Part shown: positions 1-50,766 of the stretch, one piece after another
Numbering within the stretch: position 1 is the first letter of the stretch
How the letters are laid out: each line of letters begins with the position of its first letter
DNA from: Bifidobacteriaceae bacterium
Lineage (GTDB): Bacteria; Actinomycetota; Actinomycetes; Actinomycetales; Bifidobacteriaceae
Length of the DNA stretch: 50,766 nucleotides
Assembly (NCBI GenBank): GCA_029227215.1
Contig: JAQXZM010000056.1
Coordinates: forward strand, 1 to 50,766
Reading direction: 5' to 3'
The notes under the pieces: generated by a model
Databases searched by the model: none
Told to the model about the DNA's origin: nothing
What the model saw: only the letters and a program-made list of their open reading frames with translations
Position numbers and translations under genes: made by a program

Positions 1-798
1 CAGGAAGTCGTCGGAGATCATGTCGAGGTGATGCTCGGCCTGCGCCACGTCGTCGGCGGGGCCGGAGACCTCGATCCAGCCGACCTTCGCGTGCGGCGCG
101 GCAAGCATCTTGGAAAACCCGTCGAGCGAGAACATGAGCACGCCTTGCTCGCCCGCCCAGCGGGCGTTGCCGTCGAAGGGCTCGAGCGTGAAGTCGAAGA
201 ACACTTCGTCGGCGATGATCGCCGCGTCGTACTGCCGCGCGAGCTCCACGAGGCGGCGGCGTTCGCCGGGCTTCGTGTAGGCGCCGGTGGGGTTGTTCGG
301 ATTGATGACGGCGATCGCCTTCACCGTGCCATTGCCATCGCGCAGCGCGTTCTCGATGGATGCCAGGTCGAGCGCCCAGGAGCCGTCGAAGAACTGCTGG
401 TAGGGGATGGCCCGCGTGGCGGTGAGATTGCAGATCGATTCGATGAGCGGGTAACCGGGCTTGGGCATGAGGATCGCCTCGCCCGGGTCGCATAGCAGCA
501 TCGCCAGCCACGCGTAGGCCTCGGACGTGGAGCTGAGCACATAGAGATTCGACGGGTCCACGGGGTTGCCGCCACGGTCGCGCGTCGCGTTGACGAAGCC
601 GGCGATGGCTTCGCGGGCGCTGAGCGGGCCACGCGGGTCAGCGGTGTAGGGCTCGGGCAGGCATTGCGGCGCCAGCCCGTGGTGGGTGGGGTTCGAATCG
701 TTGAGCTGGCCGAGCGGATCGCCCGCCGCCTTGGCTCGTGCCGCCGCCGCGGCGATGGGATTCATGGCACCTGCGTTGACCCTGGACGAAAATCTCAT
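1..798 (-). CDS. PLP-dependent aminotransferase, class I/II (3' end outside window)
   Basis: The minus-strand frame is open from an ATG at 798 to the window edge, giving 266 codons. The C-terminal part lies outside. It reads as a fold-type I aminotransferase of the aspartate/alanine class. The cofactor motif NPNNPTG, the block IIADEVFFDF and the PLP-lysine block SLDGFSKM are all visible, followed by a conserved KVGW. Such enzymes move amino groups between amino acids and 2-oxo acids in the cytoplasm; the exact substrate cannot be read from the sequence. I chose ATG 798 because a -10 hexamer, TATTGT, ends 7 nt upstream and no Shine-Dalgarno is seen, which fits a leaderless message. An internal ATG at 765 is the alternative start. 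Confidence 0.85.
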   Translation of the reverse strand, partial: MRFSSRVNAGAMNPIAAAAARAKAAGDPLGQLNDSNPTHHGLAPQCLPEPYTADPRGPLSAREAIAGFVNATRDRGGNPVDPSNLYVLSSTSEAYAWLAMLLCDPGEAILMPKPGYPLIESICNLTATRAIPYQQFFDGSWALDLASIENALRDGNGTVKAIAVINPNNPTGAYTKPGERRRLVELARQYDAAIIADEVFFDFTLEPFDGNARWAGEQGVLMFSLDGFSKMLAAPHAKVGWIEVSGPADDVAQAEHHLDMISDDFL

Positions 799-805
799 GG
801 GGAAA

Positions 806-811
806 ACAATA
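806..811 (-). promoter_or_regulatory. -10 element of leaderless aminotransferase gene
   Basis: On the minus strand TATTGT stands 7 nt before the ATG at 798, the spacing expected if transcription starts at or next to the start codon. No ribosome binding site is present between them. Confidence 0.5.
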
Positions 812-864
812 GGTCCGCGGCTGTACCGGAGTGGGGACTCCGTGCGGCCGCGGACCAATGGATT

Positions 865-921
865 CGTAGGATGTGCTTTCGTCGTATGTACTTCGTCAGA
901 TGCGCCTCGTCGGATGCATCG
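865..921. repeat. Degenerate 14-bp tandem array, 4 units
   Basis: Four copies of a unit like CGTCGGATGTGCCT start at 865, 880, 894 and 908, with one extra base after the first copy. The array lies just 3' of the stop codon of the membrane protein gene (937-3219, minus) and upstream of the aminotransferase promoter. Confidence 0.7.
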
Positions 922-936
922 TGGCGTTGCGATGCG

Positions 937-3219
937 CTAGATGAGCAGCTGGAACCAGCTGCGCACCGTGTGGAAGATGCCCGGCTGGTCGCTCACCAGC
1001 GGGTACGACACATTGCGCAGGAACACCGACTGCACGCACAGCACGCCGCTGAAGATCGTGGCGACGAGCACCACCACGAGCACCGCCTTCGCCCATCCCC
1101 GGTAGTCGCGGCGCCGCGCCCATTGCAGCACGAGCAGCAGCACGAACATCGCGATGATCGACATGTAGATGGCGAAATCGATCTTGTATCGCCACAGCAG
1201 GCCGCCTTTGTAGCTGATGAACAGCATCATGAGCACGCCCGTCGCGGCGCACAGCCAGCAGGTGAGCCACCCATCGTGTTCTTTCAGTTTCTTGTGCAGG
1301 AACGGGAAGGCGAAGCCCAGCACAAGCAGCGGGGTCATGAAGAACATGCCGCCGATGATCGGCTCGTAGCACTGCCACGAGCTCAGCGCCGTCTGCGTGG
1401 AGGTGAGGAACGGGAACTCGGTGGTGAAGCTCAACGGCAGGAACAGGTAGTAGAGCACGATCTCCACGAGCACGTTGAGCGGCTCATGGTAGTTCTTCAG
1501 GTCCACGACGGTCAGCTGGTAGTCGTTGCCGAAATTGAGCGGGCTGCCGAAGCGGATGGCGTTCCAATAGCCCAGGCCGGCGAGCACCGCGCACACGGGG
1601 ATGGCGCACACCGCGGCGGTGACGAGCACATCGCGCGTGCCGGCGGGCAGATGGCGCTTGCGGGCAGCGGCGTTCGCCGGGGCATCGGCGCCGGCCGCTG
1701 CCTGGCGTGCGGTGGCGCGGCGGTTGAGCTGCTTGGCGATCTGGATGATTATCGGCACGAGCAGCACGCACAGCGCGGCCAGCGGCGGGCGGCAGCCCAG
1801 CGTGCAGATCATGAAGAACGAGCCGAAGAACAGGCGTGACTTCGAGACGCGGATCGCGGTGGCGTCGCATTCGCGGTCGGCGACCGTCCACACGCGGGTG
1901 CGTTCGCGGCCTCGCCGCGTGCGGCCCAGCGCCGGGTCCGCGACGCGCAGGGCGCTTTGCCACAGGTACAGGCCGATCGCCACCACGCACAGCGCGGCGC
2001 AGAAGGGGATCGTGTAGAAGTCCACGCGGCAGATCGGCGCCATGATCGTGGAGCCGGAGAACAGCAGTACGAATGCGAGCATCACCGATGCCACGCTCGC
2101 GTCGGGGAAGTGGCGTTCCACGAAGCGCACGGTGGCGAGCGCGCCGAAGAGCACCGCCAGGCACAGCATGAACGCGCCGGCGGTGATGGTGCTGAGCATG
2201 AGGCCGCCGTCGGTCCACAGGCTGGTGATCGCTTCGAATGGCAGGAACAGCAGGATCACCGGCACCACGCCGAAGTACGAGTAGTAGTGGCCGTTGTACA
2301 GCACGTGGTCCCAGTAGATGGGGTAGGCGCCGCGGCTGAGCAGTTCCTCGCGCACGCCCGCGTCATACGGGTTGCTTGCCTGGAGCAATTGCGGGGAGAC
2401 GTACAGGTCCAGCCAGGCGTGGCCGTGGAGTATTGCGTCGGCGGTCTGCTGGAATTGGTTGAAGTCGTAGGCGTAGGAGTTCGAGTGGTGGAAGAACGCC
2501 GGCGTCTGTACGAGGCCGTTGCCTGCCAGCGCCCAGGTGAACGCGGCGGCGCAGGGGATGCCGATGACCGCCCAGAAGCCGAGGCGCTGCTTGGTGTTGT
2601 GGGTGTCGAGGGTGGTGCGGTGCAGGCTGGAGCGGGGGCGCAGCGCGATGAGTAGCACGGCGGCGGCGAGCATGAGGATGATGCGGATGATGCTGAACTG
2701 GAACGGCACGCGGGCGTTGGCGGTCACGCTCGTCACCGGGATGCGCGAACCCTTTGGCTCTTGGAACCACACGCGGATCTTGCTCACGGACCCGGCGTAG
2801 CCGGTGCGGTTCTTGAGGTAGGCGCTGGAGTCCACGCGGTAGCTGAAGGAGTCCACGCTGCCGGTGATCCATTCGTTCGAACCGGTGGGCATCACGTCGA
2901 TGCGCGCGGAGGTGTCGTTGGAGACCGTGTAGGCGTAGCGGGTGGAGGAGGACGGCTCGAGGTACACGTATTCCACGGGCTGGTCGTCGGCATCGGCGTC
3001 GATGTAGGCCTGCGAGGAGTCCTCGATGCGCGCCGTGCCGTCGTCGAGGCGGTGCAGGCCGGGGCCGAGCTGTTCGGATGCGGCGCTGGGGGCGGGCTTG
3101 GTCAGGCTGTTCCAATGAGGCAGGTTGAATACGAAGACCTCGAGGAGCAGCACAATCGCCGCGGCCGCCATGAGCAACGTTCTGGTCCGCAATGTGGGCA
3201 AGGGTGTCCTGTTCTTCAC
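937..3219 (-). CDS. Large polytopic membrane protein, unknown function
   Basis: 760 residues. A first membrane segment lies at about residues 12-30. A soluble, probably extracytoplasmic domain follows to about residue 170, rich in Ser, Thr and Asp. The rest holds about ten hydrophobic helices, broken by a basic cytoplasmic loop near residues 425-460. The layout (one helix, an outer domain, then many helices) resembles membrane glycosyltransferases of the GT-C type, but I see no diagnostic motif, so function is left open. The start is GTG, with TAGAAT placed 6 nt upstream and no Shine-Dalgarno, which suggests a leaderless transcript. It is divergent from the TPR protein gene, and the 247 bp between them are strongly G-rich on the plus strand. 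Confidence 0.8.
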   Translation of the reverse strand: MKNRTPLPTLRTRTLLMAAAAIVLLLEVFVFNLPHWNSLTKPAPSAASEQLGPGLHRLDDGTARIEDSSQAYIDADADDQPVEYVYLEPSSSTRYAYTVSNDTSARIDVMPTGSNEWITGSVDSFSYRVDSSAYLKNRTGYAGSVSKIRVWFQEPKGSRIPVTSVTANARVPFQFSIIRIILMLAAAVLLIALRPRSSLHRTTLDTHNTKQRLGFWAVIGIPCAAAFTWALAGNGLVQTPAFFHHSNSYAYDFNQFQQTADAILHGHAWLDLYVSPQLLQASNPYDAGVREELLSRGAYPIYWDHVLYNGHYYSYFGVVPVILLFLPFEAITSLWTDGGLMLSTITAGAFMLCLAVLFGALATVRFVERHFPDASVASVMLAFVLLFSGSTIMAPICRVDFYTIPFCAALCVVAIGLYLWQSALRVADPALGRTRRGRERTRVWTVADRECDATAIRVSKSRLFFGSFFMICTLGCRPPLAALCVLLVPIIIQIAKQLNRRATARQAAAGADAPANAAARKRHLPAGTRDVLVTAAVCAIPVCAVLAGLGYWNAIRFGSPLNFGNDYQLTVVDLKNYHEPLNVLVEIVLYYLFLPLSFTTEFPFLTSTQTALSSWQCYEPIIGGMFFMTPLLVLGFAFPFLHKKLKEHDGWLTCWLCAATGVLMMLFISYKGGLLWRYKIDFAIYMSIIAMFVLLLVLQWARRRDYRGWAKAVLVVVLVATIFSGVLCVQSVFLRNVSYPLVSDQPGIFHTVRSWFQLLI

Positions 3220-3225
3220 ACCAAC

Positions 3226-3231
3226 ATTCTA
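3226..3231 (-). promoter_or_regulatory. -10 element TAGAAT of leaderless membrane protein gene
   Basis: TAGAAT on the minus strand is followed by exactly 6 nt and then the GTG start at 3219. It is close to the actinobacterial -10 consensus TANNNT. Confidence 0.55.
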
Positions 3232-3453
3232 GGGGTGGCGCACGATACCCCCATCGGGAGGCGGTCGGGGGAGCATCAGGAGGGGACGGGAGGTTGCTCG
3301 GGAGGGCCGTTCAAGGAGGCGGGGAGGTGGCCGGGGAGACGGCCGGGGATGGCGCCCGTGGCTTGTTATCGCTGCGTTTGTGCCGTTCGCGCGGCGTGCG
3401 AAAATCGCTGTGCGCCATCAGCTGATTCGGGCGTGGCTGTCGCGGAAAAAGGC

Positions 3454-3459
3454 GACAAT
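3454..3459 (+). promoter_or_regulatory. Possible -10 element (GACAAT) of leaderless TPR gene
   Basis: GACAAT lies 7 nt before ATG 3467. It departs from TANNNT at the first base, so it is the weakest member of the leaderless set. Confidence 0.3.
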
Positions 3460-3466
3460 GGTAGGC

Positions 3467-6400
3467 ATGGCTAATTCTCCCCGCTCTTCGCAAGAAAACC
3501 ACGGCAGCAACGCACCGCGGCGCTCCTCGCGCCGTCGGTCGGCGGGCGACGCGGTGGGGCGCGCCATGCGCCAGGCCGCGAAGGGCGCCAGAGGTGCCAG
3601 GGCCGCCGCGAGGGATGCCCTCGAAGCGGTGGCGGACGTCGCCGCCGACCGCAAGCGCGGCAATGGCGGCGTCGCCAAGCGCATGGACCAGATCGCCCGG
3701 TGGCGCCGCGAGCACCCGGAGATGATCGCCATCACGCCGCTCATGAAGAGCCGCGTGATCACCGGCATCCCGTGCGTGTTCCCCCACTCGAGCATCTATG
3801 GCTGGGTGCAGCAGCCGTCCGCGAAAAACAAGGGCTTCAACATCGGCATGTTCCTTGACCGCACGCACTTCCTGCCCATCGCGTTCGCCGACGCGCATGG
3901 CCGCATCTTCCTGTCGACCTCCATGGAGGCCGACACCGTGCACACCGAGCCGATGATGGTGTTCGAGAAAGAGCATGACCAGAACGTGCCCGTCAGCTGG
4001 CTCAACGGCGACCCCAAGGCCGATGACGACCTCATCGCCCAAGCGGTAGTCGGCGGCATCTACACGAGCACCTTCGACGATTCGACGCCTATCCGCGTGG
4101 GCACCTGGATGAAGTGGCACGACCGCTACACGATTTGCGACGTGCGGCCCGGCATCCTGCCGCGCAACCGCAACCGCCTCGAATACCGCGATGCGCTCAC
4201 GGTCGCGTTCATCGAACTCTTCCAGCTGTACCCCAGCCGGCACCCCATGCCTTACGGCGCCGACAACATCGTCGCGCACCTCGCGCAGGAGGCGCCCCTC
4301 GCCGCCATCCGCGGCGCCGCGGACGACATCCGCGAGACCCGTGCCGACAACGGCAACGTCTCGGGGCTTGACGAATACTTCGTCGACATGATGAACGGCG
4401 TGGGCGCGTTGCAACCGCTCTCCGGCCTGGAGGCACGGCACGGGCGCGAACCCCTCGAGACGATGCAGTCGAGCAGCTCCGGCAGGGTGTATTTCCTGTG
4501 GCACGACGACCTGACTCCCGCGCAATGCCTCTCCGCGCTGCGCATCGAGAGCACCGTCAACAGGTTCCTCGCCATCGACGAGGCGCTCAAGCTCAACGAG
4601 CAGTTCGGCTACCTGCCCACGGAATCCACCGTGACCAAGAAGCAGGCCGCGCGGCTCGATTTCGCGCTGCTCAACAACCCGGCGCTGTCGATCCTCAGCG
4701 ACCCGCTGCGCGAAGCGGAGCGCCCCGGCGGCATCCACGCCGATCCGGCGATCACGCTCGTGGACCATGCGCGGCAGATTGCGCTGCGCGCCTACCTCGC
4801 CCACCCGTTCCCCCACGCCGATGAACAGGCCGGGAAGGCACAGAGCGGGAAAGCACAGGGCAGTAGAGCACAGAGCGGGACGGCGCAATCCGGCGTCGAT
4901 CCGCAGCGGATGAGCGATAGTGCGCTCGAGCAGGCCTTTGCACAGGCGCAAGGCTCCGAATGGGTGTACCGCCGCGTGTTCGTCTCGCTGCTGCACGGCA
5001 TCCGCACGCCGTTCCGGCACGACCTGGACTTCCGCGCGAACCTCGCGCGCGGCCGCGTGGCCATTGAGATGACGACGGCGGGCGACGCGCTCATGCCCAC
5101 CAAGCGCTACGACTCCGGCAGCGACTCCTGGGTGGAGATGACCCAGGCCGAGCAGGTGGCGATGTCGGTGGACTACAACCTGCGCATGGGCATGATCGTC
5201 GCCGCCGTCGCGTTCGGCATCGACCCCATGGTGCGCAGCGTGTCGGTGCGGCTCGATTCCCTGGGCCTCGAGGAGGCGGTGCGCGAGCAGTCCGAGGCGA
5301 TGACGACGCTCATCGCGCAACTGCTCGGCCCCCTGGGCGACGGACCGTTGGGCGACGCGGCGAACGGCGAGCATGGCGCGACCGGTTCGAAATCCGACCC
5401 CAAGGACGCCGACTCGCACCCCTCTCTTAGCCTGGACGCCGACGCATCCAGCAACGCGGCGGCATCAGCAGGGCGCACCCCGTCCACTACACCAGGAACG
5501 CCTGGCATGGCGGGAACGACCGGCGCCGCAGACACGATGGGCGCCGCCGGGGCAACCGATGCCACGGACGCCGCCGGCCAGCCTGATTCCGGCACTGCGG
5601 ATGCCCACGCTTCCGATTCCCAAGTGTCGGATTCGCAGCCGTCGCCAAGCCCTGTGGAGATGGGCTACACGCTGAGCGTGCGCTCGCAGGACCCCGCCGA
5701 GGGCACCGATGCGAACGCGGATGGCGGAGCCGAGCAGATCGATTCGTTCTCCCTGCTCAAGCCGCTCGTCACCGTGACGTTCACCCGCAGCAAGTTCCTC
5801 GACCTGCTCGCGAGCCGCGGCCTGGACAATCCGCTCGCCGCCTACCGTTCGTTCAACGCGCGCCTTGCGTTCGACGACGACGGGCGACTGGCCCCCATCG
5901 AGCCCACGTTCGACATCCACAGCACGAAGTTCGCCCCCACCGGCGCCCAGGAGGTGCCGGAGATGAGCGACGTGCCGCTGGACTCCAACGCGGCGCGGAT
6001 CCTGGGCTGCACAGACGTGACCGGGCTTGCGATCCAGCGCGCCGACCTGCTGCAGCGCGCGATGACGGACTTCCACCGCATCGCCTCTGACGCCTCCGCC
6101 ACCTCGGCGGACAAGGCGCGCCGCGTGATGCGCATCGTCGACGCGATGGGCGACCCGGAGCTTTCCCAGATGGCGCCGCAGGTCACGTCCGCCATCATCG
6201 ACGGGCGGGACCTCCCGGCGCTTACGTTCCACCTGACCCGCGACCTCGAGGCGGCCGACCAGGAGGCCCGCTCCCATCTGGAGGTGGGGGACGCGGAAGG
6301 CGCGATCGCCGTCGCCGAGGAGGCGGTGGCCCGCATGGACGCGATCTACGCCAAGGCGGACGGCGTGCCCCGCTACTTCAACTCCTATGCCGAGCGCGTG

Positions 6401-7069
6401 GTGTACAACCGCATGTTCGCGATGCCAGGGGAGAAGGTCGTGCTCATCCCCGACAAGCTCTTCGGCCTGCACATGGCGCTCGCGAACTTCATCGCCCAGG
6501 TCAAGAGCCCCAAGGACGCCCTGCCGCACATGAACATGCTCGTCAAGTACGCGCCCGCGTACTCCACCGCGCACATGCTGCTCGCCACCCAGATGGCGGT
6601 GGCGCAGGACTGGGACTCCGTGTACGCCGCGTCGCTCAACGCGCTGCGCGTTTCGCTCGCCCGCGAGGACGCCTCCTACGCCTACTACCGCCTCGCCTAC
6701 GCGGAGTGGATGCACGACAAGTTCGCCGTGGCTGCGGCGTGCTACATGCTGAGCCTGCAGATCAACCCCGGCCAGGTGCCGCCCGCGCAGCAGGAGCTCC
6801 AGCAGCTCGTCGCCAACGCCGTCTCGCAGCACATCTCGGTGCCTTCCACGATGCACGAGGCCGTGGAGGTGCTCCAGCGCGAGGGCATCCCCGTGTGGCC
6901 GCACATGGAGCTCACCGGCATCGTGCAGGACGCGGAGCGCGTGTGCGTGGACCTGGGGCTGTTCATCCCCGCCGCGAACCTCGCCACCGCGTCGTCGCGC
7001 ATGAACGACACGACGGTGACGCGCATGGGCGCCGAGGACTGGCAGTTCCGCCAGTCGCTCGGCGCGTGA
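3467..7069 (+). CDS. Large TPR-containing protein, function unknown
   Basis: 1200 residues from ATG 3467. The N-terminal 55 residues are basic and low-complexity. A conserved soluble region follows (about 60-450), including a WMKWHDRYTICDVRPGILPRN block. Next comes a second region (about 490-620). A Ser/Thr/Ala-rich disordered linker covers about 640-750. The C-terminal part (about 900-1130) is helical and repeats the TPR pattern, for example MLVKYAPAYSTAHMLLATQM and YYRLAYAEWMHDKFAVAAA. No catalytic motif, signal peptide or membrane segment is visible, so a cytoplasmic scaffold is the best guess. Residues 456-475 are a coding tandem repeat (GKAQS-like, 15-bp units). The stop codon lies inside a 9-bp tandem array, and ligA follows after 95 bp on the same strand. 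Confidence 0.8.
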   Translation: MANSPRSSQENHGSNAPRRSSRRRSAGDAVGRAMRQAAKGARGARAAARDALEAVADVAADRKRGNGGVAKRMDQIARWRREHPEMIAITPLMKSRVITGIPCVFPHSSIYGWVQQPSAKNKGFNIGMFLDRTHFLPIAFADAHGRIFLSTSMEADTVHTEPMMVFEKEHDQNVPVSWLNGDPKADDDLIAQAVVGGIYTSTFDDSTPIRVGTWMKWHDRYTICDVRPGILPRNRNRLEYRDALTVAFIELFQLYPSRHPMPYGADNIVAHLAQEAPLAAIRGAADDIRETRADNGNVSGLDEYFVDMMNGVGALQPLSGLEARHGREPLETMQSSSSGRVYFLWHDDLTPAQCLSALRIESTVNRFLAIDEALKLNEQFGYLPTESTVTKKQAARLDFALLNNPALSILSDPLREAERPGGIHADPAITLVDHARQIALRAYLAHPFPHADEQAGKAQSGKAQGSRAQSGTAQSGVDPQRMSDSALEQAFAQAQGSEWVYRRVFVSLLHGIRTPFRHDLDFRANLARGRVAIEMTTAGDALMPTKRYDSGSDSWVEMTQAEQVAMSVDYNLRMGMIVAAVAFGIDPMVRSVSVRLDSLGLEEAVREQSEAMTTLIAQLLGPLGDGPLGDAANGEHGATGSKSDPKDADSHPSLSLDADASSNAAASAGRTPSTTPGTPGMAGTTGAADTMGAAGATDATDAAGQPDSGTADAHASDSQVSDSQPSPSPVEMGYTLSVRSQDPAEGTDANADGGAEQIDSFSLLKPLVTVTFTRSKFLDLLASRGLDNPLAAYRSFNARLAFDDDGRLAPIEPTFDIHSTKFAPTGAQEVPEMSDVPLDSNAARILGCTDVTGLAIQRADLLQRAMTDFHRIASDASATSADKARRVMRIVDAMGDPELSQMAPQVTSAIIDGRDLPALTFHLTRDLEAADQEARSHLEVGDAEGAIAVAEEAVARMDAIYAKADGVPRYFNSYAERVVYNRMFAMPGEKVVLIPDKLFGLHMALANFIAQVKSPKDALPHMNMLVKYAPAYSTAHMLLATQMAVAQDWDSVYAASLNALRVSLAREDASYAYYRLAYAEWMHDKFAVAAACYMLSLQINPGQVPPAQQELQQLVANAVSQHISVPSTMHEAVEVLQREGIPVWPHMELTGIVQDAERVCVDLGLFIPAANLATASSRMNDTTVTRMGAEDWQFRQSLGA
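4832..4891 (+). repeat. Coding 15-bp tandem array, 4 units (GKAQS-like)
   Basis: Four in-frame 15-bp units encode GKAQS, GKAQG, SRAQS and GTAQS within the TPR protein. They sit in a loop between two conserved regions, so expansion would not break the fold. Confidence 0.75.
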
Positions 7070-7097
7070 TGCGCGTGACATGCGTGATACGCGTGGC
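7062..7097 (+). repeat. 9-bp tandem array straddling the TPR gene stop codon
   Basis: Four units of the type GCGCGTGAT start at 7062, 7071, 7080 and 7089. The TGA stop of the TPR gene (7067-7069) is part of the first unit. Confidence 0.65.
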
Positions 7098-7101
7098 ATG
7101 A

Positions 7102-10675
<3,574 letters not shown>

Positions 10676-10951
10676 TGCAATGCTCCTTTGCCTGCTCATG
10701 CATGAGGGGAATGCATGGTGGGGAAATGCATGGTTGAAGGAAAAGCCCTTTCGCCTTCGGTCAATAATACGGTAGCGTAACTGGGAATATCATGCATTGA
10801 CACGCCTGCAATTGTGAAGGATTCGTGAAGATTGTCATGCCCGTGGGACGATGCCGGCTGCCGTGCGCCGGCACGCCGCGGCGATGTCCATGAGATCCAC
10901 GACATCCGCAAGGCCCACAACATCCGCATGCTTTGCGATGCCCGGAAGGTC

Positions 10952-10980
10952 TTGTGCGGCGGGCTCGTTCTGATTACAGT
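10952..10980 (+). promoter_or_regulatory. Candidate promoter of mrp
   Basis: TTGTGC, a 17-bp spacer and TACAGT (10975-10980) form a plausible -35/-10 pair. Transcription would start near 10987, just before the hairpin. Confidence 0.45.
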
Positions 10981-10992
10981 GGCGGTGGTCGG

Positions 10993-11031
10993 CTCGGATC
11001 GGTGCGGGCGAATGGCTCGTGCCGATCCGAG
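10993..11031 (+). promoter_or_regulatory. 17-bp hairpin in the mrp leader
   Basis: Arms 10993-11009 and 11015-11031 pair over 17 bp (the outer ten perfect, the inner seven with three G-U pairs) around the loop GAATG. No T tract follows, so it is not a terminator. It would form at the very 5' end of the mrp transcript, 25 nt before the start codon. Confidence 0.6.
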
Positions 11032-11056
11032 ATGCTCGAATGGAAGGACGTGGAGT

Positions 11057-12283
11057 ATGGCCTCACGCGATAGTGCCTCGCACAATGACCCGTTGCATAC
11101 AAAGGCGGATAATGCGGTGGATGCTGGGGTGGATGCCGCGGCGGATGATGGTGCGGTGAGCCCTGACACCGTCCGGGCGGACGTGATGGAAGCGCTGCGC
11201 CACGTGATCGATCCCGAACTGGGCCGCACCATCACCGACCTGGGCATGGTCACGGGCGTGGACGCCAAACCCAGCGATGAAGACGCATACGCATGGGATG
11301 TCACCGTGCACCTGGAGCTCACCGTGCCCGGCTGCCCGCTGTCGGAGACGATCCGCCGCCGCATCCGCGCCGCGCTCGCCGCCTACCCCCATGGCGCGAT
11401 CCGCCTCACCATCGAGACCGGCGTGATGGACGAAGCGAAGCTCAAAGCGCTCGTCGCCCAGCTCAAGGCGGAACGCCGCGCCAACCCCTTCACCCGCAAG
11501 GGCGCCAAGACCCGCATCTTCGCCATCGCGTCGGGCAAGGGCGGCGTGGGCAAGAGCTCGGTGACGGCGAACCTCGCCGCCACGTTCGCCGCGCTCGGCT
11601 ACGACACCGCCGCCATCGATGCCGACATCTACGGCTTCTCCCTGCCACGCCTGTTCGGCGTGACCGACCAGCCCACCGACCTCGATGGCATGCTCGTGCC
11701 GCCCGAAGCATGGGGCGTGCGCCTCATGTCCATCGGCGTGTTCGCCGGCTCCGACCGCGCGATCCTGTGGCGCGGCCCCAGGCTCCAGCGCTCGCTGGAG
11801 CAATTCCTCTCCGACGTGTGGTGGGGAGACCCGGACGTCTTGCTCCTCGACCTTGCACCCGGTACCGGCGACATGGCGATCTCCGTCGCCCAGGCGTTGC
11901 CGAACGCCGAGCTCGTGGTGGTCACCACGCCGCAGCCGTCCGCGTCCGAAGTGGCGGTGCGCGCCGGTCTCGTCTCGCTCCAGATGCCCATGCAGGTGGA
12001 CGGCGTCATTGAGAACATGAGCTACTTCGACCACAAAGGGGAGCGGCTGTGCATCTTCGGCGAAGGCGGCGGTCAGCGCGTGAGCGCCAAGCTCACCGAG
12101 GCGCTGGGATACGACGTGCCGCTGCTCGGCCAGCTGCCGCTCGTCCCTGAGCTGCGCGAGACCGCGGAATCTGGGCGTCCCGCTGTGTTGGACGAGGACG
12201 GCGCGCTCGCCGATTCACCCGTGGCGAAGAGCTTCGAAAGCATCGCGCGCGCCCTCATGGAGCGCGCGCGACCGGAAATCTAG
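11057..12283 (+). CDS. mrp: Mrp/ApbC-family iron-sulfur carrier ATPase
   Basis: 408 residues from ATG 11057. The N-terminal MIP18/DUF59-type domain (about 35-120) carries DPELGRTITDLGMV and VPGCPLSETIRRRI. A P-loop ATPase follows, with a deviant Walker A SGKGGVGKS at 159-167, then DLAPGTGDMAIS and VVTTPQPSASEVAVRAG. Members carry and transfer Fe-S clusters in an ATP-dependent way. The C-terminal CxxC that holds the cluster in many homologues is not visible; there is only one Cys, in ERLCIFGEGGG. Upstream codons are open in frame, but the protein similarity begins near MASRDSA, which has a purine-rich site before it. The gene faces the deformylase gene tail to tail. Confidence 0.9.
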   Translation: MASRDSASHNDPLHTKADNAVDAGVDAAADDGAVSPDTVRADVMEALRHVIDPELGRTITDLGMVTGVDAKPSDEDAYAWDVTVHLELTVPGCPLSETIRRRIRAALAAYPHGAIRLTIETGVMDEAKLKALVAQLKAERRANPFTRKGAKTRIFAIASGKGGVGKSSVTANLAATFAALGYDTAAIDADIYGFSLPRLFGVTDQPTDLDGMLVPPEAWGVRLMSIGVFAGSDRAILWRGPRLQRSLEQFLSDVWWGDPDVLLLDLAPGTGDMAISVAQALPNAELVVVTTPQPSASEVAVRAGLVSLQMPMQVDGVIENMSYFDHKGERLCIFGEGGGQRVSAKLTEALGYDVPLLGQLPLVPELRETAESGRPAVLDEDGALADSPVAKSFESIARALMERARPEI

Positions 12284-12311
12284 CCAGCAAATCCGGCATC
12301 AGCCGGCGGAT

Positions 12312-12351
12312 ATTACTGGTGAGATATTGCTTGAGAAATCGCAGGTGAGAT
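12312..12351. repeat. Degenerate 12-14-bp repeats 3' of the deformylase gene
   Basis: Two 14-bp copies of GGTGAGAT-containing units flank a 12-bp variant, between the convergent mrp and deformylase stop codons. Confidence 0.4.
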
Positions 12352-12361
12352 CTGCCTCGCG

Positions 12362-12772
12362 TCAGATGATCTTGCCATCGAGGTGATCGACCTCGTGCTG
12401 GATGATCTGCGCTGTGTAGCCGGAGAACCCGCGCATATGGCGCGTGAAGTCGGCATCCTGCCACACCACGGTCACGTTCTCGAAGCGCGTGGCGCGGTGC
12501 ACGTCGGCGAGCGAAAGGCATCCTTCCTTCGTCATGTAGATGCCGGTGCGCTTGGTGATGGTGGGGTTGAGCATCACCATGTCTCCCTTCTCGGTGGAGA
12601 CGATGATGATGCGGGTGAGCGAGCCGATCATGTTGGCGGCGAGCCCCACGCATTCCTCATGATGCGCCGCGAGGGTGTCGCGAAGGTCCTCGATGATCTG
12701 CGCATCCGCCGGCGTGGCAGGGCGCGAGATCTTGCTCAGCAATGTAATGTCCGTCACAATGGGCTGTTCCAT
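12362..12772 (-). CDS. def: Peptide deformylase-like protein, atypical active site
   Basis: 136 residues from ATG 12772, which follows an AAAGGAG site. Deformylases remove the formyl group from the N-terminal methionine of new proteins. Motif 2 (EGCLS, metal ligand Cys85) and motif 3 (QHEVDHLDG, with His126, Glu127 and His130) are intact. Motif 1 reads CVGLAANM instead of the usual GxGxAAxQ, so the first Gly is Cys and the Gln is Met48. The protein stops just after motif 3 and lacks the longer C-terminal helix of type I enzymes. A short GLAANMIG-type subfamily exists in other Gram-positives, so this is probably functional rather than decayed, but a second, canonical def elsewhere in the genome is likely. 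Confidence 0.85.
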   Translation of the reverse strand: MEQPIVTDITLLSKISRPATPADAQIIEDLRDTLAAHHEECVGLAANMIGSLTRIIIVSTEKGDMVMLNPTITKRTGIYMTKEGCLSLADVHRATRFENVTVVWQDADFTRHMRGFSGYTAQIIQHEVDHLDGKII

Positions 12773-12937
12773 GGGAACTCCTTTCTCAGCCACTTCATTG
12801 TAATGGCTTTGCATGCAGTCTGTACGCAGAATCGCGGAAGGGAAGAAGCTCCATGGGAGGAATGGTGCCGAGGAATCGGTGCAGGGGAGCAGTCACGGGC
12901 GGAGTGGCAGTGAAGGACCGGGCATCGCAAGGCATCG

Positions 12938-12975
12938 AAAAGGCCCCTGGTGGAATAATCCATCAGGGGCCTTGA
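12938..12975 (-). terminator. Rho-independent terminator of glnA
   Basis: A perfect 10-bp stem (12940-12949 with 12964-12973) around a 14-nt loop. On the minus strand it is followed by TTTTC, downstream of the glnA stop. Confidence 0.8.
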
Positions 12976-13029
12976 TCTCATGCCGCGAAGCCAAGCGCAA
13001 CGCTCAGCTCACGCGCACAGATCGGAAAC

Positions 13030-14466
13030 TCAGATGTGGAAGTACAGCTCGTAGTCGAGCGGCGTCGGCTGCAGGCGGGCCTTGTCGATCTCGCCGTGCT
13101 TGATGTCGAGCCAGGTCTCGATGAGGTCGTCGGTGAACACGTTGCCGGCGGTGAGGAAGTCGTGATCCTCCTCGAGGGCCTTCAGCGCTTCGTCGAGGGA
13201 GCCCGGAGCCTGCTTGATGTTGGCATACTCTGCCGGAGGAAGCTCATAGAGATCCTTGTCGATCGGTGCCGGGGGCTCGATGTGGTTGATGATGCCGTCG
13301 AGGCCAGCCATGAGCTGTGCGGAGAAGGCGAGGTACGGGTTGCAGGACGGATCCGGCGCGCGGAACTCGATGCGCTTGGCGGCCGGGGACTTGCCTGCGA
13401 GCGGGATGCGGATGGCGGCGGAGCGGTTGCGTGCGGAGTAGACCATGCACACAGGGGCTTCGAAGCCAGGCACCAGGCGGTGGTAGGAGTTCAAGGACGG
13501 GTTCGTGAAGGCAAGCACGGAGGAGGAGTGCTTGATGAGGCCGCCGACGTACCACTGGGCGATCTTGGACAGGCCGCCGTATTCCTTCTCGTCGTAGAAC
13601 AGCGGCTTGCCATCCTTCCACAGGGACTGGTGGCAGTGCATGCCGGTGCCGTTGTCGCCTGCGATCGGCTTGGGCATGAACGTCGCGGCCTTGCCGGCCT
13701 CGGCGGCGGTCTCATGCACGATGTACTTGTACTTCATCAGGTCGTCGCCTGCGTGCTGCAGGGAGTTGAAGCGGTAGTTGATCTCCTGCTGGCCGGCGCC
13801 GCCCACCTCGTGGTGGGAACGCTCGAGCTCAAGGCCGACGGCCTGCAGGTTGTGCACCATGTCGTCGCGCAGATCCTGGGAGTGGTCGATCGGCGGGATC
13901 GGGAAGTAACCGCCCTTGACCTTGTTCTTGAAAGCGATGTTCGGGGTGCCGTCCTCTTCGTAATCCTTGCCGGAGTTCCACGGAGCTTCGATGGAATCGA
14001 CCTCGTAGAAGGAACGGGCCATGGAGTTCTCGAAACGAACCTTGTCGAAGATGAAGAATTCAGCCTCAGGAGCGAAGTATGCGGTGTCGGCGATGCCGGT
14101 GGACTTGAGGAATGCCTCGGCCTTGGCGGCAACCTGACGCGGGTCGCGGCTGTAAGGCTCGTCGGTGATCGGGTCGACGATGGAGAAGACGACGTCAAGC
14201 GTCTTGTGCTTGCGGAACGGATCGACGTAAGCGGTGGTCACGTCCGGCTTGAGGTTCATGTCGGATTCGTTGATCGCCTGGAAGCCGGTCACCGAGGAGC
14301 CGTCGAACGGCATGCCGTCGGTGAAGGCGTCGTGCAGGAACGCCTCAGCCGGCACGGTGAAGTGCTGCTGAACGCCGATGAGGTCGGTGAAGCGCACGGA
14401 GACATACTCGATGCCTTCCTTATTGATGAGGGCCTCGGCGTCTTCCTTGGTCTTGATGTCAGTCAT
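13030..14466 (-). CDS. glnA: Glutamine synthetase, type I
   Basis: 478 residues, the usual GSI length. It joins ammonia to glutamate with ATP in the cytoplasm as a dodecamer. Visible landmarks are FTDLIGVQQHF near the N-terminus, MPFDGSSVTGF, the metal-site stretch YFAPEAEFFIFD, ATFMPKPIAGDNGTGMHCH, and NRSAAIRIP in the ATP and substrate site. The tyrosine in DKDLYELPPAEYANIK lies at the place of the adenylylation site, so covalent regulation by GlnE is likely. ATG 14466 is preceded by GAAAGGATTGTCAG, a good ribosome binding site. The gene is transcribed alone and ends at a strong terminator. Its product supplies nitrogen for the arginine genes further along. Confidence 0.97.
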   Translation of the reverse strand: MTDIKTKEDAEALINKEGIEYVSVRFTDLIGVQQHFTVPAEAFLHDAFTDGMPFDGSSVTGFQAINESDMNLKPDVTTAYVDPFRKHKTLDVVFSIVDPITDEPYSRDPRQVAAKAEAFLKSTGIADTAYFAPEAEFFIFDKVRFENSMARSFYEVDSIEAPWNSGKDYEEDGTPNIAFKNKVKGGYFPIPPIDHSQDLRDDMVHNLQAVGLELERSHHEVGGAGQQEINYRFNSLQHAGDDLMKYKYIVHETAAEAGKAATFMPKPIAGDNGTGMHCHQSLWKDGKPLFYDEKEYGGLSKIAQWYVGGLIKHSSSVLAFTNPSLNSYHRLVPGFEAPVCMVYSARNRSAAIRIPLAGKSPAAKRIEFRAPDPSCNPYLAFSAQLMAGLDGIINHIEPPAPIDKDLYELPPAEYANIKQAPGSLDEALKALEEDHDFLTAGNVFTDDLIETWLDIKHGEIDKARLQPTPLDYELYFHI

Positions 14467-14767
14467 CTGACAATCCTTTCGTCTTGAGGAATACAAGGTA
14501 AAGTGTAGGGTTCCGAGTTTCGCAAAGTCGGCAGTTACGTTACGAATATGTTTCGAGTTGCGTTAACCTATTGAAAATCCTGACGTTTCGGTGTATTGCG
14601 ATGTGGTCATGTTCCCGAACGCGCGTTGCGAAATGCAAAAGAAAAGCGCCCCATGAGGGGCGCTTTCGAAATTCGCCATGCAGATCACGCAATGGCGTCG
14701 CGACGCGGCGGACTGGTTTCTGCCGCGCACTGTGCGGGGATTGGTCCCCGCCGCGCATGGCACTGTG
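14467..14767. other. glnA leader and promoter region, 301 bp
   Basis: No gene seen. It contains the DUF4191 terminator (14643-14666) and an AT-richer stretch at 14490-14640 that must hold the minus-strand glnA promoter. TACACT on the minus strand, near 14502-14507, is a possible -10. No clear -35 or nitrogen-regulator operator could be assigned. Confidence 0.4.
14640..14669 (-). terminator. Rho-independent terminator of DUF4191 gene
   Basis: Stem of 10 perfect pairs (14643-14652 with 14657-14666) and a 4-nt loop. On the minus strand it continues into a T-rich tract (TTTTCTTTTG). Confidence 0.8.
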
Positions 14768-15529
14768 CTAGTTCTTGCCGCGCATAGCGCGGGGGCTCAC
14801 GTGCACGCGGCTGGGATCCATGCCCTTGGGCATGTTCATCGTGTTGTTGCGCAGGCGCAGGGAGCGCAGGCGGTTGTTGAGGTTGTCGAGCTCGTCCTTG
14901 CGCAGCTTCATCTTGTGGCCGCGCACGATGGAGCTGCGCAGCTTGCGCAGCGGCACCTGCTTGGGGCCGTTGCCCACGCTGATGCGGTAGATCGGGATCT
15001 CGGAGCCCTGGGTAATCTTGCGGATCGTCTTCTCCTGGCGGTCCATTGCGCGTTGCACGCGGCCATAGTCGCCCTCGCCCACGAGGAAGATGCCGCTGAA
15101 GCTCGTGCCCAGCCAGATCATGTCTTTCGTGCGCGGGTCCACCCAGATCGGCTCCTCGGGGAACGAGTAGGCCTTGTTGTTGATGTTGTTGAGCACCATC
15201 GCCGTGGCGCCGGGCTTGCCTTCGGCGAGGCCGTAGGCGGCGGTGTTCGAGCGGTTGGTGAGCGTCCAGACCGCCACGGTGAAGCCGATCATGATGCCGA
15301 GGAACACGGTGAGGATCCAGCCGACGACGCTCTTGCGGTACCACAGCAGCGGGATGAGGATCGAGACGACCACCGGGATGCCGAAGCTCAGCCACATGAC
15401 GAGCGGCAGCTTGCTGTCATACTCGCGGGTGAACCTGTAGACTTGGCGGATCTGCTCGATGGTGCCGCGCACGCGCCCTTTCTTCTTGGGTTTCTTCTCG
15501 TTCGTGGTGCTGGTGTCGTTGGTGGCCAT
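14768..15529 (-). CDS. DUF4191 family membrane protein
   Basis: 253 residues. The N-terminal 25 residues are polar and Lys-rich. Two adjacent membrane segments follow near residues 40-88 (LPLVMWLSFGIPVVVSILIPLLW and VGWILTVFLGIMIGFTVAVWTL). A soluble C-terminal domain of about 165 residues ends in a basic tail (PRAMRGKN) and is probably cytoplasmic. The arrangement fits the actinobacterial DUF4191 family, which has no established role. ATG 15529 has AGAAGGA upstream. It lies between glnA and the dihydrolipoamide dehydrogenase gene, all on the minus strand, but has its own terminator. Confidence 0.8.
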   Translation of the reverse strand: MATNDTSTTNEKKPKKKGRVRGTIEQIRQVYRFTREYDSKLPLVMWLSFGIPVVVSILIPLLWYRKSVVGWILTVFLGIMIGFTVAVWTLTNRSNTAAYGLAEGKPGATAMVLNNINNKAYSFPEEPIWVDPRTKDMIWLGTSFSGIFLVGEGDYGRVQRAMDRQEKTIRKITQGSEIPIYRISVGNGPKQVPLRKLRSSIVRGHKMKLRKDELDNLNNRLRSLRLRNNTMNMPKGMDPSRVHVSPRAMRGKN

Positions 15530-15563
15530 GCGCTTCCTTCTCGGTCGGGTGACGTGTTAGCTG

Positions 15564-15623
15564 CGGTGCATGCTCGCTGGCGTGCATATCGCTAGTTTGC
15601 ATACTACTGGCTTGCATATTAAT
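15564..15623. repeat. Degenerate array of GCATAT-containing units, 4 copies
   Basis: Four units of 14-16 bp, each with a T/G-TGCAT core, lie between the DUF4191 start and the lpd stop. They sit 5' of the DUF4191 ribosome binding site and may be part of its leader. Confidence 0.5.
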
Positions 15624-15655
15624 GGGGCGGCTGTATCGTGCGGGGCTTGTTTTCT

Positions 15656-15739
15656 CACAGCGTGCGCGTCACAACGTGTGTATAGCAGCGTGTGTGTCAC
15701 AGTGTGCGCGTTACAACGTGTGCATCACAACGTGTGCAG
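15656..15739. repeat. 14-bp tandem array, 6 units, overlapping the lpd stop
   Basis: Six uninterrupted 14-bp units (consensus CACAACGTGTGCGT) start at 15656, 15670, 15684, 15698, 15712 and 15726. The lpd stop codon (15725-15727) and the last four codons fall in the final unit. The period is not a multiple of three. Confidence 0.85.
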
Positions 15740-17356
15740 GGGAGAGCCGTCCGCCTTGAGCAATGCCTCGCCGAACGCTTCGCTGAACGTGGGATGTGCG
15801 TGGATGGCATCTGCCGCTTCGTGCAGGGGAATGCGGTTGCGGATGATTTGCTGCGCCTCGCCCATGAACTCCGACACATGCGGGCCCACCATATGCACGC
15901 CGAGCACCAGGCGGGGTGTGCCAGAGGAAGTGGCGGCGACGTCTGTCGCATCGTCCGTTGCCTCGTCTGGAACGCCGGTCACCACATCCACCACGCCGGT
16001 TTCGCCGGCAATGGCGGTGCGTGCGTTGCCGTCCATCGAGATCGCGGATTCCTTCACATCATGGAACGCGCCGAACGCGCCGGATTTCGCCTGGTCGGCG
16101 TCCAGGCCCACGCTCGCAGCTTCGGGGAAGCTGAACACGACGCGAGGCACGAGCACATCCTGCACCGGCTCGGGGCTCAGGCCGGCGATTGCCTCGGCGA
16201 CCACGCGGCCCTGGGCGAACGCACGGTGAGCCAGCTGCCTGCCCGCGGTCACGTCGCCCACGGCCCAGATGCCCGGCACGGTTGTGCGCCCCAGCGGGTC
16301 GGTGGCGATGAAACCGTGGTCGTCGAGCACGATGCCCGCTTGCGCGATCCATGCGGCGCTCGTTGCAGGCGTGCGGCCGATGGCGACGAGCACATAGTCG
16401 GCGGCGAGCGTCGTGGTGCCCTTCTTGGTGGCGAGCGTCAGGCGCACGGTGCCGTCGGCATCGTGCGAGTCGTCTGCCTCGGCGAACGACTCCACCGATA
16501 TGTAGTCGAGGAACGTCACGCCGTGCGCCGTCATGCCACGCTTGAGTGCCGAGCCCACGCGGCGCGGCCAGCTCGACAGCGGCTTGCCATGGCGCAGCAG
16601 CACGGTGACCTTGCTGCCCATCGTCGCCCAGAAGCTCGCGAATTCCAAGCCAATCGCACCGGAGCCGATGACGATGACGGACCGGGGGATCTCGGGCAGT
16701 TCCAGCGCGGCATCGGAATCCAGCACGCGGCCTCCGACCGGCACGGCGCTCAATGCTCGGGGAGAGGCGCCGGTGGCGACCACCACATGGCGAGCCGAGA
16801 TGGTGCGCGTGCCCTCGGCGGGGGATGTGATGGTCAGGGTATGGGATGGTGCGGCGGCGGCATGCGGATCGGCTGCGGCGTCTGTGACTGAGGCATCCTT
16901 GACCGCGGTATCTGTGGCTGCTGCCGCGCTGGTGATCTTGGCAGTGCCGTGCGCGAAGTCGATGCGGCGGGCCTGGATGAGCGATTCGAGGCCGCTCACC
17001 ATCGTGTGCACGGCATCATGCTGGAAGTCGAGCAGCTTGGCGCGGTCCGGCGTGGTCGCCTGGGTGCCGAAACCCAGGTCGGCGCCGCGCCGGGCGTCGC
17101 GCGCCGCATGGGCGGCGTCGAGCAACGCCTTGGTGGGGATGCACCCGCGGTTGAGGCAAGTGCCTCCCGCATGCTCGTCGCGTTCGATCAGCGTCACATG
17201 CAGGCCAAGCTGGGCGGCGCGCAGGGCGCATGCATATCCGCCTGGTCCCGAGCCGATGATCGCAACATCCGTCTGCTGCGCTGATTGGGGTGCCGCTCCG
17301 AGTGTTGCTGCGTGCGTTGCCGTGTGGACTGCTGGCTGGTTGGGCTGTTCTGCCAT
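15725..17356 (-). CDS. lpd: Dihydrolipoamide dehydrogenase-like flavoprotein
   Basis: 543 residues. A pyridine nucleotide-disulfide oxidoreductase that would re-oxidise a dithiol with FAD and NAD. The FAD-binding GSGPGGYACALRAAQ lies near residue 35. The redox pair Cys67/Cys72 is in GGTCLNRGCIPTKALL. A second Rossmann motif is at VIVIGSGAIGLEFASF, followed by PGIWAVGDVTAG and the C-terminal HAHPTFSEAF with the catalytic His. The N-terminus is extended by about 28 residues, and an Ala/Asp-rich insert of about 35 residues lies near 165-200. No E1 or E2 2-oxo acid dehydrogenase genes are nearby, so its partner is unknown. ATG 17356 has GAAGGAG upstream. Confidence 0.9.
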   Translation of the reverse strand: MAEQPNQPAVHTATHAATLGAAPQSAQQTDVAIIGSGPGGYACALRAAQLGLHVTLIERDEHAGGTCLNRGCIPTKALLDAAHAARDARRGADLGFGTQATTPDRAKLLDFQHDAVHTMVSGLESLIQARRIDFAHGTAKITSAAAATDTAVKDASVTDAAADPHAAAAPSHTLTITSPAEGTRTISARHVVVATGASPRALSAVPVGGRVLDSDAALELPEIPRSVIVIGSGAIGLEFASFWATMGSKVTVLLRHGKPLSSWPRRVGSALKRGMTAHGVTFLDYISVESFAEADDSHDADGTVRLTLATKKGTTTLAADYVLVAIGRTPATSAAWIAQAGIVLDDHGFIATDPLGRTTVPGIWAVGDVTAGRQLAHRAFAQGRVVAEAIAGLSPEPVQDVLVPRVVFSFPEAASVGLDADQAKSGAFGAFHDVKESAISMDGNARTAIAGETGVVDVVTGVPDEATDDATDVAATSSGTPRLVLGVHMVGPHVSEFMGEAQQIIRNRIPLHEAADAIHAHPTFSEAFGEALLKADGSPLHTL

Positions 17357-17783
17357 GACCTGCTCCTTCCGCGTTCTCTGCGCGGTATCCTATCGAATCC
17401 AGGCGGAGCAGTCGAGGCCGGCCTTCCTCATTCATCTCATGGCATAATCCCACGGTAAAATGAAATGAAGGCGGAATCAAACGACGATCAAGCGTGATGG
17501 ACAATAAAAGGAACGATGATTTGATTGTGCAGCGAGATGAAATGATCGTTCTTTGATTCGTTCCAAATAGGATTGAAACGCTATGCATTGGGATGAAATG
17601 AAGCACTGCGTGTCGGGAAACGCACGATGGAATCAGGGGGGGATTGGAACCGGACGGCGGGAATGGTGGGAACGATGGCAACGGTGGCAATGATGACAAC
17701 GGCATAGAAAAAGCCGGAGACGAGCGTCCGTTCGTCCCCGGCTCCCAGAGGGGAATCGCTGGCGGCATTGCGCTTCAGCGCCG
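17357..17783. other. Intergenic region with lpd leader and AT-rich inverted repeats, 427 bp
   Basis: No gene seen. Positions 17440-17600 are clearly AT-richer than the surroundings. An inverted repeat pairs about 17506-17520 with 17542-17556, with one bulge. GATGAAATGA occurs twice (17535-17544 and 17593-17602), with a related TGAAATGAAGG at 17461. TAGGAT on the minus strand near 17388-17393 could be the lpd -10. The right end holds the DUF3043 terminator. Confidence 0.4.
17706..17745 (-). terminator. Rho-independent terminator of DUF3043 gene
   Basis: A stem of about 12 bp with one wobble pairs 17712-17723 with 17732-17743 around an 8-nt loop. On the minus strand it ends in CTTTTTC. Confidence 0.8.
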
Positions 17784-18440
17784 TCACTTGGGCCAGTTGC
17801 CGCGCTTCTTGTAACGCGGCTTGGGCAGGCGCCACGCGCGGATCTGCAGGGCGCGCGTCCACGCATAGAAGCCCGTGCGCTGGCCCTTCGCCACGGCCTT
17901 GTCGCCATACTTGGTGATGAGCTTCTTCTTCAGGTTGTGCCACATGATCGCGGCATCGATGATGGCTGCGAACAGGTAGATGTAGATCACGATCATGAGC
18001 CAGAACGCTGCGACCTGCGACCATCGCTGCACGATCATCGAGGCGATGAGCGCCACAAGCACCACGGGCATGAACCACTCGCCCAGATTCCAGCGGGCGT
18101 CCACGTAGTCGCGCACATACACGCGCCACGGAATGCGTTCGGCGGCGGGCATATGCTGCACGTCGCCGGTCTCCATCGCCTCGTACTCGCGGTCCTGCTG
18201 GGCGCGGTACTTGGCCTTCTCCGCCTTCTTCGCCGCCTTGCGGTCCTTGGGCACGAGCGGGCGAAGCCCAGCCTGCTGGGCCTGCTTGCGCTTGGGGGTG
18301 GGGCGGCCTTTGCTGGCGGTCTGTGCCGATGTCTGTGCGGAATCGCTTGCCTTGGTGCCTTCGGTTCCTTCCGAATGCGGCGGCACCTGTGCGGATCCGG
18401 AGGCGGAATCCTTGTCGCTCGATTTCCTGAAGAGTGTCAT
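17784..18440 (-). CDS. DUF3043 family membrane protein
   Basis: 218 residues. A long Ser/Lys/Gln-rich N-terminal region with a coiled, charged stretch (KDRKAAKKAEKAKYRAQQ) leads into two membrane helices near residues 123-165 (FMPVVLVALIASMIVQ and AAFWLMIVIYIYLFAAIID). The tail is basic (KPRYKKRGNWPK). This matches the actinobacterial DUF3043 family, whose role is not known. ATG 18440 is preceded by TAACCT with a 6-nt gap and no Shine-Dalgarno, so the message is probably leaderless. It is divergent from the M20 peptidase gene across 100 bp. Confidence 0.85.
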   Translation of the reverse strand: MTLFRKSSDKDSASGSAQVPPHSEGTEGTKASDSAQTSAQTASKGRPTPKRKQAQQAGLRPLVPKDRKAAKKAEKAKYRAQQDREYEAMETGDVQHMPAAERIPWRVYVRDYVDARWNLGEWFMPVVLVALIASMIVQRWSQVAAFWLMIVIYIYLFAAIIDAAIMWHNLKKKLITKYGDKAVAKGQRTGFYAWTRALQIRAWRLPKPRYKKRGNWPK

Positions 18441-18446
18441 GCGAAC

Positions 18447-18452
18447 AGGTTA
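18447..18452 (-). promoter_or_regulatory. -10 element of leaderless DUF3043 gene
   Basis: TAACCT on the minus strand lies 6 nt before the ATG at 18440, with no ribosome binding site between. Confidence 0.5.
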
Positions 18453-18540
18453 CGTTTACACCTAGACGCGCCAACGCTTGCAATCGTGCGCCGCAAGCGA
18501 TGGGAACGCTACCGATGGAGCGCACGGAGAGGTGAACGAC

Positions 18541-19992
18541 ATGGCCCACGAGGCGAATGGCGACCTGAACGATACCCCCGCCAAGAACGATACCCCCGTC
18601 AGCAAGACCGCAGAGGGCGCTGCGAAAAGCAGCGACGTGGCGGCGATCGAGCAGCGCGTGGATGCGGATTGGAACCGCATCGTCGCCATGCTTTCCGATA
18701 AAATCGCACTGGCAAGCGTCTCGGCGCAAGGCATCACCGCGGACCACATGAAGCGTTCCGCGCAGTTCGTCGCCGACCAGATGAAGCTCGTGGGCATCGA
18801 CGACGCGCACGTCGTGCAGTCCACGAACCCTGACGGCACGCCAGGCGCCTGGGAGGTCATCGGCTCGAAAGTGGTGGATTCCCACGCGCCCACCGTGCTG
18901 CTGTACGCCCATCACGATGTGCAGCCGGTGCCGGACCGCACCGCGTGGCACACCGACCCGTTCGTGGCAACCACCGTGGGCGACCGCCTGTATGGGCGCG
19001 GTTCCGCCGACGATGGTGGCGGCATCGCCATTCATTCCGGCGCACTCCACGCGCTGGGCGACGACTTGCCGTGCAACATCAAGCTGTTTTTCGAAGGCGA
19101 GGAGGAGATGGGCTCGCCCAGCTTCATCCCGTTCCTCAAGGCGCACCGCGATGAATTCGATTCCGACGTGATCATCGTGGCGGATTCGGGCAACTGGTCG
19201 GCGTCCGTGCCCAGCCTCACCACCTCGCTGCGCGGCAACACCGACGTGGATGTGACGGTGAAGGTACTGGAACATCCGGTGCACTCGGGCCAGTTCGGCG
19301 GGCCGATCCTCGATGCCATCACGCTGTCCGCCATGCTCATCGCCTCGATGTATGACGCCAAGGGAGACCTGGCCGTGCCCGGCATCGTCTCGCAGGAACC
19401 GGTCGGCGGCCTGCAGCGCGACCTGGACGAGGCGACGTTCCGCGCGGATTCCTCCACGGTGCCTTCGTACCGGCTTGCAGGCACCGGCCCGCTGGCGCAG
19501 CGCGTGTGGACGAAACCGTCCGTGAGCGTCATCGGCTTCGATGCGCACCCGGTGGATGGCTCGTTCAACGTCATCGCCAACACGGCGCGCTTCCGCCTTT
19601 CCTTGCGCACTGCGCCCGGTCAGGAGCCTGCACAGGCGCAGAAGGCGCTCGCAGATTTTCTTGTCTCGCATGCCCCGCTTGGCGCCCAGGTGAGCGTTGT
19701 CAATGGCGAGAACGGCATGGGTTGGGCGATGGATCCCGATTGCAAGGCGGTGGGCGTCGCCGAGCAGGCGATGGCCGATGCGTTTGGCGTCGCGCCCGTC
19801 AACAAGGGCGAAGGCGGCTCGATCCCCTTCATTCCTGAGCTTCAGCGGCTTTTTCCCCGTGCGCAAGTGCTCGTCACCGGTCCGGAAGACCCCCAGGCGA
19901 ACGCGCATAGCCCCAACGAATCCATCTCCCTGAGCGGTCTGCGCAAGAACATCGTCACCGAAGCCCTGTTGCTCTCCCGTTTGGCTCGGTGA
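18541..19992 (+). CDS. M20-family dipeptidase
   Basis: 483 residues from ATG 18541, which follows GGAGAGG; the open frame extends upstream without similarity. It is a zinc-dependent exopeptidase that probably splits dipeptides in the cytoplasm. Visible family features are YAHHDVQP (first metal His), YGRGSADDGGGI (bridging Asp), FEGEEEMGSPSF (catalytic Glu pair) and the lid-domain stretch NVIANTARFRLSLRTAPG. An N-terminal acidic region of about 45 residues precedes the domain. The TGA stop lies in the first unit of a 15-bp tandem array. A truncated response regulator on the other strand runs into the array and, as an open frame, over the last 150 bp of this gene. Confidence 0.92.
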   Translation: MAHEANGDLNDTPAKNDTPVSKTAEGAAKSSDVAAIEQRVDADWNRIVAMLSDKIALASVSAQGITADHMKRSAQFVADQMKLVGIDDAHVVQSTNPDGTPGAWEVIGSKVVDSHAPTVLLYAHHDVQPVPDRTAWHTDPFVATTVGDRLYGRGSADDGGGIAIHSGALHALGDDLPCNIKLFFEGEEEMGSPSFIPFLKAHRDEFDSDVIIVADSGNWSASVPSLTTSLRGNTDVDVTVKVLEHPVHSGQFGGPILDAITLSAMLIASMYDAKGDLAVPGIVSQEPVGGLQRDLDEATFRADSSTVPSYRLAGTGPLAQRVWTKPSVSVIGFDAHPVDGSFNVIANTARFRLSLRTAPGQEPAQAQKALADFLVSHAPLGAQVSVVNGENGMGWAMDPDCKAVGVAEQAMADAFGVAPVNKGEGGSIPFIPELQRLFPRAQVLVTGPEDPQANAHSPNESISLSGLRKNIVTEALLLSRLAR

Positions 19993-20032
19993 TTGATGGC
20001 CCGGTGATTGATACTCCGGTGTTTGATTCGTG
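19988..20032. repeat. 15-bp tandem array, 3 units, overlapping the M20 stop
   Basis: Units of the type GGTGATTGATGGCCC start at 19988, 20003 and 20018. The peptidase stop codon is in the first unit. The response-regulator similarity on the minus strand ends where this array begins. Confidence 0.75.
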
Positions 20033-20432
20033 CCGAGGAAGCTCTAGTCCCCAAACCCCTGGGTTTCCTCGGCCATGATGGTTCCTCGGCGTGGTACGGC
20101 GAGGAACTTGTCACCATCGCCATGATCGGCATCCCTGCCGTCGCGACGCGCAGCCTGTTGCAGACGAACGGCACATGGAAGTCATCGAAGGGTTGCGCCA
20201 ACAGGATGCAGTCCGGTAGCGGCTGCCTGGGGTGGTCGATGAGACGGTCGAACGCGCTCAATCCGTTGAATGCATGAAAGGCCAATTGGAACGGCGTATC
20301 ATGCTTCAAGAGGTAATCCTTCAGACAGGCATAGGCGAGCTGGTCGTTGTCGAGGATTGCGAGTCGATAGCGTGACTGTTGCCTTTCAGGGGCGTCGCCG
20401 AATGTCGGCTGCGATTGGGATTCCGGTATCAT
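20027..20432 (-). pseudogene. Truncated response-regulator receiver domain
   Basis: An ATG at 20432 with a very good AAAGGAG site opens a frame that resembles a CheY-like receiver: RYRLAILDNDQLAYACLKDY (strand 1 with the acidic pair) and VCNRLRVATAGMPIMAMV (helix 3 to strand 4). After strand 3 the phosphoacceptor Asp is missing: DCILLAQPFDDF stands where a LLDxxMP-like motif is expected. The helix-turn-helix output domain is absent, and similarity ends near 20030 at a tandem array. The open frame then continues to 19842 antisense to the peptidase gene, which is unlikely to be meaningful. It is divergent from the secreted peptide gene and was probably its regulator. A live but divergent single-domain protein is the alternative. 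Confidence 0.6.
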
Positions 20433-20648
20433 GCGTTGAATCTCCTTTGGTTCTCTGCAATGCTCCCTTATGCGTCATTGCTAACCTCAGTATATTCTCT
20501 GAAAACTCTCCATAACGTTTTGTTGATACTTTTCGGGCGTGTCGCCTGCCGCAAGGTGTTGAAATTGAAACGGGAGGGCAAGGATGACCTTCCCGAACAT
20601 CAGACTCCGTGGCAGCGATGCCATGGAGGAAAAGAGAGGAGGCCCGCG

Positions 20649-20984
20649 ATGTCTGCAAGGTATCGTAAGGCTGCCTCTGGCGTGTTGGCTGCATTGCTGT
20701 CTGCCGGTCTGTGCCTTGGCGGCGCAACGGCTGCGAATGCAACGACCCGCTATGCGGTGACTTCCGGCTCCTGGTCGGAAGGCGATTACATGGCAAGATG
20801 GGCGATGTCGTCAACAGAGTCCCATGTGCGTGCCGTTGCGCTCGCTTCATACATTTATTGCGAAGCTGTGCAAGGCAGCGACAAGGTAAGCATGGTTGCA
20901 GCGCCGAGACAGGAGTGCAGGGCGGATGCCTATCGTCAGCCCGGCGATAGGTCGGAGGCTTCAGTGACCGTCCGTCGTCTGTGA
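20649..20984 (+). CDS. Small secreted two-cysteine peptide (bacteriocin-like?)
   Basis: 111 residues from ATG 20649, which follows GAGAGGAGG. An N-terminal signal peptide (basic start, hydrophobic 11-30) would be cut after ANA (residue 31), leaving about 80 residues with two Cys (71 and 90), probably one disulfide. It shares TES-x-V, YCEA and RQ-E/D-C in register with the peptide encoded at 21277-21639, so the two are paralogues. The setting (small secreted protein, lipoprotein, MacA-like and MacB-like genes) recalls lactococcin-972-type loci, but the family motifs are not clear enough to claim membership. No other function can be assigned. Confidence 0.7.
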   Translation: MSARYRKAASGVLAALLSAGLCLGGATAANATTRYAVTSGSWSEGDYMARWAMSSTESHVRAVALASYIYCEAVQGSDKVSMVAAPRQECRADAYRQPGDRSEASVTVRRL

Positions 20985-21276
20985 TCGCTGTTGTCACAGG
21001 AGTGGGGCCTGCTGCCTGGAGCGGGCTTACTGCATGATGCCGGAACATGACAATTGCTTTCTGCGGAAGGTGCCCAATGGGGATTTCGCAGAAGTATTTC
21101 TAGAAATGTGAAAGATCAGTGAAGGTTTGGGTATTCTCCTATCGGAATCGGATTCGATGATGGTAAGCTAACTCTAGGAAAATTAAACAGGTAATAACGA
21201 GGTTACCGGTTTTCTTGGAAAGGGCATGATTGAAATGCTGAGAAACGATAACACAAAAGTAATTGCTGCTAGATGA
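20985..21276. other. AT-richer intergenic region between the two peptide genes
   Basis: About 290 bp with no gene. The stretch 21050-21270 is markedly AT-richer than the rest of the window. A small hairpin (GGTAA/TTACC) near 21190-21207 is followed by GGTTTTC and could act as a weak terminator for the first peptide gene. Confidence 0.4.
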
Positions 21277-21639
21277 ATGACTGGGATGGGAGGTGTTCGT
21301 CGCAAGCTGTCGTTTGTGCTGGCTGCGGGGTTCTTGGCGGCACTCATCGGATTCAGCGGGGCAGGCGTCGCCAACGCAGGCGGAATCTATGAATACTAGA
21401 TTCCTGATCAGCAGGGCTCGTTCGACAGAGGATACTGGCGTGGCTCTTGGAAGGTGTCTCCCACGGAGTCTCAAGTGTACCTTTACTCGTTCAATAAGAC
21501 GGAGTATTGCGAAGCTCACCAAGACAGTCGGAGACCAGCTTGGAAAAGGATGTCCGCGCGTCAGGATTGCTCCGTAAATCAATCGGTAGGCCCGTCCGTG
21601 GCGGGTGACTACGTGAAGTATGGCGTCGAGGATTTATAG
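21277..21639 (+). pseudogene. Second secreted two-cysteine peptide, interrupted by amber codon
   Basis: From ATG 21277 the frame encodes a signal peptide ending VANA (residue 34), reaches TAG at codon 41 (21397-21399), and then continues open for 79 more codons to TAG at 21637-21639. The part after the first stop is clearly gene-like: TES-x-V at 63-67, YCEA at 77-80 and RQDC at 95-98 match the 20649 peptide in order, and the TES-to-first-Cys distance is identical. One change (for example CAG to TAG) would explain it. Alternatives are a sequencing error or suppression. The final stop overlaps the TAGGAGG ribosome binding site of the lipoprotein gene, so the reading frame was once coupled to it. 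Without the stop, the product would be 120 residues. Confidence 0.7.
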
Positions 21640-21649
21640 GAGGCGAAAG

Positions 21650-22408
21650 ATGAAGGGGCTGATTCGTACATTGACGTGCGTTGTTGCCTGTGCGGGCATG
21701 GTTGCTTGTACGGGTTGCGGGGGCCATTCGTCCGATGATGCCCCTTCGTCTTCTTCGTCCTCGCAGTCGGCATCGGAGGCGAGGATTGCATCGTCGTTGG
21801 AGGAGCGGGCGAAGTTCCTGCTGGACTACAAGGACGAGACATACCCCCGTTCCGATGAGCAGACGGCGATGTTGCAGCGTGCCGTGGACAACGATGGCGT
21901 GGTGAGCCGCGCGGATTACGAGGCGGCGTGGAACAACTACAAGCAGTGCCTTGTCGATAAGGGCTATGTGGCGCCGCAGCCGTACCAGTACCCGCATGGC
22001 CTGTATGCGATTCCTGGGACCGACACGAATGGTCTCACTCAGGAACAAATGGACAAGGTCCAGTCTGATGCCGTGTATTGCTATTCGACGTACACCATGC
22101 AGGTGCAGGACCAGTATGCCTTGCAGTTCGGCAACGAGTCTTTGACGACGGATAACTATCAGGCCATAGTCGATTGCCTCCACAAGCAGAATGTGGCTCC
22201 GGCGAGCTATACGAAGGACCAGTTCAAAACGGATAAGGAAGACCGCATGGATCGTCTTGCATCCGGTGATGATGCATCTTCCGCTTCTGCCGCAGATGAA
22301 TCCACATATCACTTGGACTTCTCGGATCCCACTGTCGGTGAATGTCTCGTGGCTAATGGCAATGATGACTTTGGAGCCCATGCGTACTATTGGCGGCCTT
22401 TCGGGTGA
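21650..22408 (+). CDS. Putative lipoprotein of the peptide/MacAB-like cluster
   Basis: 252 residues from ATG 21650, 11 bp after the previous stop, with TAGGAGG in between. A lipoprotein signal peptide (VVACAGMVAC, likely acylated Cys near residue 20) is followed by a Ser-rich linker (DDAPSSSSSSQSASE). A polar domain of about 200 residues carries several Cys, including YKQCLVDKGY, VYCYSTY and VDCLHKQN. It would be anchored on the outer face of the membrane. Similar Cys-spaced lipoproteins accompany MacA/MacB-type genes in actinobacteria. A role as immunity factor or substrate-handling partner of the exporter is only inference. Confidence 0.75.
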   Translation: MKGLIRTLTCVVACAGMVACTGCGGHSSDDAPSSSSSSQSASEARIASSLEERAKFLLDYKDETYPRSDEQTAMLQRAVDNDGVVSRADYEAAWNNYKQCLVDKGYVAPQPYQYPHGLYAIPGTDTNGLTQEQMDKVQSDAVYCYSTYTMQVQDQYALQFGNESLTTDNYQAIVDCLHKQNVAPASYTKDQFKTDKEDRMDRLASGDDASSASAADESTYHLDFSDPTVGECLVANGNDDFGAHAYYWRPFG

Positions 22409-22525
22409 CCATTGGGTGTGGCTGAAGTAAGTTTGTGCGATAATCTGTTTCATCATCATTCGCAGCAGAATGTAACAACGTTCCGATGGAAGCCTCGATG
22501 AAGGACTTCCGAAATGGGAGAGAAC

Positions 22526-23608
22526 ATGGGAAAGTCAAAGTCCAAGGGCAAGCCGGCACGTGTAAGGCGCGGGGTGTCGCTGGCATGGGTGTGTGTGCTC
22601 GTGGTGGCGGCGATCTGCATTACCGCAGGCGTGTGCGCGGTGTATCTGCCGGATCGCACGCCGGCGTTGCTGCAACGCGCCACGGAGGTCACGTCGGCTC
22701 CGGTGGAGACCCAGGAGTGGAGCGACACCCGGCAGGTCACCCTCACGCCTACGTTCTCCACGGATCGCACGCTTACCTCGAACAGCAGCGGCATGGTCAC
22801 CGCCGACTGGAGCGCGTCCGGGCTGGAGTCCGGCAAGGCCGCCTTCGCGGTCGACGGATGCCCGGTGATGGCGCTTGCCACCAGCCAGCCGCTGTGGCGC
22901 GACCTGCATTATTACGACACCGGCGAGGACGTGCGGGCGCTCAACAACGAACTCGTGCGCCTCGGGTACCCCGCTGATGCGAACAGCGCCACCTATAGCT
23001 GGAACACGGGTAACGCATGGGGCAAGCTTCTGGCGTCCGCTGGAGCCTCCGGAGCGGCGGATGGCAGTCTGTCGATCGCCGACGTGCTGTGGATACCTGA
23101 AGGGGCCGTGAGTGTGTCGGGGTGGGCCGCCAGCCCCGGCGCCCAGATCATGGCGGGCGGTCAGCTTGCCACGGTGCCCGGCGTGCTGCAGAGGCTCACC
23201 GTGGGCGGCGCCTCGGCGGGGAACGCGGACCGCACCGTCATGCTCTACGGCCTGAGCGCCACGCTGCCCGCGGGCCAGACCGAGATCACCGATCAGACCT
23301 TCCTCGATGCCCTGTCCGCCTCCCAGTCATGGAAGTCGCAGAGCGTTGACTCGCTCGCTGCCGGCGTCTCTGGCAGCATCTCGACGGGAAGCTCCACCCA
23401 TGTGCTGCGTGTGCCCGCCGCCGCCGTGTATGGCATGGATGAGACGGGTGCGAACGGGTGCATCGTCGCCGACGGCAAGACCGTGCATGTCTCGGTGGTG
23501 GGCGCCCAGATGGGCGTGAGCCTGGTGACCGCCACCGACGGCAGCGACATCGACGCGATGCGCAACGTCACGGTCGGCTCGGCTTTGAGGAGCGCGACAT
23601 GCGAGTGA
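22526..23608 (+). CDS. MacA/HlyD-like membrane protein with peptidoglycan-binding motif
   Basis: 360 residues from ATG 22526, chosen over ATG 22514 because GGGAGAG then sits as the ribosome binding site. A basic head and one membrane helix (about residues 19-40) are followed by an extracytoplasmic region. The motif DTGEDVRALNNELVRLGY (about 131-148) is typical of peptidoglycan-binding repeats that are often inserted in actinobacterial periplasmic adaptor proteins. Beta-rich stretches with TPTFSTDRTLTSNSSGMVT and VLRVPAAAVYG fit an adaptor fold. It would link the MacB-type exporter to the cell wall. The ABC gene starts 10 nt before its stop, so the two are translationally coupled. Confidence 0.8.
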   Translation: MGKSKSKGKPARVRRGVSLAWVCVLVVAAICITAGVCAVYLPDRTPALLQRATEVTSAPVETQEWSDTRQVTLTPTFSTDRTLTSNSSGMVTADWSASGLESGKAAFAVDGCPVMALATSQPLWRDLHYYDTGEDVRALNNELVRLGYPADANSATYSWNTGNAWGKLLASAGASGAADGSLSIADVLWIPEGAVSVSGWAASPGAQIMAGGQLATVPGVLQRLTVGGASAGNADRTVMLYGLSATLPAGQTEITDQTFLDALSASQSWKSQSVDSLAAGVSGSISTGSSTHVLRVPAAAVYGMDETGANGCIVADGKTVHVSVVGAQMGVSLVTATDGSDIDAMRNVTVGSALRSATCE

Positions 23609-25614
23609 CGGCAGTGGATGTGGCCCACCGGTTTCCAGGCACTGACATCCTGTTCGAGCATCTGAGCTTCACCGTGGAGCCCGGCGAAGTGGTGGCGCTG
23701 TGCGGTCCGTCCGGTTGCGGCAAGTCAACGCTGCTTTCCATCCTTGCCGGGTGGGAGAAACCGTGGGCGGGGCGCATCGAGCGCGAGGGGATCGACCGCG
23801 TGGGATGGGTGTTCCAGAACCCCTATGGTGTGGCGAACCGCAGTGCGCTCGACCACGTGACGTTCCCCCTGCTTGCCAAGGGGCTGGGCCGCAAGGAGGC
23901 GGAGGCGCAGGCACGGGAGGCGCTGGCGCTGTTCTCGCTCGAGGATGTCGCCGACCGGCGTTTCGCCGAGCTTTCCGGCGGCGAGGCGCAGCGCCTCATG
24001 CTCGCCCGTGCCGTGTGCTCCCACCCGGACATGCTCCTCGTGGATGAGCCGACCGCCCAGCTCGACACCCGCACCGCCGAATCGGTGAGCCATGTGCTCG
24101 GCAACCTCGCGGGACAGGGCATGATCGTGTTCGTCGCCACCCATGACCCGCGCACGCGCGATGCGTGCGATCGCGTGATCGACCTGGCGGACTATGCGCC
24201 TCCGGAGGGCGAAACCGAGGAGGAGTCCGAGAGCCCGGACACGGCGAAGACGGCGGGCGTGGAGGATACCGCCGGTGCCGCCGATATCTCTGATGGCGCG
24301 GTGAGGGTCGGTGAGGCGATCGCGCAGGTCGACGGTAACGATGCGAATTTCACAACGTCGCACAATGAAACTTTATCAAGCGAAACGCTGTTGAGCGAAA
24401 CGTTATCAAATCCACAAGGCGCTGCGGAAGAATCCAGTGGGGAAGGCTCCGGCAGGGCGGAAGGAGGCGAATCGGCCCCGCAGGGCATGCCGCTCGCAAC
24501 GGCCTTGCCGCAGGTCGCAGCAACGGGCAGGCGCATGCGGCTGCGCTGCATCTGCTCTGAAGCACACCGCAACCTGTCACTCGGTGTCACGCACGCGCTC
24601 GTGTTCATGCTCATCATGCTCGTCGCCTCCTTGTTGCTGGGCGGCTATGATGCCTTGAACATCATCGCGTTGCAGAACCAGGCGGTCACGCGCGTCTCCA
24701 CCATGGCCGATGCGCGCGACGTGATGGGCGGCGCCGTGGACGGCGTGGCGTGCGACGAATTGAGCCGTTCCGACGATGTGCGCGAATCCGGCGCGCTGCG
24801 TTCCGATGATTCCGTGATCCCGACGGCCACCCCGCGCCAGGAAGTGCCGGTGTACGAGGTGAGCCCCGGCATGGTCCAGCTCATCGCTGACTCCGAACGG
24901 TCCTCGTCCGTCACCGCGGATGCCACCAAGGTGTGGGTCTCCAGCGAACTCGCCGATCTCTTCGGCATCGCACCCGGATCGGTGGTGCCCACCAACAAGG
25001 GCACGATGACGGTGGGCGGCGTGTTCGACTGGCCCAATGACGGGCGCGACACCCGTTTCTCGTTCGCGTTCCTCGTGCCGGCGAGCGCGTCGGATGGGCA
25101 GTTCCAGGAATGCTGGGCGCAGCAGTGGCCGGTGGACGACCAGCTCGATGCGCTGCTGTACACGACGGTCGTCGCCGACCCCTCTTCGCAGAACGTGGGC
25201 GTGCTCGGCTTGAACAACGGGTACTCGAAGTGGGATGCCGAGGGCGCCTACCAGTCGCGCACCACGCGCGTCGTGCCGTGGATTGGCTTGGGCGTGGGCG
25301 TGGCGTGCGGTGCCATTGCCGTCATGCGGCGGCGGTTGGAATACGCCGGTGCGCTTCACGCCGGGCAGTCTCGTGGCTCGCTGCTGCTGGGCATCGCGTT
25401 GGAGACGCTCGTATGGGCGGGGCTTGCGGCGCTGGGTTCGGGGCTGTTGCTCGCCGGGCTGTGTGAGAGGCTGTGCCCCGCGGGCGTCGCAACGGTGGCG
25501 CAGCAGTGCGTGCGGGTGCCGGTGGCGATGTTCGCCGGAGCGGTGGTGATGGCGCTGTTTGTCGGCGTGTGCATCCGCGAATCCCGCCTGCTCAAGTACT
25601 TCAAGAACCGCTGA
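23599..25614 (+). CDS. MacB-type ABC transporter, fused ATPase and permease
   Basis: 671 residues from ATG 23599, overlapping the adaptor gene by 10 nt. The N-terminal ATPase has Walker A GPSGCGKST (36-44), the signature ELSGGEAQR near 123, Walker B MLLVDEPT near 144 and the switch His in VFVATHD. A low-complexity linker (about 193-310) contains a coding repeat ETLSS/ETLLS/ETLSN. One membrane helix follows near 333-355, then an outer domain, then three helices at the end (about 555-660). This NBD-TM1-outer domain-TM2-4 order is the MacB layout, used for mechanotransmission rather than transport through a channel. With the adaptor, lipoprotein and peptides it probably exports or responds to a secreted peptide. 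Confidence 0.88.
   Translation: MRVTAVDVAHRFPGTDILFEHLSFTVEPGEVVALCGPSGCGKSTLLSILAGWEKPWAGRIEREGIDRVGWVFQNPYGVANRSALDHVTFPLLAKGLGRKEAEAQAREALALFSLEDVADRRFAELSGGEAQRLMLARAVCSHPDMLLVDEPTAQLDTRTAESVSHVLGNLAGQGMIVFVATHDPRTRDACDRVIDLADYAPPEGETEEESESPDTAKTAGVEDTAGAADISDGAVRVGEAIAQVDGNDANFTTSHNETLSSETLLSETLSNPQGAAEESSGEGSGRAEGGESAPQGMPLATALPQVAATGRRMRLRCICSEAHRNLSLGVTHALVFMLIMLVASLLLGGYDALNIIALQNQAVTRVSTMADARDVMGGAVDGVACDELSRSDDVRESGALRSDDSVIPTATPRQEVPVYEVSPGMVQLIADSERSSSVTADATKVWVSSELADLFGIAPGSVVPTNKGTMTVGGVFDWPNDGRDTRFSFAFLVPASASDGQFQECWAQQWPVDDQLDALLYTTVVADPSSQNVGVLGLNNGYSKWDAEGAYQSRTTRVVPWIGLGVGVACGAIAVMRRRLEYAGALHAGQSRGSLLLGIALETLVWAGLAALGSGLLLAGLCERLCPAGVATVAQQCVRVPVAMFAGAVVMALFVGVCIRESRLLKYFKNR
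24367..24411 (+). repeat. Coding 15-bp tandem array, 3 units (ETLSS)
   Basis: In-frame units starting at 24367, 24382 and 24397 encode ETLSS, ETLLS and ETLSN in the linker between ATPase and permease. They are AT-richer than the flanking codons. Confidence 0.75.
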
Positions 25615-25679
25615 TGGGCATCCGGGCGGTGGCCGCGCCCGCCGCCGGCCTGGCTGGCGTGCGAATCAGGCAGTGCCTC

Positions 25680-25685
25680 TATCAT
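25680..25685 (+). promoter_or_regulatory. -10 element TATCAT of leaderless SpoU gene
   Basis: TATCAT ends 7 nt before ATG 25693, and this decides for that start over the in-frame ATG at 25684, which lies inside the hexamer. Confidence 0.55.
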
Positions 25686-25692
25686 GGAGGGC

Positions 25693-26601
25693 ATGCCCAT
25701 TAGCTCTGCAGTGCTTGAAAATCCCAAGTCCGACCGCATCCGCCACGTCGCCGATCTCTCGTCGCGCCACACGCGGCGCAAGATCGGCAGGTTCCTGGTG
25801 GAGGGGCCGCAAAGCGTGCGGGAAGCGGTGCGGTTCATGCCCGCCGCCGTGCACGACCTGTATGTGAGCGCCTCGCTCATGCATGACCCGCGCAGCGCGG
25901 TCGAGGCAATCGCCTACGAGGCCGACCGCGAGGGGATCTACGTGCACTCATGCAATGGCGCCGTGATGGAACGCATCAGCACCGACTGCCAGGGCATCGC
26001 CGCCGTCATGGATTGCGATGCGGTGGAGCATGCCGCCACCCGGCCGGTCGACGAACGCCTCGCCGCGGCGGACCAGGCGGGGCGAGGCCTCGTCGCCGCA
26101 TGCTGGCAGGTGCGCGACCCGGGCAACGCCGGCACCATCATCCGCGTCGCCGACGCGGCGGGATGCGCCGGGGTCATTTTCGTGGACGAATGCGTGGACG
26201 TGACGAACCCCAAGGTCGTGCGGTCCACCGCCGGATCGCTCTTCCACCTGCCCGTCGTGCGGCTTGGCGTCGACGGGTTCTTCGGATGGGCAGCGGAGCA
26301 CGGCGTGCACGTGACCGCCGCCGACGTGTACGGCACGCCGGTCAAGAAACCCATCAGCCTGCCCGACATGCTCGCAGGCAGCGAGACAGGCAGCGACATG
26401 GGCAGCGGCGACGGGGCGCAGGCGCACGGGCCCCGCGCCGTGCTCTTCGGCAACGAGGCGCGCGGCCTGGAAGAAGGCACCGTCAACCGGTGCGACGATG
26501 TGGTGACCATACCTATATATGGGAAGGCGGAATCGCTCAACGTCGCCACGAGCGCCGCCGTGCTGCTCTACGCGTTCGCCATGCGAAGCGCGGCGCGCTG
26601 A
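25693..26601 (+). CDS. SpoU/TrmH-family RNA 2'-O-methyltransferase
   Basis: 302 residues from ATG 25693. It transfers a methyl group from S-adenosylmethionine to a ribose 2'-OH of rRNA or tRNA. An N-terminal substrate-binding domain (about 1-105, with RKIGRFLVEGPQSVREA) precedes the knotted SPOUT domain. The three family motifs are visible: PGNAGTIIRVADAAG, VLFGNEARGL and IPIYGKAESLNVATSAAVLLY. A Gly/Ser-rich loop interrupts the domain near residues 232-250. The target nucleotide cannot be told. pheS follows on the same strand with its own promoter. Confidence 0.92.
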   Translation: MPISSAVLENPKSDRIRHVADLSSRHTRRKIGRFLVEGPQSVREAVRFMPAAVHDLYVSASLMHDPRSAVEAIAYEADREGIYVHSCNGAVMERISTDCQGIAAVMDCDAVEHAATRPVDERLAAADQAGRGLVAACWQVRDPGNAGTIIRVADAAGCAGVIFVDECVDVTNPKVVRSTAGSLFHLPVVRLGVDGFFGWAAEHGVHVTAADVYGTPVKKPISLPDMLAGSETGSDMGSGDGAQAHGPRAVLFGNEARGLEEGTVNRCDDVVTIPIYGKAESLNVATSAAVLLYAFAMRSAAR

Positions 26602-26617
26602 GCGCGGCGGCCTCGGC

Positions 26618-26623
26618 TACAGT
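26618..26623 (+). promoter_or_regulatory. Candidate -10 (TACAGT) of pheST
   Basis: TACAGT, identical to the mrp -10, would start transcription near 26630 and give a leader of about 150 nt. No clear -35 is seen. Confidence 0.35.
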
Positions 26624-26668
26624 AATCGGTGGAACCCGCCGGCAGCCGCTCCGCGCAGCCGTCTTGTG

Positions 26669-26703
26669 GCCGGCTTGAAGCCGGCTATGTCGAGTCTCGA
26701 CAT
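26669..26703 (+). promoter_or_regulatory. Two adjacent hairpins in the pheST leader
   Basis: The first hairpin pairs 26669-26674 with 26680-26685 (GCCGGC both arms). The second pairs 26687-26693 with 26697-26703 (ATGTCGA with TCGACAT). They stand one base apart and 77 nt before the start codon. No T tract and no Phe-rich leader peptide is seen, so attenuation is only a possibility. Confidence 0.45.
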
Positions 26704-26780
26704 GACAATGTGTGCATGGACGCCGCGCCCGCCCGCGTCGGCGGCAGCGCCCCAAACCAGGGAACCAGAAAGGTAATCCA

Positions 26781-27848
26781 GTGGTAGATAGCTCAACGTT
26801 CGACGCCGCCGCGCTGACGGCGGCCATCAACGAAGGAATCTCCAAGGTCAACGCCGCGACGACGCTTGACGAACTCCATGCGGTGCGCACCCAGTACGCA
26901 GGCGCCGATTCCGCGCTCGCGGCGGCGTCGAAGGCCATCGGCGCCCTGCCCAAGGACCAGAAGAAGGACGCCGGCAAGACGCTTGGCAAGCTCCGTGCCG
27001 ACTTCGGCCGTGCCTACGGCCCCAAGGAGGAGCAGCTCAAGCAGGAAGCCGAGAAGGCGGCGCTCGCCGCCGAGCGCGTCGACATGACCCAGCCGGTCGA
27101 GCGCAAGCCGCTGGGCGCACGCCACCCGCTGCCCAAGCTGCTCGAGGACGTTGAGGACTTCTTCGTCTCCATGGGCTGGCAGATCGCCGACGGCCCCGAG
27201 GTGGAGACCGAATGGTACAACTTCGACGCCCTGAACTTCGGCCCTGACCACCCGGCTCGCCAGATGCAGGACACCTTCGACGTCAAGGGGAACCAGGCGA
27301 AGGACGCCGCGGGCTTCGTGGGCTCCAACATCGTGGTGCGCACGCAGACATCGTCCGACCAGGTGCGCTCGCTCATCGAACGCGGCGTGCCGCTGTACAT
27401 CGCGTGCACCGGTCGCGTCTACCGCACCGACGAGCTCGACGCCACGCACACCCCGGTGTTCCACCAGTGCGAGGCGCTCGCCATCGACAAGCACCTGACG
27501 ATGGCGGACTTGAAGGGCGTGCTCAACAAGCTCGCCGTGGCGATGTTCGGACCGGACGCCAAGGCTCGCCTGCGCCCCAGCTACTTCCCGTTCACCGAGC
27601 CGAGCGCCGAGATGGATCTGTGGTTTCCCGACAAGAAGGGCGGCCCCGGCTGGATCGAATGGGGCGGCTGCGGCATGGTGAACCCCAATGTGCTCAAGTC
27701 CGCCGGCATCGACCCCGATGTGTATTCCGGCTTCGCATTCGGCGTCGGCATGGAGCGCACGCTCCTGCTGCGCCACGACATCAACGACATGCACGACCTC
27801 GTGGAAGGCGACGTGCGTTTCAGCAAGCAATTCGTGATGGGGGAGTGA
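26781..27848 (+). CDS. pheS: Phenylalanyl-tRNA synthetase, alpha subunit
   Basis: 355 residues. Catalytic subunit of the (alpha-beta)2 class II enzyme that charges tRNA-Phe. A coiled N-terminal arm (about 20-105) precedes the class II core, with GPEVETEWYNFDALNF, RTQTSSDQVR (motif 2 region), YRTDELDATHTPVFHQCE and GFAFGVGMERTLLLRHDINDMH (motif 3). The start is GTG 26781, preceded by AGAAAGG; the frame is open upstream, but that part shows no similarity. pheT begins 3 bp after the stop. Confidence 0.96.
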   Translation: MVDSSTFDAAALTAAINEGISKVNAATTLDELHAVRTQYAGADSALAAASKAIGALPKDQKKDAGKTLGKLRADFGRAYGPKEEQLKQEAEKAALAAERVDMTQPVERKPLGARHPLPKLLEDVEDFFVSMGWQIADGPEVETEWYNFDALNFGPDHPARQMQDTFDVKGNQAKDAAGFVGSNIVVRTQTSSDQVRSLIERGVPLYIACTGRVYRTDELDATHTPVFHQCEALAIDKHLTMADLKGVLNKLAVAMFGPDAKARLRPSYFPFTEPSAEMDLWFPDKKGGPGWIEWGGCGMVNPNVLKSAGIDPDVYSGFAFGVGMERTLLLRHDINDMHDLVEGDVRFSKQFVMGE

Positions 27849-27851
27849 GCA

Positions 27852-30455
27852 ATGCCTTTCATTGACATCGACTGGCTGCGCAGCCATGTGGCGGTTCCGC
27901 AGGACGAGACGTACGCGCAGCTCGCCAAGGACCTCGTGCGCGTGGGCCTTGAGGAAGAGGAAATCCACACATCGTCCGTCACCGGGCCCATCGTGGTGGG
28001 CTATGTGGTGGATGCCACGCCTGAGCCGCAGAAGAACGGCAAGATCATCAACTGGTGCCATGTGGACGTGGGCGACAAGTACAACGAGACCGACGAGAAC
28101 GGCAACAAGGTGCCGCGCGGCATCGTGTGCGGCGCACCGAACATGCGCGCCGGCGAAAAGGTCGTCGTGACCCTGCCTGGCGCCGTGCTGCCCGGCGATT
28201 TCCAGATCCAGCCGCGCAAGACCTACGGCCACATCTCCAACGGCATGTGCGCCTCGGAGCGCGAGCTCGGCCTGGGAAGCGACCACAACGGCATCATCCT
28301 GCTGTCGGAACGCGGCTACACCCAGGAGGAGTACGACGCTATCAAGCCCGGCGACGATGCGATCAAGCTGCTCCATATGGACGAGCCGCTGCTCGAGATC
28401 AACATCACGCCGGACCGCGGCTATGCGTTCTCGTACCGTGGCGTGGCCCGCGAGTTCCACAACTCCACCGGCGCGGCGTTCACCGACCCGGTGGATGCGC
28501 TCAACGAGGCGGCGCCCGTCGTGCCCGCCGGCAAGCCCACCGACGTCGAAGTGATTGTGGACGACGCCAACCCGATCCACGGCGTGCCCGGATGCGACCG
28601 CTACTATGCGCGCACCGTGCGCGGCTTCGACCCCGCCGCCAAGTCACCGGCATGGCTGCAGCACCGCCTGCTGCGCGCCGGCATGCGCCCGATCTCGCTC
28701 GCCGTGGACGTGACGAACTACGTGATGCTCGACCTGGGCCAGCCGATGCACGCCTACGACCTCGACAAGCTGTGCCCGCCGATCGTGGTGCGCCGCGCGA
28801 AGGAAGGCGAGAAGCTCACGACGCTCGACGGCAAGACGCACGAACTGTCGACCGAGGACCTTCTCATCACCGATTCCCCCGATGGCAAGCAAGGCAGCCG
28901 CATCATGGGCCTTGCCGGCGTGATGGGCGGCCTGTATGGCGAGGTGACGAGCGAGACGAAGAACATCCTGCTCGAAGCCGCGCACTTCGACCAGGTCACG
29001 ATCGCCCGCTCCGCGCGCCGCCACAAGACGCCGTCCGAGGCATCCCGCCGCTTCGAGCGCGGTGTGGACACCGAGCTGCAGCCCGCCGCCGCGCAGATGG
29101 CCGCCGACCTGCTCACCAAGTACGCCGGCGGCGAGGCCAGCGCCACGCCGACCGACTACAACACGGTGCCGCGTCGCCAGACCATCCGCTTCAAGACCAG
29201 CGAAGTGGAGCGTCTCACCGGGCTGGAGCTGAGCATCGACCGCATCTCCGAGATCCTCACCGACATCGGCTGCCGCCTGGGCGGCGGTGGCAACGGCGAG
29301 CTGACGGTCGCCGCCCCCAGCTGGAGGCCGGACCTCAACGAGCCATGCGACCTCGTGGAGGAAGTCGCCCGCATCGAGGGCTATGACTCCATCCCCACCA
29401 CCGTGCCGCCGGTGCCCGCCGGCAACGTGGGCCTGACCGCCGACCAGCAGCGCAAGCGCATGGTCGCCGACACGCTCGCGGAGTACGGCCTCGTCGAGAC
29501 GCTCACCTACCCGTTCGTCGGTGACGCCGATTACAAGGCGTTCGCGTTCGACCCGGACGCCGAGAAGCCCTACAGCGTGGAGATCGCGAACCCGCTCGCC
29601 GGCGACAGGCCGTTCCTGCGCCGCAACATCCTCATCACGCTCGCCCTCACCGTGCAGCGCAACATCCGCCGCGGCATCGACAACGTGAGCCTGTACGAGC
29701 TCGGCCACGTGTTCCTCGCCGACCCGAAGGCGCCGCCGGTGCCCGCGCTGCCCGGTGGCGTCAAGCCCACCGACGAGCAGCTCGCCGCGCTTGACGCCGG
29801 CCTGCCCAAGCAGCCGCTTCACGTGGCGGGCATCCTCACCGGCCTTGCCGAGGACGACGGCTGGCTGGGCGACAAGCGCCCCGTGGATTGGAGCGACGCC
29901 GTGGAAGCGGTGCGCCGCATCTCCGACCGCCTGGGCGCGGGCCTGCGCCTTGTGCAGCCGCCGGCAGGCGTGGCGGTGCCCGAGCAGTGGCATCCCGGTC
30001 GCTATGCCGCGGTGCAGCTGGCGGACGGCACGATGGTGGGCCGCGTGGGCGAGTTCCACCCGCGTGTGAACGAGGCTCTGGGCTTCCCGCAGCATTCCGC
30101 GGCGTTCGAGCTCGACCTGACCGCCATTTTCGCCGGCGTGGCATACGCGCCGCTGCAGGCGAAGCCGGTCTCCACGTTCCCGCCGGTCAAGCAGGACTTT
30201 GCGTTCACCGTGGACGACGCCGTGACCTCCGACGAGATCGAGGGCGCCATCCGCAAGGCGGCGGGCGATGACCTCGAGGACGTGCGCCTGTTCGACGTGT
30301 TCACCGGCGGCCAGCTGGGGGAGGGCAAGAAGTCCCTCGCCTACTCGGTGACGTTCCGTTCGCCCACCAAGACGCTTTCGGGCGACGATGCCGACGCGCT
30401 GCGCCAGCAGATCGTGGACGAGTGCGCCAAGCTGGGAGCGCAGCTGCGCGCATAA
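27852..30455 (+). CDS. pheT: Phenylalanyl-tRNA synthetase, beta subunit
   Basis: 867 residues, a little longer than the usual 790-830. It holds the tRNA-binding and editing parts of the synthetase. From the N-terminus these are an EMAP-like tRNA-binding domain (GIVCGAPNMRAGEKVVVTLPG), the B3/B4 editing domain (DVTNYVMLDLGQPMHAYD), B5 (near RFKTSEVERLTG), the inactive catalytic-like core and the C-terminal ferredoxin-fold anticodon-binding domain (FPPVKQDFAFTVDDAV to the end). ATG 27852 has GGGGGAGTGAG upstream and overlaps the end of the pheS ribosome-binding context, so the pair is co-translated. A strong terminator follows 86 bp downstream. Confidence 0.97.
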   Translation: MPFIDIDWLRSHVAVPQDETYAQLAKDLVRVGLEEEEIHTSSVTGPIVVGYVVDATPEPQKNGKIINWCHVDVGDKYNETDENGNKVPRGIVCGAPNMRAGEKVVVTLPGAVLPGDFQIQPRKTYGHISNGMCASERELGLGSDHNGIILLSERGYTQEEYDAIKPGDDAIKLLHMDEPLLEINITPDRGYAFSYRGVAREFHNSTGAAFTDPVDALNEAAPVVPAGKPTDVEVIVDDANPIHGVPGCDRYYARTVRGFDPAAKSPAWLQHRLLRAGMRPISLAVDVTNYVMLDLGQPMHAYDLDKLCPPIVVRRAKEGEKLTTLDGKTHELSTEDLLITDSPDGKQGSRIMGLAGVMGGLYGEVTSETKNILLEAAHFDQVTIARSARRHKTPSEASRRFERGVDTELQPAAAQMAADLLTKYAGGEASATPTDYNTVPRRQTIRFKTSEVERLTGLELSIDRISEILTDIGCRLGGGGNGELTVAAPSWRPDLNEPCDLVEEVARIEGYDSIPTTVPPVPAGNVGLTADQQRKRMVADTLAEYGLVETLTYPFVGDADYKAFAFDPDAEKPYSVEIANPLAGDRPFLRRNILITLALTVQRNIRRGIDNVSLYELGHVFLADPKAPPVPALPGGVKPTDEQLAALDAGLPKQPLHVAGILTGLAEDDGWLGDKRPVDWSDAVEAVRRISDRLGAGLRLVQPPAGVAVPEQWHPGRYAAVQLADGTMVGRVGEFHPRVNEALGFPQHSAAFELDLTAIFAGVAYAPLQAKPVSTFPPVKQDFAFTVDDAVTSDEIEGAIRKAAGDDLEDVRLFDVFTGGQLGEGKKSLAYSVTFRSPTKTLSGDDADALRQQIVDECAKLGAQLRA

Positions 30456-30477
30456 CGTAGCGGTGCTTGCGGCTGCC

Positions 30478-30540
30478 GGCGGCGGTATTGCGCTGCAGCG
30501 TTGTTCCGCAGCGGGTATTGCTGGGCGGCGGTTTGCTGAT
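30478..30540. repeat. Degenerate repeats of about 13-17 bp 3' of pheT
   Basis: Variants of a GCGGTATTGCTG-like unit occur about four times between the pheT stop and its terminator. The period is irregular, so this is a weak case. Confidence 0.35.
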
Positions 30541-30578
30541 AGGGGCCGGTCATGCACCTGTGCATGACCGGCCCTTTG
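30541..30578 (+). terminator. Rho-independent terminator of pheST
   Basis: A perfect 14-bp stem (30543-30556 with 30561-30574) around a 4-nt loop, followed by TTTG. Confidence 0.8.
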
Positions 30579-30750
30579 CGTGCGCCGTGGATCATGGGCC
30601 AGGCGATTGTGAATCGGAGCCGGTTTCCCGTGGTGGATTGCGCTGTGAGCATGATGCAATCGTGCAATCAGACGGCTTTCAGGAAGATTTCTATAATGGC
30701 TTTCACAGCGAACGGTAGCGCGGACGACAACCGATGAGGAAGGCAATGCG

Positions 30751-31518
30751 ATGACGAACATCAACGGGCACGATCCCAACGCAGCGGCAGGGGCCGCGGA
30801 TGGCAATGGCTCCGCCCGCCCTGCGTATGGCGCCATGCAAAGCGATTACCCTGGCTGGAACCCGTACCTGTACGGCGCGCCGGATGCGTCGCAGTCCGGA
30901 TCCGCGGCGAACGCCGCAGCGAACAATGCGGCGGCGGGGCCGAACGCGCAAGGCGCCTACGGTGCCAACCCATCCGGTTCGGGCACCAATGGATATGGCC
31001 CCAATGGGTATGGAGCCAACGGGTACGGCTCCAACGGATACGGCCGCGGGGGCAACCCCAACGCCGGCAACCGGCAGGGGATGGGCGACGGGAGCCGAGC
31101 GAACGGCACCGACCAGGACGATGGCAACATCATGTGGACCCCCTATGGCCCGCTGAACCTCGACGACCCCAAGCAGAACCCGTGGTATGGCAAGTGGGAT
31201 TCGGTCGCCATCGTCGCGTTCATCTCCACATTCTTCATTCCTTTCGTGGGACTGGTGCTCGGCTGCTTCTCGATGCACCGCACCCGTGTGTTCCACATGA
31301 AGGGCAGGGGGCTCGCCATCGCATCCATCGTGATCAGCGTGGCGCTCATCATCCTGGAGTTCTACCTGGTGCGCAGCGGCATTTACGGGCAGTTCCTTGA
31401 GACGATCAGCGGCGCGTCGGGCGGCGCTTCCGGCGGCACGGGTTCCGCGCCGGCGCCCAGCGGCAGCACGGGCGGAAGCGCTTCGAGCAGTGCCTCTGCC
31501 GGCGTGTATTCCGCGTGA
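30751..31518 (+). CDS. DUF4190-type membrane protein with NGYGx repeats
   Basis: 255 residues. The first 130 are Asn/Gly/Ala/Tyr-rich, probably disordered and cytoplasmic, and contain four NGYGx pentapeptide repeats. Two membrane helices follow near residues 150-210 (VAIVAFISTFFIPFVGLVLGCFSM and GLAIASIVISVALIILEFYLV), with the HRTRVFHMKGRGLAIASI loop typical of DUF4190 proteins. A Gly/Ser-rich tail ends the protein. The role is unknown. ATG 30751 is preceded by GAGGAAGG. It is alone between the pheST terminator and a 16-bp tandem array. Confidence 0.75.
   Translation: MTNINGHDPNAAAGAADGNGSARPAYGAMQSDYPGWNPYLYGAPDASQSGSAANAAANNAAAGPNAQGAYGANPSGSGTNGYGPNGYGANGYGSNGYGRGGNPNAGNRQGMGDGSRANGTDQDDGNIMWTPYGPLNLDDPKQNPWYGKWDSVAIVAFISTFFIPFVGLVLGCFSMHRTRVFHMKGRGLAIASIVISVALIILEFYLVRSGIYGQFLETISGASGGASGGTGSAPAPSGSTGGSASSSASAGVYSA
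30988..31047 (+). repeat. Coding 15-bp tandem array, 4 units (NGYGx)
   Basis: In-frame 15-bp units start at 30988, 31003, 31018 and 31033, each encoding NGYG plus one variable residue. Confidence 0.75.
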
Positions 31519-31525
31519 TGCCTGA

Positions 31526-31637
31526 GTGCCGCTCGGCAATCGCACTGGCTGCCGGGCGAGACGCTCGGCATTCGTGACGCCTGGCAAACATGACGTTTGG
31601 CAAACGTGACGTCTGGCAATCGTGGTGTCAGGCGTTC
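31526..31637. repeat. 16-bp tandem array, 7 units
   Basis: Seven consecutive 16-bp units (consensus near GTGACGCTTGGCAATC) fill the 112 bp starting 8 bp after the DUF4190 gene stop. Units 4-6 (31574-31621) are most alike; unit 2 is the most diverged. The array ends 78 bp before the ARG box upstream of argC. Confidence 0.85.
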
Positions 31638-31715
31638 GTGCACGCCGCGTCGTCGCGTCCCGTGTTTCAGGATTGTGACGGCGCGGCGTGTCGGATTTTG
31701 AGTTCCGCCCCGTTC

Positions 31716-31733
31716 TATGCATAATTATGCATA
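31716..31733. promoter_or_regulatory. ARG box: perfect 18-bp palindrome upstream of argC
   Basis: TATGCATAATTATGCATA equals its own reverse complement over 18 bp and is in the most AT-rich spot before the arginine genes. Arginine repressors bind 18-bp AT-rich palindromes. A second partial site, CATA-N5-TATG, lies at 31740-31752, in the place expected for a tandem ARG box. The argR gene is in the same cluster. Confidence 0.75.
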
Positions 31734-31815
31734 TATTTACATATTCCTTATGCGATGCGCGCCAAGCGGGCTCACGGCAGCTTGCACCGCACCGCCCGGA
31801 GCGGAAGGAGCGGCT

Positions 31816-32910
31816 GTGGGAAAGCTCACGGTGGCAGTGGCTGGCGCCACAGGGTACGCAGGCGGGGAAGCGCTGCGCATCCTCGCGCAGCATCCCAATT
31901 TCGAAGTGACGTGCGTGGCGGGGCATTCCACCGCAGGGCAGAGCTTCGCGCAGTTCGCGCCGCATATCCCGCAGCTCGCCGGGCTCACCGTGCAGGACTC
32001 CACGCCGCAGAACCTCAACGGGCACGACGTCATCATCCTCGCCCTGCCGCACGGGGCGTCCGGTGCACTCGCCGCGCAGCTCGACCCGCAGAGCATCGTC
32101 ATCGACCTGGGCGCCGACCACCGCCTGGAGCAGAAGAGCGCCTGGGACGCCTTCTATGGCGGCGACTTCTACGAGCATTGGACCTATGGCATGCCCGAGC
32201 TCATCGTAGGCAAGAACGCCGATGGCTCCTACAAGCGTCAGCGTGAGCAGCTGCCCGGCGCCAAGCGCATCGCAGGGCCGGGGTGCAACGTGACTGCCAC
32301 GACGCTCGCTATGCAGCCGGGCATCGCCGAAGGCCTCGTGGATCCGCGCGGCATCGTCGCCGATCTCGTCGTCGGATATTCCGGCGCGGGCAAGAGTCTC
32401 AAGAAGCCGTACCTGCTCGCCTCCGAGGCGTTGCAGTCCGCGCTTCCGTACTCCGTCGCCGGCAAGCACCGTCACATCCCCGAGATCTTGCAGAACTTCG
32501 CGCATGCCGCCGGGCTCACCGCCGCGGACGCCGACCGTTTCACTCTCGGCTTCACCCCGATCCTCGCACCCATGTCGCGCGGCATCCTCGCTACGGTGAG
32601 CGCACCGCTCACCGACAAGGCGCAAGGCCTCACCGACGAGCAGATCCGCGAGGTGTGGCTCCATGCCTACGAAGGCCAGCAGTTCATCTGCATGCTGCCC
32701 GAGGGCATGCTGCCCGCCACCGGCAACGTGCTGGGCTCAAACGCCGCCCACATCCAGGTGGCGGTGGACCGCCATTCGCAAAGACTCTACGCATTCAGCG
32801 CCATCGACAACCTCAACCGCGGCACCGCGGGGCAGGCCATCGAATCACTCAACATCGCCCTTGGGCTCGACGAGTCCACCGGCCTGACCAAGATCGGAGT
32901 AGCACCGTGA
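31816..32910 (+). CDS. argC: N-acetyl-gamma-glutamyl-phosphate reductase
   Basis: 364 residues. It reduces N-acetylglutamyl phosphate to the semialdehyde with NADPH, the third step of arginine synthesis. The NADP-binding motif AVAGATGYAGGEALRIL is at the N-terminus, and catalytic Cys157 is in IAGPGCNVTAT. HRHIPEI and GNVLGSNAAHIQVAVD lie in the C-terminal part. The start is GTG 31816 with AAGGAG 8 nt upstream; the in-frame ATG at 31717 lies within the ARG box. It is the first gene of the cluster and shares GTGA with the argJ start. Confidence 0.96.
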   Translation: MGKLTVAVAGATGYAGGEALRILAQHPNFEVTCVAGHSTAGQSFAQFAPHIPQLAGLTVQDSTPQNLNGHDVIILALPHGASGALAAQLDPQSIVIDLGADHRLEQKSAWDAFYGGDFYEHWTYGMPELIVGKNADGSYKRQREQLPGAKRIAGPGCNVTATTLAMQPGIAEGLVDPRGIVADLVVGYSGAGKSLKKPYLLASEALQSALPYSVAGKHRHIPEILQNFAHAAGLTAADADRFTLGFTPILAPMSRGILATVSAPLTDKAQGLTDEQIREVWLHAYEGQQFICMLPEGMLPATGNVLGSNAAHIQVAVDRHSQRLYAFSAIDNLNRGTAGQAIESLNIALGLDESTGLTKIGVAP

Positions 32911-34085
32911 GCGTCGTATTTCCCCAAGGATTCAGCACCGCATCCATCGCGGCGGGCATCTCGGCCGTCGAAGGCAAGAAGGATCTCGCCCTCGTCGTCA
33001 ACAACGGTCCGCTTGACGCGGCGGCAGGCGTGTTCACCTCGAACCGTTTCTGCGCCGCACCCGTGCAGTGGTCCCGCAAGGCCGTCGCCGACGGTCACCT
33101 GCGCGGCGTGATCCTCAACTCCGGTTGCGCCAACGCGTGCACCGGCAAGGCAGGCTACGACCAGGCCGCCAAGGAAGCCGAGACCTTCGCTTCCCTCGCC
33201 GGCTTCGACTCGCCGTCCGACGTCGCCGTGTGCTCCACCGGCATGATCGGAGACCTGCTGCCGCTCGACAACCTGCTCAACGGCCTCAAGACCGCGTACC
33301 CCACGCTCGCAAGCACCCCTGAGGCGGGCCGCGAGTCGTCCATCGCCATCCTCACCACCGACACGCATCCCAAGACCGTCGAGATCGAAGGCGCCAACGG
33401 CTACCACATCGGCGGCATGGTCAAGGGCTCCGGCATGATCGCCCCGCAGCTGGCGACAATGCTATGCGTCATCACCACCGACGCCGTCGTGACCCCCGAG
33501 CAGATGCACGCCGCACTGGAGCATGGCGCCGAATACAGCTTCAACCGCATCGACGTGGACGGTTGCATGTCCACCAACGACACCGTGCTGCTCCTCGCCT
33601 CCGGCGCATCCGGCGTGACGCCCGACCCGCAGGAGTTCGCCGATAACATCGCCAAGGCAACCGCAAGCCTCGCCCGCCAGATCGTGGGCGACGGCGAAGG
33701 CGCCTCCCACGACATCCGCGTCAAGGTCACCGGCGCCACCAGCGAGGACGCCGCGCTCGCCTGCGCCCGTGCCGTGGCGGCAAGCAACCTGCTCAAGTGC
33801 GCCATCTGCGGCAACGACCCCAACTGGGGCCGTGTCGTGAGCTCCTTGGGCACCGTGCCCGCCGACGTGGCGCCCTACGACCCGAACGACGTGACGGTGG
33901 ACGTCAACGGCGTGCGCGTGTGCGACGGCGGCAAGCCCGGCGAGCCGCGCGACCTCGTGCACATGGAGGACCGCGAAGTGCACATCGACATCGACCTCAA
34001 CCCCGGTTCCGCCGGCGAGGCGACGGTGTGGACCGACGACCTCACCCACGAGTACGTGCACATCAACGCGGACTACGAGTCCTGA
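32907..34085 (+). CDS. argJ: Glutamate N-acetyltransferase / amino-acid acetyltransferase
   Basis: 392 residues. ArgJ moves the acetyl group from N-acetylornithine back to glutamate, so the pathway is cyclic. The self-cleavage site is the Thr in APQLATMLCV (Thr184 from GTG 32907); after cleavage the two chains form the active enzyme. NSGCANACTGKAGY and CAICGNDPNWGRV are also typical. The GTG start overlaps the argC stop (GTGA). A gap of 117 bp with 16-bp repeats separates it from argB. Confidence 0.96.
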   Translation: MSVVFPQGFSTASIAAGISAVEGKKDLALVVNNGPLDAAAGVFTSNRFCAAPVQWSRKAVADGHLRGVILNSGCANACTGKAGYDQAAKEAETFASLAGFDSPSDVAVCSTGMIGDLLPLDNLLNGLKTAYPTLASTPEAGRESSIAILTTDTHPKTVEIEGANGYHIGGMVKGSGMIAPQLATMLCVITTDAVVTPEQMHAALEHGAEYSFNRIDVDGCMSTNDTVLLLASGASGVTPDPQEFADNIAKATASLARQIVGDGEGASHDIRVKVTGATSEDAALACARAVAASNLLKCAICGNDPNWGRVVSSLGTVPADVAPYDPNDVTVDVNGVRVCDGGKPGEPRDLVHMEDREVHIDIDLNPGSAGEATVWTDDLTHEYVHINADYES

Positions 34086-34136
34086 TCCGTTCCACGGTGC
34101 GGCCTGTTCACAGCACCAGCAGAAAGCGAACAGAGA

Positions 34137-34199
34137 GCAGCCGACGGAAATAACGTCGACAGAAAACAACGTCGACAGAAAAGCCGATAGAAAAGAAGA
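34137..34199. repeat. 16-bp tandem repeats in the argJ-argB gap
   Basis: Two nearly identical 16-bp units (AACGTCGACAGAAAAC, at 34153 and 34169) are flanked by one diverged copy on each side. The argB ribosome binding site lies in or beside the last copy. Confidence 0.65.
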
Positions 34200-34202
34200 C
34201 AC

Positions 34203-35159
34203 ATGAGCGAATTGAAAGGCCCGGGGTATCACATCGACGTCCACGCCGATCTGACCGCCGACCAGAAGGCAGAGGTGCTCATCGAAGCGCTGCCGTGGCT
34301 TGAGGAATTCTCCGGCCAGAGGGTCGTCATCAAGTACGGCGGCAACGCCATGGTCAACGAGCGCCTCAAGCAGGCGTTCGCCGAAGACATGGTGTTCCTC
34401 CACCAGGTGGGCATGCACCCCATCGTCGTGCACGGCGGAGGCCCCCAGATCTCCAAGATGCTGGCGGCGCTTGGCATCAAGTCCGAGTTCAAGGGCGGCC
34501 TGCGTGTCACCACGCCCGAGGCGATGGACGTGGTGCGCATGGTGCTCACCGGCAAGGTGTCCCGCGAGCTCGTGGACCTCATCAACTCCCACCGTCCGCT
34601 CGCCGTCGGCATGAGCGGCGAGGACGGCGGCCTGTTCACCGCCGTCAAGCGCAAGCCCGTCATCGACGGCGTGCCCACCGACATCGGCCTCGTGGGAGAC
34701 GTGATCAGCGTCGATGCCTCCGCCGTGGAGGACCTCATCGCAGCCGGGCGCATCCCGGTCGTGAGCTCCGTGGCCCCGGACGAGGACGACGCCACCCAGG
34801 TGCTCAACGTCAACGCGGATTCCGCCGCGGCGGCGCTCGCCTCGGCGGTGGGTGCGCGCAAGCTCGTCATCCTCACCGACGTCGAAGGCCTGTACGCCGA
34901 CTGGCCCGACAAGGACTCCCTCGTCGGCCGCATCGGCACCTCCACGCTGCAAGACATGATGGCGGACCTGGAAAGCGGCATGAGGCCCAAGATGGAAGCG
35001 TGCATCCGCGCCGTCGACAACGGCGTGGAGGAAGCCCATGTGATCGACGGGCGACGACCCCATTCGTTGCTCAACGAGATTTTCACCCGGGATGGCATCG
35101 GCACGATGGTCGTGCCTGGAGAAGGAATAGAGATGAGGAGCCACTATGGCACAGTCTGA
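34203..35159 (+). CDS. argB: Acetylglutamate kinase
   Basis: 318 residues. It phosphorylates N-acetylglutamate, the committed and usually arginine-inhibited step. Amino-acid kinase landmarks are [35 protein letters not shown] and [25 protein letters not shown]. The N-terminal helix ([14 protein letters not shown]) is the kind found in hexameric, arginine-sensitive kinases, so feedback control is likely. ATG 34203 follows an AAAGAAG site inside a repeat. The argD start lies 14 nt before its stop. Confidence 0.96.
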
Positions 35160-36426
35160 CGACACCGCATTGGAGACGCTCGGCCCGAAGGATGCCGCGC
35201 TGCTCCAGCAATACAGCGACGTCCACATGAACGTGTTCGGCACGCCGCTGCGCGTCATGGACCATGCGAAGGGCACGCGCATCTGGGACGTCGATGGCAA
35301 CGAATACCTCGACTTCCTCGGCGGCATCGCTGTGAACTCCTTGGGCTACGGCCACCCCGCATGGATCAAGGCGCTCACCGACCAGGCGAACAAGGTCGCC
35401 CATACCTCGAACTACTTCGCCACCGTGCCGCAGATCACGCTGGCATCCAAGCTCATCGAGAAGGCGGGGGCCCCCGAGGGCTCGCTCGTCTACTTCGGCA
35501 ACTCCGGTGCCGAAGCGAACGAAGCCGCGATGAAGCTTGCCAAGCTTCACGGCAACACGCTGCCGAACAACACCGGCAAGCCGGCCCGCATCATCGCCCT
35601 GACCCATGCGTTCCATGGCAGGACGCTCGGCGCGCTCTCCATCACCTGGAAGCCCGTCATCCGCGAGCAGTTCGAGCCGCTCGTGCCCGGCGCCCAGTTC
35701 GTCGAGGCCGGCAACGTGCAGGCATTGCAGGACGCGTTCGACGCCAGCGACGAGCAGGGTCCAGTCGCCGCCGTCATCATGGAGCTCATCCAAGGCGAGG
35801 CGGGCGTGCTGCCCGTGGGCGCCGAATTCGTCAAGGCGGCGCGCCAGCTGTGCGACGAGCACCATGCGCTCCTCATCATCGATGAAGTGCAGACCGGCAT
35901 CGGCCGCACCGGCGAATGGTTCGCCTTCCAGCGCGAGGACCTCTCCGGCGGCATCACGCCGGACGCGGTGACCTTCGCCAAGGGCGTGGCGGGCGGCTTC
36001 CCGATGGGCGGTCTCATCGCCTTCGGCAAGCGCAACGCATCGCTGTTCACCCCCGGCTCCCACGGCTCCACGTTCGCCGGCAACCCGCTGGGATGCGCGT
36101 GCGGCGTGGCGACGCTCGACACCATCGAATCCGAGGGTCTGCTCGCCAACGCCGAGGAACGCGGCGCTCAGCTGCGCGCCGGGATCGATGCCTGCGGCAA
36201 CCCGCTCTTCGAGCTTTCCCGCGGCAGGGGACTGCTCAACGCCGTGGTGCTCACCCACCCGTGCGCGCATGCCGCCGCGAACTGGGCGTTGGAACATGGC
36301 CTCATCGTCAACCCGGTAGCGCCGAACGCGCTGCGCATGGCGCCACCGCTCGTCGTCTCGAAGGACGACGTGGACGAAGCCGTGAGCATCCTCGCCCAGA
36401 TCCCCGCCGACCTGCCGGACGACTGA
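35146..36426 (+). CDS. argD: Acetylornithine aminotransferase
   Basis: 426 residues. A PLP class III aminotransferase that converts N-acetylglutamate semialdehyde to N-acetylornithine with glutamate. The sequence shows [46 protein letters not shown], the PLP lysine in [14 protein letters not shown], and [16 protein letters not shown] 35146 overlaps argB by 14 nt, which suggests coupling. A 22-bp direct repeat follows 2 bp after the stop. Confidence 0.95.
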
Positions 36427-36428
36427 GG

Positions 36429-36484
36429 CCACGCAGCCAAGCGAAGATTTCCATGCGGCCGAGCGAAGATTTCAGCGAAGATTA
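36429..36484. repeat. 22-bp direct repeat, 2.5 units, 3' of argD
   Basis: Units 36429-36450 and 36451-36472 differ at three positions, and a 12-bp partial copy (AGCGAAGATTA core) follows. They lie just upstream of the argF promoter. Confidence 0.75.
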
Positions 36485-36504
36485 CACCGCGCCGTCGTTT
36501 CGGC

Positions 36505-36510
36505 TACTGT
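36505..36510 (+). promoter_or_regulatory. Candidate -10 (TACTGT) of argF
   Basis: TACTGT stands about 80 bp before argF in the only sizeable gap (166 bp) between argD and argF. TTACAC 17 bp upstream is a weak -35. An internal promoter here would let argFR be read separately. Confidence 0.35.
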
Positions 36511-36592
36511 AGACACGTATCGGTGACGGGCGCGGGTCCAGCCTCGTGACTGCATGCCGTGCCCCGCCACCACTCAGAGAAGGAATCCATCC

Positions 36593-37567
36593 ATGACACA
36601 TCAGTTGCGTCACATGCTTCGCGACGACGACATCACCCATGAGGAGCAAAAGCAGATCCTCAAGCTGGGCATGAAGTTCCGCGAAAACCGTTTCTACTCC
36701 CAGCCCTTCGCCGGTCCGCAGGCGGTGGCGGTGCTGTTCGACAAGAACAGCACCCGCACCCGTTCCAGCTTCTCCATCGGCGTCTCCGAGCTGGGCGGCT
36801 ACCCGCTCGTCATCGACAAGTCCAGCTCCCAGCTGGGCCGCGGCGAGCCGATCGCGGACACCTCCCGCGTGCTCACCCGCATGGCGTACACCATCGTGTG
36901 GCGCACCTACGGCCAGGACCGCGTCGAGGAGATGGCGAAGTACGCCACCGTGCCAGTGATCAACGCCCTGACCGACGACTTCCACCCCTGCCAGGTGCTC
37001 GCCGACTTCCTCACGATCGCCCAGTTCCGCGGCGGCGTGGACGAGTTGAAGAACAAGACGATCGCCTACGTGGGCGACGCCGCCAACAACATGTCCAACT
37101 CCTACCTGCTCGCGGGCGCCGTCGCCGGCATGGACGTGCGCGTCGCCGGCCCGCAGGGATTCCTGCCCCGCAAGGACATCGTCGAGGACGCCAAGCGCAT
37201 CGCCGCACAGAACGGCGGCAGCATCCTCGTCACCACCGATCCGCGCGAAGCCGTGGACGGCGCCGACTGCGTGTTCACCGACACATGGGTGTCGATGGGC
37301 GAGGAAGCCGAATACGCGATCCGCTCCAAGCCGTTCTGGGACTACCAGGTCAACGACAAGCTCATGAGCTACGCCAAGCCCGACGCACTGTTCCAGCATT
37401 GCCTGCCTGCATACCGTGGCAAGGAAGTGACGCCGTCCGTCATCGACGGACCGCAGTCCGTTGTGTGGGACGAGGCGGAGAACCGACTCCACGCGCAGAA
37501 GGCCCTCATGACCTGGCTCATCGCTTGGCAGCGCGAGGACCCGTCCCTGCTGGGGGAGTGCGCATGA
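36593..37567 (+). CDS. argF: Ornithine carbamoyltransferase
   Basis: 324 residues. It joins carbamoyl phosphate and ornithine to make citrulline. The carbamoyl phosphate site STRTRSSF, the stretch FHPCQVLADFLTI and the ornithine site FQHCLPAYRGKEV are visible. ATG 36593 follows AGAAGGA; the open frame extends upstream without similarity. The argR start overlaps the stop (ATGA). Confidence 0.96.
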   Translation: MTHQLRHMLRDDDITHEEQKQILKLGMKFRENRFYSQPFAGPQAVAVLFDKNSTRTRSSFSIGVSELGGYPLVIDKSSSQLGRGEPIADTSRVLTRMAYTIVWRTYGQDRVEEMAKYATVPVINALTDDFHPCQVLADFLTIAQFRGGVDELKNKTIAYVGDAANNMSNSYLLAGAVAGMDVRVAGPQGFLPRKDIVEDAKRIAAQNGGSILVTTDPREAVDGADCVFTDTWVSMGEEAEYAIRSKPFWDYQVNDKLMSYAKPDALFQHCLPAYRGKEVTPSVIDGPQSVVWDEAENRLHAQKALMTWLIAWQREDPSLLGECA

Positions 37568-38145
37568 GCGACAAGCCTGCACCCAACGTGAAGCGTCCGA
37601 TGACGAAGGCCGCGCGCCTGAGCGTCATCGAAGACGTTCTGCTCAACCACATCGTCACCTCGCAGCAGCAGCTTCTCGGCATGCTCGCCCAGCAGGGCCT
37701 CGATGTGACGCAGAGCACGTTGAGCCGCGACCTTGACGAGCTCCATGCCGTCAAGACGCGGAAGGCAGACGGCAGCGTCGCATACGAAATGCCGCTGCCG
37801 GCGCATGCGAACACCACCGGTGCACAGACCGTCGAGCCCATGCCCGCCGCGTCGATGCGCGACGAGCAGCAGCTGTCGAAGACCCTCACCGGATTGGTGA
37901 TCTCCGTGGCGGCGGCGGGCAACATCGTCGTGCTGCACACGCCGTCCGGCGCTGCCCAATACCTGGGCAGCGTGCTGGACCGCGCGAGCCTTGACTCCGT
38001 GCTGGGCACCATCGCCGGCGACGACACCGTCATGATCGTCACCAGCGACGCGCCCAGCGCCCAGCGCACCGCGCAGCGGCTGCTCGCACTCGCCGCGGAC
38101 CAGCGCACGGCCGGCGCTACGGACGAAGCAGAAAACGCCGACTGA
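37564..38145 (+). CDS. argR: Arginine repressor ArgR
   Basis: 193 residues, longer than the usual 150-170 because of extra residues at both ends and a central linker. The N-terminal winged helix (about 15-75, with VTSQQQLLGMLAQQGLDVTQ and STLSRDLDELHAVK) binds ARG boxes. The C-terminal domain (about 105-180) forms hexamers and binds arginine, with SVAAAGNIVVLHTPSGAAQ and GTIAGDDTVMIVT. It overlaps argF by 4 nt. The palindrome at 31716 is its most obvious target in the window; argG may be another. Confidence 0.95.
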   Translation: MSDKPAPNVKRPMTKAARLSVIEDVLLNHIVTSQQQLLGMLAQQGLDVTQSTLSRDLDELHAVKTRKADGSVAYEMPLPAHANTTGAQTVEPMPAASMRDEQQLSKTLTGLVISVAAAGNIVVLHTPSGAAQYLGSVLDRASLDSVLGTIAGDDTVMIVTSDAPSAQRTAQRLLALAADQRTAGATDEAENAD

Positions 38146-38174
38146 ACGCGGCGGAGGCAACCACCAAACACGCA

Positions 38175-38180
38175 TATAAT
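38175..38180 (+). promoter_or_regulatory. argG -10 element (TATAAT) within a possible ARG box
   Basis: TATAAT is the only consensus -10 in the window. It is embedded in a sequence with a CATATAATTCA core that resembles half an ARG box, so ArgR could block polymerase here. Transcription would start near 38187. Confidence 0.5.
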
Positions 38181-38191
38181 TCAACAGGCAT

Positions 38192-38230
38192 TTCCTTCAG
38201 GGGCATTCCTGAAGCAGATTCCTGAAGGAA
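38192..38230 (+). promoter_or_regulatory. argG leader with two mutually exclusive hairpins
   Basis: The segment CTTCAGG (38195-38201) can pair with CCTGAAG at 38208-38214 (7 bp, 6-nt loop). Extended to TTCCTTCAGG (38192-38201), it can instead pair with CCTGAAGGAA at 38221-38230 (10 bp). One arm with two alternative partners is the shape of a switching leader. The argG ribosome binding site follows 8 nt later. Confidence 0.55.
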
Positions 38231-38249
38231 CACAACCGAAAGGCACAAC

Positions 38250-39488
38250 ATGGCAGACAAGAACCGCATTGTTCTGGCGTATTCCGGAGGCCTCGACACC
38301 TCCGTCGCCATCCCTTACCTCAAGGAGCGCACCGGCAAGGACGTCGTCGCCGTCTCCCTCGACGTGGGCCAGGGTGGCGAAAGCCTCGAGACCGTCAAGA
38401 ACCGCGCCCTCGCGTGCGGTGCCGTGGAAGCGTATGTGGTCGACGCTCGCAATGAGTTCGCCAACGAGTACTGCATGCTCGCCCTCAAGGCGAACGCCAT
38501 GTACGAAGGCGTCTACCCGCTCGTCTCCGCCATCTCCCGCCCGCTCATCACCAAGCACCTCGTGCGCGCCGCCCACCAGTTCGGCGCCGACACCATCGCG
38601 CACGGCTGCACCGGCAAGGGCAACGACCAGGTGCGTTTCGAGGTCTCCATCCAGTCCATCGACCCCACCCTCAAGGCCATCAGCCCGATCCGCGACCTCC
38701 AGCTGACCCGCGACATCGAGATCAAGTACGCGCAGGACCACAAGCTGCCGATCGAGCAGACCGAGAAGTCCCCGTACTCCATCGACCAGAACGTGTGGGG
38801 CCGCGCCATCGAGACCGGTTACCTCGAGGACCCGTGGAACGCCCCGACCAAGGACGTCTACTCCTACACCGACGACCCGTCGTTCCCGCCTGTCGAGGAC
38901 GAAGTCACCATCGAATTCAAGCAGGGCGTGCCCGTCAAGATCGACGGCAGGGACGTCACCCCGCTCGAAGCGATCGAAGAGATGAACCGCCGCGCCGGCG
39001 CCCAGGGCCTCGGCCGCATCGACCTCATCGAGGATCGCCTCGTGGGCATCAAATCCCGCGAGCTGTACGAAGCGCCGGGCGCCGTGGCGCTCATCACCGC
39101 GCACCAGGAGCTCGAGAACTGCTGCCTCGAGCGCGAGCAGCACCGCATCAAGCGCGACATCGACAAGCGCTGGGGCGAGCTCGTGTACGACGCACAGTGG
39201 TATTCGCCCGCCGTCCACTCGCTCAACGCCTTCATCGAAGACACGCAGCGCTACGTCTCCGGCGAGATCCGCATGACGCTGCACGGCGGCCGCGCGGTCG
39301 TCACCGGCCGTCGTTCCGACGCATCGCTGTACGACTACAAGCTCGCCACCTACGATTCCGGCGACACCTTCGACCAGCATGCCTCCGTGGGCTTCATTGA
39401 GATTTACGGCCTGCCGAGCAAGGTCGCCGCGGCGCGCGACGTCAAGTTCGGCAACGCCATCGAGGTGCCGGAGAACACCGTCGAGTAA
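38250..39488 (+). CDS. argG: Argininosuccinate synthase
   Basis: 412 residues. It joins citrulline and aspartate with ATP. The N-terminal ATP-pyrophosphatase loop [12 protein letters not shown], then [15 protein letters not shown] and [15 protein letters not shown], are typical. The start is ATG 38250 with GAAAGGCACAAC before it. The gene has its own promoter and a structured leader. The 313-bp gap after it holds a hairpin and the argH promoter region. Confidence 0.97.
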
Positions 39489-39801
39489 ACGGCATCCTTG
39501 GATACCCAGCACGGCTGGGGCATGACCCCGGCCAAGCATCCTGATGCGCTCGCGGGGGAGTCCCGATTGGGATTCCCATGCCGCGGGCGCATTGTCATAG
39601 CACGGCATCACCGTGTCGCAGCGCCACGGTGTCGCAGCCACCACACGGGTGACGTAGCGGGCCGTTATCACACCCAGCAGGGCTTGCGGTATTGTGCTTG
39701 TGGACGCGTGGCGCGATGCGACGTTCCGACCGGCACGCAGTGGCCGGCCCGCTTATCGCACCACGGCGATAACGCGATGCATTGTTGATTTTGGAGGAAA
39801 G
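39489..39801. other. argG-argH intergenic region, 313 bp
   Basis: No gene seen. A hairpin (GGGAGTCCC 39556-39564 with GGGATTCCC 39569-39577, one G-U) could end argG transcripts but has no T tract. GTGTCGCAGC is repeated around 39612-39640, with CACCGTG/CACGGTG arms. TATTGT near 39691-39696 is a possible -10 for argH. Confidence 0.4.
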
Positions 39802-41322
39802 ATGACACAAACCGCTGGCAGCAACGGCTCCGATTCCCGTGACCAGGCAGTCGAGCCCCACGAGGGCATCGCGCTGTGGGGAGGCCGCTTCAGCTCCGGC
39901 CCGTCCCCGGCGCTCGCACGCCTGAGCAAATCCACCCAGTTCGATTGGATCCTGGCGGACGACGACATCGCCGGTTCCCGCGCCCATGCGCGTGCCCTCG
40001 GCCGCGCAGGGCTGCTCACCGATGACGAACTGGGCAACATGGAGGAAGCCCTCGACGAGCTGCAGCGTCGCGTGGATTCCGGCGAATTCGCTCCCATCGA
40101 GGAAGACGAAGACGAGGCCACGGCGTTGGAGCGTGGGCTTCTCGAAATCGCCGGAGACGAGCTGGGTGGCAAACTGCGCGCCGGCCGTTCCCGCAACGAC
40201 CAGATCGCATGCCTCATCCGCATGTGGTTGCGCCGCCATTCCCGCACCATCGCGACGCAGCTCATCGACCTCATCCAGGCGATCATCGGTCAGGCGAAGG
40301 CTGCCGGCCACACCGCCATGCCAGGCCGCACCCACATGCAGCACGCCCAGCCGGTGCTCTTGGCCCACCAGCTCATGGCGCACGCCTGGCCGCTCATGCG
40401 TGACATCCAGCGTCTCGCCGACTGGGACAAGCGTGCCGACGCCAGCCCCTACGGTTCCGGCGCGCTCGCGGGCAACACCCTGGGCCTCGACCCGGTGGCG
40501 GTCGCCAAGGAACTTGGTTTCTCCCGTGTGACCGACAATTCCATCGACGGCACGTCCTCCCGTGACGTGGTCGCGGAATTCGCGTTCATCGCCGCCATGA
40601 TCGGCGTGGACCTGTCGCGTCTGTCGGAAGAGATCATCATCTGGAACACCCAGGAATTCGCATTCGTCAAGCTCGACGAAGCCTATTCCACCGGCTCCTC
40701 CATCATGCAGCAGAAGAAGAACCCCGAAATCGCTGAGCTCACGCGAGGCAAGGCAGGCCGCATGATCGGCGACCTCACCGGTCTCATGGCGACGCTCAAG
40801 GGCCTGCCCACCGCGTATGCGCGCGACCTTCAGGAAGACAAGGAGGCGGTGTTCGACCAGGTCGGTCAGCTCGAGGTCATCCTCCCCGCATTCACCGGCA
40901 TGGTCGCCACGATGCGCTTCGACAAGGACCGCCTGGAGCAAGAGGCTCCGACCGGTTTCGCGCTCGCCACCGACATCGCCGAATGGCTCGTCAAGAACGG
41001 CGTGCCGTTCCGCCATGCGCACGAGCTTTCCGGCGCATGCGTCAAGATCGCCGAAAGCCGTGGCGTGGAGCTGTGGGATCTCACCGACGAGGACTTCGCC
41101 ACCGTCTTCGCGGACTTCCTGCCTGCCAGCAAGGCGCCGCAGGTGCGCGAGGTGCTGAGCACCCAGGGCTCCGTTGACTCCCGCCGTGGAAAGGGCGGCA
41201 CCGCATATGACCGCGTGGTGGAGCAGATCGCCGAAGCCGAGAAGCAGCTCGAGCCGGCGAAGCAGTTCGCCACCTCCGTCTCCGATGGTTCCGCGTACAA
41301 GCCGGAAGGCTCTCTGAACTGA
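39802..41322 (+). CDS. argH: Argininosuccinate lyase
   Basis: 506 residues. It splits argininosuccinate to arginine and fumarate, the last step. The superfamily signature [15 protein letters not shown] is present, with [20 protein letters not shown] and [16 protein letters not shown] in the tetrameric fumarase-like fold. The start is ATG 39802, with TTGGAGGAAAG before it; the upstream open frame has no similarity. It is the last arginine gene. Two large hairpins lie between it and the flavoprotein gene. Confidence 0.97.
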
Positions 41323-41397
41323 CGGCTGTGGACGGTCCTGTCGATTCGACGGAGAGCTGACTCGGCGGTGTGATTCCCGGCCGTTTCTCGCCATTTT

Positions 41398-41431
41398 CCG
41401 GTCGGTGCTGGTCTTAGCCAGTGCCGGCCGG
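41398..41431 (+). terminator. Hairpin 3' of argH, possible terminator
   Basis: A 14-bp stem with three G-U pairs joins 41398-41411 and 41418-41431 around a 6-nt loop. No T tract follows, so termination at this site is uncertain. Confidence 0.4.
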
Positions 41432-41438
41432 CATGCAT

Positions 41439-41490
41439 GATGTCCGGTCCACAGAGGGATTCAAGGAATCCTCCCCGTGGATCGGACATC
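41439..41490. repeat. 52-nt near-perfect inverted repeat
   Basis: GATGTCCG pairs with CGGACATC, TCCAC with GTGGA and GGATTC with GAATCC around an AAG loop, with a few mismatches between blocks. On either strand it folds into one long hairpin. Confidence 0.7.
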
Positions 41491-41534
41491 GTCATTTCCA
41501 GCGCCTTCGGGGTCATCGAGAAGAGTCAATCAGC

Positions 41535-41599
41535 GCCACGCTGTATTGCCACACAGCAGTGCCATGCAACAGCGCCATGCTGTAACGCCGTACAGCTAT
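41535..41599. repeat. 13-bp tandem array, 5 units, upstream of flavoprotein gene
   Basis: Units starting at 41535, 41548, 41561, 41574 and 41587 all begin with GCC and share GCCATGCTGTAAC-like sequence. The last unit runs into the -10 of the next gene. Confidence 0.75.
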
Positions 41600-41602
41600 G
41601 GT
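41597..41602 (+). promoter_or_regulatory. -10 element TATGGT of leaderless flavoprotein gene
   Basis: TATGGT stands 6 nt before ATG 41609, with no ribosome binding site; its first three bases come from the last 13-bp repeat unit. Confidence 0.5.
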
Positions 41603-41608
41603 GGCTGC

Positions 41609-42355
41609 ATGACAACGAGCTTCGAATCAGCAGACACTCCATCCGCTGATGCACACAGGAACGTCGCTGCGAATGCATTTGCGAATCCGACGACGGCCGC
41701 ACGCGCCAGCACGCGACGCAATGATGAACGCACGATCGCCGGTGCCCATCGTCGCATGCGTCGCGCCGACAGGGAAGTGACGGAGCCGGAGCGGATTCGT
41801 GAGATCATCGCGGCATCGCCCATCGTCAGCGTCGCCTACGCCGATGCCGAGGGGCTCACCCTCGTCCCGATGGATTTCGGCTATGAATGGGTGCCTAAGT
41901 CTGCTCAGCCTTTCGCGGCAACGCCAGCAGCAGACGGGGATGGTCTCACGCTGTACATGCATTCCTCGCCGATCGGCCGCAAGGCCGATGCGCTGCGCGC
42001 TGCAGGTGAGGAGGGTCTTCCGGTAAGCTTCGACATGATCGCCGACGGCTCGCGGACCATACCTGGCAGAACGCTGTGCAACTGGGGCAGGGCGTATGCA
42101 TCCATCGTGGGCACGGGCATCGCTCGTATCGTGACGGATGTGGAGGAAGCCGCCCATGGGCTGCAACTGCTCATGGCTCATGAAGCCGGCATGGTGGACG
42201 CTTCGGGCATGCCGAGCGTGTCGTTCACCGAGCAACAGGCGAGGTCCGTCATGGTGTGGCGCATCGATGTGACCTGTTACACCACGAAGAGCCGTCCGGT
42301 GCCGCCTGCCACGGTGCATCACGCTGTGCATCGCGAAGCGCGTGAAGAGTACTGA
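41609..42355 (+). CDS. Pyridoxamine 5'-phosphate oxidase-like flavoprotein (NimA type)
   Basis: 248 residues. After about 45 disordered residues it shows the split-barrel flavin-binding fold of the PNPOx/NimA group: IREIIAASPIVSVAYADAEG, LYMHSSPIGRKADALRA, GLPVSFDMIADG, the block NWGRAYASIVGTGIARIV, and a C-terminal VMVWRIDVTCYTTKSR. Members bind FMN or related cofactors and include nitroimidazole-resistance proteins, but substrates are mostly unknown. It stands alone after the arginine genes, with a leaderless-type promoter formed at the end of a tandem array. An upstream open frame in phase encodes only the array. Confidence 0.8.
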   Translation: MTTSFESADTPSADAHRNVAANAFANPTTAARASTRRNDERTIAGAHRRMRRADREVTEPERIREIIAASPIVSVAYADAEGLTLVPMDFGYEWVPKSAQPFAATPAADGDGLTLYMHSSPIGRKADALRAAGEEGLPVSFDMIADGSRTIPGRTLCNWGRAYASIVGTGIARIVTDVEEAAHGLQLLMAHEAGMVDASGMPSVSFTEQQARSVMVWRIDVTCYTTKSRPVPPATVHHAVHREAREEY

Positions 42356-42450
42356 CTCGGGATTGAAAAACACGCACATTCCAAAAAAGAATGCACAATT
42401 TTTCCGCGTTGTGGGAGTTGACGCGAGCGTAAGAAAACGGCTCGAAAACA

Positions 42451-42469
42451 TCTCGAACACTGTTCGAGA
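42451..42469. promoter_or_regulatory. Palindrome TCTCGAAC-N3-GTTCGAGA, possible operator
   Basis: Perfect 8-bp arms separated by ACT. It resembles the Gram-positive LexA box (CGAAC-N4-GTTCG), but the spacer is one base short, so another regulator is as likely. It lies about 38 bp upstream of the -35 of the promoter for the 42800 gene. Confidence 0.45.
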
Positions 42470-42506
42470 TAGGTGCGGGAGATCTCCCCATGAGCACGGA
42501 AGTGGC

Positions 42507-42534
42507 TTTACCACGGCCTGATAGGGGCTATGAT
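42507..42534 (+). promoter_or_regulatory. Candidate promoter for the 42800 gene
   Basis: TTTACC, a 16-bp spacer and TATGAT. It would give a leader of about 260 nt. Confidence 0.45.
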
Positions 42535-42799
42535 AGTGCCTAGGTGTAGGGATGCCGGAGAGTGCTCCTATCGGTGGTCGCCAAGCTAAGGTGCTTGGGA
42601 TTGCTGCAGGATTTCCAATCCCCGCACAGCAACGGATTGCGAGCCAACATCGCGGTCGGGCGATTTCGACGGGACGTATCTCGAACGAATCGAACGATCG
42701 TGGTCGAGGAAAGGCCGTTCGTCGGAACCGGTTGCCGGCTCCAACGAACGGGGAAAGCGCTGATGACAGGCGCCGATAACATGCAGAGAGGGGACGGAC

Positions 42800-45358
42800 A
42801 TGCACCACCCGCAGATGGTACGCCGCGCACACGTGGCTTTCGCGTGCTTTATCGCCATGATGGCCTCGCTCGCTGTTCTCCTCTCGATGCTTTGCGCGGC
42901 GACAGCGGTGGCGCAACCTCTCGAGACCGACGATGCATCTGAGCCGGTAACTGCTGAAGCGGCAGTTGCGACGAGCTCGACCGGCGACCAGTCGTTGGTG
43001 CAGTCCCTCCTGGGAAAGTTCGAATCCATTCCAGTGCCTGGGGTGAGCAAGAGCCCCACCGAGTCGACATTCAATGACGTGATGGCGGCGAATGGCTACA
43101 CCGTCACCTCCACCGCAGACACGACTGGCATGACCGGCGTGCGGGCCGCCGCCACCGCCCAGACGTCTGGCGGTGACAGCGCAGGATTCCTCCAGTTCGA
43201 TTCCGAGGAAGACATGCAGGCATCGCAATCCGCGATCAGGGCCATTCTTTCCGCCGCCGCCACGCAATACTCGGCGAACGCGGAATCCACCACCTACAGC
43301 GGCGCCGCCACGATCACGGAGTATTCGGGAGACGGCACCATTGTGTATATCGCTTCGGAAGGAACAACGCTGATGTTGGGAGTCATGAGCGGCTCTGCAA
43401 GCCAACTTGACCATTTGCTGGAGGGCCTTGGCTTCGAGCAAGGCATGATCGAACGCGCTCTCAGGGTCGTCATGGTGGTCGTCATCATCACCGTGGTGGT
43501 GTTCGTGGTGGTGAAGCTGGCGCATCGGCAGCATGCGGCGGTGGTGCGCCGCAAGGAGACCATCCCCGCGGCCCTGGAAGACACCGGTGATTTCGAGAGC
43601 AATCGTCAGTTCAATCCCGATACGGCGGATCCCATGCCTGCCCAGCGTCAGCAGTACATGGCACGACAAGGGTTGCGCAACCTGTCGGACATGCCGCTCA
43701 TGTCCGCAGGGGAGGAGTTCCTTCCCGACCCTGTGCTGCTCCAAGAAGGCAGCGAGATCGCTCGCGAACGCAAGATCGGCAAAGACAACTACAGCATCAG
43801 CACGATGTCCCAGGGCATTTCCGTCGATCCACAGGCACTGGCGCAGGCGCATGCGAAATTCGCGGCGCCGACCCAAGTGTTCCAGCCTGTTCGCAGTACG
43901 CCTATGCCTGCAATGGCTGCCCCTGTCGCCCAACCGATGCTGCAGAACTCGCAACCTGTGATGCAACAGTCGATGATGCAGCAGCAGCCGGTAATGCAGC
44001 AGGCTGTGGCGCAACAATCTGTGATGCAGACTTCTCAGTCCGCTGCACAGCCTATTCCTGTGCCGCCTGCTCCTGTGCAGACTTCCATTGCGCAACCTGT
44101 TTCCGCTGCGCCGATCCCAGCTGTGGCTGCGGACTCGCACCCAGCATCCGCTCCTCAAGCCGTGGCTACGCCAGTGGCGGCACCCGCAGCTGTGCCTGCC
44201 CCTCAAGCAGCCTCGATGCCAGTTCCTGTGCCCGTTCAGCCGACGAAGGCTCCGGCACCGAAGCCCGTCGTTTCGGCTCGGCCGGCAGCCACAGCATTCC
44301 CCAAGCCGGCTATGGCACAGCCCGTGTTCTCTGCAACGGCTGCTTTCCTGGCATCCGTTCCATCTGCAGTCCCCGTGGTGAATCAGGCTGTCTCTCAGCG
44401 AGCCATCCCCTCCGTCGCCTCGCAGGCGCGTGGTGAGAACATCGCCCAACTGGCTGCTGCCCAGCCCGCGACCGTTGCTCAACCCGCCGCTAAGCCTGCC
44501 GCCCAACCGGCTGTTGTTCAGTCGGTTGCTGCTCCGACTGTCGCTCCCGAGCCGGCCGTCGTGAAGACTGTCGCCTCTGAGCCGGTCGCTTCCACGGCTG
44601 CCGCATCCGAGTCTGTCGAAGCTGCGCATGTCATTCCTGCCCCCGTGGTTCCGGCACCCGCCGCCAAGCCTGTTTCGCCCGCGCCTGCGTTCGCCAAGTC
44701 CGCCAGCATCCCAGCGGTCCAGTCACAGGCCGTGCCTGTTGCCCCCAAGCCTGCCACGGCGCCTGCAACCCCTGCGGAGCTTGCTACCCCTGCAACCTCT
44801 GCATCGCCAATGGCTCCTACGGCATACGTTCATCCTGCGCATCCGGTGATGCCGCAGCCAGCGTTTTCGGCACAGACCAATCCCTTCGTGCCGCAAGCGG
44901 CGAAGTCCTCCGCGCCCGTGCCCGCACGCCCGGCAGCACCGATTCCGATGCACGCGCCACAGCAGCCGGCGGCGCCATCCTCGCCGCTCATGAGCAAGGC
45001 ACCAGACATGTGGACGCCCGCCGAGCAGCGCATCGAACAGTCCGACCCCCTCTTTGGCACCGCTCCCGGCCAGGTCTTCATCCCGCCGGCATTGCGAGGC
45101 AAGGTGGACGCATCCGGTGTCTCCCATAATGCCGCGAAGCCCGTTGCAGCACCGTCGCTGGCCATCGCCAACGCCACGCAGCCGGTTGCCGAAACCGCCG
45201 ATGACGCCACAGCCGATTCCGATGATCCGCAGGATGACGAAGGCAATTTCGGCACCAACCGCAAGGATCGCAAGAAACTCGTAGAAGTCGCCAAGAAGAA
45301 GTCCGGCAAGAAGAACCTCTACAAGCTCAAGGGCGTGTACTTCCCCGGCATGGCCTGA
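42800..45358 (+). CDS. Single-pass membrane protein with long Pro/Ala/Gln-rich tail
   Basis: 852 residues. A signal-like hydrophobic segment (about 12-40, ending TAVAQP) is followed by an extracytoplasmic domain of about 185 residues with many Ser/Thr and no Cys. One membrane helix (about 222-244, RVVMVVVIITVVVFVVVKL) leads to a cytoplasmic part. After a short conserved piece (PLMSAGEEFLPDPVLLQEG) comes about 400 residues of Ala/Pro/Val/Gln low complexity. The protein ends with a conserved Lys-rich block (NRKDRKKLVEVAKKKSGKKN, then YFPGMA). I know no function for it. It looks like a wall-sensing or scaffold protein of bifidobacteria. It is paired with the similarly built 45657 gene. GAGAGGGG precedes ATG 42800. 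Confidence 0.75.
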   Translation: MHHPQMVRRAHVAFACFIAMMASLAVLLSMLCAATAVAQPLETDDASEPVTAEAAVATSSTGDQSLVQSLLGKFESIPVPGVSKSPTESTFNDVMAANGYTVTSTADTTGMTGVRAAATAQTSGGDSAGFLQFDSEEDMQASQSAIRAILSAAATQYSANAESTTYSGAATITEYSGDGTIVYIASEGTTLMLGVMSGSASQLDHLLEGLGFEQGMIERALRVVMVVVIITVVVFVVVKLAHRQHAAVVRRKETIPAALEDTGDFESNRQFNPDTADPMPAQRQQYMARQGLRNLSDMPLMSAGEEFLPDPVLLQEGSEIARERKIGKDNYSISTMSQGISVDPQALAQAHAKFAAPTQVFQPVRSTPMPAMAAPVAQPMLQNSQPVMQQSMMQQQPVMQQAVAQQSVMQTSQSAAQPIPVPPAPVQTSIAQPVSAAPIPAVAADSHPASAPQAVATPVAAPAAVPAPQAASMPVPVPVQPTKAPAPKPVVSARPAATAFPKPAMAQPVFSATAAFLASVPSAVPVVNQAVSQRAIPSVASQARGENIAQLAAAQPATVAQPAAKPAAQPAVVQSVAAPTVAPEPAVVKTVASEPVASTAAASESVEAAHVIPAPVVPAPAAKPVSPAPAFAKSASIPAVQSQAVPVAPKPATAPATPAELATPATSASPMAPTAYVHPAHPVMPQPAFSAQTNPFVPQAAKSSAPVPARPAAPIPMHAPQQPAAPSSPLMSKAPDMWTPAEQRIEQSDPLFGTAPGQVFIPPALRGKVDASGVSHNAAKPVAAPSLAIANATQPVAETADDATADSDDPQDDEGNFGTNRKDRKKLVEVAKKKSGKKNLYKLKGVYFPGMA

Positions 45359-45386
45359 TGCCACCGGTATGGTACGCATGAGAGGG

Positions 45387-45424
45387 AATGGCTTGTTCCT
45401 CGAGACGGGAACAAGCCATTTTTC
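45387..45424 (+). terminator. Rho-independent terminator of the 42800 gene
   Basis: A perfect 13-bp stem (45387-45399 with 45408-45420) around an 8-nt loop, followed by TTTCC and a T-rich tract. Confidence 0.85.
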
Positions 45425-45656
45425 CTTCTTGCGGCGATGTCGGCTGCATCATGCGGGATAATGGAAGAGGAATTCACCACACAGACGCGGCAGGAGCCGG
45501 GAGAGAGAAGACATGGGTAAATTCTCAACAACGCGAGACGGTGCGACGCGAAGGAGCGTAGCGTTCGCCGATGCATCGCAAGGCATTGGCGCAAGTCATC
45601 TCGCGAAACGCACCAATACCGATACCATGACCAAAGGCACCATGACAGGAGACACC

Positions 45657-47351
45657 ATGACCACGATGGCTCCGTTGCGGAGCTCCGGCATGCGCTCGTT
45701 GAATGCGCCGGTGCATTCCCTGCTCACGCGCATCGTGGCGCTCATCGCAGTGCTGTGCTGTGCCGTGCTTCCCTTGGGCGGTTGCAGTGTGGAGCGCAAC
45801 ACATCGACGGATGATTTCACGAAGACGATGAAAGCCCATGACATGACGAGCATGGATCTGGGCACCAAGTGCAGCGACTCCGGCATGGACAGCGGCCTGT
45901 CATCGATATTCACGTCATCGAAGATGCACGTGTCGGGATGCAGCATCGCCTACTCGGGATCATCCGAGACGGGCGCCGCGATGCTCATGATGCAACTGCA
46001 GTTCTCCGATACCATCGACATGAGCAAGAGCATCAAGAACATCCACGACGATTATGACAGCGATGCCCAGAACATGACCGACGTGCCCAACGGCGTGGAG
46101 TTCCAAGATGACAGCGTGTGGTACGGCGTGTATCTGCAGAAGCGTTCGGCGCTCATCGCCGCCACCGACAGCGAAGACAAGTCCCAGATGCAGCAGATCG
46201 CGCACGAGATGCATTACGGCGTGGACCCTGGCATCTCGCCCGTGGCGCTGTGGGGATCGGTCATCGGAGCTGTGTTCCTGCTGCTCATCCTCCTCTTGGT
46301 GGCTCGCAGCGCATCGCGCAAGCGCCATGAGGCGGCCGTCATGACCTCCGCGTACGAGCAGCAAGGCATCTTGCAGCAATACAACGCGAATCCCGATGGT
46401 CTGCCGGTGATGCAAACGGGCATGTCGTATGCGCCCGATGGCTCCGTCGTGCCAGCTACGGATGTGGCGGCTCCGATGGGTGCTGCGGGTGCTGCGGGTG
46501 TTGCGGGCGCCACGGGCGCTCCGAATGCGCAGGGGCCGTATGCCCAGGTTCCTTATGGTCAGGTGCCTTCTGGTCAGGCAGCACCGTATCGACAGGCGCC
46601 GTATGGCCAGGCATCATATGGCCAAGCGGCTTACGGACAGCCTGGTGCGCAGATGTATCGCCAGCCAGGTGCACAACCGGGATATCCGCAGCAGTACGCG
46701 CAACCAGTCGGTCAACCCCAGTCTGGCTTTGCGCAGCAGGGACAGCAGTTCGGGCAGCCGCAGCAGCAACAATTCCAGACCGGTCAACCGCTGCCTGGCC
46801 AGATGCCTGGTCACGCGCAGTACCGTCCGATGCCAGCGGGGCAGCAAGGGTACTCTCAACAAGGTTTCCAACGCTCGCCGTATCAGCAGCAGGTTCCGCA
46901 GCAGTACCAGCAGCGATACCAACCGCAACCGTATGCCCAGCAGTCTTCTGCTCAGCAGTTCGATGCCCAGCAGCCGGGAGCTCCGATGCAGGCACCGCAG
47001 CAGCCGTACCAGTCGGCTCACGTAGGCGTCGATTCCGCCACGGCACAATATGCCGCCGCCGCACCGAACTCAGCTGCGGCACAGGGCGACATCGCGGCGA
47101 GTAACGAGACAACACAGAACGTCGTTGCTCAGCCTGCCACCCAGTCAACCGACACGACTCCTGCCCCGAACCCTGCCACTCAGCTAACCGACACGACTTC
47201 GGCACCAACTTCAGATACAACTTCGCCCCTGGCTACGGCCTCGGCCTCGACTCCGGTCTCCAATCCTGCCGCGGCCCCTGCGGTGAATCCCGATGCTGGT
47301 TCCGATGGGAATCCCACCGCGGGCACCGACGTGGACCCCAGCTCGCGCTGA
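45657..47351 (+). CDS. Lipoprotein-like single-pass protein with long Gln/Pro/Tyr-rich tail
   Basis: 564 residues from ATG 45657, preceded by ACAGGAG. The frame is open from ATG 45513, but that would put 48 unusual residues before the signal peptide. The signal (ALIAVLCCAVLPLGGCSVE) has a lipobox with Cys near residue 43. An outer domain of about 145 residues with further Cys follows. A membrane helix lies near 198-217 (SVIGAVFLLLILLLVA). A cytoplasmic tail of about 340 residues has repeated GQ/PYGQ/YQQ motifs, then Thr/Pro/Ala. An outer domain, one helix and a disordered tail give the same plan as the 42800 protein. Function unknown. It ends at a strong terminator. Confidence 0.75.
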   Translation: MTTMAPLRSSGMRSLNAPVHSLLTRIVALIAVLCCAVLPLGGCSVERNTSTDDFTKTMKAHDMTSMDLGTKCSDSGMDSGLSSIFTSSKMHVSGCSIAYSGSSETGAAMLMMQLQFSDTIDMSKSIKNIHDDYDSDAQNMTDVPNGVEFQDDSVWYGVYLQKRSALIAATDSEDKSQMQQIAHEMHYGVDPGISPVALWGSVIGAVFLLLILLLVARSASRKRHEAAVMTSAYEQQGILQQYNANPDGLPVMQTGMSYAPDGSVVPATDVAAPMGAAGAAGVAGATGAPNAQGPYAQVPYGQVPSGQAAPYRQAPYGQASYGQAAYGQPGAQMYRQPGAQPGYPQQYAQPVGQPQSGFAQQGQQFGQPQQQQFQTGQPLPGQMPGHAQYRPMPAGQQGYSQQGFQRSPYQQQVPQQYQQRYQPQPYAQQSSAQQFDAQQPGAPMQAPQQPYQSAHVGVDSATAQYAAAAPNSAAAQGDIAASNETTQNVVAQPATQSTDTTPAPNPATQLTDTTSAPTSDTTSPLATASASTPVSNPAAAPAVNPDAGSDGNPTAGTDVDPSSR

Positions 47352-47451
47352 AGTCGCATCGACGCTTAGCGTGATGCACATCGTGCAACCCGCGCAATCG
47401 TGCATCGCGTAACAGCACACAGCGCGCGAATCACCACAATTCGCATCGAAG

Positions 47452-47500
47452 GGCGGCTGGTATGGGAGGCATTTCGCCCCATGCCAGCCGCCTTGTTTTT
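47452..47500 (+). terminator. Rho-independent terminator of the 45657 gene
   Basis: A 15-bp stem with one G-U joins 47452-47466 and 47478-47492 around an 11-nt loop, followed by TTGTTTTT. Confidence 0.88.
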
Positions 47501-47536
47501 GCGTATCTTTTTGCGTATCTTTTTGCATATCGTTGA
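47489..47536 (+). repeat. 12-bp tandem array that multiplies the terminator T tract
   Basis: Units start at 47489, 47501, 47513 and 47525. The middle two are identical (GCGTATCTTTTT), and the first overlaps the end of the terminator stem. Three T5 tracts result, at 47496, 47508 and 47520. Confidence 0.75.
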
Positions 47537-47654
47537 GAGCGCAATTCGGCGCGGCTGTCGGCATGAACTGGCACAATGATAGGGATTGAGCGTATCGTTT
47601 TCCCACTGGTCGGAACCATTGCGAAACCACAATTCCAACAGGCATCACGACGAG

Positions 47655-47685
47655 ATCAGCACAAGCGTTCGTCGTTCGTGCTGAT
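47655..47685 (+). promoter_or_regulatory. 13-bp hairpin in the tyrS leader
   Basis: ATCAGCAC pairs with GTGCTGAT, and the stem continues inward with one mismatch and one G-U pair to a 5-nt loop. No T tract follows. Confidence 0.45.
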
Positions 47686-47916
47686 GGTCATGTGACGGCC
47701 CAACGGAAGACTGCGATGGCATGTGGTTCATGGAAGCGACGGATCCGATGCGCGGAAATCGCAGCCATCGCTGGCTTTGCTGCGTGACCTGGCGATAGCG
47801 CCATGCCGCACGGCACGGACGGCCCAGGCATAGGTTTATGTACCGCAGCCATGTGATGCGGTCACGAGGCGCGGCGCATGGCCCAATGGCACACTGACAA
47901 TAACAGAGGGAGCATC

Positions 47917-49242
47917 ATGGCCCAGGTAAGGAATTACAGGGACGCCGGCTTCTCCACACCCATGGAGGAGCTCGAGTGGCGCGGACTCATCAACCAGTCC
48001 ACCGACAAGGAGCAGCTTGCAGCCGCTCTCAACGGGAACCCGATTTCTTACTATTGCGGCTTCGATCCCACCGCGCCGTCCCTGCACATCGGCAACCTCG
48101 TGCAGCTCATCGTCATGCGTCACCTCCAGGCGGACGGCCACCAGCCGTACGCGCTCGTCGGCGGCGCCACGGGTCTTATCGGCGATCCGCGCCAAAGCGG
48201 TGAGCGAACGCTCAACCCCAAGGACGTCGTCGCCGGCTGGGTGGAGCGCCTGCGCAGCCAGATTTCGCGCTTCCTCGCCACCGATGGCGACAACGCCGTG
48301 CGTTTCGTCAACAACTACGACTGGACCGCCAACATGACGGTCATCGACTTCCTGCGCGACGTGGGCAAGAACTTCCGCATGGGCACCATGCTCAGCAAGG
48401 AGACCGTGGCCCGTCGCTTGAACTCCGAGGAAGGCATCTCGTTCACCGAGTTCAGCTACCAGGTGCTGCAGGGCAACGACTTCCTGCACCTGTACGACGA
48501 GTACGGCGTGACGCTGGAGACCGGTGGCGCCGACCAGTGGGGCAACCTCACATCCGGCCTCGACCTGATCCGCAAGGTGAGGGGCACGTCCGTCAACGTG
48601 ATGACGAGCCCGATCATCACCGATTCGCAGGGCAAGAAGTTCGGCAAGTCCGAAGGCAACGCGATGTGGCTCGACCCCACGATGCTGAGCCCCTACAAGT
48701 TCTACCAGTTCTGGTTCAACCAGCCCGACGACCAGGTGGTGAAGCTGCTCAAGGTCTTCACGTTCCTGCCCAAGGCCGAGATCGAGCGCCTTGCCGGCGA
48801 GGTCGAGACCAACCCGGGTGCCCGCGAGGCGCAGCGCACGCTGGCGTGGGAGGTCACGAGCTTCGTGCATGGCGAGGATGCGACGCAGCAGGCGATTGAC
48901 GCAGCCGCGGCGCTCTTCGGCAGGGGAGACCTCACCAAGATCGATGCCGCCACGCTCGAAGGCGCCCTGGACGGCGTCAAGGTCAAGGATACCGAAGGCA
49001 ACGCGGTGTTCGCCACCGCCAAGCCGGGCGTGCGCATCGCCGAGGCCGGTATGAAGGCCGGGCTCTTCAAGTCGATTTCCGAAGCCCGCAAGACCATCAA
49101 GTCCGGCGGCGTGTATGTGAACAATGAGCGCGTCGAAGACGTCGACGCCGAGCTGAAAGAGGAGGATTTCCTGGCAGGCCGCTTCGCGGTCGTGCGCCGC
49201 GGCAAGCGAGCCCTCGGCGCAGTGGAACTCGTCGACGATTGA
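47917..49242 (+). CDS. tyrS: Tyrosyl-tRNA synthetase
   Basis: 441 residues. A class I synthetase that charges tRNA-Tyr. The HIGH-type motif reads LHIGN in [12 protein letters not shown], and the KMSKS-type loop reads KFGKS. The tyrosine and tRNA-site stretch [19 protein letters not shown] and GGADQWGN are also present. The C-terminal S4-like domain covers about 365-430 ([19 protein letters not shown]). The start is ATG 47917 with AGAGGGAG before it; an ATG 13 codons earlier lacks a good site. Confidence 0.96.
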
Positions 49243-49250
49243 GGTCCACG

Positions 49251-49285
49251 CCTGCCGGCGGGCACTGTTCCGTCGGCAGGTTTTG
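49251..49285 (+). terminator. Rho-independent terminator of tyrS
   Basis: CCTGCCG pairs with CGGCAGG, and the stem is extended by CGG/CCG inside a single mismatch. The stem is followed by TTTTG. Confidence 0.75.
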
Positions 49286-49396
49286 AAAGAGAAAACACGT
49301 AACAACACGAGAAGCCAGCACTAGAAGCGCTGGAAACACTGCCTAGTGAATACCGACAGGCACTGCCGGATTCAGGTATGTCACGTGATAGTGACG

Positions 49397-49437
49397 CCTG
49401 GCAGTGCATGACATGGCAGTGCATGATGGGTGCATGA
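49397..49437. repeat. 15-bp direct repeat, 2.7 units
   Basis: Units 49397-49411 and 49412-49426 share TGGCAGTGCATGA, and a third, shortened GTGCATGA copy follows. Confidence 0.6.
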
Positions 49438-49552
49438 ATCCCAGGTTTGCACCGAAGTGCGCAGACGGGATTCAGGGCACCAGAGCAGAAGTGCAGATGT
49501 TCCGCGAGGCCGGTCCTGGCATCGCGGGACATCGAGCAATGGCGATTCAACG

Positions 49553-49573
49553 CCGCGCATTCGAGGCGCGGCT
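49553..49573 (+). promoter_or_regulatory. Hairpin before the RGG-rich gene
   Basis: GCCGCGC pairs with GCGCGGC around a 7-nt loop, followed by TTTC. It ends 20 nt before the start codon and could mask or delay the ribosome binding site. Confidence 0.4.
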
Positions 49574-49592
49574 TTCATGACAAGAGGATTTA

Positions 49593-50766
49593 TGAGCGAA
49601 AACAGCAACGAACATGGCAATGGCGGCTACGGCCACGGCGGTTCCGGCCGCGGCGGCTTCCACAAGGGCGGCGGCTTCCACAAGGGCGGTCGCGGCGGCG
49701 GTCGCGGGGGCTTCGGCCACGGCGGTGGCCGTGGTGGCTTCGATCGTGGCGGCCGCGGCGGCTTCCACAAGTCCTATGGCGACCACAAGGGCGGCGCCCG
49801 CCGCTTCGATGACGCACGTTCCGGCGGCGCACGCGAAGGCCAGGGCGAAGGCTCGGAGCGTCGCGAGTTCAACCGCGACTTCCACAAGGGCGGTTTCCAC
49901 AAAGACGGCTTCCGCAAGGATGGTTTCCGTGGCGGCCGTGGTAAGTTCGGCGACCGTTCTGACCGCAACGACCGCGGCGGGCGTGACTTCCACCGCGATG
50001 GCGATCGCCGTGACTTCCATCGTGACGACCGCGGCGAAGGCTTCAAGAAGGACGGCTTCCAGGGCCGCCGTGACGACCGCCGCGATGATCGCAGGGACGG
50101 CGAGGGGCGCCGCGACTTCCATCGTGATGACCGCCGTGGTTTCGACCGCGGTGGCCGTGGCGGGCGCGATTTCGATCGCCGTCGCTCGTTCCGCGACCGT
50201 GACGACCGCCGCGATGGCGGCAGGGACGGCGGCCGCGGTTTCCGTGGCGACCGCGATAACCGTGATTTCCGTGACAACCGTGACGATCGCCACGAAGGCG
50301 GCAATCCGCGGTACTCGCATGACGACCGTCGCGATTTCCATCGTGGCGACCGCGATGACCGCCGTGGCGGCTTCCGCGGTGGCCGTGATGATCGCCGCGG
50401 TGGCTTCCACCATGATTCCCGTGGTGGGCGCGACTTCCGCCGCGATGACCGCAGGGACGACCGCCGCGGCTTCCGTGGCGACCGTGATAATCGCCATGAT
50501 GACCGTCGCGAAGGCGGCTTCCGTGCCAATGGCGATTCCTACGAGAAGGGTCGTGGCGATAGCCGCGATTACCAGCGCGAGCACCGTTTCCGCCGCGATT
50601 CCGATTCCAACTACCGTGGCGGCCGCCGCAACTCCGACGGCACCGTGTCGTACCCGTCGCAGAACCCGTACAAGGCGCCTCGCCCCGGCGAGCCCAAGAT
50701 GCCGGAAGGCATGATGTGGAACATGCTTTCCGAGGATGAGCGCGAGCGTCTGCGCGGCCTGTCGAA
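49593..50766 (+). CDS. RGG/RDD/FHKGG-rich low-complexity protein (3' end outside window)
   Basis: From ATG 49593 the frame is open to the window edge (391 codons). Residues 7-60 are Gly-rich with RGGF and FHKGG repeats. Residues 60-345 are mostly Arg, Asp, Gly, Phe and His in RDDRR, RDFHRDD and FRGGRD repeats. From about 345 the composition becomes normal (VSYPSQNPYKAPRPGEPKMP, then MMWNMLSEDERERLRGL), so a folded domain probably starts near the edge. Arg/Gly/aromatic-rich regions of this kind usually bind RNA and can promote condensates; that is known for RGG proteins and is inference here. Alternating Arg codons CGC/CGT keep the repeat out of exact DNA repetition. AGAGG precedes the start. 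Confidence 0.8.

Follow-up and report, generated by a model that had tools for sequence, protein, structure and literature searches.

A partly decayed Pseudoscardovia cassette with peptides of predicted lactococcin-972 fold: a probable bacteriocin–immunity locus

The stretch of DNA analysed here as a whole (the window, 50,766 nucleotides) comes from Pseudoscardovia, a relative of bifidobacteria, and carries a partly decayed cassette of peptide, lipoprotein, adaptor and ABC transporter genes (Table 1). The full version found in Pseudoscardovia suis consists of two peptide–lipoprotein pairs, a third lipoprotein, the adaptor and the ABC protein, while the lipoprotein that follows the P. suis orthologue of peptide 1 is absent here, and no remnant of it was found in the spacer by tblastn. 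The first-pass annotation had described two small secreted proteins, which is correct for peptide 1 but not for peptide 2, which is not an open reading frame; intact orthologues of peptide 2 are present in two other Pseudoscardovia genomes (loci L033/L132 and L034). The genes for the lipoprotein, adaptor and ABC protein of the window are all intact. The adjacent response regulator is truncated, as had been noticed, and retains about 115 N-terminal residues versus 265 aa in the P. suis orthologue, a copy that is itself matched weakly by the Pfam models Response_reg and GerE. Identity to P. suis is 53–55% for the peptides, 70% for the lipoprotein and 88–89% for the adaptor and the ABC protein, that is, the peptides and the lipoprotein diverge fast and the other two proteins slowly.

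Table 1. Features of the cassette and its flanks (positions in the window)
Feature	Position	Strand	Basis or remark
Flanking M20-family dipeptidase gene	18541..19992	+	tblastn of flanking proteins vs related loci
Truncated response regulator, receiver-like N-terminal part, without HTH domain	20091..20432	-	
Peptide 1, secreted precursor of 111 aa, intact, ATG start	20649..20984	+	translation and homologues
Peptide 1 signal peptide	20649-20741	+	
Peptide 1 mature part, 80 aa, two Cys	20742-20981	+	
Spacer; P. suis lipoprotein partner of peptide 1 missing here	20985..21285	+	tblastn
Peptide 2, broken by in-frame TAG	21286..21639	+	
In-frame TAG of peptide 2	21397-21399	+	after the signal peptide and before the mature part
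Peptide 2 mature part	21400-21636	+	
Lipoprotein, 252 aa, lipobox Cys23, four further conserved Cys	21650..22408	+	family alignment
Adaptor, membrane-fusion-protein-like, one N-terminal TM helix	22526..23608	+	
Fused ABC ATPase-permease, MacB layout, 671 aa	23599..25614	+	
Flanking RNA methyltransferase gene, TrmH/SpoU-type, other cassette edge	25699..26601	+	

The peptide and lipoprotein genes have a G+C content of 45–60% versus 65–69% in the surroundings, which agrees with the AT-richness reported earlier for the peptide-coding part. The conclusion drawn from it, that the cassette was probably acquired, did not hold. tblastn searches with the flanking proteins showed that the M20 peptidase gene adjoins the cassette at about 20 Pseudoscardovia and Bifidobacterium loci, and peptide and lipoprotein genes are low in G+C in P. 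suis as well; a recent acquisition was therefore rejected. The methyltransferase-gene edge is conserved in two genomes (G001 and G003), and a third one (G002) has an empty site between the M20 and the methyltransferase genes. A plasmid origin was also rejected, as plasmids gave just 33-bp matches to the ABC gene.

Peptide 1 begins with a cleavable signal peptide that ends, as read from the sequence, in an A-x-A cleavage site. The motifs TES-x-V, YCEA and RQ-[ED]-C lie in register in both peptides, as had been observed before, and a whole-genome search with peptide 1 recovered peptide 2 at E = 5e-6, thus their paralogy is not a matter of chance. The conserved cysteines could not be taken as a hallmark of the family, because some members have one Cys or a shifted Cys. 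Clear matches to the peptide profile were obtained in about ten Bifidobacteriaceae genomes, to which family the homologues found were restricted; those of peptide 1 belong to P. suis, another Pseudoscardovia (G003) and Bifidobacterium. Weak matches in other orders were counted as noise. At a further weak match (G000:C42, locus L035) no peptide gene could be recognised. Intact versions of the cassette are widespread in bifidobacteria, and no family description was found for them. Neither Pfam nor NCBIfam models matched the peptides, no described non-secreted family was hit and a sequence search of the PDB found no relatives, and the peptides are a sequence family undescribed in the libraries searched, as the first-pass annotation had suspected. 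At other loci the same slot is filled by unrelated small secreted proteins, and those compared (L074, L077, L081, L158 and others) had no profile similarity to the peptide family.

In nearly all cases (21 of 22 peptide genes) a lipoprotein gene follows directly downstream in the same orientation. The distance matrices of peptides and lipoproteins were correlated (Mantel r 0.79, p 5e-5), and the correlation persisted when within-genome paralogues only were compared (r 0.76). From this pairing and correlated divergence, the two grounds for an immunity role, the lipoprotein is presumed to be the protein that gives cognate immunity to peptide 2. About 65 of 100 lipoproteins occur without a peptide, many of them in arrays, and such a surplus is expected for immunity genes that outlast a lost toxin. 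Profile searches against named lipoprotein families gave no match above the cut-off, only weak lipobox-type ones, and membership in a named family was rejected. The structure model of the lipoprotein is confident and all-helical, and Foldseek and VIA-align returned nothing above Z 3.5 for it, which is no proof of a new fold.

The TM helix of the adaptor spans residues 21–39. The peptidoglycan-binding repeat ascribed to this protein is borne out by some of its relatives but not by the window copy: PG_binding_1 was detected in 6 and HlyD_3 in 4 of 18 homologues, while the window copy stays below the threshold for both. In the ABC protein the ATPase domain comes first and is followed by TM helices near residues 328–348, 558–576, 604–622 and 641–659, with an extracytoplasmic domain of about 210 aa after the first helix. 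Judged by sequence, it has the MacB-type architecture assigned to it earlier; Pfam detected ABC_tran (E 1e-29) and, weakly, MacB_PCD (E 0.013), and the closest model of the ATPase is TIGR03608 (lactococcin-972-type ABC), below its cut-off. About 15 of 21 distinct peptide homologues adjoin adaptor/ABC genes, i.e., the family does not lie mainly away from MacAB-type genes.

The first-pass annotation had mentioned lactococcin-972-type loci and proposed profile–profile and structure comparisons, which gave different answers. Aligned by hhalign, the peptide profile and lactococcin 972 reached a probability of 0.1, and the Pseudoscardovia genomes searched contained no match to PF09683. Considering this and the lack of Pfam/NCBIfam matches, the idea that the peptide is a lactococcin 972 recognisable by sequence was rejected. 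For the P. suis orthologue of peptide 2, which is intact, AlphaFold2 gave five models from an alignment of seven sequences: two were confident (pLDDT 82.6 and 82.7) and three were poor (54–57). The model with pLDDT 82.6 has eight strands. Its best matches were 9hkj (formosin D, Z 8.5) and, at rank 2, 2lgn (lactococcin 972, Z 8.4, with 64 of 66 residues superposed at an rmsd of 1.8 A), followed by a third at Z 5.7, although a best Z of 7–8 is possible even for models without a true match. According to a family profile search of the PDB, these two are its only lactococcin-972-family chains, thus both solved members match the predicted fold. The peptide is therefore predicted, as a model and not a solved structure, to adopt the beta-sandwich fold of 2LGN. 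Support independent of the fold match came from one bifidobacterial genome, in which a genuine PF09683 lactococcin 972 gene (locus L292, E 2.3e-11) occupies the peptide slot about 10 bp upstream of the same lipoprotein, adaptor and ATPase-permease genes as in this cassette. The earlier hint at lactococcin 972 was correct for the predicted fold and for the gene slot.

Members of the lactococcin 972 family (PF09683; 2LGN, formosin D 9HKJ, streptococcin B) are beta-sandwich proteins that bind lipid II (PMC11796350), and like the peptides described here they have a Sec signal peptide and a mature protein of about 60–85 aa. Binding of lipid II with a block of septation is a mark of that family. The peptides differ from its members in that neither their sequences nor their profile resemble PF09683, and they usually have two Cys. 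Most other PF09683 loci examined encode an LclB-like membrane protein of about 650–740 aa, in contrast to the lipoprotein, adaptor and MacB-type permease found here. No operon of an LclB-like protein and an ATPase was found at the cassette, and L292 is the bridging exception among PF09683 loci.

The locus is probably a partly decayed bacteriocin–immunity cassette with lactococcin-972-fold bacteriocins, lipoprotein immunity and a self-protection pump of the MacAB/YknXYZ type; antagonism together with self-protection, as proposed earlier, is the best-supported reading. The small secreted proteins would be exported by Sec via their own signal peptides and may kill, possibly with lipid II as their target, and the surface-anchored lipoprotein would provide cognate immunity by binding or intercepting the peptide on the external side of the membrane. 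The adaptor and the MacB-type ATPase-permease, like YknXYZ or AS-48FGH, would act by mechanotransmission to clear the producer's membrane/cell-wall zone of the peptide, rather than transport it out of the cytoplasm. In the present copy, peptide 2 is inactivated, its lipoprotein and the pump are kept, peptide 1 has no adjacent partner lipoprotein and the regulator is truncated, and the cassette may be shifting from production to immunity only. Peptide 1 without its own lipoprotein counts against a strict toxin–immunity pair; it could be tolerated if the lipoprotein that remains, or those encoded on a different contig (L240), are enough, or if expression has been lost. The missing LclB-like partner, usual for lactococcin 972, also counts against the bacteriocin–immunity reading.

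The first-pass annotation regarded the ABC protein as the exporter of the peptides. A dedicated MacAB-style exporter, with the lipoprotein as a secretion chaperone, would suit the tight linkage of the genes, and a protein toxin can leave the periplasm through MacAB (PMC5985334). Self-protection fits better, because the peptide carries its own Sec-type signal and many loci have the lipoprotein and the pump without any peptide; moreover, six peptide–lipoprotein pairs have no pump beside them on the sequence stretch examined, and we consider the exporter unlikely. It is a little less likely still that the lipoprotein, adaptor and ABC protein are mainly a module for broad resistance to foreign bacteriocins or to antibiotics that act on the cell envelope, with the peptides as occasional passengers. 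Such a module would explain why the lipoprotein is present in 86 of 189 Bifidobacteriaceae species genomes, in up to 12 copies, and why so many cassettes have no peptide, compared with the few genomes where the peptide is clear; however, the peptide is hardly ever found in the absence of the lipoprotein, its gene stands directly upstream in the same orientation, and the unrelated proteins in the slot elsewhere mean that peptides may be undercounted.

Least probable of all is that the peptides are signals or envelope-stress ligands, with the lipoprotein as receptor and the ABC protein as a BceAB-like sensor acting on the response regulator. Such a regulator, often with a HisKA_3-like kinase, stands beside many cassettes, yet regulators were present in just 26 of the 69 loci examined, and as a candidate signal, a separate small CPxxxWxC peptide encoded next to the regulator is more convincing than the cassette peptides. 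The fast, joint divergence of peptide and lipoprotein and the predicted fold, that of a known bacteriocin, also speak against signalling.

The bacteriocin–immunity cassette resembles several known systems. A lipoprotein acting together with an ABC transporter is the logic of self-immunity in lantibiotic producers of the NisI/SpaI type; the lipoprotein of the cassette follows the same logic, while it has neither a named-family profile match above the cut-off nor, for its helical model, a match in the fold comparisons made. YknWXYZ, which protects Bacillus against SDP (PMC4887032), likewise directs an adaptor, an ATPase and a 4-TM permease against a secreted disulfide peptide, but the ykn operon as described contains neither a lipoprotein nor a linked toxin gene, whereas here ATPase and permease are fused, a toxin-like gene lies inside the cassette and no YknW was seen. 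The precedent for immunity to a circular bacteriocin in Enterococcus, AS-48EFGH (PMC5985334, PMC8306556), also places a MacB-type transporter and its cognate adaptor, required for resistance, in a bacteriocin cluster; AS-48 is circular and helical, however, and the extra component is a four-TM protein and not a lipoprotein.

Tentatively, and with more doubt than confidence, these cassettes could belong to an undescribed actinobacterial bacteriocin class whose many small secreted proteins, though unrelated, depend on a common immunity logic: a Cys-rich lipoprotein specific for its peptide would capture the peptide on the producer surface and pass it to a shared MacAB-type pump, lipoprotein arrays would serve as a resistance repertoire, and in bifidobacteria a pheromone system of three genes, for a secreted CPxxxWxC peptide, a response regulator and a histidine kinase, would control production. 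The cassette itself offers a smaller, different and testable candidate for immunity, namely a lipoprotein on the cell surface that pairs one-to-one with each peptide and is common in this family of gut bacteria. As the predicted fold is kept and the sequence is not, sequence profiles miss these peptides, which suggests a hidden repertoire of bacteriocins and immunity proteins that such profiles have overlooked.

The window corresponds to contig 56 in a genome of 2.0 Mb and 144 contigs, whose closest named relative is Pseudoscardovia suis; since the ATPase is 96% identical to that of P. suis, the organism was assigned to Pseudoscardovia (Bifidobacteriaceae). With peptide 1 as query, peptide 2 was recovered from the whole genome (E 5e-6). 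Thus, the paralogy of two secreted peptides, proposed in the first-pass annotation, was supported, and peptide 1 is intact, but peptide 2 is interrupted by a stop codon. The divergent response regulator was rightly described there as truncated: its N-terminal half remains, while the P. suis copy is full (265 aa). In the corresponding P. suis region (L033/L132), peptide 1 and an intact peptide 2 each have a lipoprotein of their own; a third lipoprotein, the adaptor and the ABC protein complete the set. A further Pseudoscardovia genome (G003, L034) holds a single peptide and a single lipoprotein along with an adaptor and an ABC protein, and in another (G002) the site is empty, with ~140 bp from the M20 to the methyltransferase gene. 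No remnant of the partner lipoprotein of peptide 1 was found in the window. As one peptide is broken, one partner lipoprotein is lost and the regulator is truncated, the window cassette is a decayed copy.

Coordinates of the cassette genes and of small proteins in related loci (L numbers)
Feature	Position	Remarks
Peptide 1	20649-20984	same strand as rest of cassette; secreted precursor, 111 aa, intact
Peptide 2	21286-21639	in-frame TAG (21397-21399) separates signal peptide from mature part
Lipoprotein	21650-22408	strand as peptides; downstream of peptide 2
Adaptor	22526-23608	strand as peptides; downstream of lipoprotein
ABC ATPase-permease, fused	23599-25614	strand as peptides; downstream of adaptor
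Small secreted protein, L074	8596-8901	5′ of lipoprotein
Same, L077	4903-5205	5′ of lipoprotein
Same, L081	8711-9028	5′ of lipoprotein
Same, L082	5407-5733	5′ of lipoprotein
Same, L157	5085-5393	5′ of lipoprotein
Same, L158	5706-6026	5′ of lipoprotein
Same, L242	6165-6488	5′ of lipoprotein
Same, L245	5916-6251	5′ of lipoprotein
CPxxxWxC peptide, L070	9361-9516	
Same, L130	8007-8153	
Same, L139	5491-5649	
Same, L120	1988-2143	
Same, L082	4998-5171	
Same, L081	9276-9512	

The supposition that the cassette was probably acquired was not supported. The M20 neighbour is common to the cassettes in about 20 loci (66-88% identical) and the low G+C of the peptide and lipoprotein genes recurs in P. suis, thus recent import was rejected in favour of an old locus, lost and reshuffled repeatedly. 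ATPase and permease form one gene in Pseudoscardovia and two in Bifidobacterium, and the ATPase lies 5′ of the adaptor in L125 (9614-13278) and L152 (7133-11006), indicating that the pump genes were rearranged between species.

A mature-peptide profile run on 189 Bifidobacteriaceae genomes gave clear members only in Pseudoscardovia and one other genus, Bifidobacterium, and every such genome whose loci were read contains the lipoprotein-adaptor-ABC cassette. Iterated search yielded 22 members in the fetched loci (two being one gene fetched twice). The next same-strand gene encodes the lipoprotein in 21 of the 22 (gaps -82 to +141 bp), the sole exception being window peptide 1, and adaptor/ABC genes adjoin about 15 of the 21 distinct copies. 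The lipoprotein, with an invariant lipobox Cys and four more invariant Cys, occurs in 86/189 Bifidobacteriaceae genomes (maximum 12 copies) and in only 6/395 genomes sampled across the class; about two thirds of the lipoproteins have no recognisable upstream peptide. Bifidobacterium cuniculi has five peptides, each paired with a lipoprotein (L119-L123); four pairs have no pump on the stretch examined, and some are at contig ends or close to a transposase-like ORF. In L124 (3874-8043), L130 (5874-11761), L133 (1710-6680) and L149 (2108-10699), each locus has three to five paralogous lipoproteins and no more than two peptides, an arrangement reminiscent of arrays of immunity genes. Another contig of the window's genome (L240, 7148-8505) carries two more family lipoproteins in tandem, without a peptide, possibly additional immunity genes.

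Distance matrices of peptide and lipoprotein correlated over 18 pairs (Mantel r 0.79, p 5e-5). The correlation held when paralogues within the genomes of B. cuniculi and G133 were compared (r 0.76, p 2.5e-4). It demonstrates stable pairing rather than contact, since the shared ancestry of neighbouring genes yields such a correlation too. Between the window and P. suis, the peptide (53-55% identity) and the lipoprotein (70%) have diverged more than the adaptor (89%), the ABC protein (88%) and the flanking methyltransferase (86%): the surface partners evolve fast, the pump slowly.

Sequence methods detected no relation between the peptide family and lactococcin 972. When the mature form of the peptide 2 orthologue from P. 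suis was modelled from an alignment with six relatives, the result was an all-beta protein of eight strands (pLDDT 82.6; confident in two of five models). Foldseek alone gave no clear match, but once its 1000 best chains had been realigned by structure, formosin D (9hkj, Z 8.5) and lactococcin 972 (2lgn, Z 8.4, 1.8 A, 64/66 residues) ranked first and second, followed by the best unrelated chain at Z 5.7. Although a Z near 8 is modest alone, these were the only PDB members of the family found by a lactococcin-972 profile search, and their top ranks with near-complete coverage of lactococcin 972 make the predicted fold persuasive.

Typical PF09683 (lactococcin 972) loci, inside and outside Bifidobacteriaceae, encode the bacteriocin, an LclB-like membrane protein of ~650-740 aa and an ATPase, without the lipoprotein and adaptor that accompany the MacB-type pump here. 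L292 (5867-6983; genome G165) bridges the two: it encodes a true PF09683 member, a secreted precursor of 132 aa (E 2.3e-11), ~10 bp 5′ of cassette-type lipoprotein, adaptor, ATPase and permease genes, the only lipoprotein-adaptor-MacB cassette among 20 PF09683 loci fetched from Bifidobacteriaceae. Consequently, the cassette also serves a sequence-confirmed lactococcin-972 protein.

The lipoprotein-adaptor-ABC order also exists in other Actinobacteria (Nocardiopsis, Propionibacteriaceae and further families), and outside Bifidobacteriaceae different small secreted proteins precede it in several cases, for which no sequence similarity to the window peptide family was found. The eight small secreted proteins in the table, which in other genomes lie directly 5′ of the lipoprotein, are about 100 aa long, aromatic-rich and often have two Cys; searches found no similarity to the window peptides. 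Secreted peptides of 48-57 aa ending in CPxxxWxC lie beside several related cassettes, in the clearest cases at most 35 bp 5′ of an intact LuxR-type response regulator that has a HisKA_3-like kinase 3′ of it. Their profile gave six strong and some weaker matches across Bifidobacteriaceae, making the three genes a candidate pheromone system of bifidobacteria, of which the window has the truncated regulator only.

Lactococcin 972 binds lipid II and halts septation (PMC11796350). The peptide is predicted to leave the cell via Sec; by analogy, it would then attack other cells, presumably at their wall. The lipoprotein would shield the producer at its surface. The pump and adaptor would operate outside the membrane, as MacB proteins carry no substrates across it (PMC5985334); YknWXYZ, protecting against SDP (PMC4887032), and AS-48EFGH, protecting against AS-48 (PMC8306556; PMC5985334), may be models for such self-protection. 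The libraries searched hold no name for either the peptide or the lipoprotein family, and no description of them or of the combination was found in open-licence literature; an earlier account may exist elsewhere. The parts are of known kinds; what appears new is the joining of a peptide of predicted lactococcin-972 fold, a private lipoprotein and a MacAB-type pump.
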